From the NCBI GenBank assembly GCA_016209015.1, contig JACQWY010000003.1, forward strand, positions 62,001-126,000: 64,000 nt of DNA, in the 5' to 3' direction. Positions within the stretch are counted from its first letter, which is position 1. The number at the start of each line of letters is the position of its first letter. Below, in pieces: positions 1-64,000 of the stretch. The translations under genes and the position numbers were made by a program. This stretch comes from Gammaproteobacteria bacterium. GTDB lineage: Bacteria > Pseudomonadota > Gammaproteobacteria > Ga0077536. The notes beneath the pieces are model-generated. The model saw nothing but the letters and a program-made list of their open reading frames with translations. It searched no databases and was not told the origin of the DNA.

Positions 1-541
1 ACGACCGTTCCGTACTGGTCGAACATGCACACCGCGATCGTTGTTTTGAGCTCTTGGAATACCGTCACGCGAGACCTCACTTTGCATTGCCTGATGGCGC
101 CGAGGTCCGCATTTTCCGGGACTCCGGTCCTGAAGTGAAACGGCTGGTCGTTCCGGAGCCATCGAGGGGACGAATGTCGGGCCGGCGTTGGATCGTCATC
201 CGATCCCGCATCGACAACCCAGTGGCATGACGGCTCTCGAGGCCCGGCCGGCGGCACGGACCGATCACAGGTGATGCAGATACCGGCGCCGCTCGACCGC
301 CGAGGCGTGACGACGCATCGCTGCTGCGCTGTCGCGCATGCGCTCCGCCGCCTCGAGAGAGTCAAGGGGACGGCGGTGGCGACAGCGGTTCGACATCAAG
401 GTCATTCTGTATACGAGCATGGCGGATATTCGCCCACGGCGGCGACGCGTCGACGGGCGTATTTCGCCTCGGCAGCGCTGCGGCTGATTTCACGAGACGG
501 AACCGGGCACCACGACTCACGGCCGTATCGCACCCTCCCCT
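1..541. other. Left-edge stretch without a convincing gene
   Basis: No convincing gene is seen here. A plus-strand frame is open from base 3 to a TGA at 228-230 (75 residues) and could be the tail of a gene lying outside the window. Its codons use far fewer G/C third positions than the surrounding genes, and I recognise no motif in it. Short open frames at 77-268 (minus) and 271-606 (plus) look like chance frames. The downstream neighbour is the 3' end of the minus-strand alpha/beta hydrolase, so part of this region should hold that transcript's end, but I see no clear hairpin with a T-run. Confidence 0.4.
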
Positions 542-1408
542 TCAATGCGCCCGCGCCAGAAACGCGAGCGTCGCCTGCCCGAAGCGATCGTTCGTGTCGC
601 CCGTGATCATGTGCCCGGCATCGAGGACGTTGAGGTACTCGGCGTGCGGGCAGAGCGCGAGGAATTCCTGCACGGCTTCTTCGCTCACGACGTCCGAGCT
701 CGCGCCGCGCACGATGAGCGCCGGGATGGTGAGCGCGCGCGCCGCCGGAACGAGGCGCGCGTAGCGTGTCGCGATGTCGCGATCGCGGCCTTCGAGGAAG
801 CGCGGATCCCAGTGCCAGTAGTAGCGCCCGTCCGCGCCGAGGCGGACGTTCTTCGCGAGGCCGGCAGTGCTGCCGCGCTTCGTGCCGGGCCGGTAGGCCG
901 CGACGGCGTCCGCGACTTCGTCGAGCGAGGCGAAGCCGCGGGTGTTCGTCTCGAGAAAGGCCTTCACGCGCGCGGACCCCGCCTGCTCCGTGCGCGGTGC
1001 GATGTCGACGAGGACGAGCGCGCTCGCCTCGACGTTTCCTTCACCGACCGCGATCAAGGCGTTGATGCCGCCGAGCGATGCGCCCATCAGCGCCGGCCGC
1101 CGCTCGCCGAGCGCGGCGACGACGGCAGCGAGATCCGCGACGAACGCATCCTGCTCGTAGTCGCCGTCCGGCGACCAGTCGGAATCGCCGTGACCGCGCG
1201 CGTCGAGCGCGACGGCGTAATAACCCGCCTTGCCGAGCAGCGCGCCGGTGCCGCGCCAGGAGTGGCGATTCTGACCGCCCCCGTGGAGCAGGAGCACCTG
1301 TGACCCGTCGACCGGTCCCCACGCGTCGGCGGCGAGCGCCATGCCCTGCGCGTTCCGGAACGTGCGCGTCGGTGCCGGCGTGCCGGGTAGTCTCGAACGT
1401 TCGTTCAT
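542..1408 (-). CDS. Alpha/beta hydrolase
   Basis: This 288-residue protein has the alpha/beta-hydrolase layout. An HGGG oxyanion motif lies at residues 42-45, the nucleophile elbow GASLGG has Ser111, a likely acid is Asp239, and the catalytic His is His266 in DAGHM. There is no signal peptide, so it is probably cytoplasmic. Members cleave esters, lactones, C-C bonds or thioesters, and the substrate cannot be read from the sequence. Its ATG lies 4 bases past the stop of the MmgE/PrpD gene, so the two are almost certainly cotranscribed and may act on the same compound. The motifs make the family assignment firm; the pathway role is inference from context. Confidence 0.9.
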   Translation of the reverse strand: MNERSRLPGTPAPTRTFRNAQGMALAADAWGPVDGSQVLLLHGGGQNRHSWRGTGALLGKAGYYAVALDARGHGDSDWSPDGDYEQDAFVADLAAVVAALGERRPALMGASLGGINALIAVGEGNVEASALVLVDIAPRTEQAGSARVKAFLETNTRGFASLDEVADAVAAYRPGTKRGSTAGLAKNVRLGADGRYYWHWDPRFLEGRDRDIATRYARLVPAARALTIPALIVRGASSDVVSEEAVQEFLALCPHAEYLNVLDAGHMITGDTNDRFGQATLAFLARAH

Positions 1409-1412
1409 CGCC

Positions 1413-2876
1413 TCAGGCGGCGCGATGCGCCTTGCCCGCTTCCGCCGCGGGCGGCACGCCGCCGGCCACGAGCTGCATGACGGCGCCGACGTCGCTCACC
1501 GTCTCGAGCGCGAACACGCGCGCGACGACTTCGTCGATCTGCGCGGGCGCGACCGCGCCCTCGGCGTTGTGGCGGAATTTCGCGATGAGCTCCTCGTCCG
1601 TCATCGCCGTGCCCGCCTCCGGCGACGGGCTGCCCTTCGGATAGCGCCGCTCACCGACGAAGGTCCGGCCGCGCGCCGTGATTTCGATCCGCGCCGGCCG
1701 GCTCGCGCCGTGCGTGAGAAGCATCTCGACGTAGTCCGGATGCACCTCGTAGCTCGTCCTGTCCATGAGTTTCATGACGACCGGATCGTTGAGGCGCGCG
1801 GGTTCCTGCCAGGCCTTGCCCGGCGGCACGCGCATCGCGCCGAACGCGAGCCCGTGCGCGATGCTGAACTGCGCGTCGTGCGGCTGTTCGATGCGGCGGT
1901 TCTGCCAGACGGGCTGTTCGACGAAGCCCTCGACCCAGGCCTTGATGCCGTCGATCTCTTCGGGCGCGATGCCGTGCTCGTCGAGGATCGCGCGCTCGGC
2001 ATCGAGCAGCGCATGCAGGATCCGGCAATGCGGATACGGCTTGTAGGCCTGCTCGGCGGTGAACAGCCATTCCGTGCCGAGCGCGGACGTGATGCGATCC
2101 GGCATCCAGCGCCGTGTGCCGATGAAGCGCGGGAAACCGTACTCGCGATCGTCGAGCACCTGCAGGTCGCCGCGATGACCGAGCTCGGCCATGTGCGCCG
2201 CGGTCTGCGCGGCCTGCACGAGCGCGCCGGCGAGCAGGTATTTGATCGTCGAGGACGGCGCGTGCTGGAACCACGCGACCTGGGACTGCACGGGCGCGAT
2301 GCAGCCCGCGATGCCGAGCGCGTGCGCGGTTGTCTCCGGCGCGTAGCCGCCGAGCCGCGCGAGTGCCGCGGTCGCGCCGAAGATCGTGCTGCTGTAGCCG
2401 TAGACCGGCGGCGGATCGACCCTGCCGTCCGTCGTGTCGCGGAGATAGTCCATCGCCTTGCCGATGCGGTAGGACATCTCGTGCGCGAGCGCCATCGCGG
2501 TGATCAGGTCGCGCCCGGAGAGGTGCCGGCTCTCGGCGCGCGCGAGCGCGCCGGGCAGGACATAGGGCGTGACGTGCCCTGGCGGCAGCACGGCATCGTA
2601 GTCGAGCGCGTTGATGAGCTCGCCGTTCGCGAACGCCGCGCCGAACTGCGAGCTGCGCCGGCCGGTGCCGATGATCGTCGCCTCGCTCGCGTTGCCGCCG
2701 AGCAGCGTGCCGTAGTCGACGCCGATCCGGCCCTTCGGTTCGCCGACGGCGGCGAGCGCACAGCCGAGCGAATCGAGCACGATGCGCTTGCATTCGGAGA
2801 CGACCGGCGCGGGCAGCCGCGCGTAATCGCATTCGGACGTGAACTTCGCCAGTTGCTCTACGATCGTGCTGCTCAT
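1413..2876 (-). CDS. MmgE/PrpD family protein (dehydratase/decarboxylase/epimerase type)
   Basis: This 487-residue protein is full length for the MmgE/PrpD family. The family includes 2-methylcitrate dehydratase (PrpD), cis-aconitate decarboxylase and iminodisuccinate epimerase. Family-typical stretches are visible: NALDYD followed by an active-site His near residue 100, the GxxxK-type segment SSTIKYLLAG, and YKPYPHCRILHA with a conserved His. The usual DD.H active-site pattern is altered (LDYDAVLPPGH), so it is not a textbook PrpD and the substrate is open. It diverges from the LysR gene and heads a two-gene unit with the alpha/beta hydrolase. No prpB or prpC is nearby, which argues against the methylcitrate cycle. 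Confidence 0.88.
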   Translation of the reverse strand: MSSTIVEQLAKFTSECDYARLPAPVVSECKRIVLDSLGCALAAVGEPKGRIGVDYGTLLGGNASEATIIGTGRRSSQFGAAFANGELINALDYDAVLPPGHVTPYVLPGALARAESRHLSGRDLITAMALAHEMSYRIGKAMDYLRDTTDGRVDPPPVYGYSSTIFGATAALARLGGYAPETTAHALGIAGCIAPVQSQVAWFQHAPSSTIKYLLAGALVQAAQTAAHMAELGHRGDLQVLDDREYGFPRFIGTRRWMPDRITSALGTEWLFTAEQAYKPYPHCRILHALLDAERAILDEHGIAPEEIDGIKAWVEGFVEQPVWQNRRIEQPHDAQFSIAHGLAFGAMRVPPGKAWQEPARLNDPVVMKLMDRTSYEVHPDYVEMLLTHGASRPARIEITARGRTFVGERRYPKGSPSPEAGTAMTDEELIAKFRHNAEGAVAPAQIDEVVARVFALETVSDVGAVMQLVAGGVPPAAEAGKAHRAA

Positions 2877-3062
2877 GGTTCACTCCTCGGAACGGGCGCG
2901 ACGGCTGGGTCGCGGCGGATGGTGCAACGCGGGGCCCCGACTCCGGACGCGCTTGAGCCCGGACGGCCCGCCGTTTAAGGTGCCGGAGGCACGGCCCCGG
3001 ACGTGCCCCGCATTCTGGTGGTGCGGCGGCGAACGATCAATTTTTCGGGTGCGAAGCTGCCG

Positions 3063-3077
3063 TTCGCCGAAGGCGAA
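3063..3077. promoter_or_regulatory. Candidate LysR-type operator (15-bp palindrome)
   Basis: A perfect inverted repeat TTCGCC-gaa-GGCGAA lies in the 270-bp space between the divergent MmgE/PrpD gene and the LysR gene. It contains a T-N11-A core, the usual shape of a LysR binding site. Position and shape suggest an autoregulatory or shared operator. This is inference only, because chance palindromes are common in GC-rich DNA. Confidence 0.35.
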
Positions 3078-3149
3078 GTGCCCATTCTTGCGTTGCAGCA
3101 GCCACCATCACGGCCCGGTCCCCCGGGCGACGGCGAGGGAGTCCGGTCC

Positions 3150-4106
3150 ATGCCCAGTCTCACGATTCAGTCTCTGCTCCGACGCGTGGATCTGTTCACG
3201 CTGAAGCTCTTCCTCGCCGCGATCGAGGAGGGCCAGATCGGACGCGCGGCGTTTCGCGAGCACCTCGCGGCGTCCGCGGCCACGAAACGCATCCAGGATC
3301 TAGAGGACCTCATCGGGCTGAAGCTCTTCGACCGCTCGGCACGTGGCGTCGTGCCGAGCCCGGCGGGACGCGTCGTCGAGCGCCACGTCCGCACCATGCT
3401 CGCGACGCTCGAGGATCTGCGCCGCGATCTCGCCGAGCTCACGGAAGGCGTGCGCGGCCTTGTCGCGATCGCCTCGCCCGGGATCATGATCACGCAGTTC
3501 CTCGCCCGCGAGATCGGCGATTTCACGCGCCGCTTCCCGCTCGTCGACGTCACGCTGCACAACGCGCAGAACGCCGAAGTCCTGCGCAGCCTGCGTGAAG
3601 GCGAAGTGGATTTCGCGGTGTTCTCGCACGTCGAAGGCGCGCCCTACGACGGCATCGAGAGCATCGAGTGTCACTGCGATCGCCTCGTCGCGGTCGTGCC
3701 GGCCGGCCATCCGCTCTCGCAGGGCCCGAGCGTCGGGCTCGACGCACTGCTCGACCAGGAGCTCATCAGCCTCGGCGAGGGCACGACGATCATGAGCCAG
3801 CTCCGCCACGCCGCGCTCGGCATCGGCCGCGAACCGCGCGTGCGCTACACCGTCACCACCATCGACGCGGCGCGCAGCCTCGTCGCCGCGGGCCTCGGCA
3901 TCGCGCTGCAGCCGGGCAGCGTCGCCTGCTCGGACGAGCGCGATCACGTCCAGACCCTGCCCGTCGTCGGCGACTGGGCAAAGCGCAGCTATCGCATCGG
4001 TTACCTCGCCGGGCGGCCGCTCTCGCCCGCCGCCGACGCCTTCATCGCTCAGATGACCTCGCCGTCCGCGGCCGATTTCGAGACTTCGGCAGGCACACCG
4101 TTCTGA
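3150..4106 (+). CDS. LysR family transcriptional regulator
   Basis: This is a 318-residue LysR-type regulator: an N-terminal winged helix-turn-helix (about residues 15-75, with LKLFDRS in the wing and VPSPAGR) and a C-terminal effector-binding domain (about 100-300). The frame is open from 3003, but ATG 3150 is preferred. It has a purine-rich GAGGGAG about 9 bases upstream and gives an N terminus of normal length. The gene diverges from the MmgE/PrpD-hydrolase pair and is followed on the same strand by the CoA-lyase operon, so it probably controls one or both in response to a pathway acid or CoA ester. The effector is unknown. Confidence 0.92.
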   Translation: MPSLTIQSLLRRVDLFTLKLFLAAIEEGQIGRAAFREHLAASAATKRIQDLEDLIGLKLFDRSARGVVPSPAGRVVERHVRTMLATLEDLRRDLAELTEGVRGLVAIASPGIMITQFLAREIGDFTRRFPLVDVTLHNAQNAEVLRSLREGEVDFAVFSHVEGAPYDGIESIECHCDRLVAVVPAGHPLSQGPSVGLDALLDQELISLGEGTTIMSQLRHAALGIGREPRVRYTVTTIDAARSLVAAGLGIALQPGSVACSDERDHVQTLPVVGDWAKRSYRIGYLAGRPLSPAADAFIAQMTSPSAADFETSAGTPF

Positions 4107-4193
4107 GCCGCGCCCGGTCGCGATGAGCGGTGCATCGCGCGCCCGGCGTCCACTCGCCACCGCGACACCGCGCGCAGCCGCGACGGCTTCGCG

Positions 4194-4217
4194 ATCGAAG
4201 AATCGCCGCTTCTCGAT
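4194..4217. promoter_or_regulatory. Candidate operator upstream of the CoA-lyase operon
   Basis: An imperfect inverted repeat pairs ATCGAAGAA with TTCTCGAT around a 6-7 base spacer. It lies about 80 bp before the ATG of the CoA-ester lyase gene. The half-sites differ from those of the palindrome at 3063-3077, so if the LysR protein binds both, the match is loose. A more AT-rich patch follows it (TCGATTTTGC). Treat it as a candidate regulator site. Confidence 0.3.
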
Positions 4218-4226
4218 TTTGCGCTT

Positions 4227-4246
4227 GGCCGCGCCGGGGCGCGGCC
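4227..4246 (+). terminator. GC-rich hairpin between LysR gene and CoA-lyase operon
   Basis: GGCCGCGCC and GGCGCGGCC form a perfect 9-bp stem with a 2-base loop. There is no T-run after it, only CCTTAG. It may end the LysR transcript imperfectly or fold in the leader of the following operon. Its role is not certain. Confidence 0.3.
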
Positions 4247-4296
4247 CTTAGCGTGAGCGCAGCGTGGCAGGCATGCCGAATCGAGGAAGAAACGTC

Positions 4297-5187
4297 ATGA
4301 GCACTCGAGCGATGAAACGGGTCCGATCGTTCCTGTTCGTACCCGGCAACAAGGCTTCGATGATCGAGAAGGCGGCAGGCGCGAAGGCCGACGCGCTGAT
4401 CCTCGATCTCGAGGACAGCGTCCCGCCGGATCTCAAGATCGAAGCGCGCGGCATCGTCGCCTCGAAGCTCGCCTGGCTCGCGGAACAAGGCCAGCGCGTC
4501 TACGTGCGCATCAATCGCAGCCCGCACATGTACGACTTCGACGACGTGCTCGCCGTGGTCGGTCCTCATCTCGAGGGCGTGTTCATCTCCAAGCCGTGCG
4601 GGCCGGAGGACGTCGACTGCATCTCGATGCTGCTCGCCGAAGCAGAATACCGCGCGGGGCTCGCGGTCGGCACGACGCGCGTCATCCCGCTGCTCGAGAC
4701 CGCGCGCTCCATGGAGCTCTGCTACGAGATCGCCCGGCGCGAGCGCGTCGCGGCGCTCGTCGGCGCGACGGCGAAGAACGCCGACACCGCGCGTGCGCTC
4801 GGCTACGTGTGGTCGACCGGGGGCCGCGAGTCGCTGTATTTCAAGTCCCGCGTAGTCATGGCGGCGCGCGCCGCGAACAAGCTCGCGATCGGCGGTATCT
4901 GGCAGCAGGTGCACGATCTCGAGGGCCTGCGCAGCTACGTGATGCGCGATCGCGAGCTCGGCATGACGGGCGAGCTGCTGCTCCATCCCTCGAACGTCGC
5001 GGCGGCGAACGAGACGTTCTGTCCGACGCCCGACGAGATCGCCTACTACCAGGGCATGATGGACGCCCACGCGAAGGCGCAGGCCGGGGGCCGCGCGTCC
5101 TGCATCTACGACGGCGAGCACATCGACATCGCGCACGTCGAGACGGCGCGTGAAATCATCGCGCTCGCCGCGGCGCTCGCGTCCTGA
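4297..5187 (+). CDS. HpcH/HpaI (CitE-like) CoA-ester lyase
   Basis: This 296-residue member of the HpcH/HpaI aldolase / citrate lyase beta family resembles malyl-CoA, beta-methylmalyl-CoA and citramalyl-CoA lyases. Visible marks are RSFLFVPGNK near the N terminus (CoA/phosphate binding), LILDLEDSV, a metal-ligand Glu in PLLETARS, and NADTARALG, which aligns with the usual GEDLAADLG metal site after a four-residue insertion. The frame is open from GTG 4264, but ATG 4297 has a GAGGAAG ribosome site at correct spacing. It is the first gene of a five-gene operon; the acyl-CoA dehydrogenase begins 9 bases after its stop. Cleavage of a hydroxyacyl-CoA to acetyl-CoA plus pyruvate or glyoxylate is the likely reaction; the exact substrate is inference. 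Confidence 0.88.
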   Translation: MSTRAMKRVRSFLFVPGNKASMIEKAAGAKADALILDLEDSVPPDLKIEARGIVASKLAWLAEQGQRVYVRINRSPHMYDFDDVLAVVGPHLEGVFISKPCGPEDVDCISMLLAEAEYRAGLAVGTTRVIPLLETARSMELCYEIARRERVAALVGATAKNADTARALGYVWSTGGRESLYFKSRVVMAARAANKLAIGGIWQQVHDLEGLRSYVMRDRELGMTGELLLHPSNVAAANETFCPTPDEIAYYQGMMDAHAKAQAGGRASCIYDGEHIDIAHVETAREIIALAAALAS

Positions 5188-5196
5188 GGCGCACCC

Positions 5197-6387
5197 ATGA
5201 ACGCTCTGCCCGATCACGCGCTCGCGCTCGAGGCCCGCGAACACGAGCTGCAGGAAATCCGCGATGCCGCCGCCGCGCTCGCGCGCCGCTTCCCGCTCGC
5301 CTACTGGCGGGACTGCGACAGGGAAGGCCGCTATCCCTGGGATTTCGTGAACACGTTCGCGGACGCCGGCTGGCTCGGCATCCTCCTGCCCGAAGAATAC
5401 GGCGGCATGAATCTCGGGCTCTCCGAGGCTGCCGTGATGCTCGCGGAAATCGGGCGCTCCGGCGCCGGTATGAGCGGCGCCTCGGCGATCCATTTCTACG
5501 TCTTCCCGCCGCAGCCGATCCTGCGCCACGGCTCGGAGGATCTGAAACGGCGCATCCTGCCGCAGATGGCAGAGGGCAAGCTCCTCATGGCGTTCGGCGT
5601 CACCGAGCCGACGGCCGGCGTCGACACCTCGCGCATCCGCACGAAAGCCGAGCGCCGGGGCGACCGCTGGGTCATCAACGGCCAGAAAGTGTGGACGACG
5701 AACGCGCAGAACGCCGCAAAGATCCTGCTGCTCGCGCGCACCTCGCCGCGCGACGAGAAACGCCCGCTCGACGGCATGACGCTCTTCGTCGCGGATCTCG
5801 ATCGCACGCGCTGCGACGTACGCGTCATCGACAAGCTCGGCCGCGCTCCGGTCGATTCCAACGAAGTATTCATCGACGGTCTCGAGGTCCCGCACGAGAA
5901 CGTGGTCGGTGAGGTCGGACGCGGCTTCCAGTATCTCGTCGACGGACTCAATCCCGAGCGCGTCGTGGTCGCGATGGAAGGCGTCGGCATCGGGCACGCC
6001 GCGATCGAGCTCGCGACGGGTTACGCGAACTCGCGCGTCGTCTTCGATCGCCCCATCGGCATGAATCAGGCGGTCGCGCATCCGCTCGCCGAATGCTGGA
6101 TCCGTCTCCAGGCCGCGGAGGCGGTCGCGATGCACGCCGCTGCGCTCTTCGATCGCCGCAAGCCCTGCGGCCCGGAGGCGAACGCCGCGAAATTCCTCGG
6201 CGCCGACGCGGGCTTCCGCGCCTGCGACCAGGCGATGCAGACGCACGGCGGCTACGCCTACGCGAAGGAGTATCACATCGAGCGTCTGTGGCGTGAAGTG
6301 CGGCTGCTGCGCCTCGCCCCCGTCTCGCAGGAGATGGTGCTGAACTTCATCTCCAACAAAGTGCTCGGGCTGCCGAAGTCCTATTGA
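5197..6387 (+). CDS. Acyl-CoA dehydrogenase
   Basis: This 396-residue flavoprotein has the normal acyl-CoA dehydrogenase layout: an N-terminal helical domain, a middle beta domain (FGVTEPTAG at 133-141, WTTNAQ) and a C-terminal helical domain (MQTHGGYAY, IERLWREVR). The general-base Glu of medium-chain enzymes (in YEGTSQ) aligns here with Ala in LAPVSQ. A Glu at residue 254 in GLNPERVVVA occupies the position used by isovaleryl-CoA dehydrogenase. This suggests an active enzyme of the isovaleryl type that takes a branched acyl-CoA. Electrons would go to ETF, which is not encoded nearby. It is the second gene of the CoA-lyase operon. Confidence 0.92.
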   Translation: MNALPDHALALEAREHELQEIRDAAAALARRFPLAYWRDCDREGRYPWDFVNTFADAGWLGILLPEEYGGMNLGLSEAAVMLAEIGRSGAGMSGASAIHFYVFPPQPILRHGSEDLKRRILPQMAEGKLLMAFGVTEPTAGVDTSRIRTKAERRGDRWVINGQKVWTTNAQNAAKILLLARTSPRDEKRPLDGMTLFVADLDRTRCDVRVIDKLGRAPVDSNEVFIDGLEVPHENVVGEVGRGFQYLVDGLNPERVVVAMEGVGIGHAAIELATGYANSRVVFDRPIGMNQAVAHPLAECWIRLQAAEAVAMHAAALFDRRKPCGPEANAAKFLGADAGFRACDQAMQTHGGYAYAKEYHIERLWREVRLLRLAPVSQEMVLNFISNKVLGLPKSY

Positions 6388-6401
6388 CGAGGAGAGATGT
6401 C

Positions 6402-7649
6402 ATGACGAACGAAGCCCTCGCCCGCCCCCTCGAAGGGATCCGCGTGCTCGATCTCACCGTCGCACTCGCGGGCCCCTACGGCTCGCTGCTGCTCGGCGGT
6501 CTCGGCGCGGAAGTGATCCGCGTCGAGGCGCCCGGCGGCAGCGACATCGCACGCACGAATCCGCCGTTCGTCGGCGCGCGCGGGCTGCACTTCGAGCACG
6601 CCGACCCGCACGACATCTCGCTCTCCCTGCTCAATCGCGCGCGCAACAAGAAGAGCATCACGCTCGATCTCAAGAGCGCGCGCGGCCGCGCAATCCTCGG
6701 CCGGCTCGTCGAGCACGTGGACGTCGTGATGGAGAACATGAGCGACGGCACGGCGGCCCGCCTCGGCGTCGCCTACGAAGACCTCAGCAAGTTCAATCCG
6801 CGCATCGTCTACGCCTCGGTCAGCGCGTTCGGCGATCCGAGCGCTTATCCCGGCCTCAAGGGCATGGACATCATCGTCCAGGCGCTGTCGGGGCTTATGG
6901 GGGTCACGGGCTTCGCCGACGGTCCGCCGACGCGCTGCGGCCTGCCGGTCGCGGATTTGCTCGCGCCGCTCTACGCGGTGAACGGCATCCTGAGCGCCCT
7001 CATCCACCGCGGCCGCACCGGTGAAGGCCAGCACGTGAAAGTCTCGATGCTCGACTGTCTGGCCTCGCTCGTCGCGGAGGAGCACTTCGACGTCTACGAA
7101 CGCGCGGGCTATGCGCTGCGGACCGGCAATTATCACGATCGCCTCGTGCCCTTCGGCGTCTATGCGACCGCGGACGGCCACGTCGCGATCGTCGCGATGA
7201 TGCCCGAGTGGTTCCGCGCGCTGATGGCGGCGATCGGCCGGCTCGAACTCATCGAAGACCCGCGCTTCAGCGCGCGCGGTCCGCGCATGCGCCACGCCGC
7301 CGAGATGAACGCGCTCGTCGAGGCCTGGACGCGACAGCACACGAGCGCCGAAATCCTCACCGAGCTCGGCACGAAGCGGGGCATCCCCTGCGCGCCGGTG
7401 CGCGCGCCGGGCGAGGTGCTGAACGATCCGGTGCTGCGCGAGCGCGGCGCGGTCGTCGAGCTCGCGCATCCCGAATACGGCGCCATGGGCGTCGCTGGCA
7501 TGGGCCTGCCGATCCAGTTCTCGCGCTGCCACGCCGCCTTCGATCGCCCCGCCGCGACGCTCGGCTCGGCGAACGCGGAGATCTACGGCCGCCTGCTCGG
7601 CATCCCGGATCAGGAACTCGCCGCGCTCGGCAAAGCAGGCGTGATTTGA
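6402..7649 (+). CDS. CaiB/BaiF family III CoA-transferase
   Basis: This 415-residue family III CoA-transferase has the N-terminal Rossmann-like EGIRVLDLTVALAGPYGS segment, KKSITLDLKS, and the catalytic Asp in LPVADLL (Asp185), which forms the aspartyl-CoA intermediate. The frame opens at TTG 6384, but ATG 6402 follows a clear GAGGAGA ribosome site. It lies 14 bases after the acyl-CoA dehydrogenase gene. The likely job is to charge the pathway acid with CoA from a donor such as succinyl-CoA. The acid itself is unknown. Formyl-, carnitine- and itaconate-type members share this fold, so specificity cannot be assigned from sequence. Confidence 0.9.
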   Translation: MTNEALARPLEGIRVLDLTVALAGPYGSLLLGGLGAEVIRVEAPGGSDIARTNPPFVGARGLHFEHADPHDISLSLLNRARNKKSITLDLKSARGRAILGRLVEHVDVVMENMSDGTAARLGVAYEDLSKFNPRIVYASVSAFGDPSAYPGLKGMDIIVQALSGLMGVTGFADGPPTRCGLPVADLLAPLYAVNGILSALIHRGRTGEGQHVKVSMLDCLASLVAEEHFDVYERAGYALRTGNYHDRLVPFGVYATADGHVAIVAMMPEWFRALMAAIGRLELIEDPRFSARGPRMRHAAEMNALVEAWTRQHTSAEILTELGTKRGIPCAPVRAPGEVLNDPVLRERGAVVELAHPEYGAMGVAGMGLPIQFSRCHAAFDRPAATLGSANAEIYGRLLGIPDQELAALGKAGVI

Positions 7650-7674
7650 ATCGTCGCCAACGGAGGTGAACACC

Positions 7675-8478
7675 GTGGAAGATCCCTATCGTCGCAGAAT
7701 GCCGGAGTTCGCCCTCGTCAGCGGCGCCGCCGGCGGCATCGGCTCGGCGACCGCGCGGCGCTTCGCCGCGGAGGGCGTGCGCGTCGCCGTCACGGACATC
7801 GACGCCGCGAAGCTCGACGCGCTCGCGAGCGACATCGGCGCGCTCGCGCTGCCCGCTGACGGCAGCTCGCGCGAAGCGCTGCACGAGGTCATCGAAAAGA
7901 CCGTCGCCGAATTCGGCGCGCTCGACACGCTGATCGCCACCCAGGGTGCGGCGAGCGCGGGCACGGTCTCGCCGAAGGGCGACAAGGCCTGGGCGCAGGC
8001 GCTCGACATCAATCTCACCGGCCCCTACTTCCTCGCCGGCGAAGCGCTGCCGCATCTCGTCAAGCGCCGGGGCTCGATCGTCCTCATCGCCTCGACCGCC
8101 GGACTCTTCGCGGGCCCGGTCGGCGGCGTCGGCTACACTGCGGCGAAGAGCGGCGTCGTCGGCCTCGCGCGCTGGCTCGCCCGCGACTACGGTCCGCGCG
8201 GCGTGCGCGTGAACGCGCTGTGTCCGGGCTGGGTGAAGACCGCGCTTGCCGACAACACCATGGCCTACCTCGCGCAGCGCGAAGGCATCACGGTGGAGGA
8301 AGCTTACGCCCGCTCGACGCGCCACATCCCGCTGCGCCGCGTCTCGCAGCCCGCTGAAATCGCCGCCGTATGCGCCTTCCTCGCCTCGAGCGACGCCGCG
8401 ATGGTCACGGGCCACGCCATGGTCGTCGACGGCGGCGGCTGCGCGGTCGATATCGCGACGATCGAGCTCGATGCATGA
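7675..8478 (+). CDS. Short-chain dehydrogenase/reductase (SDR)
   Basis: This is a 267-residue classical SDR. The nucleotide-binding glycine motif SGAAGGIG is near the N terminus, followed by TDID (acidic, favouring NAD), a catalytic Ser in LIASTAGLF and YTAAK for the Tyr/Lys pair. The C-terminal VVDGG is typical of the FabG-like group. GTG 7675 is preferred because a GGAGG sequence sits 8 bases before it; GTG 7666 overlaps that site. The protein probably oxidises a hydroxyacyl-CoA or a related alcohol in the operon's pathway. It follows the CoA-transferase gene by 25 bases. Confidence 0.9.
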   Translation: MEDPYRRRMPEFALVSGAAGGIGSATARRFAAEGVRVAVTDIDAAKLDALASDIGALALPADGSSREALHEVIEKTVAEFGALDTLIATQGAASAGTVSPKGDKAWAQALDINLTGPYFLAGEALPHLVKRRGSIVLIASTAGLFAGPVGGVGYTAAKSGVVGLARWLARDYGPRGVRVNALCPGWVKTALADNTMAYLAQREGITVEEAYARSTRHIPLRRVSQPAEIAAVCAFLASSDAAMVTGHAMVVDGGGCAVDIATIELDA

Positions 8479-8548
8479 AGGTGATCTACGGGATGTGCCC
8501 ACGAGGGCGGCACAGCGATCGCGAACGAAAGACACGAAGGAGACACGA

Positions 8549-9007
8549 ATGGCCGGCAAATACTATGAAGAGCTGATTCCGGGCACCGCGGTCGAGCACT
8601 CGATCCGCCGTACCGTCAGCGAATACGACAACACGCTGTTCTCGGCGATCACCCACAACCTCGCCCCGCTGCACCTCGACGAGGAATACTCGAAGACGAC
8701 GATGTACGGCGGGCGCATCATCAACAGCATGTTCACGCTCGCGCTCGTCTGCGGCGTGACGGTCGGCGAGCTGACCCAGGGCACGACCATGGGCAATCTC
8801 GGCTTTCAAGAAGTGAAGTTCCCGAAGCCGCTCTTCCCCGGCGACACGGTGCACGTGCGCACCGAAATCCTCGACAAGCGCGAATCGAACAAGCATCCGC
8901 AGGCCGGCGTCGTCACGTTCAAGCACGTCGGCCTCAATCAGAAGGACGAGATCGTCTGCGAGTGCACGCGCGTCGGCATGATGCTGAAGCGGCCGGAAGC
9001 GGCGTGA
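8549..9007 (+). CDS. MaoC family (R)-hydratase / dehydratase
   Basis: This 152-residue hot-dog-fold protein is of the MaoC type. The hydratase motif is recognisable as HNLAPLHLDEEY (residues 36-47), followed by YGGRIINS; LFPGDTVHVRTEILDKR is typical of the mesaconyl/itaconyl-CoA-hydratase-like subgroup. The frame is open from 8246, but ATG 8549 has a GAAGGAG ribosome site and gives the normal length. It would hydrate an enoyl-CoA to the 3-hydroxyacyl-CoA that the CitE-like lyase could cleave. It is the last gene of the plus-strand operon and converges with the racemase gene 81 bases on. Confidence 0.9.
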   Translation: MAGKYYEELIPGTAVEHSIRRTVSEYDNTLFSAITHNLAPLHLDEEYSKTTMYGGRIINSMFTLALVCGVTVGELTQGTTMGNLGFQEVKFPKPLFPGDTVHVRTEILDKRESNKHPQAGVVTFKHVGLNQKDEIVCECTRVGMMLKRPEAA

Positions 9008-9088
9008 GCCGCGGCTGTGGCGTCAATGTGCCGCAGGCTGTCGTGAAGGAGTGCGCCGATATGGGAAACGCATCATTCCCCCCGGACT

Positions 9089-10240
9089 CTAGCCGATGCC
9101 GCCCGCTTCCCGCAGCGTCGCGATTTCGTCCGCCGTGAAGCCGAACTCCCCGAGCACTTCATCCGTGTGCGCCCCGATCCGCGGTCTGCCGCGGCGCACG
9201 CTCGCCGGCGTGCGGCTGAGCCTTGGACCAGGCGCGGCCTGTCGTTCGCCGTCGACATCGACGAAGACCTTGCGCCCGACGTTCGGGGGATAGCTGCGCG
9301 CTTCGTCCATCGTGAGTACGGGCGCGAAGCAGACGTCCGTGCCTTCGAGCAGGGCGCACCATTCCGCGCGTGTTCTGCCGCGCACGACGTTCGCGATCAT
9401 CTCCGTCAACGCGGGCCAGGCCGCGGGATCGTTCTGGGCATCGAACGCCGGATCGTCGAGGCCGAGCTGCTCGCGGAGCAGTGCGTAGAATTGCGGCTCC
9501 ATCGCGCCGAGCGAAATCCATTCGCCGTCCGCGCATTCGTAGCAGCCGTAGAAATGCGCGCCGCCGTCGAGCATGTTCTCGCCGCGCGCGCCTGCCCAGC
9601 CGCCGCGATCGCGGATGCCGTATTGCGCGCTCATGAGCAGCGCGACGCCGTCGACCATCGCGGCGTCGACGATCTGGCCCTGCCCCGTGCGTTGCGCTTC
9701 GAGCAGCGCGCAGGCCATGCCGAACGCGAGATAGAGTGCGCCGCCGCCGTAATCGCCGACGAGCGCGAGCGGCGGCACGGGCTTGCGGCCGCGCTCGCCG
9801 ATCGCGTGCAGCGCGCCGGTCACGGCGATGTAGTTGATGTCGTGGCCCGCGGCCTGCGCGAGCGGGCCGTCCTGGCCCCAGCCCGTCATGCGGCCGAAGA
9901 CGAGGCGCGGATTGCGGGCGAGGCAGGCTTCGGGCCCGAGGCCGAGGCGTTCCATCACGCCCGGGCGGAAGGGATCGATCGCGGCGTCCGCGGCGGCGAC
10001 GAGCCTGAGCGCGGTCGCGACGCCCGCGGGGTGCTTCAGGTTCAGCGCGATCGAGCGGCGATTGCGGCCGAGCGCGCCGTAGTCCGTCTGCGCCGGATTC
10101 GCAGTGCGATCGATGCGGATGACGTCCGCGCCCATGTCGCCGAGGAAGGTCGCGCACATGGGGCCCGGACCGAGTCCCTGGAATTCGATGACGCGGAGAT
10201 CGCGGAGCGGACCGCTCGCAGTGTCTTTGCCGTGTTGCAT
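9089..10240 (-). CDS. Alpha-methylacyl-CoA racemase-like CaiB/BaiF protein
   Basis: This 383-residue protein is CaiB/BaiF fold and closest in motif to alpha-methylacyl-CoA racemase (AMACR). The three AMACR catalytic residues are recognisable: His133 in AGHDINY, Asp163 in VGDYGGG, and Glu248 in AMEPQF. The N terminus has RVIEFQGLGPGP. The minus-strand frame runs in from upstream, but ATG at 10238-10240 gives the normal N terminus. Racemases of this type convert (R)- and (S)-2-methylacyl-CoA, which would suit a branched-chain pathway. It is the last gene of a minus-strand unit headed by hyuA-like genes and converges with the MaoC gene. Confidence 0.88.
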   Translation of the reverse strand: MQHGKDTASGPLRDLRVIEFQGLGPGPMCATFLGDMGADVIRIDRTANPAQTDYGALGRNRRSIALNLKHPAGVATALRLVAAADAAIDPFRPGVMERLGLGPEACLARNPRLVFGRMTGWGQDGPLAQAAGHDINYIAVTGALHAIGERGRKPVPPLALVGDYGGGALYLAFGMACALLEAQRTGQGQIVDAAMVDGVALLMSAQYGIRDRGGWAGARGENMLDGGAHFYGCYECADGEWISLGAMEPQFYALLREQLGLDDPAFDAQNDPAAWPALTEMIANVVRGRTRAEWCALLEGTDVCFAPVLTMDEARSYPPNVGRKVFVDVDGERQAAPGPRLSRTPASVRRGRPRIGAHTDEVLGEFGFTADEIATLREAGGIG

Positions 10241-10317
10241 GGTGGAGGTTCCGAGCCTGGGTGCGTTACGTCTGGATTGTTCCGCGATCGATGTGCCTCC
10301 TGCGTCGACACATCCTG

Positions 10318-12282
10318 CTACGAGCGTGCGCCGCGCAGCGCTGCCGTCGCCGCTTCGTCGATCTTCAGTCCTTCCGGATCGCGATCGGGATCGCCGGTGA
10401 CGACGACTCCGTAGTCGCGTGCCGCGCCGGCGAGGCTCACGTAGCCGTCCTGCACGTCGACGAGCACGCGGGCAGGATCGCGCGTCAAGGGATCGCCCCA
10501 GCCGCCGCCGCCGTTCGTGATGTAGCGCGAATAGGCGCCGGGTCGCGTGTGCCAGCGCGGCTGACGCGCGAACCACGCGTACTCGCCCTTCGGATCGAGT
10601 GCTTTCGTGCGCGGATCGATGACGCCGGCAATCGGTGTCGACCGGGCGTAGGCGCTGACCTCGAGCGGGACGAGTCCGCCCGGTGCCGCGAGCCCCGGAT
10701 CCCCGGGCTCGAAGAGCCAGCAGCCGCCGGCCATGCCGCTGCGGCCGCCCATCGCGCCGAAGCCGGGTTCGCCCTTGTGCCGCAGCGAGACGGAATAGTG
10801 CTCGCCCGCGCATTCCCACAGCGCGTCCTTCAGCACGCTCGCACCGCCGCGGTTGCGGCCCGGGCCGCCGCTGTCGGTCACGTATTCCTTGCGCATCATG
10901 AGCACGGGCGAATCCTGTTCCATCGCCTCGGTCGTCGGGTCGAGACCGTTGACCATGTAGGTGACGGTGTAGCTGTCGCCGTCGTGATAGCGGTTCGCAC
11001 CCCACGCGCCGTGCTCGCCGCCGACGATGCCGATGTTCTGCCAGGGCCGCCCGTCCGGATAGAGGCCGTGCGCGTTGTGGATGCCGGTGCAGGCCATGTC
11101 GCCGCCGACGGCTTCCGCGCCGATCGCCTTGCCGACTTCGCGCATGATGCCGCTCAAGAGCGTCTGCGTGACTTCCCAATAGAACATGATCGCGCCGTCC
11201 GGCGGCAGCGCCGAGAGCACCGTGCCGGGCGGCACGACGATGTCGATGGGACGATAGGCGCCCGAGGTGAACGGCGTGTGGCGATCGACGAGCAGCTTCA
11301 TTGCGATACCGACGGCGGTCTTCACGTCGAGCGCGCCGGCGTTGACGCAGGTCCGTGCCTGCACCGAGGAGCCGCTGCAGTCGAGCTCGACGCGCCGGCC
11401 GCGCTTCGTGAGCTTCGCGCGCACGACGAGCGGCTCGTCGGCGGCACCGTCCGCGTCGAGCGCCTCTTCGATGTGATAGTCGCCGTCGGGGATGCGCTCG
11501 ATGGCGTCGCCCATCGCTTCCGCCGAGGCATCGCAGCAGTAGCGCACGGCGCCGCGGAACGCGCGCTCGCCGTAACGCTCGACGCTCTCCGCGACGAGAC
11601 GCTCACCGAGCTGGAGCTGCTCGTTCATGGTCATGAAGTCGGGCAGGAGGAAACCGGCGAAGCGCGTGTTGTCGAACACGAGGCTGAACGTCGAGCGCAC
11701 CGGCTTGTCGTGCTCGAACATGAGCATGGGACCGATCACGAGCCCGTTCTCGTAGACGTTCGCCTTCGAGGCGCCGAAGCCGCCCGGCGTCACGCCGCCC
11801 ATATCGAGCTGGTGCGCGCGGCAGTTCACGAACGCGATCGGCCGGCCGGCGTGGAACACCGGGCGGATGAACAGCGCGTCGTTGACGTGATTGCCGCCGC
11901 GGCAGGGGTCGTTGCAGACGAGCACGTCGCCGGGCTTCAGGCGCTCGAGCCCGTATTCCGTGACGACGTTGCGCACGGCGTCCTCCATCGTGCCGAGGAA
12001 GACGACGAGCGAGCTCGAGACGGCGGGCATCGGATAGTCCATGTCCGGCGGGCCCGAGATCGTGATCGCGAAGTCGTACCAGTCGCGGATGATGGGCGAG
12101 AACGCGCTGAACATGAGACCGGTGCTCATGTGGCTCACGGTGTAGCGCAGGCGGTTCGACAGCACCATCGCCGTGAAGCGATCGCAGGCGTAGTGGCGCT
12201 CGAATTCGGCTTCCGTCCAGTCGCGCAGACGCGCGGGTAGCGCCTCGCCGGCTGCGTCGAGACGAGGCGCGGTCGCGCTCAT
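10318..12282 (-). CDS. Hydantoinase B/oxoprolinase family protein
   Basis: This 654-residue protein is of the HyuB family, which forms the second subunit of N-methylhydantoinases, 5-oxoprolinases and acetone/acetophenone carboxylases. Family motifs seen are GDVLVCNDPCRGGNH, HQLDMGGVTPGG, and a C-terminal GGGGWGDPLTRDP. ATG at 12280-12282 is chosen because it overlaps the hyuA-type stop by 4 bases (ATGA), which implies translational coupling and equal expression. A frame continuing upstream to 13875 is a shadow of the neighbour gene. Substrate is open: the carboxylase and hydantoinase branches share these motifs. Confidence 0.92.
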   Translation of the reverse strand: MSATAPRLDAAGEALPARLRDWTEAEFERHYACDRFTAMVLSNRLRYTVSHMSTGLMFSAFSPIIRDWYDFAITISGPPDMDYPMPAVSSSLVVFLGTMEDAVRNVVTEYGLERLKPGDVLVCNDPCRGGNHVNDALFIRPVFHAGRPIAFVNCRAHQLDMGGVTPGGFGASKANVYENGLVIGPMLMFEHDKPVRSTFSLVFDNTRFAGFLLPDFMTMNEQLQLGERLVAESVERYGERAFRGAVRYCCDASAEAMGDAIERIPDGDYHIEEALDADGAADEPLVVRAKLTKRGRRVELDCSGSSVQARTCVNAGALDVKTAVGIAMKLLVDRHTPFTSGAYRPIDIVVPPGTVLSALPPDGAIMFYWEVTQTLLSGIMREVGKAIGAEAVGGDMACTGIHNAHGLYPDGRPWQNIGIVGGEHGAWGANRYHDGDSYTVTYMVNGLDPTTEAMEQDSPVLMMRKEYVTDSGGPGRNRGGASVLKDALWECAGEHYSVSLRHKGEPGFGAMGGRSGMAGGCWLFEPGDPGLAAPGGLVPLEVSAYARSTPIAGVIDPRTKALDPKGEYAWFARQPRWHTRPGAYSRYITNGGGGWGDPLTRDPARVLVDVQDGYVSLAGAARDYGVVVTGDPDRDPEGLKIDEAATAALRGARS

Positions 12283-14318
12283 GCCGGTACTCCCTGCCGC
12301 GTGCGGCGGATGACGATCGCGCCGTGGCGGACGACGCGGCCAGTCTGGTTGCGGGTCATGTAGGTCGTCGAGAGACCCTCGCGGATGATCGCGGGGCCAG
12401 CGATCACGTCGCCGGCGCGCAGATCGTCGCGGCTGTAGATCCGTGCCGTCTCCTCGGTGTCGCCGAGGAAGCGCAGCACGCTCGTGCCGATCGGCTCGAG
12501 CGGCGAACCGCTGCGTTCGGGCAGCGCGGCATACGTGACCTTCTCGGTCCTCAGCACCGCGCTCAGCCGATACGTCACGCCCTGCACGGGGATCGCCTCG
12601 AAGCGGTTGCCGTTGCGCGCGGCATACGCCGCATGGAAATTCGCGATCATCGTCTCGATGCTCGCGCCCGTGAGCTCGCCGGCCGGCACCGGCACGAACG
12701 GCGTCTCCCAGGTCTGGCCCATGAGCTGGCCGTCGAAGGAACGCACGATCCCGATGTCCGCGCGTTCGCCGAGCCGGCGGCGCAGACGCGCCTCCATGTC
12801 GGCGTAGATGCGCGCGATCCCGGGCGCCGCCGCGGGGCTCAGTATCGTGTAGGCGCTGCGGCTCATGGAATAGGCCTGGTCGGCGGACAGGAGTCCGAGC
12901 GCGGAGAAGAGCCCGGGATGCGGCGGCACGATCACGCACTTCACGTGGATGAGATCCGCGAGCGCCGGCAGGAGCAGCGGGCCGGCGGCGCCGAAGGCCA
13001 TGAGCGAGTAGTCGCGCAGGTCGATGCCGTGCTTGATCGCGATGTTGAAGATGCCCTCGGCGATGTTGTTGAGCCCGATATCCCAGGCATAGCGCACGCG
13101 ATGCTCGAAGGAGAGCGGCGTGTCGAGCGCCTCGAAGGCGCGGCGCGCGAGCGCGGGATCGAGCTTCATCTTGCCGCCCGCGAAGCCGTCGGGATCGAGG
13201 AGCCCCGCGAGCAGGCAGATGTCGGTCATGGTCGGCTTCGTACCGCCGCGGCCGTAGCAGGCCGGGCCCGGCACGGCGCCGGCGGAGCCGGGGCCGACGG
13301 TGATGTCGCCCGAGGGCGAGATCGCGACGAGGCTGCCGCCGCCCGCGCCGATGCTCGAAATGTCGTTCGAGAGCGCGTTGACGACGAGATCGTGCTCGAG
13401 CTCGAACGTGGTGTTCACGAACGGCTGGCCGGCAATGACGACGCTGATGTCGCAGGAGGTCCCGCCGACGTCGGCGCACAGGAGATTCGGTTCGTCGATC
13501 AGCCGCCCGAAATGCGCACTGCCCATCGTCCCGGCCGCGGGTCCCGCGAACACCACGCGGAACGGCGCTTCCATTGCATCGTCGGCGGGAATGAGGTTCG
13601 CCGTGCAGTCCGCGAAGTTGAGCTGACCGCTGAAGCCCTCGGCGCGCAATCCCGCGTCGAGCCGGCGCGCGTAATCGCCGTAGATGATCTTCATGAACGC
13701 ATCGACGACCGTCGTCGAGGCACGCGCGTATTCTTTCGCGAGCGGCGAAATCTCGCTCGACAGCGAGCACGGGATGGCGCCGAGCTCTTCGCACACGAGC
13801 TCGCGCAGTCGGCGCTCGTGCGCACCATTGATGTAGGCGTTGAGCAGGCAGATCGCCACGCCCTGCACGCCGCACTGTGCGAGCACGCGCAGCTCGGCGC
13901 GCGCGTGTGCTTCATCGAGCGGCGTGAACACGCTGCCGTCGCTCTTCACGCGCTCACGGATGCCGCGCCGCAGATAGCGCCGCACGAGCGGGCGCGCGGC
14001 GTCGCCGAAACTGCGCCGCCAGGACGGATCGGTGAGCGCCGCGGCCGGCCGCCAGCAGCGTCCCGCGTCCAGCATGTCGCGATGCCCGAGCGTCGTGAGG
14101 AAACCTACCTTCGGCAGCGCGCGGGTGATGATCGCGTTGAGCCCGTGCGTGCTCGCGTGGTTGAACACCGACACCCCGGCGAGGCCGAGTTCGGCCGCGC
14201 CCTCGATAACGCCCGCATCGACGTCACCGGCACGCGTGGAAACCTTGGCGGTGCGAATGACGCCTCCGGAAACGGAAACGACGTCCGTGAACGTACCGCC
14301 AACATCGACTGCCATCAT
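12279..14318 (-). CDS. Hydantoinase A/oxoprolinase family protein
   Basis: This 679-residue protein is of the HyuA family, with an ASKHA-type ATPase fold. The phosphate-binding segment VDVGGTFTDVV is at the N terminus, a second VGGTSCDISVV lies mid-protein, and SSIGAGGGS and GPACYGRGG are also present. It uses ATP to activate a carbonyl or amide substrate. In carboxylases of this family it phosphorylates bicarbonate or substrate. An AGGAGA lies about 8 bases before ATG 14318. It overlaps the hyuB-type gene by 4 bases, and a small zinc-ribbon gene lies 99 bases upstream. The pair plus the zinc ribbon resembles acetone/acetophenone carboxylase sets, but that assignment is inference. Confidence 0.92.
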   Translation of the reverse strand: MMAVDVGGTFTDVVSVSGGVIRTAKVSTRAGDVDAGVIEGAAELGLAGVSVFNHASTHGLNAIITRALPKVGFLTTLGHRDMLDAGRCWRPAAALTDPSWRRSFGDAARPLVRRYLRRGIRERVKSDGSVFTPLDEAHARAELRVLAQCGVQGVAICLLNAYINGAHERRLRELVCEELGAIPCSLSSEISPLAKEYARASTTVVDAFMKIIYGDYARRLDAGLRAEGFSGQLNFADCTANLIPADDAMEAPFRVVFAGPAAGTMGSAHFGRLIDEPNLLCADVGGTSCDISVVIAGQPFVNTTFELEHDLVVNALSNDISSIGAGGGSLVAISPSGDITVGPGSAGAVPGPACYGRGGTKPTMTDICLLAGLLDPDGFAGGKMKLDPALARRAFEALDTPLSFEHRVRYAWDIGLNNIAEGIFNIAIKHGIDLRDYSLMAFGAAGPLLLPALADLIHVKCVIVPPHPGLFSALGLLSADQAYSMSRSAYTILSPAAAPGIARIYADMEARLRRRLGERADIGIVRSFDGQLMGQTWETPFVPVPAGELTGASIETMIANFHAAYAARNGNRFEAIPVQGVTYRLSAVLRTEKVTYAALPERSGSPLEPIGTSVLRFLGDTEETARIYSRDDLRAGDVIAGPAIIREGLSTTYMTRNQTGRVVRHGAIVIRRTRQGVPA

Positions 14319-14417
14319 GCTGCATGTCTCCTGTGGTCACCGGCGCGTGCAGTGCCTGTCGTATGGTCGCCGCGTTGCGGCGGACCGGGAAGGGGGCGTG
14401 CCGGGGCCGGTCTTCGC

Positions 14418-14651
14418 TCAGCGCAGCAGCACATCGGTCATCAGCGTAACGTGGCCGAGGCGTCGCCAGGGTTCGCGCTCGCGCGTCGCGAGGCAGGCCT
14501 GACACTTGACGACGAGATGCCAGCCGCCCTCGGACAGGACGGGATGGCGCGCGAGCGCGGCGGCGCCGCACTCGGCGCAGGTTCCCGCCACGGTTTCGCG
14601 CGCTTGCACCGGGAATTCCCCGGCCGGTCGCGGAAAGACGAAGTTGCTCAA
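14418..14651 (-). CDS. Small zinc-ribbon protein next to HyuAB
   Basis: This 77-residue protein has two CxxC knuckles (CAEC at 25-28 and CQAC at 49-52), expected to hold one zinc. It starts at TTG 14651, backed by a strong AGGAGGA ribosome site 5-6 bases upstream. The gene is just upstream of the hyuA- and hyuB-type genes on the same strand. Acetone and acetophenone carboxylases carry a small zinc-binding subunit beside their HyuA/HyuB-type subunits, so this may be the third subunit here. That is inference from position and cysteines. A regulatory zinc-ribbon protein is the alternative. Confidence 0.7.
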   Translation of the reverse strand: MSNFVFPRPAGEFPVQARETVAGTCAECGAAALARHPVLSEGGWHLVVKCQACLATREREPWRRLGHVTLMTDVLLR

Positions 14652-14847
14652 GCTTCCTCCTGCTTACGCCGCGTTCCGCGACAGGGGGCGCGATGATTGA
14701 GTTGGAACGACCTCGAAACCATGCTGCTGAGCAGTGCGCCGTCGATCAAGTGGCCATTTCGAAAACGAGCCTTCGCTGATTGCGAAGCGCCGGCGGTCGA
14801 CCGGCAGGATGAACTGAAGTCGACGCCACGCGGCAGGCACGTGCTCG

Positions 14848-14994
14848 TCAGCCCCGAACCTCACCGTCGACATACCACCATCGCCCGTCCTCGCGCACGA
14901 AGCGGCTCGTCTCGTGGAGCCGGCTGGCGCGACCGGCGAGCAGGCGGCCACAGCAGGTGTCGAAGGCGCGGCCGCTGCCGCAAGGGCAGTTCAT
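14848..14994 (-). pseudogene. YchJ/SEC-C remnant with the middle deleted
   Basis: This 48-residue frame (ATG 14992-14994) begins MNCPCGSGRAFDTCCG, a SEC-C type zinc motif as found at the start of YchJ. It then runs after only a few residues into HETSRFVREDGRWWYVDGEV, which matches the late part of YchJ (SRF.KE.G.WYY.DG). A normal YchJ has roughly 80 more residues between these parts and often a second SEC-C motif. The frame is intact across the join, so this is either an internal in-frame deletion remnant or a genuine micro-protein. It lies 26 bases downstream of the RuBisCO-like gene stop. Confidence 0.6.
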
Positions 14995-15020
14995 GATCGA
15001 TATCGGCGCGGGAGTGCCGC

Positions 15021-16313
15021 TCAACCGAACGCGCGCAGCGCGGCATCGAGCTCCGCGTGGCGCTTCGCATAGTCCGCGACGGGCGTGCCTTCGGCGATCG
15101 CGTCCCAGGCCTGGCGCAGGCTCATGGCACCCGCGGTCGGGCCGAGCGGGTGACCGAAGACCCCGCGGCCCGGCACGAAGCCGAAATCGACCGTGCCGAG
15201 GCGTCGATGGACGCCTTCGATCGTCGCCGCCGAATCGCTGCCGCCCGGCACGGGGAGGCAGGGGGCGATCGGTCCCATCGGTTCGAGGCAGGCCTGCACG
15301 TTCGCGAGCACTTCGGCCTCGGGCGTGAACATGCGCGGACCGAAGCCGGGCATGATCACGACGTCGGCGCCGGCGAGGCGTTGCAGCTTCGTGAACACCC
15401 GCGTGTGCACGCCGTAGCCCGCGACTCGGCTCATCGGCGCGATGAACGGAAAATGCGTGACGAGGGGCACGCGCGCCTGCCGGCGCAGGGCGCGCACGCC
15501 GCTCACGCCGACCGGCATCGCGTTCACCATCACCGCGTTCGCGCCCGCCGCGACGACGAGATCGTGATTGTGCGCCAGGCGATCGACTTCGTCGGTGATG
15601 TTCGCGAGATAGATTTTCGGTGCGCCCGTCTCCTGCTCCGCGCGGCGCCGCAGTGCGCCGAGGAGCCGCGCGCGCTCGGCGAGCGGCGAATACCCGGCGT
15701 CGGCGAGCATCTCGTCGTCCTTCGCGATGTCGAGCCCGCCGATCCAGCCCTGATAGCCGAGCTCCGCGAACGGCTCGGGCGGCAGACCGATGTTCGGTTT
15801 GATCACGCCGAAGAAAATCGGCCGGCCGAACGCGTGCAGACGGTCGCGCAGCCCCGCGATGCCGAACTGCGGACCTTCGAAGCCCGCGAGATAAGACGCC
15901 GGGAAGCGGATGTCCTCGAGCCGCACGATCGGGATGCCCGGTGCGTAGAACATGCCCTCGCCGAGCACCGCGCTCAGGAGATTCGGCAGGCGCGGACCGA
16001 AATTGCCGTGTGGATGCGCGAGCGTGACCCGGCAGGCGTGGACGGGCCCGGCGGGCAGGCCTGCCATCGGCACGGAGAAACCGGCCGGCAGCGGGGAACA
16101 GTCGAGCGCGACGACCTTCGCGGCGTAACGGGGCCGGAAGTCCTCGTCGATGCCGACACGCTTCCACTGGGCGGTGGACTGCTCGCTCGCGAGATGCGCG
16201 GCCGCGGCCCGCGGATCACCGACGCATTCGAACGTGAGATCGAGCTCGAGATAGGCCTCGGGATCCAGCGCGCCGCGCACGGCGAAAAAGGCGTCGACGT
16301 CGGCCGGATGCAT
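15021..16313 (-). CDS. RuBisCO-like protein (form IV-like)
   Basis: This 430-residue protein is of the RuBisCO large-subunit superfamily. Lys198, Asp200 and Glu201 in GGLDIAKDDE match the carbamylated Lys and metal ligands of RuBisCO. Lys172 in IKPN matches the first catalytic Lys, and His287 in VTHFPF matches the active-site His. The second Lys of the KPK motif is Asn174, and I see no loop-6 Lys in the MPGFGPRMF region. It should therefore enolise a ketose-like substrate but not fix CO2, as in RuBisCO-like proteins. Known members act on methylthio-pentulose or apionate compounds. Here the partner gene is yjbQ, 4 bases upstream, and no mtn genes are seen, so the substrate is open. Confidence 0.9.
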   Translation of the reverse strand: MHPADVDAFFAVRGALDPEAYLELDLTFECVGDPRAAAAHLASEQSTAQWKRVGIDEDFRPRYAAKVVALDCSPLPAGFSVPMAGLPAGPVHACRVTLAHPHGNFGPRLPNLLSAVLGEGMFYAPGIPIVRLEDIRFPASYLAGFEGPQFGIAGLRDRLHAFGRPIFFGVIKPNIGLPPEPFAELGYQGWIGGLDIAKDDEMLADAGYSPLAERARLLGALRRRAEQETGAPKIYLANITDEVDRLAHNHDLVVAAGANAVMVNAMPVGVSGVRALRRQARVPLVTHFPFIAPMSRVAGYGVHTRVFTKLQRLAGADVVIMPGFGPRMFTPEAEVLANVQACLEPMGPIAPCLPVPGGSDSAATIEGVHRRLGTVDFGFVPGRGVFGHPLGPTAGAMSLRQAWDAIAEGTPVADYAKRHAELDAALRAFG

Positions 16314-16317
16314 TGCG

Positions 16318-16746
16318 CTATTCCAGGGTCAGGAGGTGCAGCAGCACCTCGCGCTTCGGGCGCGGTCCATCGAGCTCGATGAAGAACAACGACTGCCAGC
16401 CGCCGATCCCGAGCGCGCCATCGCTCACGGGTATCGTCTCCGTCGCGGTCATGAACAGGCCGAGCAGATGGGAATGTGCGTTCGGGCGATCGTCGACCGG
16501 CGCACGATCGTGACCGTAATCCGCGCCGGCCGGCGCGATGCGTTCGAGGAAGCGTCGCATGTCCTTCTGCAACTCGGCCTCGCGCTCGTTCAGCGTCACG
16601 CGCGCGGTCGTGTGCGGCGACATCACGGTGAGGAGCCCCTCGCGCACGCCGCTGCTCCTCACCCACGCGCGCACCTCGTCGGTGATGTCGACGATTTCGA
16701 TGGGCTGGGTGGTGGCCAGAGTGAGGCGGTGGCGCCGGGCGGGCAT
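16318..16746 (-). CDS. yjbQ: YjbQ family (UPF0047) protein
   Basis: This 142-residue protein is full length for the YjbQ/UPF0047 family. Conserved stretches are SPHTTARVTLNE, NAHSHLLG, IPVSDGALGIGGWQSLFF and the C-terminal ELDGPRPKREV. E. coli YjbQ has weak thiamine-phosphate synthase activity, and the family's true role is poorly known. The minus-strand frame opens further upstream, but ATG 16744-16746 gives the usual N terminus. It is the first gene of a two-gene unit with the RuBisCO-like protein, whose ATG begins 4 bases beyond the yjbQ stop. Confidence 0.9.
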   Translation of the reverse strand: MPARRHRLTLATTQPIEIVDITDEVRAWVRSSGVREGLLTVMSPHTTARVTLNEREAELQKDMRRFLERIAPAGADYGHDRAPVDDRPNAHSHLLGLFMTATETIPVSDGALGIGGWQSLFFIELDGPRPKREVLLHLLTLE

Positions 16747-16969
16747 GCGCGGATTTTGCCTGCGCTGCCCGGGGTCCTGCAAGCGGACGATCGCGAGGCC
16801 GGCGTGCTCGTCGGAACATGACGTCGGCGTATGCCCGGCGCGTGCGATCGCCGGCGCGCAGTCACGGTGCGAACGCCGCGGGAGCTGACGAAGATCAGAT
16901 CGCCGCGACGCTAATGGGCCGAGACTCATTCCTGCAGCGGGGGCGAGAACCCTCGTAGCTTTGCGAACT

Positions 16970-16997
16970 GCCCCGGCTTCGTGCCGGGGCTTTTTTT
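16970..16997 (+). terminator. Rho-independent terminator, plus strand
   Basis: GCCCCGGC and GCCGGGGC form a perfect 8-bp stem with a TTCGT loop, followed directly by seven T residues. This is a textbook intrinsic terminator reading left to right. The nearest plus-strand gene upstream is the MaoC gene, almost 8 kb away, so it must serve an unannotated transcript or insulate the region. Confidence 0.85.
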
Positions 16998-17045
16998 GGG
17001 CTGCGGGGAAGCTTGCTCGGCCGACCGTGGAGCCATCTGGCACTC

Positions 17046-17204
17046 GTCGCCCTCGCGCAGGCGAGGGCCCAGTCGTTCAACCCCGGCGCCGAGGTTGAAC
17101 CGCGGGGCCAGCGCAAAATTGCGCGCATATGAGCTCTACGGAGTCCGAGGTTCACTGCGCGTGCCGCGGGTCACCGACTGGGCCCTCGCCTGCGCGAGCG
17201 TGAC
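17046..17204. repeat. REP-like inverted repeat pair
   Basis: Two 30-base copies face each other at 17046-17075 and 17175-17204 and match at all but two positions near one end. Each has a self-complementary core (CTCGC-GCAG-GCGAG type) with a GGGCCCAGTCG flank. A third inverted repeat, GTTCAACC/GGTTGAAC, lies at 17075-17100. The arrangement resembles bacterial REP/BIME elements or a small non-autonomous mobile element. I see no other copy in this window. Confidence 0.65.
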
Positions 17205-17266
17205 AGGCAGTCGCCGGGACGCGCTGCATCGACTGACCCCGCGCGCGTCGGGGACGCGCGCCGGTC

Positions 17267-18112
17267 CTACTTCGCGTCGAGATCCGCCGCGTCGTGACGC
17301 TCGCGGAGCTGCTCTGCTTCGGGGCCCCAGGTGCGGTTCACGCGCCGGCCGCGCTGCACGGCCGGACGTGTCTCGATCTCCTCGGCCCAGCGCAGGATGT
17401 TGCGATAGGACGCGACGTCGAGGAACTCCTGGGCGTTGTAGAGATCCCTCGTGACGAGCACGCCGTACCACGGATACACCGCGATGTCGGCGACCGTGTA
17501 GTCGTCGCCGCAGAGGTAGCGGCGCGCCGCGAGATTGCGATCGAGCACGTCGAGCTGGCGCTTCGCCTCCATCGCGAAGCGGTTGATGCAGTATTCCATC
17601 TTCGTCGGCGCATAGGCATAAAAATGTCCGAAGCCGCCGCCGAGATAAGGCGCGCTGCCCATCTGCCAGAAGAGCCACGACATGCATTCCGCGCGCGCGG
17701 GCTGCATCTTCGGCAGGAAGGCATCGAACTTCTCGGCGAGGTAGAAGAGGATGGAGGCCGATTCGAACACGCGGATCGGCGGCGTCGTGCTGCGATCGAG
17801 CAGCGCGGGGATCTTCGAGTTCGGATTGACTTCGACGAAGCCGCTGCCGAATTGATCACCCTTCATGATGTCGATGAGCCAGGCGTCGTATTCCGCGCCA
17901 CGGTGCCCGAGCGCGAGCAGCTCCTCGAGCATCACCGTGACTTTCACGCCGTTCGGCGTCGCGAGCGAATAGAGCTGCAGCGGATGTCTGCCGACCGGCA
18001 GCGCCTGTTCGTGCGTCGCGCCCGCGATCGGGCGATTGATTTTCGCGAACTGGCCGCCGGATTCGGCGTCCCAGGTCCAGACTTTCGGGGGCGTATACGA
18101 AGCGTCAGTCAT
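17267..18112 (-). CDS. yghU: Glutathione S-transferase YghU
   Basis: This 281-residue protein matches E. coli YghU closely along its whole length. Shared stretches include PKVWTWD, FANINRP-like FAKINRPIAG, LPVGRHPLQLYSL, TPNGVKVTVMLEEL, EVNPNSKIPAL, FESASILFYLAEKF and GGGFGHFYAYAP. YghU binds two glutathiones and reduces disulfides or organic hydroperoxides. It acts in the cytoplasm. ATG 18110-18112 gives the same start (MTD) as the E. coli protein. It diverges from the TonB receptor gene across 230 bases. No regulatory site is obvious. Confidence 0.95.
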   Translation of the reverse strand: MTDASYTPPKVWTWDAESGGQFAKINRPIAGATHEQALPVGRHPLQLYSLATPNGVKVTVMLEELLALGHRGAEYDAWLIDIMKGDQFGSGFVEVNPNSKIPALLDRSTTPPIRVFESASILFYLAEKFDAFLPKMQPARAECMSWLFWQMGSAPYLGGGFGHFYAYAPTKMEYCINRFAMEAKRQLDVLDRNLAARRYLCGDDYTVADIAVYPWYGVLVTRDLYNAQEFLDVASYRNILRWAEEIETRPAVQRGRRVNRTWGPEAEQLRERHDAADLDAK

Positions 18113-18342
18113 CGGGGCACCTGTCGAGAACCGTCGGCCGGCGACATTGCCGGAACGGAACACCGTAATCAAAAAGCACTTCGCGAACAAGCGGCGCCGG
18201 ACGCTGCCGGCGTGACGCCAGTCGTGCCCGGCACTGTCCCGGAAGCTGCGCTGCGTCAGGTTGCGGGTCTGCAAGCGAACTAGCATTTCTGCAGGCCCAG
18301 GCAGCATGCGTGGGGCGGGACAGCCCCGAGAGTACGAAACCT

Positions 18343-20493
18343 ATGATCCGGGTTCACCGGACGAGCCGATCGACCGGGATTGAACGTCGAGCGGGACGAA
18401 GTCCCCTGCTGCGGGCGTTCGTGTACTGCGCCTTCGCACTGTCATCCGCCGCAACCGCGCAGGAACCCGATGTCTCCGACATCGATCTCGCTTATGGAGA
18501 TCGCGCGATGGTGAGCATCGCGACCGGCGCGCCGCGCACGGTGCGGCGTGCGCCGGCGGTCACGAGTGTGGTCACGGCCGGGGACATCGCGGCCATGGGC
18601 GCGACGACGCTCGACGAGGTCGTCGGCGCCATCCCCGGCGTGCATGTCTCGCGTGCCGCTGTCCGCTATGCACCGCTCTTCGTCATGCGCGGCGTGGGCG
18701 GGGGCGGACAGGTCGGTCCCGACGTCCTCGTGCTCCGCGACGGCGTTCCGATGACGACCTCGTACAACGGCGACACCGGCGCGGGCTGGGGCTTCGGCAT
18801 CCCGGTGGAGAACATCGCGCGCATCGAAGTCATACGCGGGCCCGGCTCGGCGCTCTACGGCGCGGATGCCTTCGCAGGCGTGATCAACGTCATCACGAAG
18901 ACGGCTGCCGACACCCCGGGCACGGAATTCGGCGTGCGCGGCGGCACGCTCGGCACCTGGAATGCCTGGGGGCAGTACGGCGGGCAGCTCGGACCGGTGG
19001 CGGCCGCCGCCTATGTGCGCGTCGGAGGCACGGAAGGCCTCGATCGCCGCATCGGCGCGGATGCCCAGACCCAGAACGACAAACGCTTTCACACGCATGC
19101 GAGCCTCGCGCCGGGGCAGGTGAACACGGGCCACGACGACTACGACGCGAGCGTGAATCTGAGCTACGGCCACTGGCTCGTACGCGGCGGCTTCCTGCGC
19201 CGGGATCATGCCGAAACCGGTGCCGGCGTCTCTTCCGCGCTCGATCCGTCGAGCTGGGGGCGCGTCGACGAATTCACGGCCGATGTCGGTTGGTCGAGCA
19301 ACGAGATCCTCGATAACTGGAACCTCGGCATCACCGGCAGCTTCCTCGAATACGACTTCGAAATCCCGACGAACCTCATGCTCTACCCGGCTGGCGCGCG
19401 CATCGCCGGCCGCAATTTCCCGAACGGCATGGTGGGCGGGCCGAACCATTGGGAGCATCAGTTCCGCTTCTCCGGCTTCGCCGAATACGCGGGCTGGCGC
19501 GATCACCAGTGGCGCGCCGGTGCCGGGCACGATCTGCTAGAGATCTACAAGACGCGCACCTACAAGAACTTCCTGCTGAACCCCGCGGGCGTGCCCATTC
19601 CGACCGGACCGGTGATGGAGTATTCGGCGATTCAGCCCTTCGTGCGGCCGCACGAACGTGACGTCGATTATTTCTACGTGCAGGACGAGTGGCAGTTCGC
19701 GCGCGACTGGGGATTGACTGCGGGCCTGCGTCACGATCGTTATTCGGATGCGGGAACGACGACGAATCCGCGCGTTGCGCTCGTGTGGGATACGACACTC
19801 ACACTGACCACGAAGCTGCTCTACGGATGCGCGTTCCGTGCGCCGTCCTTCAATGAGCAGTTCGGCATCAATCCGGTCGCGAGCGGCAATCCCGCCCTCG
19901 CGCCCGAAGAAGTCGAGACGCTGGAGGCAGTCGTGCTCTGGCATCCGAGCGATACGGCGCAGCTCTCGTTCAACGTCTTCCGATTCCGCATGGACAACCT
20001 CATCCGGCTCGTGACGAATCCCGCACCCGCACCGGGCTCCACGTTCCAGAACATCGGCAGTGTCGAAGGCACCGGGCTCGAGCTCGAGGGTCGCTGGGAC
20101 TACAGCCGCGCGCTGCACTTCACGGGCAGCTACTCGCTGCAACGCGCCGAAGATCTCGCCACGCATCAGGATGCGGGCTATGCGCCGCGCCACGATGTCT
20201 ACGCGCGCGCCGAGTGGCGACACGCCAGCGGCTGGAATGTGGACGGCCAGCTCAACTACATCGGCGATCGGCGGCGCACGAAGGGCGACGCACGGCCCGG
20301 GGTCCCGGATTACACGACGGTCGATTTCACCGTGCGAAATTCGCCGACGCGCTACGGCTGGCAGTTGAGCTTTTCGTTGCGCAATGTCTTCGACGCGGAC
20401 GTGCGCGAGCCGAGCCTCGCCCCCGGCCTCATCCCGAACGATCTGCCGCAGGCCGGGCGCAGCTCCTACGTGCAGGCCACCTATCGCTTCTGA
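18343..20493 (+). CDS. TonB-dependent outer-membrane receptor
   Basis: This protein of about 716 residues has a signal peptide (Arg-rich start, then LLRAFVYCAFALSSAATAQ) and a possible TonB box (DRAMVSIATG). The plug domain shows GATTLDEVVGAIPGV and VIRGPGSALYGADAFAGVIN, and a 22-strand-type barrel ends in TYRF with the C-terminal aromatic. It takes up a ligand across the outer membrane with TonB energy. The plug resembles colicin-I/cobalamin/siderophore type receptors, but the ligand cannot be read here. The frame opens at GTG 18310; ATG 18343 is preferred, though neither has a strong ribosome site. No TonB, ABC importer or Fur-type site is evident nearby. Confidence 0.92.
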   Translation: MIRVHRTSRSTGIERRAGRSPLLRAFVYCAFALSSAATAQEPDVSDIDLAYGDRAMVSIATGAPRTVRRAPAVTSVVTAGDIAAMGATTLDEVVGAIPGVHVSRAAVRYAPLFVMRGVGGGGQVGPDVLVLRDGVPMTTSYNGDTGAGWGFGIPVENIARIEVIRGPGSALYGADAFAGVINVITKTAADTPGTEFGVRGGTLGTWNAWGQYGGQLGPVAAAAYVRVGGTEGLDRRIGADAQTQNDKRFHTHASLAPGQVNTGHDDYDASVNLSYGHWLVRGGFLRRDHAETGAGVSSALDPSSWGRVDEFTADVGWSSNEILDNWNLGITGSFLEYDFEIPTNLMLYPAGARIAGRNFPNGMVGGPNHWEHQFRFSGFAEYAGWRDHQWRAGAGHDLLEIYKTRTYKNFLLNPAGVPIPTGPVMEYSAIQPFVRPHERDVDYFYVQDEWQFARDWGLTAGLRHDRYSDAGTTTNPRVALVWDTTLTLTTKLLYGCAFRAPSFNEQFGINPVASGNPALAPEEVETLEAVVLWHPSDTAQLSFNVFRFRMDNLIRLVTNPAPAPGSTFQNIGSVEGTGLELEGRWDYSRALHFTGSYSLQRAEDLATHQDAGYAPRHDVYARAEWRHASGWNVDGQLNYIGDRRRTKGDARPGVPDYTTVDFTVRNSPTRYGWQLSFSLRNVFDADVREPSLAPGLIPNDLPQAGRSSYVQATYRF

Positions 20494-20505
20494 GCCGTCC
20501 CGCGG

Positions 20506-21537
20506 CTAGGCGCTCCTCGTCCGGACCGGCGTTCCCTGCATCGCCCGCTTCACCGCCGCGACGATGTCCGCGGCGCCGGGCAGATAGGCCGCTTCGAGCG
20601 CCGGGCTGAACGGCACCGGCACGGCCGGCGGATTCACCTTCACGACCGGCGCTTTCAGCGCAGTCGGGCAATGCGTCGCGGCAAGCGCGGCGATCTCGGA
20701 GGCCATGCTGCACACCGGGCTCGCCTCGTCGACGACGACGAGCCGGCCGCACTCCTCGATCGCTTCGACGATGGTGTCGACATCGAGCGGTGCAATGGTG
20801 CGCGGATCGACGAGCGTGACCGCGATGCCCTCCTGCTCGAGCAGCGGCAGCGCCTGACGCGCGACGTTCACCATGTTGCCGAACGCGACGACGCAGCAGT
20901 CGCCGCCTTCGGCAATCACCGCCGCTTCGCCGAACGGCAGGGCATAGGCTTCGTCGGGCACCTCGGCGCTCTGGTCGTAGATCGCCTTGTGCTCGAAGAA
21001 GAGTACGGGATCGTCGTCGCGGATCGCGGCGGCGAGCAGGCCCTTCGCGTCGTAGGCGTTCGACGGCAACGCGATCTTGATACCGGGTATGTGCGCGAAG
21101 ATCGGATAGAGCGTCTGGCTGTGCTGGCCCGCGGCGCCGTAGCCCGCGCCGTAAGTCGTGCGCACGGTGATCGGCGTCGCGCCCTGGCCGCCGTACATGT
21201 AGCGGAACTTCGCCATGTTGTTCAGCACCTGATCGAAGCAGACGCCGAAGAAATCGACGAACATGATCTCGACGACGGGCCGCAGGCCCGCGTTCGCGGC
21301 ACCGATGCCGAGGCCGAGAAACGCGGTCTCGCTGATCGGCGTGTCGACGACGCGTTCGCGCCCGAAACGCGCGAGCAGGCCCTTCGTCACGCCGAACACG
21401 CCGCCCCAGGCGTCCTGTTCGCCCGGTGCGCCCATGCCGCCGGCGATGTCCTCGCCGATCAGGAAGACGCGTGCGTCGCGCTCCATTTCGCTCGCGAGCG
21501 CCTCGCGGATCGCATCGCGGGTGGTCTTGATGCTCAT
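20506..21537 (-). CDS. 2-oxo acid / acetoin dehydrogenase E1 beta subunit
   Basis: This 343-residue protein is the beta subunit of a two-chain thiamine-diphosphate E1 component. Family marks include VFLIGEDI, GGVFGVTKGL, DTPISETAFLGLGIGAA, FDQVLNNMAKFRYMYGG, GAGYGAAGQHSQ and LVDPRTIAPLD. The minus-strand frame extends to 21690, but ATG 21535-21537 fits. It follows the alpha-subunit gene by 10 bases. Pyruvate, branched-chain and acetoin dehydrogenases share this layout. No E2 or E3 gene lies in the unit, so the complex must borrow them from elsewhere or use another acceptor. Confidence 0.92.
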   Translation of the reverse strand: MSIKTTRDAIREALASEMERDARVFLIGEDIAGGMGAPGEQDAWGGVFGVTKGLLARFGRERVVDTPISETAFLGLGIGAANAGLRPVVEIMFVDFFGVCFDQVLNNMAKFRYMYGGQGATPITVRTTYGAGYGAAGQHSQTLYPIFAHIPGIKIALPSNAYDAKGLLAAAIRDDDPVLFFEHKAIYDQSAEVPDEAYALPFGEAAVIAEGGDCCVVAFGNMVNVARQALPLLEQEGIAVTLVDPRTIAPLDVDTIVEAIEECGRLVVVDEASPVCSMASEIAALAATHCPTALKAPVVKVNPPAVPVPFSPALEAAYLPGAADIVAAVKRAMQGTPVRTRSA

Positions 21538-21547
21538 GTCGTCCTCC

Positions 21548-22519
21548 TCAGGCTTTCGCGTAGACGTCGGTGGTGAGCGTGGCGGGCGCCGGGAAGGGCG
21601 CGGCCTGCGCCTTCGCGAGCGCGGCCGCGACGCGCGCCGCGCACTCGCCGTCGATGCGGTCGAGCGCCGTCGCGTCGGCCTGTCCGGCACCGAGAATGCG
21701 CGCGCGGAACTTCTTCAGGCAGTCCGCCTCCTCGCGCAGGCGTTTCACCTCACCTGGGGCGCGATACGTCTCCGGATCGCCTTCGTAGTGCCCGTGGAAG
21801 AGCGGCACGCGCACGTGGAAGAAGCTCGGACCCTGGCCGGCACGCGCGAGGCGCACGCCTTCGCCGAGCTTCGTCCAGACGTCGACGACGTCCGTCCCGT
21901 CGACCTCGACGCCGGGGATCCCGAAACCCGCCGCGCGATCGACGGGCCGGCCGGCGCAGGCCCAGCCCGCGGCCGTCGTCTCTGCATAACCGTTGTCCTC
22001 GAGCACGAACAGCACCGGCAGATTCAGCACCTTCGCGAGGTTCATGGCCTCGAAGCCGGCGCCCTGATTCGACGCGCCGTCGCCGCCGAACGAGACGGCG
22101 ACGCCGTCCTCGCCGCGATAACGGAACGCGAACGCCGCGCCGAGCGCATGCGGCACGCTGGCCCCGATGATCGAGTTCGCACCCCACATGCCGCAGGACC
22201 AGTCCGCGACGTGCATCGTGCCGCCCTTGCCGCCGCAGCAGCCGCCCTCTTTGCCATGAATCTCGAGCGCGAGCGCTTCGAGATCGCCGCCCTTCGCGAG
22301 GTAATGGCCGTGCGCGCGGTGCGTACTGCAGAGTATGTCGGTCGCGCGCAGATGCGCGCAGAGCCCGACCGCGCTCGCCTCCTCACCGGCGTAGAGGTGC
22401 GTGAATCCCGGGACGTTGCCGCGCGCAATGGCGGCGTGCATCTGATCTTCGAACTCGCGCAGCACACGGAGCTGGCGGTAGACGTGCAGAGCGTCGAGCC
22501 CTGCGGATAGCGTGCTCAT
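21548..22519 (-). CDS. 2-oxo acid / acetoin dehydrogenase E1 alpha subunit
   Basis: This 323-residue protein is the alpha subunit partner. The thiamine-diphosphate motif is GGDGASNQGAGFEAMN (GDG at 146-148), with LEDNGYAET closing the motif. THRAHGHYLAKGG carries the phosphorylation-loop type HRxHGH. The tail has FHGHYEGDPETYR. It binds TDP and decarboxylates the 2-oxo acid together with the beta subunit. A GGGAGGGAAG ribosome site lies just before ATG 22517-22519. Acetoin dehydrogenase alpha is the nearest by layout, but pyruvate or branched-chain substrates are possible. Confidence 0.92.
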   Translation of the reverse strand: MSTLSAGLDALHVYRQLRVLREFEDQMHAAIARGNVPGFTHLYAGEEASAVGLCAHLRATDILCSTHRAHGHYLAKGGDLEALALEIHGKEGGCCGGKGGTMHVADWSCGMWGANSIIGASVPHALGAAFAFRYRGEDGVAVSFGGDGASNQGAGFEAMNLAKVLNLPVLFVLEDNGYAETTAAGWACAGRPVDRAAGFGIPGVEVDGTDVVDVWTKLGEGVRLARAGQGPSFFHVRVPLFHGHYEGDPETYRAPGEVKRLREEADCLKKFRARILGAGQADATALDRIDGECAARVAAALAKAQAAPFPAPATLTTDVYAKA

Positions 22520-22627
22520 GCTTCCCTCCCCTTTCTTTTCGTCGCGACGTCATGACGCCGGGCCTGCCGGCCGGCTTATGTAACGACGTATGCACGGACG
22601 ACGCAAGACGGGGCCCGGCACCGGCCC

Positions 22628-22656
22628 AAAAGCAAAGCGCCGCGGATGCGGCGCTT
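22628..22656 (-). terminator. Rho-independent terminator of the chemoreceptor gene
   Basis: AAGCGCCGC and GCGGCGCTT form a perfect 9-bp stem with a 4-base loop. On the minus strand it is followed by TGCTTTT. It lies 53 bases after the stop of the chemoreceptor gene and upstream of the E1 alpha start, so it separates the two units. Confidence 0.75.
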
Positions 22657-22709
22657 GCGGAGGACCTCATTGCGCCCGGCGAAGGGCGGGACTTCGCAGG
22701 GGAGCCGGG

Positions 22710-25007
22710 CTAGAACGTCTCCCAGTCGCTGTCCGCGTGGGCCTCGTCCAGCGCCGGCGCGGCGGCGGCCGAAGCGGTTTTCACGCGTTTGAGCGTCGCG
22801 ACGCTGCTCGTCTTGCGACCGTGGCCCCGGCCCGCCGACGTCGCCGCACCGGGCTTCGCGACCGGCGCCGCGGCCGCAGTGGCAGCGGCCGGCAGCACGG
22901 CGATTTCGGGCGCTCCCGTGTCGAAGAAGCGCACGAGTGCGATGAGCCGCTTCGATTCTTCGTCCATGGTCTCGCTCGCCGCCGCCGCTTCTTCGACGAG
23001 GGCCGCGTTCTGCTGCGTCGTCTGGTCCATTTGCGCGACGGCCTTGTTGACCTGCTGGATTCCGGAGGACTGTTCCATCGAAGCCGAGGCGATCTCCTCG
23101 ACGATGTCGCTGACCTTCTTCGCCGCGACGACGATCTCCCCGAGCGTCGCGCCGGACTCGTCGACGAGCTTCGAACCTTCGGTGACCTTCTCCGCGGAAT
23201 CGTGGATCAGCGCCTTGATCTCCTTCGCCGCCGTCGCGCTGCGTTGCGCGAGATTGCGCACCTCGCTCGCCACGACCGCGAAACCGCGGCCCTGCTCGCC
23301 GGCGCGCGCGGCCTCGACCGCGGCGTTCAACGCGAGCAGATTCGTCTGGAACGCGATCTCGTCGATGACGCCGATGATGTCGGCGATCTTGCGGCTCGCC
23401 TGGTTGATCTCGGCCATCGCGGACACCGCGCGGCTGACGACCGTGCCGCCCACGCTCGCGAGGTCACGCGCCGAGATCGCGAGCCGGGTCGCTTCCTGGG
23501 CGTTCTCGGCGTTCTTCTGCACGGTGGCGGTCATCTCCTCCATGCTCGCCGCGGTCTCCTCGAGCGAGGAGGCCTGCTCTTCGGTGCGGGCGCTGAGCTC
23601 GACGTTGCCCTTCGCGACCTCCCGCGCCGCCGTGTTGATGCTCGCCGCGCCTTCGTTGATCTCGCCGACGATGTTCTTGAGCTGCGCGACGGAATCGTTG
23701 ACCGCGCTCTTCAGCGCCGCGAACTCGCCGTCGTATTCCGCTTCGATGCGCTGAGTGAGATTACCCTCGGCGACACCCGTCATGACCGTCGAGGTTGCGC
23801 GGAGAATCTCCTCCACCGTCATCTGGTAGCGCTTCTGCGCAGTGATGTCGGTCGCGAACTTCACGACCTTGCAGGGCCGTCCGCTCGCGTCGAAGATGGG
23901 ATTGTAGGATGCCTGAATCCAGATTTCGCGACCGCCCTTGCCGATGCGCTTGTAGACGCCGGCGTCGTGTTCGCCGCGGCCGAGCTTCGACCAGAAACTC
24001 TTGTATTCCTGCGACGAGACGTACGCCGGATCGACGAACATCGAATGATGACGCCCGACGATCTCGGACGACTGGTAGCCCAGCGCGTCGAGGAAATTGT
24101 CGTTCGCGCGCAGGACCGTGCCGTCGAGCGTGAACTCGATGACGCCCTGGGATTTGTCGATGGCCTGCAACTGGCCGGCGATTTCGGCGTTGCGGACCTT
24201 CTGCTCGGTGATGTCCGCGGCGTACTTCACGACCTTGAAGGGCTTGCCGTTCAAGTCGAAGATCGGGTTGTAGGAGGCCTGGATCCAGACTTCCTTGCCG
24301 CCACGGCCGATGCGCTTGTATTCGCCCGCACTGTACTCGCCGCGCCGCAACTGCTCCCAGAACCGCGCATACTCGGGACTGTTCGCATACGCGGGCTCCA
24401 CGAACAGCGAGTGATGCCTGCCCTTGATGTCGGCGAGGCTGTAGCCGAGCAGGCCGAGGAAGATGTCGTTCGCCGTCTGCACCGTGCCGTCGAGCGCGAA
24501 CTCGATCGTGCCCTGGGATTTGTTGATGGCGTCGATCTGGCCCTGGAAATCCGCGTTCGCGAGCTTCTGGGCAGTGACGTCGGTCGCGTACTTCACGACC
24601 TTGAAGGGCTTGCCGTCCGTGTCGAACACGGGGTTGTAGGACGCCTGGATCCACACTTCCCGGCCGCCCTTGCCGATGCGCTTGAACTCGTCGGCGCGGA
24701 AACGCCCGTCGCGCAGGTCCGCCCAGAACTGGCGGTAGTCGGAACTCGCCGCATAGGCGGATTCCACGAACATCGAATGATGCCTGCCCTGAATCTCGGC
24801 GAGCGTATAGCCGAGCGCCCGCAGGAAGTTTTCGTTCGCCGTGAGGATCATGCCGTCGAGGCCGAATTCGATGACGCCTTGCGAGCGGTTGATTGCCTCG
24901 AGCTCGTTCTCGAGTAGCCGGACCTCGCGTCCGAGCCGTGCACCCTCATTGCGCAGTTGCTCGAGCTCTGGATTGGAACCGCTGAACAGACGGCTTAAGA
25001 AGCTCAT
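22710..25007 (-). CDS. Soluble methyl-accepting chemotaxis protein with three PAS domains
   Basis: This 765-residue chemoreceptor has no transmembrane segment. It has a short N-terminal coiled coil, three PAS domains in tandem with a 122-residue period (about 42-407, each with RHHS.FVE and [11 protein letters not shown]), then a HAMP-like linker and the MCP signalling hairpin ([23 protein letters not shown]). The last five residues, DWETF, match the NWETF tether that recruits CheR and CheB in E. coli Tar and Tsr. ATG 25007 is preferred to GTG 25013 because of a GGAGAG at good spacing. The layout resembles BdlA/Aer-type sensors. The ligand (haem, flavin or none) is unknown. Confidence 0.93.
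23787..24884 (-). repeat. Three tandem PAS-coding units of 366 bp
   Basis: Within the chemoreceptor gene the PAS-coding unit is repeated three times with a constant 366-bp (122-codon) period. Each copy carries SQG.IEF near its start and K.V(K/R)(Y/F)A.D(V/I)T near its end. The copies have diverged in sequence but share long identical peptide stretches, so they arose by internal duplication and could recombine. Confidence 0.8.
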
Positions 25008-25452
25008 GCTCACTCTCCATCTCTAGGGCCTGGAACCACCGCACCGGCGCGCTGGGGCTCCGCTGGAACCGGGCACGTTGAACTGCGCAAGCCGCAGAGT
25101 CGGCGCCTCCGGCACGGTCGCCGGGGCTCCGGTCCGCATTCAGGCGGCCGGCTCGCGAGCCGTGCAACGTGTCCCTGCGACATTCCTGGTCGCGGCGCGC
25201 ATCCGTCACCGCAGGCCGGGAGAGGCTTGGCGAATTCCATGTCGGCACCCGAAAAACCTCCCCGGGTGCGGGGAATATCGGCTGGCCCCACGGGCGCTTG
25301 AGCACGGCCCGGGACAGGGAACCGGGTCGCTCGCGTGCGCACGGCATGCGTTGCAGGCTGGTCGTCGCATCGCACTTTCCGTAGTCTCGTGCGACGCGCC
25401 GCCGATGCCGCGCCCGGGCTTGCGATCAGCCCATCGTGAGAGGAGGTCTACG
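25008..25452. other. 445-bp spacer without a recognised gene
   Basis: Several open frames cross here on both strands, but none shows a motif or a supported start. It should hold the promoter of the minus-strand chemoreceptor gene and that of the plus-strand DUF1272 gene. No clear -35/-10 pair or hairpin with a T-run was found. Confidence 0.4.
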
Positions 25453-25761
25453 ATGCTCGAGCTCAGACCGAACTGCGAACACTGCAACGTGCCGCTGCCG
25501 CCCGCGTCCGTGGACGCGCGGATCTGCAGCTATGAGTGCACGTTCTGTGCGGCCTGCGTCGACACGCTGCTCGGGAACGTCTGCCCGAACTGCGGCGGCG
25601 GCTTCGCACCGCGTCCGGTGCGGCCGGCGCGTGACTGGAAGGGTGGGAATTCGATCGTCGCGGATCCGGCGAGCACGGCGGTGAAGCACCGTCCCGTCGA
25701 TCTCGCGAGCCACGCCGCGCTCGTCGCGCGAGTCGGCGACGTACCGCCCGAGCGGCGCTGA
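25453..25761 (+). CDS. DUF1272 domain protein
   Basis: This 102-residue protein has an N-terminal DUF1272 domain: MLELRPNCEHC, then ARICSYECTFCAAC and CPNCGG. These cysteines are laid out for two zinc sites. The C-terminal 45 residues are basic and variable. A perfect AGGAGG lies 6 bases before ATG 25453. The function of DUF1272 proteins is unknown. The gene converges on the minus-strand hypothetical gene, with stop codons 7 bases apart. Confidence 0.88.
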   Translation: MLELRPNCEHCNVPLPPASVDARICSYECTFCAACVDTLLGNVCPNCGGGFAPRPVRPARDWKGGNSIVADPASTAVKHRPVDLASHAALVARVGDVPPERR

Positions 25762-25768
25762 TCGCCGG

Positions 25769-26395
25769 CTAGCGCGTCGCGCCCGGCAGCCACTTCACGA
25801 GCAGCTCGATCATCTGCTCGCGCGAGAGCGTGGGCTGCGCGAGCGGCCACCAGAACACGGCCCGCGTGCGGATCAGATCGACGATGCGGGCGGCGTCGTA
25901 ATAGCCCTCGCCGTCGAGGCAGTCGCCCGCTTGGCGCGTGACGAGGTAGAGCGCGGCGCCGAGCGTCGTCTCGCGGTCCTCGGCGAGCGCCACGGCCCGC
26001 TCCGCGGCAGCACTGCCCTCGCCGCTCTGCGCGGGCAGCACGAGCGCGATGAAATCGAGCAGTCGCGACAAGCCGAGCGGCAGCGCGAGGCCGTGCTCCT
26101 GGGCGAAGCGGCGCAGTGCGAACGGCGTGACCGCCGCTTCCGGATCGGGGTTGCCCGTCGCCGCCGTGAATGCCGCCCACAGTCGCGCGTGGGCAGCGCC
26201 GCGTGCGGTCTCCGGGGCGGGCGGGGCGTAGCTCGCGGGATCTTCGCCGATGAGGAGCGGCAGGGCCTCGGCGCGCGCGCGCCAGATATCGAGCTTCGCC
26301 CAGTGCTCGTAATGCGCCTGGCTCGCGGCGTCGACGCGTGCGGTGTCCAGGTCCGCGCGCAGCACGGCGAGCGCGGCTTCGAGCGTGTCGGTCAT
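25769..26395 (-). CDS. Hypothetical protein
   Basis: I do not recognise this 208-residue protein. It is Ala- and Leu-rich, probably all-helical, with no signal peptide or transmembrane segment. Two Trp-containing stretches stand out: HYEHWAKLDIWRARAE near residue 30 and VFWWPLAQP near 180. It follows the sorbosone-type dehydrogenase gene by 24 bases on the same strand, so it is probably the last gene of the kinase-dehydrogenase unit. G/C-rich third codon positions in this frame support real coding. Confidence 0.65.
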   Translation of the reverse strand: MTDTLEAALAVLRADLDTARVDAASQAHYEHWAKLDIWRARAEALPLLIGEDPASYAPPAPETARGAAHARLWAAFTAATGNPDPEAAVTPFALRRFAQEHGLALPLGLSRLLDFIALVLPAQSGEGSAAAERAVALAEDRETTLGAALYLVTRQAGDCLDGEGYYDAARIVDLIRTRAVFWWPLAQPTLSREQMIELLVKWLPGATR

Positions 26396-26419
26396 GGAAG
26401 TCCTTTCGTGTGCAGCGGC

Positions 26420-27595
26420 TCAACGGCCGGCGAAGCCGCTCGCCGCGCCGGTGTAGTGCACGCGATAGATCACCCCGGCCCCATCGTCGGAGATCAATAT
26501 CGAGCCGTCCGGCAATTGCGCGAACGCGACCGGCCGGCCCCAGGCTTCCTCCCCTTCCAGCCAGCCCGTTGCGAACGGCTCCTCCCGCTCGACGCGACCC
26601 TCGGCATCGAGGTGTTCGACCATCACGCGATAGCCGATCTTGTGCGTGCGGTTCCAGGAGCCGTGCTCGGCGACGAACAGCGCGCCGCGGTAGGCGGCGG
26701 GGAATTGTTCGCCGGTGTAGAACAGGAGCCCGAGCGGCGCGACGTGCGGGCCGAGCTTCGCGACCGGCGGGACGTAGTCCTTCGGATCGTGGCCCGCACC
26801 GAATTTCGGATCCGGCAGATCGCCCTGATGGACGTAGGGGAAGCCGAAGTGCTGGCCGGGCTTCGTGAGCCGGTCGAGCTCGCAGGACGGCACGTCGTCG
26901 CCGAGGTTGTCCCGACCGTTGTCGGTGAACCAGAGCTCGTGCGTCGTCGGATGCCAGGCGAAGCCCACGGAATTGCGGATCCCGCGGGCGACGATCTCGT
27001 AATCACGGCCGTCGGGCGTCATGCGTCCGAGGGTGCCGAAAGGATCCTCGACTTCGCAGACGTTGCACGGCGCACCGACCGGGACGTAGAGCTTGCCGTC
27101 CGGTCCGAAGCCGAGGTACTTCCAGCCGTGGTGGCGCTTGGACGGCAGGCGATCGTAGACGACGACCGGCCGCGGCGGGTTCGCGAGCTTCGCGTCGATG
27201 CCGTCGTAGCGCAGGATGCGACTGATCTCGGCGACGTAGAGCGCGCCGTCCCGGTAGGCGATGCCGGTCGGCATCTCGAGCCCTTCGGCGATCACGTGCA
27301 CCTCCCGGCCGGGTCCCGCGCCGCCCGGGCCGCTGAGTGCGTACACCCTTCCCGCCTGCATGGTGCCGGCGTAGACGATGCCGGACGGCGCAACGGCGAG
27401 CTGGCGCGCATCGGGCACGGCGTCGCTGTAGATTTCGATCGCGAAGCCGGGGGGCAGTTTGATGCGTTCGATGGGAGGCGCGGCTACAGCCGTGGCGGCC
27501 GCGGACGCGGCGAGCACGAGCACGAGCACGAGCATCGTGAGGGCTTTCGCCCCGCGGCGCTGTCCCTGCGGCCGGGATCCGCGCTGCGCGGTCAC
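26420..27595 (-). CDS. Sorbosone dehydrogenase-type (PQQ-GDH-like) protein
   Basis: This 391-residue protein has an N-terminal signal segment (LVLVLVLAASAAATAVAAPP) and a six-bladed propeller of the sorbosone/soluble glucose dehydrogenase family. Marks include LPPGFAIEIYSD, GLEMPTGIAYRDG, HHGWKYLGFGPDGKLYV, ARGIRNSVGFAWHP, LWFTDNGRDNLGDD, EHGSWNRTHKIGYRV and RPVAFAQLPDGSILISDD. It should be periplasmic and may use PQQ to oxidise a sugar or aldehyde. A pair of cysteines (PCNVCEVED) stands out in the family segment. The start is GTG 27595, or an inner ATG at residue 21. It begins 4 bases after the kinase gene stop. Confidence 0.9.
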   Translation of the reverse strand: MTAQRGSRPQGQRRGAKALTMLVLVLVLAASAAATAVAAPPIERIKLPPGFAIEIYSDAVPDARQLAVAPSGIVYAGTMQAGRVYALSGPGGAGPGREVHVIAEGLEMPTGIAYRDGALYVAEISRILRYDGIDAKLANPPRPVVVYDRLPSKRHHGWKYLGFGPDGKLYVPVGAPCNVCEVEDPFGTLGRMTPDGRDYEIVARGIRNSVGFAWHPTTHELWFTDNGRDNLGDDVPSCELDRLTKPGQHFGFPYVHQGDLPDPKFGAGHDPKDYVPPVAKLGPHVAPLGLLFYTGEQFPAAYRGALFVAEHGSWNRTHKIGYRVMVEHLDAEGRVEREEPFATGWLEGEEAWGRPVAFAQLPDGSILISDDGAGVIYRVHYTGAASGFAGR

Positions 27596-27599
27596 GGAC

Positions 27600-28895
27600 T
27601 CACAGCTCCTGGGAGACGCGCTCCGTCGTGACCGACAGGCGATGGATCAGCGTGCGCAGGAATACTTTCAGGAAGCGCACCTGACAGTTGAGAGAGACCT
27701 GACTGATGACCGTGGAGTTGAGCTTCAGGAGCGAAGTCGGGCCGATCGCGACGATCGTCGCCGTGCGCTTCGTCTTCGCGAGGTAGCCCATCTCGCCGAA
27801 ACAGTCGCCCGCGTAGAGCGTGCGCAATTGCTTGCCGAGCTTCTGCACCGAGACCTCGCCGTGGACGATGATGTAGAACGAATCGTCGAGCTCACCTTCG
27901 AGAATGATGTCCTGGCCGTCGCGATATTCCTGCCACTGTCCGGCCCGCACGATTTCCCAGACTTCCGCATCCGGGAAGCCGACGAAGAAATCGAGTTGCT
28001 TGACGGCCGTGAACTTCTCCTGCTCGGAGATGTTTTCCTGCGGCGTCTCCAGCAGTTGATCGAAGGCGCGCGAGAGATCCGAGGCGAGTTCGAGCCCCAT
28101 CGGGTAGCGCGTTTCCGTCTCCTTCGACATCGCCTTCGCGACGATGTCGGACAGCGCACGGGGCACGTCGCCGCGCAGTTCGTGCACCGGGCGCGGCTCC
28201 TCGTGCAGGATCTTCTGGACGAGCCGCGAGAAGTTGTCCGACTGGAACGGATGCCGACCGGTCAGCAGCTCGTACATGACCACGCCGAGCGAGAAGAGAT
28301 CCGTCTGATTGCCGACGTAATCCTCGCGGACCTGCTCCGGCGACATGTAACGCGGCGATCCGACGAGCCCCATGGGCATCGTCTCCGTGGAATCCATCTT
28401 CGTCAGGTGCGCGATGCTGAAATCGCCGATCTTCACGTCGATGTCGGAGGTGACGAGGATGTTCGTCGGCTTGATGTCGCGGTGGATGACACCCTGCTTG
28501 TGCGCGTAGTCCAGCGCCTTCGCGCATTTGAACGAGATTTCGACGACCTTCTCGATCGGCAGCAGATTTTCGGAGCGGCAATACGGCTTGAGGGTCGCCC
28601 CGCCCTCGATGTACTCCATCACGATGTAGCAGATCTCGCGATCGACGCCCGCGTCGAAGATGCCGACGATGTTCGGATGCGTGAGACGGCCCGCGGTGTG
28701 GGCCTCGTTGAAGAACATCTTCCGATAGCGATCGCCGAGCTCTTCGTCGTTCAATTGTTCGGCGTGTGCGACCTTGATGGCGACCTGACGATCGACATAA
28801 GGATCGTAACCGAGATAGACCGTGCCCATGCTGCCACGGTTGATCTCTTTGAGGACCTCGTACTTACCGAGACGGTCGGGAGGGCTGTCGCTCAT
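27600..28895 (-). CDS. Ser/Thr protein kinase with C-terminal cyclic nucleotide-binding domain
   Basis: This 431-residue protein joins a Hanks-type kinase (about 11-275) to a cyclic nucleotide-binding (CNB) domain (about 300-410). The kinase has Lys41 in VAIKV, HRDIKPTN (138-145) and MSPEQ. The DFG motif is DFS (158-160), and the first glycine of the P-loop is Asn (NRGSMG). The CNB domain has FGEMGYLAKTKRTAT (Glu368 and Arg377 retained), so it could bind cAMP or cGMP. There is no transmembrane segment. It heads a unit with the sorbosone-type dehydrogenase and the hypothetical gene. A paralogue lies at 30887-32164. Confidence 0.93.
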   Translation of the reverse strand: MSDSPPDRLGKYEVLKEINRGSMGTVYLGYDPYVDRQVAIKVAHAEQLNDEELGDRYRKMFFNEAHTAGRLTHPNIVGIFDAGVDREICYIVMEYIEGGATLKPYCRSENLLPIEKVVEISFKCAKALDYAHKQGVIHRDIKPTNILVTSDIDVKIGDFSIAHLTKMDSTETMPMGLVGSPRYMSPEQVREDYVGNQTDLFSLGVVMYELLTGRHPFQSDNFSRLVQKILHEEPRPVHELRGDVPRALSDIVAKAMSKETETRYPMGLELASDLSRAFDQLLETPQENISEQEKFTAVKQLDFFVGFPDAEVWEIVRAGQWQEYRDGQDIILEGELDDSFYIIVHGEVSVQKLGKQLRTLYAGDCFGEMGYLAKTKRTATIVAIGPTSLLKLNSTVISQVSLNCQVRFLKVFLRTLIHRLSVTTERVSQEL

Positions 28896-29125
28896 ATCTC
28901 TCTGTCGGCATAGTTGTGCGTCACGGCCTCGCCGATTTCCTTGCCGCGACGGAGTGCGGCAGCCGGCTCGCGTTCACCGTCCCAAGAATATCACGGGGCT
29001 CACAGTGGTTACATGCGCTCAGGGCTGCGGACAGCGTCCTGAACGCTCGCCCGGACGGCTTCCGTAACACGCGCGAGCAGCGGCTGTGGCAGAATGCGCG
29101 GAATTCGCCAGTCACGGGATCCCGC

Positions 29126-30745
29126 ATGAAATCCAGCCGCATCAGCTCCTGGCCCAAGCTCTCCGCCCTCGCCAAACAGTTGCGCCCCCGGCGCATCGAA
29201 AGCCTCTTCGACGACGACGCCGACCGCGTCGGCGAGTTCAGTATCGACGCGGCAGGCCTTTATCTTGATTACTCCAAGAATCTCATCGACCGCGCGGCGT
29301 TGCGCCTCCTCGTCGAGCTCGCCCACGAATGCGCGCTTGCGGAGCGTATCGAGCGGCTGTTCCGCGGCGATCGCATCAACGTCACCGAGGGCCGGGCGGT
29401 GCTCCACACGGCGCTGCGCGACCCGCAGGACGACGTGCGCGTCGATGGTCAGCCGGTCGCCGGTGATATCCGCGCCGTCCAGGCGAAGATGCGGACGCTC
29501 GTGGAGGCCGTCTGCAGCGGCCGCTGGACCGGCTTCCGCGGCGACCGCATCACCGATGTGGTGAACATCGGCATCGGCGGCTCGCATCTCGGCCCCCTCC
29601 TCGCCTGTGACGCTCTGCGCTACGACGCCGCGAGCGGCCTGCGCGTCCACTTCTGCTCGAACGTGGACGGCGGAGACATCGATCGCACGCTGACCGGCCT
29701 CGATCCCGCGACCACGCTCTTCATCGTCGCCTCGAAGTCGTTCACCACGCCGGAGACGGCGCTGAACGCGAACAGTGCCCGGCGCTGGCTGCTTGCCGCA
29801 GCCGGGGACGAGGCCGCGACCGCGAAGCACTTCCTCGCCATCAGCGCACATCCGGCGAAAGCCGCGGCATTCGGCATCCCTGCCGACAACGTCCTGCCGA
29901 TGTGGGACTGGGTCGGCGGGCGTTATTCGCTGTGGTCCGCGATCGGCCTGCCGATCGCGTTCGCGCTCGGGATGCACGGCTTCGAGCGCCTGCTCGCCGG
30001 TGCGGCCGCGATGGACCGGCATTTCCGCAGTGCGCCGTTCGAGCGCAACATGCCGGTGCTCTTCGCGCTCGTCGGCATCTGGAACACGAACTTCCTCGGA
30101 GCGGAGAGCTTCGCGGTCGTGCCCTACGACGATCGCCTGTTCCAACTGCCCGCCTACCTTCAGCAGCTCGAGATGGAGAGCAACGGCAAGCGCGTGACGC
30201 TCGCGAACCGGCCGGTCAAGGTCGCGACCGCACCGATCCTGTGGGGCGGCCTCGGCACGAACGTCCAGCATGCGTTCTTCCAGCTCCTGCACCAGGGCAC
30301 GCGCCTCATCCCTGTGGATTTCATACTCGCCATGACGCATCAGCGCTCGCCGCGCGAGCATCACGACATGCTGGTCGCGAATTGCATCGCCCAGGCGGAA
30401 GCGCTCATGTGCGGCCGTCAACGCGCCGAGCTCGACGACGGGACGCCCGCGGAGCCCGGCATCGATCTGCCGCTGCACCGGGAGACTCCGGGCAACCAGC
30501 CGAGCAATATGCTGATCCTCGAATCGCTCACGCCCGAGACGCTCGGTGCGCTGCTCGCGCTCTACGAGCACAAGACCTATGTGCAGGGGGTGATCTGGGG
30601 GATCAACTCCTTCGACCAATGGGGCGTGGAGCTCGGCAAGAAGCTTGCCGGGAAGCTGCTCGCGGAAATGGGCGGAGGAACACGCGAGAAGCACGATGGC
30701 TCGACGAGCGCGCTGCTCGAGCGCTATCTGCGGTCGCGCGGGTAG
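29126..30745 (+). CDS. pgi: Glucose-6-phosphate isomerase
   Basis: This 539-residue protein is full length for phosphoglucose isomerase, which interconverts glucose 6-phosphate and fructose 6-phosphate in the cytoplasm. It shows NIGIGGSHLGP, VASKSFTTPET, MWDWVGGRYSLWSA (signature region), AESFAVVPYDDRL, LEMESNGK and NSFDQWGVELGK. The frame is open from 28916, but ATG 29126 (MKSSR) gives the usual N terminus. It diverges from one kinase-CNB gene (230 bases between starts) and converges on the other. No ribosome site of strong match is seen. Confidence 0.96.
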   Translation: MKSSRISSWPKLSALAKQLRPRRIESLFDDDADRVGEFSIDAAGLYLDYSKNLIDRAALRLLVELAHECALAERIERLFRGDRINVTEGRAVLHTALRDPQDDVRVDGQPVAGDIRAVQAKMRTLVEAVCSGRWTGFRGDRITDVVNIGIGGSHLGPLLACDALRYDAASGLRVHFCSNVDGGDIDRTLTGLDPATTLFIVASKSFTTPETALNANSARRWLLAAAGDEAATAKHFLAISAHPAKAAAFGIPADNVLPMWDWVGGRYSLWSAIGLPIAFALGMHGFERLLAGAAAMDRHFRSAPFERNMPVLFALVGIWNTNFLGAESFAVVPYDDRLFQLPAYLQQLEMESNGKRVTLANRPVKVATAPILWGGLGTNVQHAFFQLLHQGTRLIPVDFILAMTHQRSPREHHDMLVANCIAQAEALMCGRQRAELDDGTPAEPGIDLPLHRETPGNQPSNMLILESLTPETLGALLALYEHKTYVQGVIWGINSFDQWGVELGKKLAGKLLAEMGGGTREKHDGSTSALLERYLRSRG

Positions 30746-30886
30746 TGTAGGGGGCAGATGCGTGCAGCGGCTTCCAGAGCGCTGACCGAAGGGATAGTCG
30801 CCTGGAACCGCGACCGATGCGCCTTCTCCGTCGGCACATCCTTCAACAGGAACTTCCTCGGGCGCCTCCCGCCAGGAACCTCCTCC

Positions 30887-32164
30887 TCACTGCCGAACCA
30901 TCATCTCCGTGGTCTTCTGCAGCCGCTCCGTCAGCACGCGCAGGAACACGCGGCAGAACCTGAGCTGACATTCCTGCGAGACCTGCTCGATGAGCGTCGC
31001 GTTCACTTTCAGGAGCGACACCGGCCCGTCGGCACGAATGGTGGCCGTGCGGCGGATCTTGTTCAGGAAGCCCATCTCGCCGAAGCAGTCGCCTTCCCTG
31101 AGCCTGCCGATCGGCGTGCCCTGCTTGGTCACGACGACGTTGCCGGCGCTGATGATGTAGAACGAGTCGTCGACGTCGCCTTCGCGGATGATGAGCTGTT
31201 CCGGGCCGATGTCCTGCCAGACGCTCGCGCGGATGATCTCCCAGATCTCGGAATCCGGGAAACCGCGGAAGAAATCGAGCTGTTTCACATAGGCGAATTT
31301 CTCCTGGGCGGAGATTTCCTCCTGCGGCCGCGCGAGATGGGTGAACGCCATGCTGAGATCGGACGCGAGGTCGATGCCCATGCGATAGCGCCGCTCGGGC
31401 CGCTTCTCGAGCGCTTTGAAGACGATCTTCTCGAGGATCGGCGGCAGATCCGAGCGGAACGTCGCGAGGGGCGTCGGCTCTTCGTTGATCACGCGATGGA
31501 TGAGGCTCGAAAAGCTCTCGCCGCCGAAGGGGTGCTTACCGGTCAGGAGCTCGTAGGCGACGATGCCGAGCGAGAAGAGATCGGTCTGGCTCGTGATCGT
31601 GTCTTCCTGGATCTGCTCGGGCGACATGTAGCGCGGTGAGCCGACGAAGCCCATGGGCATCGTCTGCGTGAGATCCGTGCGATTGATGTGCGCGATGCTG
31701 AAATCCGCGATCTTCACGTCCATGTCCTGCGTCAGCAGGATGTTCGAGGGCTTGATGTCGCGGTGGATGACGCCCTGGCGGTGGGCGTAATCGAGCGCTT
31801 TCGCGCAGTGGAAGATGATTTCCGTCGCCTTGTTGAGCGTCAGCAGATTCTCGGCGCGGCAGAACGTGCGCAGCGTATCACCGTTCTCGACGAGCTCCAT
31901 GACGATGTAACACTTGTCGTCGTCGACGCCGGCATCGAAGATGTCGAGGATGTTCGGATGGCGCAGCATGCCGGCGGTGTGCGCCTCGTTGAAGAACATC
32001 TTGCGGAAGCGCTCGCCCTGCTCGCGATCCTTGAGGGCATCGGCCATCGCGACCTTCACCGCCACCGGCCGATCGATATAGGGATCGTAGGCCTGGTAGA
32101 CGACGCCCATGCTCCCGCGGCCGACCTCGCGGAGTATTTCGTATTTTCCGAGCTTCTTGAGCAT
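30887..32164 (-). CDS. Ser/Thr protein kinase with C-terminal cyclic nucleotide-binding domain (paralogue)
   Basis: This 425-residue protein is a paralogue of the 27600-28895 kinase with the same layout. The kinase has an intact P-loop (GRGSMG), Lys37, HRDIKPSN from residue 134 and MSPEQ. The DFG motif is DFS (154-156), as in its twin. The C-terminal CNB domain has FGEMGFLNKIRRTATI with Glu and Arg retained. Both share the signature segment FRKMFFNEAHTAG (first residue Y in the twin) and DIFDAGVD-like stretches. The start is ATG 32162-32164; the upstream ribosome site is weak. It converges with pgi. Confidence 0.92.
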   Translation of the reverse strand: MLKKLGKYEILREVGRGSMGVVYQAYDPYIDRPVAVKVAMADALKDREQGERFRKMFFNEAHTAGMLRHPNILDIFDAGVDDDKCYIVMELVENGDTLRTFCRAENLLTLNKATEIIFHCAKALDYAHRQGVIHRDIKPSNILLTQDMDVKIADFSIAHINRTDLTQTMPMGFVGSPRYMSPEQIQEDTITSQTDLFSLGIVAYELLTGKHPFGGESFSSLIHRVINEEPTPLATFRSDLPPILEKIVFKALEKRPERRYRMGIDLASDLSMAFTHLARPQEEISAQEKFAYVKQLDFFRGFPDSEIWEIIRASVWQDIGPEQLIIREGDVDDSFYIISAGNVVVTKQGTPIGRLREGDCFGEMGFLNKIRRTATIRADGPVSLLKVNATLIEQVSQECQLRFCRVFLRVLTERLQKTTEMMVRQ

Positions 32165-32304
32165 CGAGATCCCGAATGCCGATCGCCGCCGAGCCGTCCT
32201 GCCGGCGCGGGCCGACCCGCGCTGCCTCGGCCATAGTCTAACAGGCGGATCAAAAGGCCCGCGAGCGATGCCGCGCCACGAGCCGGTGCGCATGCCGCCT
32301 CCTG

Positions 32305-32310
32305 TATACT
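32305..32310 (+). promoter_or_regulatory. Possible -10 box of the PCu(A)C gene
   Basis: TATACT lies 6 bases before the ATG of the copper chaperone gene. If it is the -10 element, transcription would begin at or next to the ATG, giving a leaderless mRNA. No good -35 match is seen upstream, and no ribosome site lies between. Confidence 0.35.
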
Positions 32311-32316
32311 CCGGCC

Positions 32317-32754
32317 ATGTCGAAATCCGCCCTGTGCTTCGTCGCCTCGCTGCACGCCCTGCTCGCCACGGCGCCGGCGCTCGCCTGCGACGGCCTCGTC
32401 GTCGACGAGGCCTGGGTGCGCGAGCCGCCGCCCGGCGCGGAAGTTGCCGCGGGCTATGTGCGCCTGACGAATCGCGGCGCGGCGCCGCTCGCGATAGACG
32501 CCGTGACGAGCCCCTGTTGCGGCCACGTGATGATCCATCGCACGGAGCAGCACGGTGACAGCCTGCGCATGGTGCACGTCGACCGGCTCGCGCTCGCCCC
32601 CGGCGAGGCCGTGACGCTCGCACCGGGCGGCGCGCATCTGATGCTGATGGGACTCGCCGCCCCGCTCACCGCCGGCAACGGCGTCAGGTTCTCGTTCGCT
32701 TGCGGCGGACACGCGACCGAGGTCCGCTTTCCGGTGCGCGCGGACGCGCCCTGA
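32317..32754 (+). CDS. PCu(A)C copper chaperone
   Basis: This 145-residue periplasmic protein has a signal peptide (FVASLHALLATAPALA) and a cupredoxin-like DUF461/PCu(A)C domain. The Cu(I) motif H-X10-M-X21-H-X-M is exact: His74, Met85, His107 and Met109. It delivers copper to the CuA site of cytochrome oxidase in concert with Sco. An extra Cys-Cys pair (CCGH, 67-70) lies close to the first ligand. It sits 152 bases from a divergent kinase gene and 30 bases before psd. No oxidase assembly genes are adjacent. Confidence 0.93.
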   Translation: MSKSALCFVASLHALLATAPALACDGLVVDEAWVREPPPGAEVAAGYVRLTNRGAAPLAIDAVTSPCCGHVMIHRTEQHGDSLRMVHVDRLALAPGEAVTLAPGGAHLMLMGLAAPLTAGNGVRFSFACGGHATEVRFPVRADAP

Positions 32755-32784
32755 GCGGCGCCGGCCGAAGACCCGAGGAGCCCC

Positions 32785-33642
32785 ATGCCCACGCTCGAAT
32801 CCCTGCAGGTCGCGCTCCAGCACGTGCTGCCCCAGCATCTCCTCTCGCGACTCGTCCGCCGCCTCACGCGGCTCGAGCACGCGGGCCTCGTGCCGCACGC
32901 GATTCGCCGCTTCATGCGCCACTACCCGGTCGACCTCGACGAAGCGCTCGAAACGGACTGCACGCGCTATGCGAGCTTCAATCACTTCTTCACGCGTGAG
33001 CTGCGCGGCGGCTGCCGGCCGATGCCCGAGGATGCGCGCGCCGTCGCCTGTCCCTGCGACGGCCGCATGAGCGAGCTCGGGCCGATCGTCGACGACGTGC
33101 TGCTGCAGGCAAAGGGCCGCCGTTACGGCCTGCCCGCACTGCTCGCCGGCGACACCGGGCTCGCGCGCCGCTTCCACGGCGGTGAATTCGCCACGATTTA
33201 TCTCGCCCCTCACGATTACCACCGCGTGCACAGCCCGCTCGCCGGGCGCGTGCTGCGGGCGACCTACGTCCCCGGCGCGCTGTTCTCCGTCAACGATCGC
33301 ACGACGCGCCATGTCGAGAATCTCTTCGCCCGCAACGAACGCGTGATCGTCGTGATGGAGACGGCGCTCGGCCAGGTCTGCGTCATCCTCGTCGGCGCGA
33401 TGCTCGTCGGCTTCATCGAGCTGGTGTGTGCCGACCTGCCCGCGCAGGTCGACGGTGCGCGTCAGCCCGTGCCGCTCGCGCTCGGCGCGAAACGCGATCT
33501 CGAGCGCGGCGAGGAGCTCGGGCGATTCAACATGGGCTCGACGGTGATTCTGCTGTTCGAACGCGGGCGCGTGCGCTGGCGGAAGGATATCGAGGCGGGA
33601 AGTCTGCTCAGGCTCGGCGAAGTGCTCGCCGAGCCTGTGTGA
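32785..33642 (+). CDS. psd: Phosphatidylserine decarboxylase
   Basis: This 285-residue membrane-associated proenzyme makes phosphatidylethanolamine from phosphatidylserine. It self-cleaves at GST to form the pyruvoyl group on Ser252 (here MGST, where E. coli has LGST). The charge-relay residues are Asp92 in CPCDGRMS and His149 in HDYHRVHSP. Length matches the bacterial class I enzyme. An AGGAG lies before ATG 32785. It converges on nuoN, with the two stops 7 bases apart. Confidence 0.95.
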   Translation: MPTLESLQVALQHVLPQHLLSRLVRRLTRLEHAGLVPHAIRRFMRHYPVDLDEALETDCTRYASFNHFFTRELRGGCRPMPEDARAVACPCDGRMSELGPIVDDVLLQAKGRRYGLPALLAGDTGLARRFHGGEFATIYLAPHDYHRVHSPLAGRVLRATYVPGALFSVNDRTTRHVENLFARNERVIVVMETALGQVCVILVGAMLVGFIELVCADLPAQVDGARQPVPLALGAKRDLERGEELGRFNMGSTVILLFERGRVRWRKDIEAGSLLRLGEVLAEPV

Positions 33643-33649
33643 AACGCGT

Positions 33650-35083
33650 TTACGGCTGGTACGACATCGCCGAGAGGCACACCGACATCAGGATGCCGGG
33701 GGCGAGACCGAGCGCGAGCACGGCCAGGCTGTTCACGCTCAGCACGAGCTTGAGATCCGGCGAGGCAGTGATTGCCGGACGGCCTTCAGGCTGGTCGAAA
33801 TACATGAGCTTCACGACGCGCAGATAGTAGTAGCCGCCGATCAGCGAGAAGAAGACTGCGAGGCCGGCGAGCCAGACGTAACCCGCGGCGATCACTTCCT
33901 TCAGCACGAACCACTTCGCCCAGAAACCCGCGAACGGCGGCACGCCGGCGAGCGAGAAGACGAGCACGAGGACCATGAAGGCGAACCAGGGGCTGCGCTT
34001 CGCGAGACCCGCGAGATCGCTCAACTGATCGGACTCGGAGCGCTCGTTCGCGAGCAGGATGATCGATCCGAATGCCCCCATGCTCATCAGCGAGTAGACC
34101 GTGGAGTAGAACATCGAGGCCGCGTAGCCCTTGCCGTTCGCGGACAGGATGCCGAGCAGCAGGAAGCCCATGTGGGCGATCGTCGAATAGGCGAGCATGC
34201 GTTTGAAGTTCGTCTGCGCGATCGCGACGATGTTGCCGACACCCATCGAGAGCACGCACAACACGATCAGCATCTGCTGCCACTCGGCGGCGAGACCCGA
34301 GAGGCCGAACACGAGCACGCGCACCGCCATCGCGAACGCCGCGAGCTTCGGCGCCGTGCCGATGAAGAGCGTCACCGGCGTCGCCGCGCCCTGATACACG
34401 TCCGGCACCCACATGTGGAAGGGCACGACGCCGAGCTTGAACGAAATCCCGACCACCATGAACACGAGACCGAAGATGACGAGGATCCGCTTGTCGCCGG
34501 CGGCCGTCGCGCGCGTCAGGAGCTCGGGCAGGTCGATCGTGCCGGTCACGCCGTAGACCATGGAGATCCCGTAGAGCAGCATGCCGGAAGCCAGCGCACC
34601 GAGCACGAAGTATTTCATCGCCGCTTCGGACGACGCCGCCGAATCGCGGTTCATCGCGACCAGCGCGTAGAGCGAGAGCGAGAGCAGCTCGAGACCGAGA
34701 TACACCGTGAGCAGGCTGTTCGCGGAGATGAGCAGCATCATGCCGAGCGTCGCGAACAGCGCGAGCGGATAGAATTCGCTCATCGCGACCTTGCGCTTCT
34801 CGCAGTACTCGCGGGTGTAGAAGAAGGAGAACAACGTCAGCACCACGCAGAAGGCCTTCAGCACGGCTCCCATCACGTCGAGGCGGAACGAACCGTGGAA
34901 ACCGATGCCGGGCGCCTCGGGCACGAAGGCCGCGATCTGACCGAGCACCACGAGGCCCGCGAGGATGGCCGTCCAGAACGTGGCCGCCGTCGAGCGCGGG
35001 CTGCGGAAGGCGTCGACGAGCAGGACGAGGCAGGCCAGGCCCAACAGCGTCGCTTCCGGGACGATGAGGTGGAAATCAGTCAT
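33650..35083 (-). CDS. nuoN: NADH-quinone oxidoreductase subunit N
   Basis: This 477-residue membrane subunit is one of the three antiporter-like proton channels of complex I. It has about 14 transmembrane segments, including FKLGVVPFHMWVPDVYQGA (with channel Lys), AYSTIAHMGFLLLG and PPFAGFWAKWFVLKE. It is the last gene of the nuo operon. Its ATG overlaps the end of nuoM by 8 bases. The stop lies close to the convergent psd gene, with no clear terminator hairpin. Confidence 0.97.
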   Translation of the reverse strand: MTDFHLIVPEATLLGLACLVLLVDAFRSPRSTAATFWTAILAGLVVLGQIAAFVPEAPGIGFHGSFRLDVMGAVLKAFCVVLTLFSFFYTREYCEKRKVAMSEFYPLALFATLGMMLLISANSLLTVYLGLELLSLSLYALVAMNRDSAASSEAAMKYFVLGALASGMLLYGISMVYGVTGTIDLPELLTRATAAGDKRILVIFGLVFMVVGISFKLGVVPFHMWVPDVYQGAATPVTLFIGTAPKLAAFAMAVRVLVFGLSGLAAEWQQMLIVLCVLSMGVGNIVAIAQTNFKRMLAYSTIAHMGFLLLGILSANGKGYAASMFYSTVYSLMSMGAFGSIILLANERSESDQLSDLAGLAKRSPWFAFMVLVLVFSLAGVPPFAGFWAKWFVLKEVIAAGYVWLAGLAVFFSLIGGYYYLRVVKLMYFDQPEGRPAITASPDLKLVLSVNSLAVLALGLAPGILMSVCLSAMSYQP

Positions 35084-36611
35084 AGGCCATCATCGATATC
35101 TTGGGTTGGGCCACGTGATCGACGAGATGCGCGACGCTCGCGTGCATCATGTCGAGGAGCGGCGCGGGATACACGCCGAGCGCGAGCACCGCGACGGCGA
35201 GCGTGCCGAGGATGAGCGCCTCGCGGCCGTTGATGTCGGTCAGCGCGGCGACTTTCGCGTTCGTCACGTCGCCGAATATCACCCGCTTGTACATCCAGAG
35301 CGTGTAGGCCGCGCCGAGGATGAGCGTCGCCGAGGCGGCGAACGCATACCAGAAGCCCGCCTTGAACGTGCTGAGAATGACCAGGAATTCGCCCACGAAA
35401 CCCGAGGTCGCCGGCAGGCCCGCGTTCGCCATCGCGAACAGCATCATGAACGCCGCGAACTTCGGCATCGTGTTCACGACGCCGCCGTAGTCCTTGATCT
35501 GGCGGCTGTGCAGCCGGTCGTACATCACGCCGACGCAGAGGAACATCGCGCCCGAGATGAAGCCGTGCGAAATCATCTGGACCATGCCGCCCTCGATGCC
35601 CATGTAGGCGTCTTCCCAGCTCGAGGTGTTCCCGAAGATGCGGAACATCGTGAAAAAGCCGAGCGTCACGAAGCCCATGTGCGATATCGACGAATAGGCG
35701 ATGAGCTTCTTCATGTCCTGCTGGACGAGCGCGACGAAACCGATGTAGACGACGGCGATCAGCGAGAGCGCAATCATGAAGCCGTCGAGGCTGTGGCAGG
35801 CGTCGGGCGTGATCGGCATGCTGAAGCGCAGGAAACCGTAGCCGCCCATCTTCAGCATGATTGCCGCCAGCACCACGGAGCCGCCCGTAGGCGCCTCGAC
35901 GTGGGCGTCCGGCAACCAGGTGTGCACCGGCCACATCGGGACTTTCACCGCGAAAGCGAGCAGGAAGGCGATGAAGATCCACTGCTGCTCCGGCAGGCTC
36001 AACGTGACATTGTGCATGTCGAGGATCGAGAAGCTGCCGCCCTGGGCATAGAGGTAGAGCAGCGCGACGAGCATGAACAGCGAACCGAGGAAGGTATAGA
36101 GGAAGAACTTGATGGTGGCGTAGACGCGCTTCGGCCCGCCCCAGATACCGATGATCAGGAACATCGGGATCAGCATCGCTTCCCAGAACACGTAGAAGAG
36201 CAGCGCGTCGACGGCGCAGAACACGCCCACCATGAAGCCTTCGAGGATCAGGAACGCACCCATGTACTGGTTCACGCGGTCCTCGATCGCCTCCCAGCCG
36301 GCGAGCACGACGAGGATGGTCGTGAACGTCGTCAGCAGGATCAGCGGCAGCGCGATGCCGTCGACGCCGAGGTGATAGAAAATCTTGAACGACTCGATCC
36401 ACGGCATGCGCTCGACGAACTGCATGCCCGCCTGCGAGGGATCGAACTGCCGGTAGAGCACGACCGAGACGGCGAACGTCACGAGCGAGATGATCAAGGC
36501 GTCGACCTTGACGGCACGGTCGGGGACGCGGCTGCCGGCGAAGATCACCCACAGGCCGCCGATGATCGGCAGCCAGATGCAGAGACTCAACAGGGGTAGT
36601 TCGGTGAGCAT
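35076..36611 (-). CDS. nuoM: NADH-quinone oxidoreductase subunit M
   Basis: This 511-residue antiporter-like subunit of the complex I membrane arm has 14 transmembrane segments. VKVPMWPVHTWLPDAHVEAP, AYSSISHMGFVTLG and LPATSGFVGEF are the usual marks. A conserved Glu in LFYVFWEAMLIPM lies in the proton path. It overlaps nuoN at its 3' end by 8 bases and is 44 bases downstream of nuoL. Confidence 0.97.
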   Translation of the reverse strand: MLTELPLLSLCIWLPIIGGLWVIFAGSRVPDRAVKVDALIISLVTFAVSVVLYRQFDPSQAGMQFVERMPWIESFKIFYHLGVDGIALPLILLTTFTTILVVLAGWEAIEDRVNQYMGAFLILEGFMVGVFCAVDALLFYVFWEAMLIPMFLIIGIWGGPKRVYATIKFFLYTFLGSLFMLVALLYLYAQGGSFSILDMHNVTLSLPEQQWIFIAFLLAFAVKVPMWPVHTWLPDAHVEAPTGGSVVLAAIMLKMGGYGFLRFSMPITPDACHSLDGFMIALSLIAVVYIGFVALVQQDMKKLIAYSSISHMGFVTLGFFTMFRIFGNTSSWEDAYMGIEGGMVQMISHGFISGAMFLCVGVMYDRLHSRQIKDYGGVVNTMPKFAAFMMLFAMANAGLPATSGFVGEFLVILSTFKAGFWYAFAASATLILGAAYTLWMYKRVIFGDVTNAKVAALTDINGREALILGTLAVAVLALGVYPAPLLDMMHASVAHLVDHVAQPKISMMAYD

Positions 36612-36655
36612 CTTCGCTTAGTTCGCTTGATTCACGTGGTTTGCCATGACCGCCC

Positions 36656-38614
36656 TCAGCCCATCCGGTGCACGAAGACCGCCAGCAGGCCGAGCAGCCC
36701 GAGGATCATCGCGAATGCGTAGTGATAGAGATAGCCGGACTGCATCCGGCGCATGATGCCCGCCCACCAGGCGACCGCCCTGGCCGAACCGTTCACCGCC
36801 AGGCCGTCGATCAGCGTCACGTCGCCGACCCGCCACAGGAAACCGCCCATCAGGCGCGAGCCGCCGGCGAAGAACCAGTCGTTGAAGCGATCGAAGCCGT
36901 ACTTGTCCACGAGGATGCGGTACGGCAGGGCGAGCGCGGCGGCGATCTTCGGCGGCAGATCCGGGCGCTTGAGATAGAGGAACCAGGCGACCGCGACGCC
37001 GGCGAACGCGAACCAGAGCGGCGCGCCCATGAAGCCCTCGACGACGAAGTGGCCGGCGCCGTGGAATTCCTCGGCGAGCTCGCCCAGCACGTTGTGCTCC
37101 TTCGCGACATAGATGCTGCTGCCGAAGTAGTCGCCGAAAACCATGCTGCCGATGCCGAACATGCCGGCGAAAATCGAGGGTATCGCGAGCGCGATCAGCG
37201 GCACGGTGACGACGGCCGGCGATTCGTGCAGATGTTCCCGCGCGTGATGGTCCATGCGCTCCTCGCCGTGGAAGACCAGGAAGACGAGGCGGAAGGAATA
37301 GAGCGCGGTCACGAACACGCCGAGCAGGCAGGCGTAGTAGGCGAGCTGCGCGCCGGGCGTGTGCGAGGCGTGGACGGCTTCGAGGATCGCGTCCTTCGAG
37401 AAGAAACCGGCGGTGCCCGGGAAACCGATCAGCGCGAGCGAGCCGATGAGGCTCGTGATCCAGGTGATCGGCATGTACTTCCTCAAGCCGCCCATGTGGC
37501 GCATGTCCTGCTCGTGGTGCAGGCCGATGATGACGGAGCCCGCGGCGAGGAACAGCAGCGCCTTGAAGAAGGCATGCGTGAAGAGATGGAAGATCGCCGC
37601 GGAATACGCCGAGGCGCCTAGCGCCACCGTCATGTAGCCGAGCTGGGAGAGCGTCGAATACGCGACCACGCGCTTGATGTCGTGCTGGACGAGGCCGAGC
37701 AGGCCCATGAAGAACGCCGTGATCGTCCCGATGATCATGACCACCGAGAGCGCGGTAGTCGTCAGTTCGAAGAGCGGCGACATGCGGGCGACCATGAAGA
37801 TGCCGGCCGTGACCATCGTCGCGGCGTGGATGAGGGCCGAGATGGGGGTCGGGCCTTCCATCGAATCGGGCAGCCAGACGTGCAGCGGCCACTGCGCGGA
37901 CTTGCCCATCGCGCCGACGAAGAGCAGCAGGCTCATGACCGTCATGAGCTTCCACTCGTGACCGGGCAGGATCGTGATCGTCGAACCCGCCTTGTCGGCG
38001 GCCATGCGGAACACGTCGCCGTAGTCGAGGGAGCCGAACGTCATCAGCACGGTCGCGATGCCGAGCAGGAAGCCGAAGTCGCCGACGCGGTTGACGAGGA
38101 AGGCCTTCAGGTTCGCGTAGATCGCGCTCTCGCGCTTGAACCAGAAGCCGATCAGCAGATACGAGACGAGACCCACCGCCTCCCAGCCGAAGAAGAGCTG
38201 CAGGAAGTTGTTGGCCATGACCAGCATCAGCATGCTGAACGTGAACAGCGAAATGTAGCTGAAGAAGCGCTGATAACCGGGATCGTCGTGCATGTAGCCG
38301 ATCGTGTAGATGTGCACCATCCAGGAGACGAACGTCACGACCACCATCATCGTCGCCGTGAGCTGGTCGACGAGGAAGCCGATGCGGAACGGCACACCGC
38401 CCGTCTCGAGCCAGGTGTAGAGGTTCACGTTCAGTGCCGGCGCATCGCCGAGCACGATCTGCGAGAAGACGTAGAAGGAAAGGCAGAACGCGGCGCCGAC
38501 ACCGAGAATCGTCACCCAGTGCGCGCCCGAACGGCCGAGCTGGCGTCCGAACAGACCCGCGGCGATGGCGCCCGCGAGCGGCAACAGGACGATGAGCAGG
38601 CAGAGATTTTCCAC
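36656..38614 (-). CDS. nuoL: NADH-quinone oxidoreductase subunit L
   Basis: This 652-residue largest membrane-arm subunit is an antiporter-like channel with a long C-terminal lateral helix. Marks are FFGWEAVGLVSYLLIGFW, GKSAQWPLHVWLPDSMEGP, AYSTLSQLGYMTVALG and SLALIGFPGTAGFFSKDAIL. It begins at GTG 38614 with a GAGAAG ribosome site. It lies 47 bases downstream of nuoK. Confidence 0.97.
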   Translation of the reverse strand: MENLCLLIVLLPLAGAIAAGLFGRQLGRSGAHWVTILGVGAAFCLSFYVFSQIVLGDAPALNVNLYTWLETGGVPFRIGFLVDQLTATMMVVVTFVSWMVHIYTIGYMHDDPGYQRFFSYISLFTFSMLMLVMANNFLQLFFGWEAVGLVSYLLIGFWFKRESAIYANLKAFLVNRVGDFGFLLGIATVLMTFGSLDYGDVFRMAADKAGSTITILPGHEWKLMTVMSLLLFVGAMGKSAQWPLHVWLPDSMEGPTPISALIHAATMVTAGIFMVARMSPLFELTTTALSVVMIIGTITAFFMGLLGLVQHDIKRVVAYSTLSQLGYMTVALGASAYSAAIFHLFTHAFFKALLFLAAGSVIIGLHHEQDMRHMGGLRKYMPITWITSLIGSLALIGFPGTAGFFSKDAILEAVHASHTPGAQLAYYACLLGVFVTALYSFRLVFLVFHGEERMDHHAREHLHESPAVVTVPLIALAIPSIFAGMFGIGSMVFGDYFGSSIYVAKEHNVLGELAEEFHGAGHFVVEGFMGAPLWFAFAGVAVAWFLYLKRPDLPPKIAAALALPYRILVDKYGFDRFNDWFFAGGSRLMGGFLWRVGDVTLIDGLAVNGSARAVAWWAGIMRRMQSGYLYHYAFAMILGLLGLLAVFVHRMG

Positions 38615-38661
38615 GTTAACTTCTCTTCGATGCGGTGGGAGTCGCGGTCATGCCCGGGGCC

Positions 38662-38967
38662 TCAGCCGCGCATCTCGTCGAGATCTTCGACGTTGATGGA
38701 GCTGCGGTTGCGGAACAGCACCACGAGGATCGCGAGGCCGATGGCCGATTCGGCGGCCGCCACGGTCAGGATGAAGAACACGAAGACCTGGCCGGTCAGA
38801 TTGCCGAGGAAATGCGAGAACGCGATGAAGTTCAGATTCACCGCGAGCAGCATCAGCTCGATGCACATCAGGAGCACGATCACGTTCTTGCGGTTGATGA
38901 AGATGCCGGCCACGGACAGGCAGAACAGTACTGCTCCGACGATCAGGTAATGCGCGAGTGAAATCAT
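38662..38967 (-). CDS. nuoK: NADH-quinone oxidoreductase subunit K
   Basis: This 101-residue protein with three transmembrane segments belongs to the complex I membrane arm. The conserved Glu of the proton path is in [14 protein letters not shown], and a second Glu is in [16 protein letters not shown]. The start is ATG 38965-38967; upstream reading in the same frame is a shadow of nuoJ. The gene lies 5 bases downstream of nuoJ. Confidence 0.96.
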
Positions 38968-38972
38968 GGCCG

Positions 38973-39575
38973 TCAACCGCCCCGCTCCGCGTCCATCTTG
39001 ATGAGCCGCACGCGATCCGCCCGGCGCACCTGCACCTGGCGTTCCGGACGCGGCGCCTTGCTCTGGCGCGTGCCGCGGTGGGTCAGCGCTATCGCCGCCA
39101 CGATCGCGACGAGCAGGATCACCGCCGCGGCCTCGAAAGGCAGCACGTAATCGGTATACAGCACTTTGCCGATCGCCTCGGTATTGCTGTAGCTCGCGGC
39201 CGCGGGCGCCGGGCTCGGAGCTGCGTCGAGCCCGAAATAGCGCGGGCCGACGACGTAGCCGATCGCACCGAACATCATCAGCGCGACGACGGCCGCGATC
39301 GGCAGGTAGCGGGCGAAGCCTTCGCGCAGCACGGCGATGTTGATGTCGAGCATCATGACCACGAACAGGAACAGCACCATCACCGCGCCGACGTAGACCA
39401 GCACGAGCGCGATGGCGAGGAACTCCGCCTCGAGCATGAGCCAGAGCCCCGCGCTCGAGAAGAACGCGAGCACCAGGAACAGCGCCGCGTGCACGGGATT
39501 GCGCACCGTGATGACCATGGCGCCGGCGAAGATCGCCGCCAGGGCGAACCAATAGAAGATGATTTGTTGAAACAT
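38973..39575 (-). CDS. nuoJ: NADH-quinone oxidoreductase subunit J
   Basis: This 200-residue membrane subunit has five transmembrane segments. The family marks are [15 protein letters not shown] and [19 protein letters not shown], the latter holding the pi-bulge helix linked to coupling. The start is ATG 39573-39575 (MFQQI). The C-terminal 30 residues are basic and variable. It lies 86 bases downstream of nuoI. Confidence 0.96.
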
Positions 39576-39661
39576 TATGGTGCCATCAAGTCGAGGCCAG
39601 CCCCGCTCTTCCCCGTTGTCCCTTCGTGATCCCTGCCGTTCTTCTTCTTCCCGGATGCCGC

Positions 39662-40150
39662 TCAGCGGTATCTGGCTTCGGCGCCGCGGTCGGCGGCGAT
39701 CTGCGCTTCGAAGCGGTCGCCGTTCGCGAGCAACTTGTCCTTCGTCATCAGGAGATCGCCGCGCTGCTCGCCGTGGTATTCGTAGTGTCTCGTCTCCACG
39801 ATGGAGTCGACGGGACAGGACTCCTCGCAGAAGCCGCAGAAGATGCACTTCGTGAGATCGATGTCGTAGCGCGTGGTGCGCCGGGTGCCGTCGTCGCGCG
39901 GCGCCGACTCGATCGTGATTGCGAGCGCGGGGCACACGGCCTCGCAGAGCTTACAGGCAATGCAGCGTTCCTCGCCATTCGGATAGCGCCGCAGGGCGTG
40001 CAGACCGCGGAAACGCGGCGACTGCGGCGTCTTCTCCTCGGGGTAGAAGATCGTGAACTTGCGCGTGAACAGGCGCTTGCCCGTGAGCTGCATGCCCTTG
40101 AGCAGTTCGACCAGCGTGAGGCTCTTGAGGTAACCGCCGATAGCGTTCAT
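39662..40150 (-). CDS. nuoI: NADH-quinone oxidoreductase subunit I
   Basis: This 162-residue peripheral-arm subunit carries two 4Fe-4S clusters (N6a and N6b). The two binding motifs are [12 protein letters not shown] and [12 protein letters not shown]. It passes electrons from NuoG toward NuoB. The start is ATG 40148-40150. The gene is 11 bases downstream of nuoH. Confidence 0.97.
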
Positions 40151-40161
40151 GGGCTTTCTCC

Positions 40162-41238
40162 TCAGGCCTTCGCGAACCACGGCGGCACGTGGTAGACGAC
40201 CAGCGCCGCGACGAGCACCAGCCATACGATCGTGATCGGCAGGAAGACCTTCCAGCCGAGACGCATGATCTGGTCGTAGCGGTAGCGCGGGAACGTGGCG
40301 CGGAACCACAGGAACAGGAACAGGAACAGGAAGATCTTGAAGATGAACCAGTGGATGCCGTCGCCGAGCAGCAGGCCGACCACCGGAACGTGGGGAATCC
40401 AGCTCGCGGGCAGCGGCGACATCCAGCCGCCCAGGAACATCACCGAGGTCAGCCCCGCGATCATGATCATGTTCGCGTATTCGCCGAGGAAGAACAGCGC
40501 GAAGGCGACGCCGCCGTACTCCACGTGAAAGCCGGCGACGATTTCCGACTCGCCTTCCGCGACGTCGAAAGGCGCCCGGTTCGTCTCGGCGACGCCCGCG
40601 ATGAAATAAATGAAGAAAAGCGGCGCCAGCGGCAGCCAGAACCACGTGAGTGCGTTGCCGCGCTGGGCCTCGACGATGGCGCCGAGGTTGAGGCTCCCGG
40701 CGGCGATCAGCACGCCGACGAGCGCGAAGCCCATCGCGATTTCGTAGGAGACGATCTGCGCCGCGGAGCGCATGGCGCCGAGGAACGCGTATTTCGAGTT
40801 CGAGGCCCAGCCAGCGATGATGATTCCGTACACGCCGAGCGAGCTCAGCGCGAGGATGTAGAGCAGGCCGGCGTTGATCTTCGCGATCGCCATCTCGGAG
40901 CCGAAGGGAATCACCGCCCAGGCCGCGAGCGCCGGCGCGAGCGCGATGACCGGCGCCAGCAGGAACAGGAACTTGCTCGCGCCCGCCGGGATGATGACCT
41001 CTTTCATGAGCAGCTTGAGCGCGTCCGCGATCGGCTGGCCGAGACCTTTCGGGCCGACGCGGTTCGGACCGATCCGGACCTGCATGTAGCCGATGATCTT
41101 GCGCTCGGCGAGCGTGAGGTAGGCGACGCAGCCCATCAGCGGCACGATCACGATGACGATCTTCAACAGGATCAGGGCCACCGTCACGACGAGGTCCGGG
41201 AACCAGGTGAGGAGGTAGGAATGCAGGACGTCGATCAT
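40162..41238 (-). CDS. nuoH: NADH-quinone oxidoreductase subunit H
   Basis: This 358-residue membrane subunit helps form the quinone site. It has eight or nine transmembrane segments and the conserved marks [39 protein letters not shown] and [14 protein letters not shown]. The start is ATG 41236-41238, overlapping the nuoG stop by 4 bases (ATGA), so translation is probably coupled. Confidence 0.97.
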
Positions 41239-43574
41239 GCGTTGCTCACTCGCTGGCTGGCCGCCTGGCTGACTTCCACTTTCGCACCGGTTTCCGCATC
41301 GATCCCGAGGCCGCGCGCGCCGTAGTACTTGCAGCAGCCGGCGGGCACGCTCTCGTCCGCGGCGGCGACGAGCGTGACCCCGGGGCCGCCTGCGCTCAGA
41401 TTCACGAACTGCCCCGCCGCGAGGCCGAGCTTCGCGAGCGTCGCGGCCGCGAAGTACGCGCGACCGTCGCCCGCCTGCGGCATCTGCTGCAGGGCCGAGG
41501 CGCGACGCACGAGCGCGTCCGTCGCGTACATCGGAATTTCGAGGATCGCGGTGACGCCGGCAGCGGGTGTCGCCGCGAGCTGCAGGCCCGTGGCGCTCCA
41601 CTGCGCGCCGCCGCTCGCGTTCGCGAGCTCGCGCGTGACGTCTGCGAGGGTGACGGCGTCGAATCCGGCGAGGCCGAGACGTTCACCGACCGCGCGCAGG
41701 ACTTTCCAGGCCGGGCGCGCTTCGCCGGGTGCGCGGACCGCGGCGGCGAAGGCTTGCGGCAGTCCGCAGACGTTCACGTAAGTGCCCTCGTTCTCTGCGA
41801 AGACGCCGATGGGCAGCAGCAGGTCCGCGACCTGCTCGAGCGCATCGCTGCGCCAGGCCGAGAGCGCGACGACGCATTCCGCGCCGCCGAGCGCGGCCTG
41901 TGCATGCTGCGGATTCGCGAAATCGCGATCGGGTTCGACGGCGAGCAGGACGTAGGCGGCGAGCGGCTTGTCGAGCATGGCGCCGGCATCGAGTCCGTTC
42001 TTGTCGTTCGGCGTGCCGCCGGGCAGGCGGTGCGGCACCGCGCCGGCGAGCCAGGCGCCGGCCGCGTTCGCGCCTTCGGTCAGGAGGCCGAGCTTCGCAT
42101 TCGTGGCGGCGGCGAGCAGGCCCGCGCAGTTGACGAGCGCGGCACGCGAGGGATGGCGCTGCGCGAAATTGCCGATGAGGACGAAGGCGCGTTCAGCGCC
42201 CTTCAGCGCTTCGGCAATAGCGGCGAGCGTACCGTCCGCAGCCGGCGCGTCGAGCGCGGCGCCGGCGGCCTTGGCGAGACCGGCGGTCTTCGCTGCGAGC
42301 TCGCCCGGGGCGACGACGGCGCGGCCGGCGAGCTCGTAATTGAACTCGTGAGCGAGGCAGTCGACGCTGTAGACCCGCGTGCCGTGCGCGACGGCCTTGC
42401 GCAGGCGGTTGTTCAGGAGCGGCTGATCGAGGCGCGGATTCGCGCCGAGGAGCAGCACGACGTTCGCGCGCTCGAGATCGTCGAAGCTGCCCTCGAGTCC
42501 GGGGAACGCCGGCTCGTTCGCCTGGCCGGCGAAATCGATCTGGCGCAGGCGGTGATCGACGTTCTGGCTGCCGAGACCGCGCACGAGACGCTGCAGGAGC
42601 AGGAATTCCTCGCTCGTCGCATTCGGCGAGGCGAGCGCGCCGAGACGCGCGCCGGCGGCCGCGAGCCCCTTCTGGGCGGCGGCGAGCGCGGTGTCCCAGT
42701 CGCAGTCGCGCCAGGTGCCGTTCTCTTTGAGGCGCGGCTTCAGGAGACGGTCGGCGCTGTTCAGGCCCTGATACGCGAAGCGATCGCGATCGGCTATCCA
42801 GGTCTCGTTGACCGCCTCGTTCTCTTTCGGCACCACGCGTTTGACGACCTGGCCCTTGGTGTGGACGTGGACGTTCGAGCCGACGCAGTCGTGCGGCGCG
42901 ATGCCGTCGAACTGACGCATCTCCCAGGCCCGTGCCGAGAAGCGATAAGGCTTGGAAGTGAGCGCGCCGACCGGGCAGAGATCGATGACGTTACCGGAGA
43001 GCTCCGAGGTCACGGCCTGCGCGACGTAGGTACCGATCTCCATGTTCTCGCCGCGGCCGGTTGCGCCGAGCTCGCGGAGGCCCGCGATCTCCTCGCCGAA
43101 GCGCACGCAGCGCGTGCAGTGGATGCAGCGGGTCATGTCCGTCTGCACCAGCGGGCCGATGTTCTTGTCCTTCACGACACGCTTGCGCTCGGTGTACTGC
43201 GACACGTCGGTGCCGTAACCGAGCGCGAGATCCTGCAGCTCGCACTCGCCGCCCTGATCGCAGATCGGGCAGTCGAGCGGATGATTGATGAGCAGGAACT
43301 CCATCGTCGCTTCCTGGCCCGCGATGGCCTTCGGCGACTTTGTGAACACTTTCATGCCGTCCATCACGGGCGTCGCACAGGCCGGCTGCGGCTTCGGCGC
43401 GCGCTCGACCTCGACGAGGCACATGCGGCAGTTCGCCGCCACGGACAGTTTCTTGTGATAGCAGAAGCGCGGGATGTAGATGCCGGCGGCATCGGTCGCC
43501 TCGATCAGCATCGCGCCCTTGCGGGCCGGGATCTGAACGCCGTCTACTTCGATGGTGACTTGGTCTTCGCTCAT
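41235..43574 (-). CDS. nuoG: NADH-quinone oxidoreductase subunit G
   Basis: This 779-residue largest peripheral-arm subunit has an N-terminal 2Fe-2S ferredoxin domain ([20 protein letters not shown] region), then 4Fe-4S motifs ([28 protein letters not shown]). A molybdopterin-oxidoreductase-like domain follows and probably lacks the cofactor. It moves electrons from NuoF to NuoI. It lies 15 bases downstream of nuoF and overlaps nuoH. Confidence 0.97.
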
Positions 43575-43589
43575 CGCGGTGTCTCGCCC

Positions 43590-44894
43590 TTATGCCGCCG
43601 CCGAAGTCCGCGGGCGATCGAGGATGCTGCAGCCGTGCTCCACGTAGTGCACGAATTCATGGCGGTAATGCTTGACGAAGCTGCGGACCGGCATCGCGGC
43701 CGCGTCGCCGAGCGCGCAGATCGTCCGCCCTTCCATTTTCGACGCCACATTGTCGAGGCGATCGATGTCCTCCATGCGGCCCTCGCCGGCGATGATCCGG
43801 CACAGCATGCGATAGAGCCAGCCCGTGCCTTCGCGGCAGGGCGTGCACTGGCCGCAGGATTCCGCCTGGTAGAAGCGCGACAGGCGGCACAGCGCCTTCA
43901 CCATATCCGTCGTCTCGTCCATCACGATGACTGCGCCCGAGCCGAGCATCGAGCCCGCCTTGCTGATGGCGTCGTAGTCCATGTCGAGATCGAGCATCGT
44001 CGCGCCGGGCACGACCGGCACGGAGGAGCCGCCCGGAATGACGGCCTTCAGCGTGCGGCCGTCGCGCATGCCGCCCGCGAGCTCGAGGAGCTTCCTGAAC
44101 GGGGTGCCGAGCGGCACTTCGAAATTGCCGGGCTTCGCGACGTGACCGCTCACCGAGAAGATCTTCGTGCCGAAGTTGTTCGGCTTGCCGAAGCTCGTGA
44201 ACCAGGCGGCGCCGTTGCGCATGATCGCGGGCACGGAGGACAGCGTCTCGGTGTTGTTGATCGTCGTCGGCTGACCGTAGAGTCCGTAGCTCGCCGGAAA
44301 CGGCGGCTTGTAGCGCGGCTGCCCCTTCTTGCCCTCGAGCGACTCGAGGAGCGCGGTTTCCTCGCCGCAGATGTAGGCCCCCGCGCCGAGGTGCAGATAC
44401 AGCTCGAAATCGACGCCCGAGCCCAGGATGTTCTTGCCGAGAAGACCGGCCGCGTAAGCGTCTTTCAGCGCCTGCTCGAAGCGCAGCGCCGGCTCGTCCA
44501 TGAACTCGCCGCGCATGTAGTTGTAGCCGACGGTCGCGCCGATCGCATAGCCCGCGATCGCCATGCCCTCGACGAGCGCATGCGGGTTGAAGCGCAGGAT
44601 GTCGCGGTCCTTGCAGGTGCCGGGCTCGCTCTCGTCGGAGTTGCAGACGATGTACTTCTGCACGTTCGACTTCGGCATGAAGCTCCACTTCACGCCGGCC
44701 GGGAAACCCGCGCCGCCGCGGCCGCGCAGTCCCGAGGTCTTCACTTCCTCGATGACGTCGGCGGGCGGCACGCGATCGCGCAGGATGCGTTCGAGCGCCG
44801 AGTAGCCGCCGAGCTTGCGATACGTCTCCATCGACCACGGGTTCTCGTGGCCGAGCGTCATGTAGCAGTTCTGGTTCAGCAGGATATTGCTCAT
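43590..44894 (-). CDS. nuoF: NADH-quinone oxidoreductase subunit F
   Basis: This 434-residue subunit binds NADH and FMN and holds the N3 4Fe-4S cluster. [13 protein letters not shown] is the NADH/FMN glycine-rich segment, [13 protein letters not shown] follows, and [12 protein letters not shown] plus a later Cys hold the cluster. ATG 44892-44894 overlaps the nuoE stop by 4 bases. Confidence 0.97.
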
Positions 44895-45403
44895 GACAGC
44901 TTCGCCAGGATGTCGTCGATTTTCTCGGGCGTGAGGTTCTCGTGATAGACGTGGTCCACCATCATCATCGGGGCGCCGCAGCAGGCGGCGAGGCACTCCT
45001 CCTCGCGCTTGAGGAGAATCCTGCCGTCGGGTGTGGACTCGCCGGTCCGGATGCCGAGCCTGCTCTCGATGTAATCGCGGATCTGCTCGCCGCCGCGCAG
45101 CATGCAGGAGATGTTCGTGCACACCGAGATGCTGTGACGGCCGCAGGGCTCGGTCTCGAACATCGAGTAGAAGCTCGCGACTTCGTAGACCGCGATGCGC
45201 GGCAGGCCGAGATAATCGGCGACGTCGTCCATGATCGCCGGCGTGAGGTAGCCGTCGTTCTCGTGCTGGACCTCGCGCAGCGCGGCGAGCACCGCCGACT
45301 GCTTGCGATCCGCCGGATACTTCGCGAGCGAGGCGTCGATGACTTCGCGGGCATGGGGCGAAAGCCCCGGGCCGGACCACTTCTCGTGATGTGCGCCGCT
45401 CAT
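44891..45403 (-). CDS. nuoE: NADH-quinone oxidoreductase subunit E
   Basis: This 170-residue thioredoxin-like subunit binds the 2Fe-2S cluster N1a. The four ligands sit in CTNISC (C-X4-C) and CLAAC (C-X3-C). It is full length for bacterial NuoE. It overlaps nuoF by 4 bases and is 37 bases downstream of nuoD. Confidence 0.96.
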
Positions 45404-45440
45404 GCCCGCGCTCTCGCGGCGATGAACGCTGTGCCGTATC

Positions 45441-46694
45441 TCATCGATCGATTTCTCCGAACACGATGTCGAGCGTGCCGATTACCGCCACGACGTCCGC
45501 CAGCATGTGACCGCTCACGAGCTCGTTCATCGCGCTCAGATGCGCGAAGCCCGGCGCACGGGCCTTCATGCGATAGGGTTTGTTCGCGCCGTCCGAGACG
45601 AGCCAGATGCCGAACTCGCCCTTCGGGTGCTCGACGGCGGCGTAGACTTCGCCCGCGGGCACGCAGTAGCCCTCGGTGAAGAGCTTGAAGTGATGGATCA
45701 GCGACTCCATGTCGCCCTTCATGTCGCCGCGCTTCGGCGGCGTGAGCTTGTGATCGTCGAGCATCACCGGGCCGGGATTCACGCGCAGCCAGTCGATGCA
45801 CTGCTTCATGATGCGCGCGGACTGCCGCATCTCCTCGACGCGCACGAGATAGCGGTCGTAACAGTCGCCGTTCACGCCGACCGGAATGTCGAAATCCATG
45901 CGATCGTAGACGTCGTAGGGCTGCTTCTTGCGCAGATCCCAGGCGAGGCCGGAGCCGCGCAGCATCGGGCCGGTGAAGCCGAGTGCGACGGCACGCTCGG
46001 GGGTCACGATGCCGATGTCGACGGTGCGCTGCTTCCAGATTCGGTTCTCGGTCAGCAGCGTCTCGTACTCGTCGACGCAGGCCGGGAAACGTACGCAGAA
46101 ATCCTCGAGGAAATCGAGCAGCGAACCCTGGCGCGCTTCGTTCAGCTTCTTCAGATCCGCATCGTTGCGCCAGCGCGAGGTCTGGTACTGCGGCATCTGC
46201 TCGGGCAGATCGCGATACACGCCGCCCGGGCGGTAGTAGGTCGCATGCATGCGCGCGCCCGAGACCGCCTCGTAGGCGTCCATCAGGTCTTCGCGCTCGC
46301 GGAAGCAGTAGAGGAACATCGTCATCGCGCCGATGTCGAGGCCATGCGCGCCGAGCCACATCAGGTGGTTCAGGATGCGCGTGATCTCGTCGAACAGGAC
46401 ACGGATGTACTGCGCGCGGATGGGCGGCGCGATGCCGAGCAGCTTCTCGATCGCCATGACGTAGGCGTGCTCGTTGCACATCATCGACACGTAGTCGAGC
46501 CGATCCATGTAGCCGATGCTCTGATTGAACGGCTTGTATTCGGCGAGCTTCTCGGTACCCCGGTGCAGCAGGCCGATGTGCGGATCGGCGCGGGTGATCG
46601 TCTCGCCGTCCATCTCGAGCACCAGACGCAGCACGCCGTGGGCAGCCGGGTGCTGGGGCCCGAAGTTCAGCGTCATGTTGCGGATTTCAGGCAT
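45441..46694 (-). CDS. nuoD: NADH-quinone oxidoreductase subunit D
   Basis: This 417-residue subunit is homologous to the large subunit of NiFe hydrogenases and forms the quinone cavity with NuoB. It shows [38 protein letters not shown] and the C-terminal [12 protein letters not shown] 46692-46694 (MPEIRN) is chosen; it overlaps nuoC by 8 bases. NuoC and NuoD are separate, not fused as in E. coli. Confidence 0.97.
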
Positions 46695-47385
46695 TGGTCT
46701 TGTCGCTGGCTGCGGGCTTCGGGGGCAGGCGGCCGTCGTCACGGATCACGCGCGGCACGAGGATGCGGTTCTCGATCGACACCGGCTGGTAGACGACGCG
46801 TTTCTTCTCGGGGTCGTAACGCACTTCGACATAACCCTCGAGCGGGAAATCCTTGCGGAAAGGATGGCCGATGAAACCGTAGTCCGTGAGGATGCGGCGC
46901 AGGTCCGGATGGCCCTCGAAGAGGATCCCGTAGAGGTCGAAGGCTTCGCGCTCGTACCAGTCCGCGACGGGCCAGATCTCGGTGACGGACGCGATGCGCG
47001 GCGGATCCTCGCCGAGCAGCGCCTTCACCCGCAGGCGCACGTTGTGGACGATCGACATGAGCTGGTAGACCACGCCGAAGCGACCGCCTTCGAAGGTGTC
47101 CGCGATTTCGGCGAACGTGCTGACGGCACGGCTGAATCCCGAGCTCGTCGCGTCGTGGGTCTGCCAGTCGGCCTTGCCGTAACTGAGATAATCGATGCCC
47201 GACAGGTCCGAGAGCTGACGGAACGCCAGTTTGGGATCGTCGCGCAGCGTCGTGCAGACCTTCAGGATGGCGGCCGGCTCGACCGTGATGGTCAGTTCGC
47301 CGCGGTCGAATTTTGCATCGAGGAGCGAGGCGCCCAGCTTCTCGCGTAGGCTGGACACCAGGGCCTGTGCCTTGTCTTCGGTCAT
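46687..47385 (-). CDS. nuoC: NADH-quinone oxidoreductase subunit C
   Basis: This 232-residue peripheral-arm subunit (30-kDa family) has marks [33 protein letters not shown] and [18 protein letters not shown]. It helps bind NuoD to the hydrophilic arm. It is 19 bases downstream of nuoB, and its end overlaps nuoD by 8 bases. Confidence 0.96.
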
Positions 47386-47404
47386 GAGTGTGTGTGGCTT
47401 GCGG

Positions 47405-47875
47405 CTAGCGGGCGATCGTGTTGGTACGACGGATTTTTTCCTGGAGCTGGATGACGCCGAAGATCAGCGCTTCCGCCGTCGGCGGACAGCCCGGCACGTA
47501 GACGTCGACCGGTACCACGCGGTCGCAGCCGCGGGTCACGGAATAGGAATAGTGATAGTAGCCGCCGCCGTTCGCGCACGAGCCCATGGAGATCACCCAC
47601 TTCGGCTCGGTCATCTGGTCGTAGACCTTGCGGAGCGCCGGCGCCATCTTGTTGCAGAGCGTGCCGGCGACGATCATCACGTCGGACTGGCGCGGGCTCG
47701 GGCGGAAGATCACCCCGAAGCGGTCGAGGTCGTAGCGTGCCGCGCCGGCCTGCATCATCTCGACCGCGCAGCACGCGAGGCCGAAGGTCATGGGCCACAT
47801 CGAGCCCGTGCGGGCCCAGTTCACCACCGCATCGACGGTGGTCGTGACGAAGCCTTTCTGCAGCGATTCGTTCAT
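47405..47875 (-). CDS. nuoB: NADH-quinone oxidoreductase subunit B
   Basis: This 156-residue subunit holds the N2 4Fe-4S cluster, the last before quinone. Ligands lie in [10 protein letters not shown] (adjacent Cys pair), [11 protein letters not shown] and [14 protein letters not shown] 47873-47875 overlaps the nuoA stop by 4 bases. The frame upstream to 48412 is a shadow. Confidence 0.97.
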
Positions 47876-48243
47876 TCCCACTCCAGCGCGCCTTTCCGCC
47901 ACTCGTAGACGAAGCCCACGACGAGCACGGCGAGGAAGATCATCATCGCGACGAAGCCCGGGATGCCGATCGAGTCGAGCACCACGGCCCACGGAAACAT
48001 GAAGGCGATTTCGAGATCGAAGAGGATGAAGAGGATCGCGACGAGGTAATACCGGACGTCGAACTTCATGCGCGCGTCTTCGAATGCCTCGAAGCCGCAT
48101 TCGTAGGGAGACACTTTGTCCGGATCGGGATTGTTGTAGACCCCGAGGAACTGCCCGAGCCCATAGCTGAAGCCGAGCATCACGACGCCGACGACGACGC
48201 CCACCCCGAGAAAGATCAAAACCGGCAAGTAAAGCTCTAACAA
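47872..48243 (-). CDS. nuoA: NADH-quinone oxidoreductase subunit A
   Basis: This 123-residue membrane subunit has three transmembrane segments. Family marks are [21 protein letters not shown] and [18 protein letters not shown]. It starts at TTG 48243 (MLELYLP), which suits the usual N terminus, with a weak purine run upstream. It is the first gene of the 14-gene nuo operon. Confidence 0.95.
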
Positions 48244-48519
48244 GCGTGCGCTTCCACAGCTCGATCGTCCCGGGGATTTGCGTGCGGTTCGGAGGAACAG
48301 GCCTGTCAGTCGCCTCGTCCGGTCCCGCCCGCGGCCCCCACCGCTCGAACCTCTGACTCTGTCTTCGCCGCCGCCGCGTCACGGGTGCGTACCCGATGCG
48401 GCGATTGCCCACGTTCGGTCCGCCGTGAAAACACGAGGTGCTTCCGCGGCCCGATGTTCGTTCGACTCCGAGTGTGCCCGGAATCTCTTTCAGTCCACAA
48501 CGAATCGTTCGATTCGATA

Positions 48520-48604
48520 TGGTGCCGACGGCCGGAGTCGAACCGGCACGCCTTTCGGCACTGCCCCCTCAAGACAGCGTGTCTGCCAATTCCACCACGT
48601 CGGC
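48520..48604 (-). tRNA. tRNA-Leu (GAG anticodon)
   Basis: This 85-base class II tRNA has a long variable arm. The acceptor stem GCCGACG pairs with CGTCGGC, the discriminator is A, and CCA is encoded. The anticodon loop reads TTGAGGG, giving GAG, which decodes CUC and CUU. The T arm has GGTTCGACTCC. It lies between secG and nuoA on the same strand, as in many gammaproteobacteria where tRNA-Leu(GAG) follows secG. Confidence 0.95.
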
Positions 48605-48690
48605 AAAATCAGTACAGCAGCGCGGCTTCGATGCGTGCCTGCCGCGCGAGGCGACATGATACGAAATGCACGCAACTATCGCCAGAAAAT

Positions 48691-49137
48691 TTATTGCTTC
48701 GTTTGCGGCTCCGCCGGAGTCGTTTTCTGCTCTGCCGGGATGCTCGGCATGTCGGCCGGAGCGGGCTGCGCGGGCGCTGCCGGCGCTTCGCTCTGCGCAG
48801 GCTCGGACGGCGTCGGTGCGGGCAGCGGCGGTGCGTCCGAGGGCGCGGCGGGCGCGGCCGGTGCGCTGGTCGATGCGCGCTCGATGAGACCTTTCGGCGC
48901 CACGGTCTGCGTCGACATATAAGCGAGCAGCAGACAGTTCGCGAAGAACACGGTCGCGAGGATCGCCGTCGCCCGCGACAGGAACGTCGCCGAGCCGCGC
49001 GCGCCGAACACCGTCGACGACGCGCCGCTGCCGAAGGCCGCGCCCGTCGTCGCGCCGCGCCCCTGCTGGATGAGGATGAGCCCGATGAGGCTCAGGCCCA
49101 CCAGGATGTGGAGCACGAGCAAGATCGTTTGAAGCAT
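48691..49137 (-). CDS. secG: Preprotein translocase subunit SecG
   Basis: This 148-residue protein is the SecG part of the SecYEG channel. Two transmembrane segments flank the conserved LIQQGRGATTGAAFGSGAS loop. A long Ala/Pro/Glu-rich C-terminal tail (after about residue 85) is typical of gammaproteobacterial SecG but longer than usual. The start is ATG 49135-49137. It is 22 bases downstream of tpiA, and tRNA-Leu follows it. Confidence 0.95.
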   Translation of the reverse strand: MLQTILLVLHILVGLSLIGLILIQQGRGATTGAAFGSGASSTVFGARGSATFLSRATAILATVFFANCLLLAYMSTQTVAPKGLIERASTSAPAAPAAPSDAPPLPAPTPSEPAQSEAPAAPAQPAPADMPSIPAEQKTTPAEPQTKQ

Positions 49138-49159
49138 CAGATGAATCTCCGGAACCGGT

Positions 49160-49918
49160 TCAGCGGGCGGCTGCCGCGCAGATCTGCGTGAAGTCCGCCG
49201 CTTTGAGCGCCGCCCCGCCGACGAGTCCGCCGTCGACGTCGGGCTTGGCGAAGAGCGCCGCAGCATTGTCCGGTTTGACGCTGCCGCCGTAGAGAATGCG
49301 CAGCGCGCCGGCCGCAGTCGCATCGCAGGCGGCTATCGCGCCGCGGATGAAGGCATGGACTTCCTGCGCCTGCTCGGGCGTCGCCGTCTCACCCGTGCCG
49401 ATCGCCCAGACCGGTTCGTAGGCGATGACCATGCGCGCGAGCAGCTCCCGGATGTTCGGCAGCGCGAGCACCGGCGCGAGCTGGGCGGCAATCACCCCGG
49501 AGGTCTCGGCCTTGCGGCGCTCGGTGAGCGTTTCGCCGACGCACAGGATCGGCGTCAGTCCCGCAGCCGCGGCGCGCACGAGCTTTGCCGCGACGCGGTC
49601 GTTCGTGTCGCCGAAGAACTGGCGACGCTCGGAATGACCGACGATCACGAGCGTGCAGCCCGCGTCGACGAGCATACCGGCCGCGGTCTCCCCCGTGTAA
49701 GCGCCGCTCTCGTGCTCGCTGACGTCCTGGCCCCCGCACGCGACACGGCTCCCGGCGAGCGCGGCGACGACCGGCGCCATGAGGATCGCCGGCGGGCACA
49801 CGCCGACGTCGACTCCGCTGCAGCTTTTCGTGCCGGCCGCGACATTCGAGGCGAGTGCAGTGGCGGACGCACGGTTGCCGTGCATTTTCCAGTTTCCGAC
49901 GACGAGACGACGACGCAT
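49160..49918 (-). CDS. tpiA: Triosephosphate isomerase
   Basis: This 252-residue TIM-barrel enzyme interconverts dihydroxyacetone phosphate and glyceraldehyde 3-phosphate. Catalytic residues are Lys in VGNWKMHG, His in VIVGHSERR and Glu in AYEPVWAIGTG. It is full length. It heads the tpiA-secG-tRNA-nuo unit and is separated by 72 bases from the rluB stop codon. Confidence 0.97.
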   Translation of the reverse strand: MRRRLVVGNWKMHGNRASATALASNVAAGTKSCSGVDVGVCPPAILMAPVVAALAGSRVACGGQDVSEHESGAYTGETAAGMLVDAGCTLVIVGHSERRQFFGDTNDRVAAKLVRAAAAGLTPILCVGETLTERRKAETSGVIAAQLAPVLALPNIRELLARMVIAYEPVWAIGTGETATPEQAQEVHAFIRGAIAACDATAAGALRILYGGSVKPDNAAALFAKPDVDGGLVGGAALKAADFTQICAAAAR

Positions 49919-49990
49919 GGTATTACTCGATTGAAGCGGGATTCCGCGGCCCCGAAGGGGCGCAAAGCTTAAACGCAGCGCCGCCCAAGA

Positions 49991-50956
49991 TCAATTTCGC
50001 CCGCGGTGGCGCGGAATTGGCGCCGCGGGCACTTCGAGGCCGACCTGGCGGGCGAGCTTCGCGAGCTCCGCCGCGGCGAGCTCGCGATGCTCACCGGGCT
50101 CGAGGTCGCGCGGCAGGCTCACGCTGCCGAAGCGGGTGCGGATGAGCCGGCTGACCTGCACGCCCACGGCTTCGAACGCCCGGCGCACGGCGCGGTTGCG
50201 CCCCATGTGGAGCACGCACTGGTACCAGCGGTTCATGCCTGCACCCGCGCCGGGCACGAGACGGTCGAACGCGAGCTTCTCGCCTTCGCTCTCGACGCCC
50301 CGGCACAGCAGTTCGAGCGACTCTTCGTCGACGGTGCCGTAGACGCGCACCGCGTACTCGCGCTCCACTTCATAGCGCGGATGCATCAACCGGTTCGCGA
50401 GCTCGCCCCAGTCGGTGAACAACAGGAGTCCGCTCGTGTTCACGTCGAGCCGGCCGACCATGACCCAGCGCTCGTGCGCGGCGGCGGGCAGCAGCGAGAA
50501 CACGGTCGGCCGACCTTCCGGATCGTGACGCGTGCAGACGATGTCGAGCGGCTTGTGAAGGACGAGCACGCGTGGCGGGCTCTCGCTGCGGGCAATCTCC
50601 AGCGGGTTGCCGTCGAGGCACACTTTCTCGGAGCCCTTGATGCGCCGTCCGAGCTCGGCGCGGCGGCCGTCGACGGTCACGCGGCCGGCGGCGATCCAAG
50701 CCTCGATTTCGCGCCGCGAGCCGTGTCCGGCGCTCGCCAGCGCCTTCTGCAGCCGCTCACCGGCGGCCGGTTCGGTCGCCGCGGGCACGGCCGCCCGCCG
50801 CTCGCGGGCAGGCGGCGCTGCGGGAGCCGGCGCTTTGCGTTGCGGGGGCGTCTTGCCGCCGGCGGGTGCTTTCGCGCGGGCGGCAGGCGTCTTCGAGGTC
50901 GGGGCGCCGCGCGACGGGCGCGACGGCCTAGCGGGTTTCCGCGGCTTGTCCGTCAT
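49991..50956 (-). CDS. rluB: 23S rRNA pseudouridine synthase RluB-like
   Basis: This 321-residue RsuA/RluB/E/F family protein has an N-terminal Ala/Pro/Lys-rich extension (about 65 residues), an S4 domain (ERLQKALASAGHGSRREIEAW) and the catalytic domain with Asp in GRLDVNTSGLLLF. MGRNRAVRRAFEAVG resembles the RluB motif. It would modify U2605 of 23S rRNA. It overlaps the scpB end by 29 bases, in a region just past scpB's repeat tract. Confidence 0.92.
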   Translation of the reverse strand: MTDKPRKPARPSRPSRGAPTSKTPAARAKAPAGGKTPPQRKAPAPAAPPARERRAAVPAATEPAAGERLQKALASAGHGSRREIEAWIAAGRVTVDGRRAELGRRIKGSEKVCLDGNPLEIARSESPPRVLVLHKPLDIVCTRHDPEGRPTVFSLLPAAAHERWVMVGRLDVNTSGLLLFTDWGELANRLMHPRYEVEREYAVRVYGTVDEESLELLCRGVESEGEKLAFDRLVPGAGAGMNRWYQCVLHMGRNRAVRRAFEAVGVQVSRLIRTRFGSVSLPRDLEPGEHRELAAAELAKLARQVGLEVPAAPIPRHRGRN

Positions 50957-51881
50957 CCGGCTCCTCTTCGTCGTCGTCGGATTCGTCGTCGTCGGCCTCG
51001 TCGTCGTCGGATTCGTCGTCGTCGTCGGATTCGTCGTCGTCGGCCTCGTCGTCGTCGGCCTCGTCGTCGTCGGCCTCGTCGTCGTCGGCCTCGTCGTCGT
51101 CGGATTCGTCGTCGTCGGATGCGCTCGCGGTGGCGGCCGGAGCTTCGTCGACGAACGCCACCGGCTCGACGGCCGCGGCTACCGCTTCCGCGTGCTCCTC
51201 GTCGTCCTCGGCCACTGCTTCGACCGCGACGGCAGCGACCACGGCCGCCCCGGCGCTCGCCGCCGGGTTCTCGGCCTCGAGCACGCTCTCGTCGGCGTTC
51301 TCGCGCACCTGGGCCTCGAACTCCGCGAAGAGATCGGGATTGATGTCGTCCAGGTCCTTGAGCTCCGCGAGCGTCGGCAAATCGGAGAGGTTCTTCAAAT
51401 TGAAGTAATCGAGGAACTGCTTCGTCGTCGCGTAGACCGCCGGCCGGCCGGGCACGTCGCGGTGGCCGACGACCTTCAGCCAGTCGCGCTCGAGCAGCGT
51501 GCGCATGATGCCGCTGCTCACCGCCACGCCGCGGATGTCCTCGATCTCGCCGCGCGTGATGGGCTGACGGTAGGCGACGATCGCGAGCGTCTCGAGCAGT
51601 GCGCGCGAGTAACGTGGCTTGCGCTCCTCCCACAGGCGGTTCACCCACGGCGCGAGATCGACCCGGGTCTGGAAGCGATAGCCGCTCGCGACCTCGACGA
51701 GCTCGATCGCGCGCTCCTCGCAGTCGTTCACGAGCTCCATGAGCGCGAGCTTCACATCGTCGCGCGACGGTCCGTCCTCCCCTTCGTCGAGGAAGAGGCC
51801 GGCGAGCCGTTCGAGCGTGACGGGGCCTTCGGCCGCCATCAGCGCGGCTTCGAGGATCAGTTTCAGTTGCTTCTGTTCCAT
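50928..51881 (-). CDS. scpB: Segregation and condensation protein B
   Basis: This 317-residue protein is ScpB, a winged-helix partner of ScpA and SMC in chromosome condensation. The core runs to about residue 190 (LKLILEAALMAAEGPV, LETLAIVAYRQPITRGEIEDIRGV, TKQFLDYFNLKNLSDLP). A long C-terminal extension of Asp/Glu/Ser/Ala repeats follows, so the protein is about 100 residues longer than a compact ScpB. It is 8 bases downstream of scpA. Its 3' end overlaps rluB. Confidence 0.94.
   Translation of the reverse strand: MEQKQLKLILEAALMAAEGPVTLERLAGLFLDEGEDGPSRDDVKLALMELVNDCEERAIELVEVASGYRFQTRVDLAPWVNRLWEERKPRYSRALLETLAIVAYRQPITRGEIEDIRGVAVSSGIMRTLLERDWLKVVGHRDVPGRPAVYATTKQFLDYFNLKNLSDLPTLAELKDLDDINPDLFAEFEAQVRENADESVLEAENPAASAGAAVVAAVAVEAVAEDDEEHAEAVAAAVEPVAFVDEAPAATASASDDDESDDDEADDDEADDDEADDDEADDDESDDDDESDDDEADDDESDDDEEEPDDGQAAETR
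50967..51121 (-). repeat. 15-bp tandem repeat tract in the ScpB tail
   Basis: About ten units coding DDDES or DDDEA stand in tandem, with a 15-bp period; one unit carries an extra Asp codon (18 bp). The units are nearly identical at DNA level, made of GAC/GAG/TCC-type codons on the minus strand. The tract encodes a strongly acidic tail and should be prone to copy-number change. Confidence 0.92.
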
Positions 51882-51889
51882 GCGGTCAC

Positions 51890-52738
51890 TCAGGCGGCGA
51901 GCTTGACGTAGATAGGCGCCTGCTCGTCGTTCTGCACCATTTCGATGAGGGATTGCTTGAGCAGCTCGAGGATGGCGATGAGCGCGACGACCACGCCGGC
52001 GCGCCCCTCCTCCACCGAGAAGAGCTCGCTGAAAGCGATGTAGCGATCGCTCGAGGCGCGCTCGAGCACGACGGCCATGCGTTCGCGTACCGACAGCGGC
52101 TCGCGCTGAATGCGATGGTCGGCGAACATGTCGGCGCGTCTCAGGACGTCGCGGAACGCGAGCAGCACGGCTTCGAGCGACACCTCCGGCGGCTTGCCGC
52201 CGGTCTCGCGGCCGCGGAACTCGGCGATCGCGGGAAAGAGCTCGCGCTCCAGACGCGGCAGCGCGTCCATGTCCTCCGAGGCTTTCTTGTAGCGCTCGTA
52301 TTCCTGCAGCCGGCGCACGAGCTCGGCGCGCGGATCCTGCTCGACGTCGGCCGCACCCGGCGGGCGCGGCAGCAGCATGCGCGACTTGATCTCGGCGAGC
52401 ACGGCCGCCATGACGAGATATTCCGCGGCGAGCTCGAGCTTCATGCCCTCCATCATCTCGATGTAGGTGATGTACTGCTCCGTGATGTGCGCGATCGGAA
52501 TGTCGAGGATGTCGAGGTTCTGGCGCTTGATGAGATACAGCAGCAGATCGAGCGGCCCCTCGAAAGCCTCGAGGAAGACCTCGAGCGCATCCGGCGGAAT
52601 GTAGAGATCCTTCGGCGGCTCGATGATCGGCGTGCCCTGCACGATCGCGAAGGGCATCTCGCCCTGCTGAGGCACGCGATGACCGTTCGCCGGCTCGGCG
52701 GGAGCCTGATCGGGAGTCTGTGCTCCGGTAGCGCTCAC
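51890..52738 (-). CDS. scpA: Segregation and condensation protein A
   Basis: This 282-residue kleisin subunit of the bacterial condensin bridges SMC heads and recruits ScpB. Marks are FEGPLDLLLYLIKRQNLDI, YLVMAAVLAEIKSRMLLPRP and the C-terminal winged helix (VVALIAILELLKQSLIEMVQ). A variable N-terminal 35 residues precede the core. It is 7 bases downstream of trpS and 8 bases upstream of scpB. Confidence 0.96.
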   Translation of the reverse strand: MSATGAQTPDQAPAEPANGHRVPQQGEMPFAIVQGTPIIEPPKDLYIPPDALEVFLEAFEGPLDLLLYLIKRQNLDILDIPIAHITEQYITYIEMMEGMKLELAAEYLVMAAVLAEIKSRMLLPRPPGAADVEQDPRAELVRRLQEYERYKKASEDMDALPRLERELFPAIAEFRGRETGGKPPEVSLEAVLLAFRDVLRRADMFADHRIQREPLSVRERMAVVLERASSDRYIAFSELFSVEEGRAGVVVALIAILELLKQSLIEMVQNDEQAPIYVKLAA

Positions 52739-52745
52739 ACGGGCC

Positions 52746-53957
52746 TCAACGGTACTGCAGGCCCATGGCCTGGCGGACGTCTTCGAGCGTATCGCGGGCG
52801 ACGTCGCGGGCCTTCTCGCAACCCTCGTCGATGATCGCGCGCACGGAATCCGGATCGGCGAGGAACTCCTGGCTGCGTTCGCGGAACGGTTCCTGCTCCT
52901 TGAGCACCGCGTCGATCACGGGTTGCTTGCACTCGAGGCAGCCGATGCCGGCCGTGCGGCAGCCCTCCTGCACCCACTGCTTCACGTCGACGCCGGAATA
53001 GATCTGATGGAGCTGCCAGACCGGGCACTTCTCGGGATCGCCCGGATCGTTGCGGCGCACGCGCGCGGGATCCGTCGGCATCGTGCGCAGTTTCGTGCGC
53101 ACGGAGTCCGGCGCCTCGCGCAGCCCGATCGTGTTGTTGTAGGACTTCGACATCTTCTCGCCGTCGAGGCCCGGCATCTTCGAGGCCGGCGTGAGCAGCG
53201 CGCGCGGCTCGGGCAGGATCACCTTGCCGCCGCCTTCGAGATAGCCGAAGAGCCGTTCGCGATCGCCTATCGATATGTTCTGCTGCGCTTCGAGGAACGC
53301 GCGGCCGCGCTGGAGCGCTTCCGGATCGCCCTCCTCCTGGTAGCGCTTGCGGATCTCGAAGTAGAGCTTCGCGTTGCGCTTGCCCATCTTGTGGGCGGCG
53401 GCCTCGGCCTTCTCCTCGAAGCCCGGCTCGCGGCCGTACAGGAAGTTGAAACGGCGCGCGACTTCGCGCGAGAGCTCGATGTGCGCGACCTGGTCCTCGC
53501 CGACCGGCACGCTGCCGGCGCGGTAGATGAGGATGTCCGCGGCCTGCAGCAGCGGATAGCCGAGGAAACCGTAGGTCGAGAGATCCTTCTCGCGCAGCTT
53601 CTCCTGCTGGTCCTTGTAGCTGGGCACGCGCTCGAGCCAGGAAATGGGCGTGATCATCGACAGCAGCAGGTGCAGCTCGGCGTGCTCGGGCACGCGCGAC
53701 TGGATGAATATCGTCGCCTCGCCGGGATTCACGCCGACCGACAGCCAGTCGACGACGATGTCGAACGCGGCGGTCGGGATGATGCTCGTCTCTTCGTAGC
53801 TCGTCGTCAGCGCATGCCAGTCGGCGACGAAGAAGAAGCACTCGAACTCGTGCTGGAGCTGAACCCAGTTCTTGAGCACGCCGTGATAGTGCCCGAGGTG
53901 CAGGCTGCCGGTCGGGCGCATGCCCGACAGGACGCGTTTTTCGGCGCCAAGACTCAT
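52746..53957 (-). CDS. trpS: Tryptophanyl-tRNA synthetase
   Basis: This 403-residue class I aminoacyl-tRNA synthetase charges tRNA-Trp. The HIGH-like motif is in PTGSLHLGHYHG, and KMSKS is present in GLDGEKMSKSYNN. It is longer than the compact E. coli enzyme and belongs to the longer form with a C-terminal cysteine stretch (GIGCLECKQP). The start is ATG 53955-53957 (MSLGAEKR). It lies 49 bases downstream of the M50 protease gene. Confidence 0.96.
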   Translation of the reverse strand: MSLGAEKRVLSGMRPTGSLHLGHYHGVLKNWVQLQHEFECFFFVADWHALTTSYEETSIIPTAAFDIVVDWLSVGVNPGEATIFIQSRVPEHAELHLLLSMITPISWLERVPSYKDQQEKLREKDLSTYGFLGYPLLQAADILIYRAGSVPVGEDQVAHIELSREVARRFNFLYGREPGFEEKAEAAAHKMGKRNAKLYFEIRKRYQEEGDPEALQRGRAFLEAQQNISIGDRERLFGYLEGGGKVILPEPRALLTPASKMPGLDGEKMSKSYNNTIGLREAPDSVRTKLRTMPTDPARVRRNDPGDPEKCPVWQLHQIYSGVDVKQWVQEGCRTAGIGCLECKQPVIDAVLKEQEPFRERSQEFLADPDSVRAIIDEGCEKARDVARDTLEDVRQAMGLQYR

Positions 53958-54006
53958 TGAAGCTCTCTGTCCATTGTCGATTGTTCTTCCGGTCTTCCCG
54001 CCGCGC

Positions 54007-54654
54007 TCAGACGCCGAGGCAGCGCTCGGCGTAGGCTTCCACCCAGGCCAGCGGTGCATCGAGGACGGGATCGAGCAGCCGCGAGAACAGCAATAGTGCG
54101 ATCACGATCAGGCCGAGCGGTTCGATTCGGTTGTAGAGCACGGCGGCGCGGCGCGGCAGGGCCGCGGTGACGATTCGGCTCCCATCCAGTGGCGGAATCG
54201 GGATCAGATTAAGGAGCATGATTGTTGCATTGAACATGATGCCGTTCAAACAAGTCACCCGGACGAGCTCCCCGGCCGGGCCCGGCAGCGCCGCCCGGGC
54301 TGCGAGGCCGAGGCCGAACCAGCCGAGGGCCATGGCGAGATTCGCGAGCGGCCCGGCCGCGGCGACGCGCGCGACGTCGCCCGGGATGTCGCGCAGGTTC
54401 CGCCAGTCCACGGGCACCGGCTTCGCCCAGCCGAATACGCCGCCGGCATGCGAGAAATAGAGCAACGCCGGCAGGATCACGGTGCCGAACGGGTCGATGT
54501 GGCGGAACGGATTGAGCGTCAGACGGCCCTGGGATTCGGCGGTCGGATCGCCGCAGCGGCGGGCAATCCAGCCGTGCGCGACCTCGTGGACGGTGATGGC
54601 GAAGACGAGCGGAATCGCGGCGAGGAGATCCTCTGCACTCAGCGCTAATGCCAC
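54007..54654 (-). CDS. Site-2 protease family (M50) membrane protein
   Basis: This 215-residue integral membrane zinc protease has the HEVAH motif in FAITVHEVAHGWIARR, a membrane-embedded third-ligand segment in LIPIPPLDGSRI, and four to six transmembrane segments. The start is taken as GTG 54654, which overlaps the end of the yciO gene by 10 bases; this fits the usual N terminus (VALALSAEDLL). Family members cut membrane substrates, but the small soluble-domain-free group to which this belongs has no known target. Confidence 0.87.
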   Translation of the reverse strand: MALALSAEDLLAAIPLVFAITVHEVAHGWIARRCGDPTAESQGRLTLNPFRHIDPFGTVILPALLYFSHAGGVFGWAKPVPVDWRNLRDIPGDVARVAAAGPLANLAMALGWFGLGLAARAALPGPAGELVRVTCLNGIMFNATIMLLNLIPIPPLDGSRIVTAALPRRAAVLYNRIEPLGLIVIALLLFSRLLDPVLDAPLAWVEAYAERCLGV

Positions 54655-55295
54655 GGTGGGGCCCCGAAGTCGGGGCCGAATACCCGCTCCACGTCGCCCT
54701 TGCCGCTCCGGACGAGCACGGGCTCCTCGCCGCTGAGATCGATCACCGTCGTCGGCTCCGTGCCGCCGTAACCCGCGTCCAGGAAGGTGTCGACCTGGGC
54801 GCTGTAGCGGTCCTCGATGTCGTCGGGATCGGCGAGCGGCATGTCGAGATCGGGATCCGTCAGCGTCGCGCTGAGCAGCGGCCCCCCTAGCGTCTCGAGC
54901 AGCGCTCTCGTGACGGGGTGGGACGGGATGCGCAGACCGATCGTCTTGCGCTTGGGGTCGAGCAGCCGCTTGGGGATCTCGCGCGAGGCGGCGAGGATGA
55001 ACGTGTACGGTCCCGGGGTCAGCGAGCGCAGCAGCCGGTAGGCCTGGTTCTCGACGCGGGCATAAGTCGCGAGCTCGGACAGATCCCGGCAGACGAGCGT
55101 CATGTAATGTCCCTGCGCATCGCGGCGAATGGCCTGGATCCGGCGCAGCGCGTCGCGTGTGCCGAGGGCGCAGCCGAGCGCGTAGGTCGAGTCCGTCGGG
55201 TAGATGATCACGCCATCCGCGGCCAGCGTTTCGGCGGCGAAACCGAGCAGGCGGGGCTGCGGGGTGGTGGGGTGAACGTGGAGTCGTCTGGCCAT
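54645..55295 (-). CDS. yciO: YciO (Sua5/YrdC/TsaC-like) protein
   Basis: This 216-residue protein matches E. coli YciO in layout and sequence: HPTTPQPRLLG, GVIIYPTDSTYALGC, MTLVCRDLSELATYARV, PGPYTFILAAS, LLDPKRKTIGLRIPSHP and TTVIDLSG. YciO is a paralogue of TsaC/YrdC, which makes threonylcarbamoyl-AMP for tRNA t6A. The frame runs upstream to 55412, but ATG 55293-55295 gives the E. coli-like start. It is the first gene of the yciO-M50-trpS-scpA-scpB-rluB unit. Confidence 0.93.
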   Translation of the reverse strand: MARRLHVHPTTPQPRLLGFAAETLAADGVIIYPTDSTYALGCALGTRDALRRIQAIRRDAQGHYMTLVCRDLSELATYARVENQAYRLLRSLTPGPYTFILAASREIPKRLLDPKRKTIGLRIPSHPVTRALLETLGGPLLSATLTDPDLDMPLADPDDIEDRYSAQVDTFLDAGYGGTEPTTVIDLSGEEPVLVRSGKGDVERVFGPDFGAPPWH

Positions 55296-55359
55296 GCGCG
55301 CGTCGGGAGTGAGATACTTCGATTTCTGTTGACCCAGCCGCCGAGAGCCCGGATCCCCG

Positions 55360-55920
55360 ATGAAGATGCTGATCGACTTCCTGCCGATTGTGGCTTTCTT
55401 CGTCGTGTTCAAGGTGGTGCCCCCGCCCGAGGGCGTGTTCTACGCGACGGGTGCGGCGATCGCGAGCGCGGCGGCGCTGGTGGCTTTCACCTGGCTGAAG
55501 CACCGGCAGGTGAGTCGCCAGCAGCTTATCATGCTGGGCGTGCTGGTGGTGCTCGGCGGCGCGACGCTCGCGTTCCACGACGAACGCTTCATCAAGTGGA
55601 AGCCGACGGTCGTGAGCTGGCTCATGGGGGCGGGCTTCCTCGGCACCCAGTTCTTCGGCGGGAAGACGCTCATCGAGCGCATGCTGGGCGAGAGCCTGAG
55701 CGCGCCGCGCGCCGTGTGGCGGCGCCTGAATCTGGCCTGGGTCGTGTTCTTTGCCGCGATGGGCGCGCTGAACCTCTACGTCGCGTTCAATTTCCCGACC
55801 GCGACGTGGGTGAACTTCAAGCTGTTCGGCACGCTCGGCCTCACGCTCGCCTTCGCGTTCGCGCAGGCCTTCTATCTCACGCGTTACGATGTCACGCCCA
55901 CGAACGATTCCGGAGACTGA
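55360..55920 (+). CDS. yciB: Inner membrane septation protein YciB/IspZ
   Basis: This 186-residue protein has five transmembrane segments and matches YciB/IspZ: MKMLIDFLPIVAFFVVFK at the start, FIKWKPTVVSW, FFGGKTLIERMLGE, LNLAWVVFFAAMGALNLYVA and FKLFGTLGLTLAF. It affects envelope synthesis and septation. It diverges from yciO and leads the yciB-yciI-bolA-methyltransferase-dapE run. Confidence 0.95.
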   Translation: MKMLIDFLPIVAFFVVFKVVPPPEGVFYATGAAIASAAALVAFTWLKHRQVSRQQLIMLGVLVVLGGATLAFHDERFIKWKPTVVSWLMGAGFLGTQFFGGKTLIERMLGESLSAPRAVWRRLNLAWVVFFAAMGALNLYVAFNFPTATWVNFKLFGTLGLTLAFAFAQAFYLTRYDVTPTNDSGD

Positions 55921-55926
55921 CCGTCC

Positions 55927-56226
55927 ATGCTCTACGCGATCATCGGTGAAGACGCCCCGAACAGCCTCGAACGCCGCCTCGCGGCCCGCCCTGCGCATCT
56001 CCTCCGCGCCGAAGCGCTCGTGACGGAGGGCAGGCTCGTGCTCGCCGGCCCCTTCCCCGCGCTCGACACGAACGATCCGGGCCCCGCCGGCTTCACGGGC
56101 AGTCTCATCGTCGCGGAGTTCGAATCGCTGGCGGCGGCCGAAGCCTGGGCGGCTGCCGATCCCTACGTCACCGCGGGCGTGTTCGCGAACGTCCGCGTGC
56201 AGCCGTTCAAACGGGTGCTGCCGTGA
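55927..56226 (+). CDS. yciI: YciI family protein
   Basis: This 99-residue YciI-like dimeric ferredoxin-fold protein begins [13 protein letters not shown] and has RPAHL and [22 protein letters not shown], with YVTAGVF near the C terminus. The conserved His and Asp of the family are present. Its function is unknown in most species. It is 6 bases downstream of yciB and overlaps the bolA start by 4 bases (GTGA). Confidence 0.93.
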
Positions 56227-56492
56227 GCGACCGCGTCAGCCGCATCCGCACTGCGCTCGAAGCGGCCTTCGCCCCCGTCGCGCTCGAGATCGAGGACCAG
56301 AGCGCCCAGCATCGCGGTCACGCCGGCGCGAAGGACGGCAAGGGCCACTTCCGGGTCGCGATCGTCGCGGCCGCATTCCGCGGCAAGTCCCCGGTGCAGC
56401 GCCACCGGCTCGTCTACGACGCGCTCGCCGCGCTGCTCGCCACCGACATCCACGCCTTGAGCATCGACGCCCGGGCGGACGATGCGGCCTGA
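56223..56492 (+). CDS. bolA: BolA family protein
   Basis: This 89-residue BolA-like protein starts at GTG 56223. Marks are [31 protein letters not shown] and [11 protein letters not shown], with the conserved His of the BolA fold. BolA proteins pair with monothiol glutaredoxins to handle 2Fe-2S clusters. It overlaps yciI and is 11 bases upstream of the methyltransferase gene. Confidence 0.92.
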
Positions 56493-56503
56493 GCGCTGCT
56501 GAC

Positions 56504-57313
56504 GTGGCGGTCGCCCCGGTACGCGGCCCCGCGCCCGAGCTCGTCTGGCAGTCGCGCGACGGCGCGTCGCGTTTGTTCCGCGGCAATCATCTCGACGTCA
56601 TGCGCGCGCTTCCGGACGGCGGCTTCGACTGCATCTGGACCGATCCGCCCTATTTCCTCTCGAACGGCGGCACGACCTGCATCGCGGGCCGCCGTCAGCC
56701 CGTCGACAAGGGCGGCTGGGACAAGAGCCGCGGGATCGCGGTCGATCACCAGTTCAACCTCGAATGGCTCGCGGAATGCCATCGCCTGCTCGCGCCCAAC
56801 GGCACGATCTGGGTGAGCGGCACGCACCACGTCTATCTCAGCGTCGGCATGGCACTGCAGGAGCTCGGGTTCCGGCTGTTGAACGACATCATCTGGGAGA
56901 AGCCGAATCCGCCGCCGAACCTCGGCTGTCGCTGCTTCACGCATGCGACGGAAGTGATCCTCTGGGCGAGCCGCGCGCCGAAAGGTGCCCGCGATCGCCA
57001 TGTCTTCAACTATGCCGAGATGAAGGCCGAGAACGGCGGCCGGCAGATGAAGAACGTCTGGCGCTTCACCGCGCCCGGCGCCGACGAGAAGCGGCACGGT
57101 AAACACCCGACGCAAAAGCCGCTCGCGCTGATCGAACGCTGCCTGCGCGCGAGCACGAATCCCGGTGCGCGGGTCTTCGATCCGTTCGCGGGCTCGGCCT
57201 CGACCGGCGTCGCCGCGCTCGGTCTCGGCCGGCATTTCACGGGCGCCGAGATCGAGCTCAAGTACGCGACGCTCGGTGCCACCCGTCTGCAGGAAGCCGA
57301 GGACCACGCATGA
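56504..57313 (+). CDS. DNA adenine methyltransferase (N6, DPPY type)
   Basis: This 269-residue DNA methyltransferase has the catalytic DPPY motif (47-50) early and the SAM-binding FAGSASTG (228-235) late, so it is of the beta class. The segment around PPYFLSNGG and WDKS resembles the DpnA-type GATC methyltransferases. No restriction enzyme gene is adjacent, so it is an orphan. It starts at GTG 56504 and overlaps dapE by 4 bases (ATGA). The target site is not readable from sequence; the DpnA likeness is suggestive only. Confidence 0.9.
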
Positions 57314-58440
57314 GCTCCGCCGTATTCGATCTCACCTGCGAGCTCATCCGCCGGCCCTCCGTCACGCCCGAGGACGCGGGCTGTCTCGCGCTCATCGGCG
57401 AGCGGCTCGCGGCGTTCGGATTCCGCATCGAGCCGATGCCGTTCGGGCCCGTCTCGAACCTGTGGGCCGTGCACGGCACTGCGGGCCCGACGCTGGCATT
57501 CGCCGGTCACACCGACGTCGTGCCGCCGGGCGACCCGGCGGTCTGGACGTCGCCGCCCTTCGAACCCACGGTGCGCGGCGATCATCTCTACGGGCGCGGC
57601 GCGGCGGACATGAAGGGCAGCCTCGCGGCGATGGTGACCGCGGCCGAGCGTTTCGTCACGAGCCACCCGGACCACCCGGGCCGCGTCGCGTTCCTCCTGA
57701 CCTCGGACGAGGAAGGCATCGCCGTCGACGGAACGGTGCGCGTCGTCGCCGAGCTCGTCCGGCGCGGCGAAGTGCCGGACTGGTGCATCGTCGGCGAGCC
57801 GAGCAGCAAGAGCGTGCTCGGCGATCTCATGCGCAACGGCCGGCGCGGCTCGTTGAACGGACGGCTCCATGTCCAGGGCATCCAGGGGCATGTCGCCTAT
57901 CCGGAGCTCGCGCGCAATCCCATTCACCAGGCGCTGCCCGCGCTCGACGCGCTGCGCGCGATCACCTGGGACGAGGGCAACGAGTTCTTCCCGCCGACGA
58001 GCTTCCAGATCTCGAATCTGACAGCCGGTACGGGCGCCGAGAACGTCATCCCCGGCACGCTCGAATGCTGGTTCAACTTCCGCTTTTCGACGGCGAGCAC
58101 GGCAGCGGGTCTGCAAGCCCGCGTGCGAGCGATCCTCGACGGCGCGGGCCTCGACTACCGGCTCGACTGGCAACTCTCGGGCGCGCCGTTCCTGACCGGT
58201 CGCGGCCGCCTCGTGCAGGCCACGTGCGAGGTCGTCGACGAGATGCTCGGTGTGACGCCGGAGCTCTCGACGGGGGGCGGTACGTCGGACGGCCGCTTCA
58301 TCGCGCCGGCGGGCGCCGAGGTCGTCGAGCTCGGACCGGTGAATGCGACGATCCACAAGGTCGACGAGTGTGTGCGCATTGCCGATCTGGATCGGCTCTC
58401 CGCGGTGTTCGAAGGCGTGCTGGAGCGACTGCTGAAATGA
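57310..58440 (+). CDS. dapE: Succinyl-diaminopimelate desuccinylase
   Basis: This 376-residue di-zinc M20 enzyme removes succinate from N-succinyl-LL-diaminopimelate on the lysine and peptidoglycan route. Metal ligands are His67 and Asp69 in [11 protein letters not shown] and Asp100 in [10 protein letters not shown], with Glu134/Glu135 in TSDEEG. Length and residue numbering match the Haemophilus enzyme. It overlaps the methyltransferase by 4 bases and ends just before a bidirectional terminator. Confidence 0.96.
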
Positions 58441-58441
58441 A

Positions 58442-58466
58442 AAAGCCCGGCCGGAGCCGGGCTTTC
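58442..58466. terminator. Bidirectional rho-independent terminator
   Basis: AGCCCGGC and GCCGGGCT form a perfect 8-bp stem with a CGGA loop. TTTC follows on the plus strand and a run of T follows on the minus strand (AAAA on plus). It closes both the plus-strand dapE transcript and the minus-strand aceA transcript. Confidence 0.9.
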
Positions 58467-58491
58467 TGCCGAGGAACGGTGCCGCGGGAGA

Positions 58492-59778
58492 TCAGTGGAA
58501 CTGCTCTTCCTCCGTCGAACCCTTCAGCGCGGTAACCGAGGACTTGCCGCCCTGGATCACGGTGGTGACGTCGTCGAAGTAACCCGCGCCGACTTCCTGC
58601 TGGTGGCTCGCGAACGTGTAGCCGCGCGAGACGGCGGCGAATTCGCGCTCCTGAACCATCTCGACGTAGGCCGTCATGCCCTTCTTCACGTACTCGTTGG
58701 CGAGGTCGAACATGTTGTACCACATGTTGTGGACACCGGCCAAAGTGATGAACTGGTACTTGTAGCCCATCGCGCCGAGCTCACGCTGGAACTTCGCGAT
58801 CGTCGCGTCGTCGAGGTTCTTCTTCCAGTTGAAAGACGGCGAGCAGTTGTAGGCCAGCAGTTGATCCGGGAACTTCGCCTTGATGGCCTCGGCGAAGCGC
58901 TTCGCCTCGTTCAGATCCGGCACCGCGGTCTCGCACCACAGCAGATCGGCGTACGGCGCGTAGGACAGGCCGCGGTCGATCGCCTGGTCGAGGCCGGCGC
59001 GCGTGACGTAGAGGCCTTCGCTCGTGCGCTCGCCGGTCACGAAGCGCTTGTCACGCTCGTCGACGTCGGAGGTCAGCAGGTTCGCGGCGTTCGCGTCGGT
59101 GCGTGCGAGCACGATCGTCGGCACGCCCATGGAATCGGCGGCGAGACGCGCGGCGACGAGCTTCTGGATCGCTTCCTGGGTCGGGACGAGCACCTTGCCG
59201 CCCATGTGGCCGCACTTCTTCACGGAAGCGAGCTGGTCTTCGAAGTGCACGCCGGCGGCGCCCGCTTCGATCATGTTCTTCATCAGCTCGAAGGCGTTCA
59301 GCACGCCGCCGAAGCCGGCTTCCGCATCAGCGACGATCGGCGCGAAGTAGTCGATGTCGCTCTTTCCCTTCGCCCACTGGATCTCGTCGGCGCGCTTGAA
59401 CGCGTTGTTGATGCGGCGGACGACGGTCGGGACCGAGTTGACCGCGTACAGCGACTGGTCGGGGTACATCGTCTCGCTGGTGTTCGCGTCGGCCGCGACC
59501 TGCCAGCCCGAGAGATAGATGGCCTTGACGCCGGCCTTGACCTGCTGGACGGCCTGGCCGCCCGTCAGTGCACCGAGGCAGGGAACGAACGGTTCTTCGT
59601 TGACGAGCTTCCACAGCTTCTCGGCGCCGCGGCGGGCCAGCGTGTGCTCGATCTGGACGGTACCGCGCAGACGCACGACGTCGTCGGCGGTGTAGTCGCG
59701 CTTGATTCCCTTCCAGCGCGGATTGGTCGCCCAGTCCTTCTGGAGGGCTTCCACTTGTTCCTTGAATGAATGAGCCAT
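58492..59778 (-). CDS. aceA: Isocitrate lyase
   Basis: This 428-residue enzyme of the glyoxylate bypass cleaves isocitrate to glyoxylate and succinate. The catalytic Cys189 is in KKCGHMGGK, and the metal/substrate stretches WQVAADAN and [15 protein letters not shown] are present. ATG 59776-59778 is preceded by an AGGAGA ribosome site; reading upstream to 60315 is a shadow. No malate synthase gene is nearby. It is separated from clpS by a gene-free region with a palindrome (59841-59854). Confidence 0.96.
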
Positions 59779-59840
59779 GGTCTGTTTCTCCTGCCAATCA
59801 CAACAAGCCTTAGGGCTGATCTCTCTATGACAAGCGACCG

Positions 59841-59854
59841 GCGTACCGGTACGC
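59841..59854. promoter_or_regulatory. 14-bp palindrome upstream of aceA
   Basis: GCGTACCGGTACGC is a perfect palindrome 63 bases upstream of the aceA ATG. A dimeric regulator of the glyoxylate bypass could bind it. No regulator gene is nearby, so this is only a candidate operator. Confidence 0.3.
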
Positions 59855-60471
59855 CCTGCCCTGCCCCGGCCCTGCGGCACGCCGGACGGGGTCCGAATTC
59901 CCAGTTCTTCAGATGGCCTCCACGCGCGCGTGCCGGTCGGCGCCGGCGGCTCCCTACTCCAAGTCGCGTTATCGACCTTCGCGACGGGCCTCATGAGCGT
60001 CCCGGCCGGGGCCGCCCGACGCGGTGCGCGCCGCGCCAGCCAAAAAGGGCCGCGCATCGTAATACCGGCCCCACGGAGCTTCAACCGGCGCCCGTCGCCA
60101 AGTGCGACGCGCTGACGTTTGTTATCGATCGCAGGCGGCAGCGAGTCGCTTCGACGCCAGTGATCGCGACGCGGCTGCGCAGGCCTCGGGGATGAGGTCG
60201 CGCGTTGCGCGGACTCATCCAATGAGCCTTCGGCCACGTAGGGAACTCGAGCGTCGGAGAATGCGCCTGCGCGGCGCAGACGAAAGGCGCAGGACCATAC
60301 GCTGCACAGCAGCAAATGTCAACGGGGACGCCCGGTAGCGCATCGTCGTGCGGCGCTCTGCCGAAGCGCGGCGGCGCCTCCGGATCGGTCGAGCGCCAAC
60401 GATGATTCAGGGACGGCACACGACGCAATGATCGCGCTGCAGTCCGGTATGGCGGGCTCGTCGGCACTGCG

Positions 60472-60477
60472 TATAAT
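60472..60477 (+). promoter_or_regulatory. Consensus -10 box of clpS
   Basis: A perfect TATAAT lies 48 bases before the clpS ATG. The -35 position (about 60449-60454) has no good match, so it may be an activator-dependent or extended promoter. No Shine-Dalgarno of strong match sits before the ATG. Confidence 0.5.
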
Positions 60478-60525
60478 CGAAAGCATCCGCATATCGTGAG
60501 CCGCCTCAACGGACCCAGTTGCAGC

Positions 60526-60846
60526 ATGTCGAGTAAGAGTTCAACCGAGCGCGAATCCGGAATCTCGCTCAAGGAAGCGCGACCGAAGCTCAAGAAGCCA
60601 CCACTCTACAAAGTGGTGATGCTGAACGACGACTACACGCCGATGGAGTTCGTGGTGCACGTGCTCGAAAGTTTCTTCTCCCTCGATCGCATGAATGCGA
60701 CGCGCATCATGCTCGAGGTGCACACCCGGGGCAAAGGCATCTGTGGGGTATTCACCCATGAGGTCGCCGAGACGAAAGCAGCCCAGGTGAACGCATACGC
60801 CCGCGACAATCAGCACCCGCTGCTGTGCACTTTGGAGTTGGCGTGA
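60526..60846 (+). CDS. clpS: ATP-dependent Clp protease adaptor ClpS
   Basis: This 106-residue adaptor brings N-degron substrates to ClpAP. The core has [20 protein letters not shown] and [17 protein letters not shown], with the Asp/Asn-rich pocket for N-terminal residues. The frame is open from GTG 60496, but ATG 60526 (MSSKSS) fits ClpS length. It is 39 bases upstream of clpA. Confidence 0.96.
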
Positions 60847-60885
60847 CACGAAGTATGATGGCTCAACCAAGCGTAGGACGGTGCC

Positions 60886-63156
60886 GTGCTTAGCAAAGAA
60901 CTCGAGATCACGCTGAACTTGGCTTTCAAGGCGGCGCGTGAGCAGCGCCACGAATTCATGACCGTCGAGCACCTGCTCCTCGCCCTGCTCGACAACCCCA
61001 CCGCCGCGAAGGTCCTGCGGGCCTGCGGTGCCGACCTCAATCAACTGCGGCGCCAACTGACCGATTTCATCCGCGAAAGCGCGCCGATACTTCCCGACGA
61101 CGAAGACCGCGACACGCAGCCGACGCTCGGCTTCCAGCGCGTCCTGCAGCGCGCGGTGTTCCACGTCCAGTCCTCGGGCAAGAAGGAAGTGACGGGCGCC
61201 AACGTGCTGGTCGCGATTTTCGGCGAGCGCGAGTCGCATGCGGTCTATCTGCTCAATCAGCAGAACATCGCGCGTCTCGACGTCGTGAACTGCATCTCGC
61301 ACGGGATCACGAAAGTCTCGGAGGACGAGAACAGCACCGAAGGCAATACGTCCAGCGAAGAGGAAGGCGAACAGGCCGAACCGGGCAAGAGCCCGCTCGA
61401 CGCGTACTGCACGAACCTCAACGCGATGGCCCAGCGCGGCAAGATAGATCCGCTGATCGGTCGCCAGGACGAAATCGAGCGCACGATCCAGATCCTGTGC
61501 CGCCGCCGCAAGAACAATCCGCTGTTCGTCGGCGAGGCCGGCGTCGGCAAGACCGCGATTGCCGAAGGGCTGGCCAAGAAGATCGTCGACGGCGAGACGC
61601 CCGAGGTGCTTCAGAACGCGGTCATCTACTCGCTCGATCTCGGCGCGCTGCTCGCAGGAACGAAGTACCGCGGCGATTTCGAGAAGCGCCTGAAGAGCGT
61701 CATCGGCCAGCTCAAACGCGAGCCGGGTGCGGTGCTCTTCATCGACGAGATCCACACCATCATCGGTGCGGGCGCGGCCTCGGGCGGCGTGATGGACGCC
61801 TCGAATCTCATCAAGCCGATGCTCGCCTCGGGCGAGATCAAGTGCATCGGTTCGACGACCTACCAGGAATACCGCGGCATCTTCGAGAAGGACCGCGCGC
61901 TGTCGCGCCGCTTCCAGAAGATCGACGTCGGCGAGCCCTCGGTCGATGAGACGATAAAGATCCTCCAGGGTCTCAAGTCCCGCTTCGAGGAGCATCACGA
62001 CGTTCGCTACACGAACCAGGCGCTGCGCCTCGCCGCGGAGCTGACGCACCGTTACATCAACGATCGGCACCTCCCCGACAAGGCCATCGACATCATCGAC
62101 GAAGCCGGTGCCCGGCAGCGCCTCGCCGCGCCCTCGCGCCGCAAGCGCACGATCGGCGCGCTCGAGATCGAGGAGATCGTGGCCAAGGTCGCGCGCATCC
62201 CGGCGAAGACCGTCTCGACTTCGGATCGCGAAGTGCTGAAGAACCTCGAGCGCGATCTGAAGATGGTCGTGTTCGGTCAGGACGAAGCGATCAAGACGCT
62301 CGCCGCGGCGATCAAGATGTCGCGCTCGGGCCTCGGCAACACCGAGAAGCCGATCGGCTCATTCCTGTTCGCCGGTCCGACCGGCGTCGGCAAGACCGAG
62401 GTCACGCGCCAGCTCGCCCGCGTGATGGGCATCGAGCTCATCCGCTTCGACATGTCGGAGTACATGGAACGCCACACCGTGTCGCGGCTCATCGGTGCGC
62501 CTCCCGGCTACGTCGGCTACGACACGGGTGGCCTGCTGACGGAAGCCGTCACGAAGCAGCCGCACGCGGTGCTGCTGCTGGACGAGATGGAGAAGGCGCA
62601 TCCGGATGTCTTCAACGTGCTGCTGCAGGTCATGGACCACGGCACGCTCACGGACACGAACGGCCGCAAGACGGACTTCCGCAACGTCATCGTCGTCATG
62701 ACCACGAACGCGGGCGCGGAGCGCGTGAGCCGCAGCTCCATCGGCTTCGCGACGCAGGATCACTCGACGGATGCGCTGCAGGAAATCAAGCGCATGTTCA
62801 GCCCCGAGTTCCGCAACCGCCTCGACGGCATCATCAAGTTCCAGTCGCTGGATCCGGCGACCATCGCGCACGTCGTCGACAAGTTCCTCGTCGAGCTCGA
62901 AAGCCAGCTCGATGCGAAGAAGGTCAACATCGACGTCGACACCGCGGCGCGCGGCTGGCTCGCCGAGCACGGCCACGACCTGTTGATGGGCGCGCGGCCG
63001 ATGGCCCGTCTCATCCAGGATCGCATCAAGAAGCCGCTCGCCGAGGAACTGCTCTTCGGGCGCCTCTCGAACGGCGGTCACGTGCTGGTCACGGTGCGCG
63101 GCGACGATCTCGCCGTCGACATCGAAGTCGAAGCGACGGTAGCGGATCCGATCTGA
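60886..63156 (+). CDS. clpA: ATP-dependent Clp protease ATP-binding subunit ClpA
   Basis: This 756-residue AAA+ unfoldase feeds ClpP. It has an N-domain (LAFKAAREQRHEFMTVEHL), a first AAA domain with Walker A GEAGVGKT (216-223) and a second with GPTGVGKT (497-504). It starts at GTG 60886. Its order with clpS is standard in gammaproteobacteria. A GC-rich hairpin at 63165-63187 may end the transcript. Confidence 0.97.
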   Translation: MLSKELEITLNLAFKAAREQRHEFMTVEHLLLALLDNPTAAKVLRACGADLNQLRRQLTDFIRESAPILPDDEDRDTQPTLGFQRVLQRAVFHVQSSGKKEVTGANVLVAIFGERESHAVYLLNQQNIARLDVVNCISHGITKVSEDENSTEGNTSSEEEGEQAEPGKSPLDAYCTNLNAMAQRGKIDPLIGRQDEIERTIQILCRRRKNNPLFVGEAGVGKTAIAEGLAKKIVDGETPEVLQNAVIYSLDLGALLAGTKYRGDFEKRLKSVIGQLKREPGAVLFIDEIHTIIGAGAASGGVMDASNLIKPMLASGEIKCIGSTTYQEYRGIFEKDRALSRRFQKIDVGEPSVDETIKILQGLKSRFEEHHDVRYTNQALRLAAELTHRYINDRHLPDKAIDIIDEAGARQRLAAPSRRKRTIGALEIEEIVAKVARIPAKTVSTSDREVLKNLERDLKMVVFGQDEAIKTLAAAIKMSRSGLGNTEKPIGSFLFAGPTGVGKTEVTRQLARVMGIELIRFDMSEYMERHTVSRLIGAPPGYVGYDTGGLLTEAVTKQPHAVLLLDEMEKAHPDVFNVLLQVMDHGTLTDTNGRKTDFRNVIVVMTTNAGAERVSRSSIGFATQDHSTDALQEIKRMFSPEFRNRLDGIIKFQSLDPATIAHVVDKFLVELESQLDAKKVNIDVDTAARGWLAEHGHDLLMGARPMARLIQDRIKKPLAEELLFGRLSNGGHVLVTVRGDDLAVDIEVEATVADPI

Positions 63157-63164
63157 GTCTCCGC

Positions 63165-63187
63165 GGGGCGCTCGTCGCGAGCGCCCC
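63165..63187. terminator. Hairpin between clpA and argA
   Basis: GGGGCGCTCG and CGAGCGCCCC form a perfect 10-bp stem with a 3-base loop in the 36-base gap between two convergent genes. There is no long T-run on either side (GTCCTT on plus), so it is a weak intrinsic terminator. Confidence 0.6.
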
Positions 63188-63192
63188 GTCCT

Positions 63193-64000
63193 TCAGGCCT
63201 TCCCGAGCGCTTTGCTGAGGACGATCGAGTTGCGGCGGTAGTTGTAGAGCTCGCGCCGCTCGACCGGCAGGTCATCCAGCCCGACTTTCGAGTAGCCCTT
63301 CTCCTGGAACCAGTGCGCGGTGTGCGTCGTCAGCGCGAACACCCGGCTCATGCCCCGGTCCTCCGCCCGCTGCTCGAGCGCCGCGAGCAGCGCATCGCCG
63401 AAACCATTGCGCCGATACTCGGGATGCACGGCGATGCACGCGATCTCGCCCATACCGGCCGCGGCGAAAGGATAGAGCGCGCCACAGGCGACGACCGTGT
63501 CGTCGCGCTCGACGACCGAGAAGCGGTCGATTTCCATCTCGAGCTTCTCCCGCGATCGTTTCACGAGGATGCCCTCCGCCTCGAGCGGCTCGATGAGATC
63601 GAGTATGCCGCCGACGTCCTCGATCCCGGCCGGTCTCAGCCGGTCGAAAGGCGTGCTGCTGACGAGGGTGCCGACGCCGTCGCGCGTGAAGAGCTCGAGC
63701 AGCAGCGCGCCCTCCACTTCCCGCGGCACGAGATGCACGCGCCCGACGCCCGAATTGCAGGCCTCGAGTGCGCACGACATCACCTGGGCGAGCGGCTCTG
63801 GGAGCGTCAGCGCCGCCGCCTCCTGTGCCGTCAGTTCGCGCAGCACCGCGCCGTCGGGCCCGGCCACGCCCGGACCATCACACAGCACGATGAGCTTCGC
63901 GGCTTTCAGTTCCGCGGCTATCGACGTCGCGAGGTCCAGCGCGTTCAGGCTGAAGACCTCGCCCGTCGGCGAATACGCGAGCGGCGAGACGAGCACGAGA
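63193..64000 (-). CDS. argA: N-acetylglutamate synthase (3' part, cut by window edge)
   Basis: The visible 268 or so C-terminal residues belong to ArgA, the first enzyme of arginine synthesis, which acetylates glutamate. The first part is the end of the amino-acid-kinase-like domain (SPTGEVFSLNALDLA), and the second is a GNAT acetyltransferase domain with GGILDLIEPLEAEGILVKRS, IACIAVHPEYRRNGFGDAL and HWFQEKGYSKV. These match E. coli ArgA closely. The start lies beyond base 64000. It converges with clpA. Confidence 0.94.
   Translation of the reverse strand, partial: LVLVSPLAYSPTGEVFSLNALDLATSIAAELKAAKLIVLCDGPGVAGPDGAVLRELTAQEAAALTLPEPLAQVMSCALEACNSGVGRVHLVPREVEGALLLELFTRDGVGTLVSSTPFDRLRPAGIEDVGGILDLIEPLEAEGILVKRSREKLEMEIDRFSVVERDDTVVACGALYPFAAAGMGEIACIAVHPEYRRNGFGDALLAALEQRAEDRGMSRVFALTTHTAHWFQEKGYSKVGLDDLPVERRELYNYRRNSIVLSKALGKA

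Follow-up and report, generated by a model that had tools for sequence, protein, structure and literature searches.

We identified two paralogous genes, K1 and K2, each encoding a Hanks-type Ser/Thr kinase that ends in a cyclic nucleotide-binding (CNB) domain, on either side of pgi, the gene for glucose-6-phosphate isomerase. Both lie in the window, the 64,000-nucleotide stretch of gammaproteobacterial DNA analysed here (Table 1). We give an even chance to the reading that the two proteins are soluble, cyclic nucleotide (cNMP)-gated and catalytically competent Ser/Thr kinases tied to carbon metabolism. The preliminary description of this DNA had proposed such a paralogous pair around pgi, and this was borne out by profile matches and by 63% identity between K1 and K2 in alignment.

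Table 1 Features of the kinase–CNB cluster and its surroundings in the window.
Feature	Position	Strand	Basis or remark
Chemoreceptor, three PAS stretches and MCPsignal	22710-25013	-	profile search
208-aa gene after GSDH	25769-26395	-	without Pfam or NCBIfam match
Glucose/sorbosone dehydrogenase-like (GSDH) gene	26420..27595	-	4 nt after K1, same strand
K1: Ser/Thr kinase with C-terminal CNB domain, 431 aa	27600..28895	-	translation, profile matches
K1 CNB domain (residues 322-399), phosphate-binding cassette FGEMGYLAKTKRTAT	27699..27932	-	profile, alignment
K1 kinase domain (Pkinase, residues 12-264)	28104..28862	-	profile match, AlphaFold2 model
K1 DFS (residues 158-160) replacing DFG	28416..28424	-	translation, codons
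pgi, glucose-6-phosphate isomerase, between the twins	29126..30745 (start inferred; ORF opens 28916)	+	PGI profile, NCBIfam
K2: Ser/Thr kinase with C-terminal CNB domain, 425 aa	30887..32164	-	translation, profile matches
K2 CNB domain (residues 320-397), cassette FGEMGFLNKIRRTAT	30974..31207	-	profile, alignment
K2 kinase domain (residues 8-261)	31382..32143	-	profile match
K2 DFS (residues 154-156)	31697..31705	-	translation, codons
Copper chaperone PCu(A)C, divergent from K2	32317..32754	+	profile; flank conserved in window's family

Translation of K1 and K2 gave reading frames with no internal stop. The longest K2 frame opens at an upstream GTG (32623); judged by alignment with the family, the start is the ATG at 32164. 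In Pfam profile searches, both proteins contain one Pkinase domain (E 2e-49 for K1, 1e-52 for K2) followed by a single cNMP_binding domain (E 9e-16 and 7e-16), all far above cut-off. Both carry the residues of Hanks-type Ser/Thr kinases, namely the beta3 Lys, HRD Asp, catalytic-loop Asn and metal Asp, and the marks of the CNB superfamily, the cNMP_binding profile together with a G-E...R cassette. In K1 these include Lys41, Glu64, HRD 138-140, Asn145 and Asp158 in the kinase domain and Gly367, Glu368 and Arg377 in the CNB domain, so the earlier statement that Lys, HRD and the CNB Glu and Arg are kept holds in translation and alignment. Among Pfam matches up to E 0.001, neither PASTA repeats nor a CRP/FNR-type helix-turn-helix after the CNB domain was found in K1 or K2, and the NCBIfam equivalog for PASTA kinases scored 297 and 288 bits against a cut-off of 450. 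The PKG layout, in which tandem CNB domains precede the kinase, is absent too, the single CNB domain coming after the kinase at residues 322-399.

The AlphaFold2 model, with 42 sequences in the alignment, reached a mean pLDDT of 87.4 and a pTM of 0.65, a value at which the arrangement of kinase and CNB domains is not fixed by the model. Only residues 165-169 and 171-175, in the activation loop, fell below pLDDT 50; the model is weak also around residues 281-290 and at the C-terminus. The K1 kinase model matches PknB with a Z of 35.5 and an rmsd of 1.4 over 258 residues, the structural match rows (VIA-align) covering mainly residues 3-282, that is, the kinase part.

The fusion of these two domains had been thought uncommon, which our survey contradicts: among the matches listed, with up to six candidates scored per genome, at least 55 of 274 genomes of the class encode a full-length kinase–CNB fusion, and we rejected the idea of a rare fusion on that count. 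The source genome, with 17 Pkinase matches, has four such fusions: K1, K2, K3 (L003) and K4 (L004). The fusion also occurs in Solimonas, Azospira, Rhodocyclus and Gallionella, and in MAGs named Desulfobacterales, Nitrospirae and Nitrospinota. Seven Rhodocyclales-type loci carry a fusion gene (L052, L055, L056, L057, L058, L060 and L064); there it presumably adjoins argH, and in several of them we take an AlgZ/AlgR-like pair to lie nearby. Duplicate removal reduced 131 full-length open reading frames to 101, and a 95% identity filter left 93 rows, four of them lacking a DFx call, for a quick tree. On this tree K1 and K2 are sister clades (SH-aLRT 91 and 97, joint 93). Both clades recur in other families (L040, L041 and G035), so the duplication predates the window's family.

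Replacement of DFG by DFS, claimed earlier, is confirmed by the codons, GAT TTC AGC in both K1 and K2, with the AGC one step away from GGC. The Gly so replaced is usual in Hanks-type kinases, although the name does not demand it. DFS is present in 44 of the 101 non-redundant full-length fusions, distributed by clade as 16/18 in K1, 19/19 in K2, 0/12 in K3, 0/16 in K4 (K3 and K4 read DFG) and 9/36 in the others; the 93-row tree calls for at least seven changes of DFx state. With newer loci included, 48 of 51 K1 and K2 proteins have Ser and three have Gly, the exceptions being L020, L022 and the deep branch L062. L020 and L022 are K1 relatives in which the rest of the loop is much alike, and their DFG means that the Ser is not indispensable. 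For comparison, one of 55 related kinases that have a readable motif and no CNB domain carries DFS; these 55, drawn from the same genome (11 DFG, 1 DFS, 1 DAD) and close relatives (41 DFG, 1 DWG) and not a random sample of bacterial kinases, exclude three partial fragments without the motif. The idea that DFS is confined to CNB kinases was rejected, since alignment shows a stand-alone kinase of the same genome, L200 (G000:C42:54527-55258), with DFS as MDFSVAH. From these alignments, DFS is an inherited, conserved trait, neither a local accident nor unique.

Could DFS mark K1 and K2 as a pair of pseudokinases serving as scaffolds? In the available text of PMC12599244, a pseudokinase is defined by loss of the beta3 Lys, HRD Asp or metal Asp, and the Leptospira pseudokinase CP1 is listed there with DFS; CP1, however, also lacks the HRD Asp, whereas K1 and K2 keep all three residues. 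All 101 fusions have the beta3 Lys and the metal Asp, and 100 have the HRD Asp. Moreover, TbDYRK of Trypanosoma brucei, the one DFS kinase we found with published mutants at the Ser, is active with DFS, and the accessible part of PMC7136023 reports about 70% activity after Ser-to-Ala and about 13% after Ser-to-Gly exchange, with a rigid pre-activated state proposed by its authors. We therefore rejected the pseudokinase reading, which we consider very improbable; judged by motif, DFS is no sign of a dead kinase and K1 and K2 appear catalytically competent. The suspicion that DFS alters metal-loop behaviour stands in part: by analogy with TbDYRK, which needs its Ser, DFS in K1 and K2 suggests that the loop is rigid and pre-set, not that metal binding is lost. 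For K2, dN is 0.14 vs a dS of 2.7, indicating purifying selection; dN/dS was dropped as strong evidence because the K1 dS is saturated.

The best solved relatives of the K1 and K2 CNB domains are apicomplexan PKG, PKA regulatory subunits and PKG1, with whole-chain E values of 4e-30 and 2e-24 that sum several CNB domains and best single-domain E values of 5e-11 and 4e-6 in the printed alignments; the K2 CNB domain also matches CNB chains of Bd1971. A Thr follows the cassette Arg in 18 of 18 K1 proteins. In the portion of Kannan et al. 2007 available (Table 1, PMC2246266), the cassette consensus is RTA for PKG and RAA for PKA, and bacterial channels likewise have RTA, so the ligand of K1 and K2 cannot be called from this Thr. 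The source genome has one class I adenylate cyclase and several class III cyclase matches (four over the cut-off, one under). Within the window's family (25 genomes), 13 of the 17 genomes that carry the fusion have a class I cyclase and none of the 8 that lack it does, a weak co-occurrence in that all eight fusion-less genomes are below 3 Mb and several are incomplete. Two genomes (G006 and G009) have K1 and K2 and no class I cyclase. Elsewhere in the source genome, another kinase gene (about 860 aa) is convergent with a class III cyclase gene (G000:C20:4483-7772), and kinase matches in open frames of about 860-aa length recur in many genomes of the class.

Some CRP-like regulators bind c-di-GMP, and the CNB domain could bind another ligand, c-di-GMP above all, in which case the family would read surface or biofilm signals and not carbon state. 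The sister copies speak for this. Of 14 K4 loci with flanks, 13 have a gene of a PilZ-DUF1631-GGDEF-EAL cluster as the upstream neighbour of K4, and the remaining one begins at a contig edge; the two genes overlap or lie close together, the exceptions being gaps of 145 (L155) and 585 (L067). One example, L010:8817-14310 (G000:C28), lies about 32 kb before the window start. K3 is followed by a gene of an MshEN-T2SSE cluster in 10 of 11 loci (for example, L009:7228-10502, G000:C50). The domain scan of these neighbours covered one member per cluster, and adjacency was read from positions, the kinase being on the wrong strand or missed by the gene caller in L009, L150, L157, L161 and others. Against this reading, no c-di-GMP gene was recognised beside K1 and K2 among the scanned neighbours, and all four paralogues carry the Gly-Glu...Arg cassette of canonical cNMP binders. 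We consider c-di-GMP or another ligand for the CNB domains unlikely overall; the neighbours of K3 and K4 keep c-di-GMP in play, as ligand or as partner signal.

The twins are retained or lost together. In the window's family of 36 genomes, 18 have both, 16 have neither and two have K2 only. The apparent exceptions were rejected: where only K2 was found, it is close to the end of its contig (in G296 the contig starts 2.4 kb from K2, and the G302 contig is 3613 bases), so K1 would fall off, and in G257 K1 is cut by the contig edge. This joint retention fits a CNB domain that is ligand-free or dimer-forming, with control exerted through activation-loop Thr phosphorylation or K1–K2 contact. So does the loop motif [ST]xTMP[ML]G, common to most K1 and K2, which resembles the phosphorylated Thr pair of PknB; the K3 of the source genome lacks the Thr-rich loop of the twins. 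The cassette nevertheless has its Gly in 101/101 fusions, its Glu in 100/101 and its Arg in 101/101, and the Glu and Arg counts would be hard to explain without a phosphate-type ligand. We consider a ligand-free or dimer-forming CNB domain unlikely. One deviant K1 (L042:11214-12700, G006) stops after the kinase domain, with the CNB domain encoded in another frame.

The link of the pair to a sugar gene proved stronger than first claimed. The ORF at 28916-30745 (+) matches PGI with E 8e-193, and its match to the NCBIfam glucose-6-phosphate isomerase equivalog begins at residue 71, placing the true pgi start probably at 29126. The comparison covered 24 loci in which K1 and K2 share a contig: L039, L040 (the G187 contig), L041, G000, G003, G005-G009, G011, G013-G016, G018, G035, G094, G142, G156, G163, G223, G257 and G268. 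Between the twins, pgi is present in 19 of the 24, two of which (G094 and G223) have twins about 12 kb apart with other genes besides pgi. The five without it are L040, G035, G009, G011 and G018. No PGI match was found in the whole genomes G035 (97% complete) and G187 (87%), so the twins can exist without pgi; a full match lies elsewhere in G011 and G018, and G009 has fragments only. In 10 of the 24 loci, a gene for a two-CBS-domain protein also lies between the twins. In the window's family no CBS-pair gene was found there, and weak CBS-protein matches (33-35%) lie outside the pair in L130 and L135.

These data bear on a plainer explanation, that the pgi link is an inherited neighbourhood with no functional meaning. 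Genes for nuo, psd and the copper chaperone are also conserved around the twins within the window's family (the chaperone is probably outside the kinase system), pgi is missing from five of the 24 loci and is elsewhere in the genome in two, and the genes face both ways, so K2-pgi-K1 is not one operon. In 11 loci, counting that of the window, a GSDH tblastn match adjoins K1, and tblastn places matches to the 208-aa gene next to the cluster in seven further genomes (L039, L124, L126, L127, L131, L132 and L134). Four loci tell against mere neighbourhood: L041, L232 (G142), L234 (G163) and L235 (G257) keep the K2-pgi-CBS-K1 core, and when 44 other window genes were tried against them, with 4 to 10 kb of DNA past K2, the sole match was a weak one of 26% (L232). 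We put the neighbourhood explanation somewhat short of an even chance. At the level of gene order, persistence of the core amid unrelated flanks speaks most strongly for a working link to PGI, and K2-pgi-K1 is, by the same comparison, an old cluster newly recognised here.

In the cNMP-gated reading that we favour, K1 and K2 would be soluble PknB-like Ser/Thr kinases, each controlled by its own C-terminal CNB domain. A cyclic nucleotide, most likely cAMP and possibly cGMP, would bind the phosphate-binding cassette, shift the C-terminal helix and thereby free or re-pose the kinase domain. The Ser of DFS would hold the kinase core near a DFG-in state, so that the CNB domain, and no longer a flip of the loop, would decide between on and off. 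The twins would act as a pair. Their conserved position on either side of pgi, joined in several families by a CBS adenylate-sensor-type protein, suggests that they relay carbon and energy state to sugar-phosphate metabolism.

Bacterial cAMP is known mainly through CRP-family transcription factors, and a kinase family this widespread, its cAMP/cGMP-type pocket intact, would link cyclic nucleotides directly to protein phosphorylation. The twins and the pgi cluster point, short of proof, to a signalling switch akin to the kinases that cyclic nucleotides activate in animals and plants. More tentatively, and in our view rather unlikely as a whole, the family would comprise proteobacterial cyclic-nucleotide-dependent kinases separate from PKA and PKG and reversed in domain order, in which an obligate pair with rigid DFS, pgi and a CBS adenylate sensor form a conserved post-translational carbon/energy switch operating alongside CRP or in its place; the sister copies would serve modules for c-di-GMP and secretion. 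The twin-pgi cluster offers a concrete first system, and the DFG-bearing K1 relatives L020 and L022 are natural controls for the DFS question.

In the literature we found no experimental study of a bacterial kinase–CNB protein; the O'Boyle 2025 kinase atlas may treat the family. The text of Krupa 2005 contains neither 'cyclic nucleotide' nor 'cNMP', and that of Tyagi 2010 none of 'cNMP', 'cyclic' or 'CNB'. Bacterial CNB domains attached to 'kinases' appear as family 23, 'Other_bacterial', in Kannan et al. 2007 (PMC2246266), whose available text leaves the kinase kind unstated and mentions neither a function nor DFS nor a gene cluster; histidine kinases aside, we found no other published bacterial CNB-kinase combination.

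Set against known systems, K1 and K2 resemble mycobacterial PknB in the fold of the kinase and in its catalytic motifs, with 34-36% identity to the best match by structure. PknB has a PASTA sensor outside the membrane, whereas K1 and K2 have a CNB domain in its place, and DFS. As in PKG and the PKA R/C system, CNB and Ser/Thr kinase domains are combined in one system, and the Arg-Thr-Ala of the cassette agrees with the PKG consensus given in the accessible part of Kannan et al. 2007 (PMC2246266). Unlike in PKG and PKA, the CNB domain is single and C-terminal of a PknB-like kinase; this order, opposite to that of PKG, means that the PKG mechanism is not transferable. TbDYRK shares DFS in an active kinase but is a eukaryotic DYRK, with no CNB domain mentioned in the available text (PMC7136023). 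Comparable too are bacterial enzymes whose fused CNB domain senses cAMP, according to the available accounts: the CNB-EAL enzyme Bd1971 and the mycobacterial CNB-acetyltransferase Pat (PMC8316039). Both differ from K1 and K2 in carrying another catalytic domain, and their CNB domain lies near the N-terminus (the Bd1971 match at chain residues 5-107, the Pat match at the profile start).
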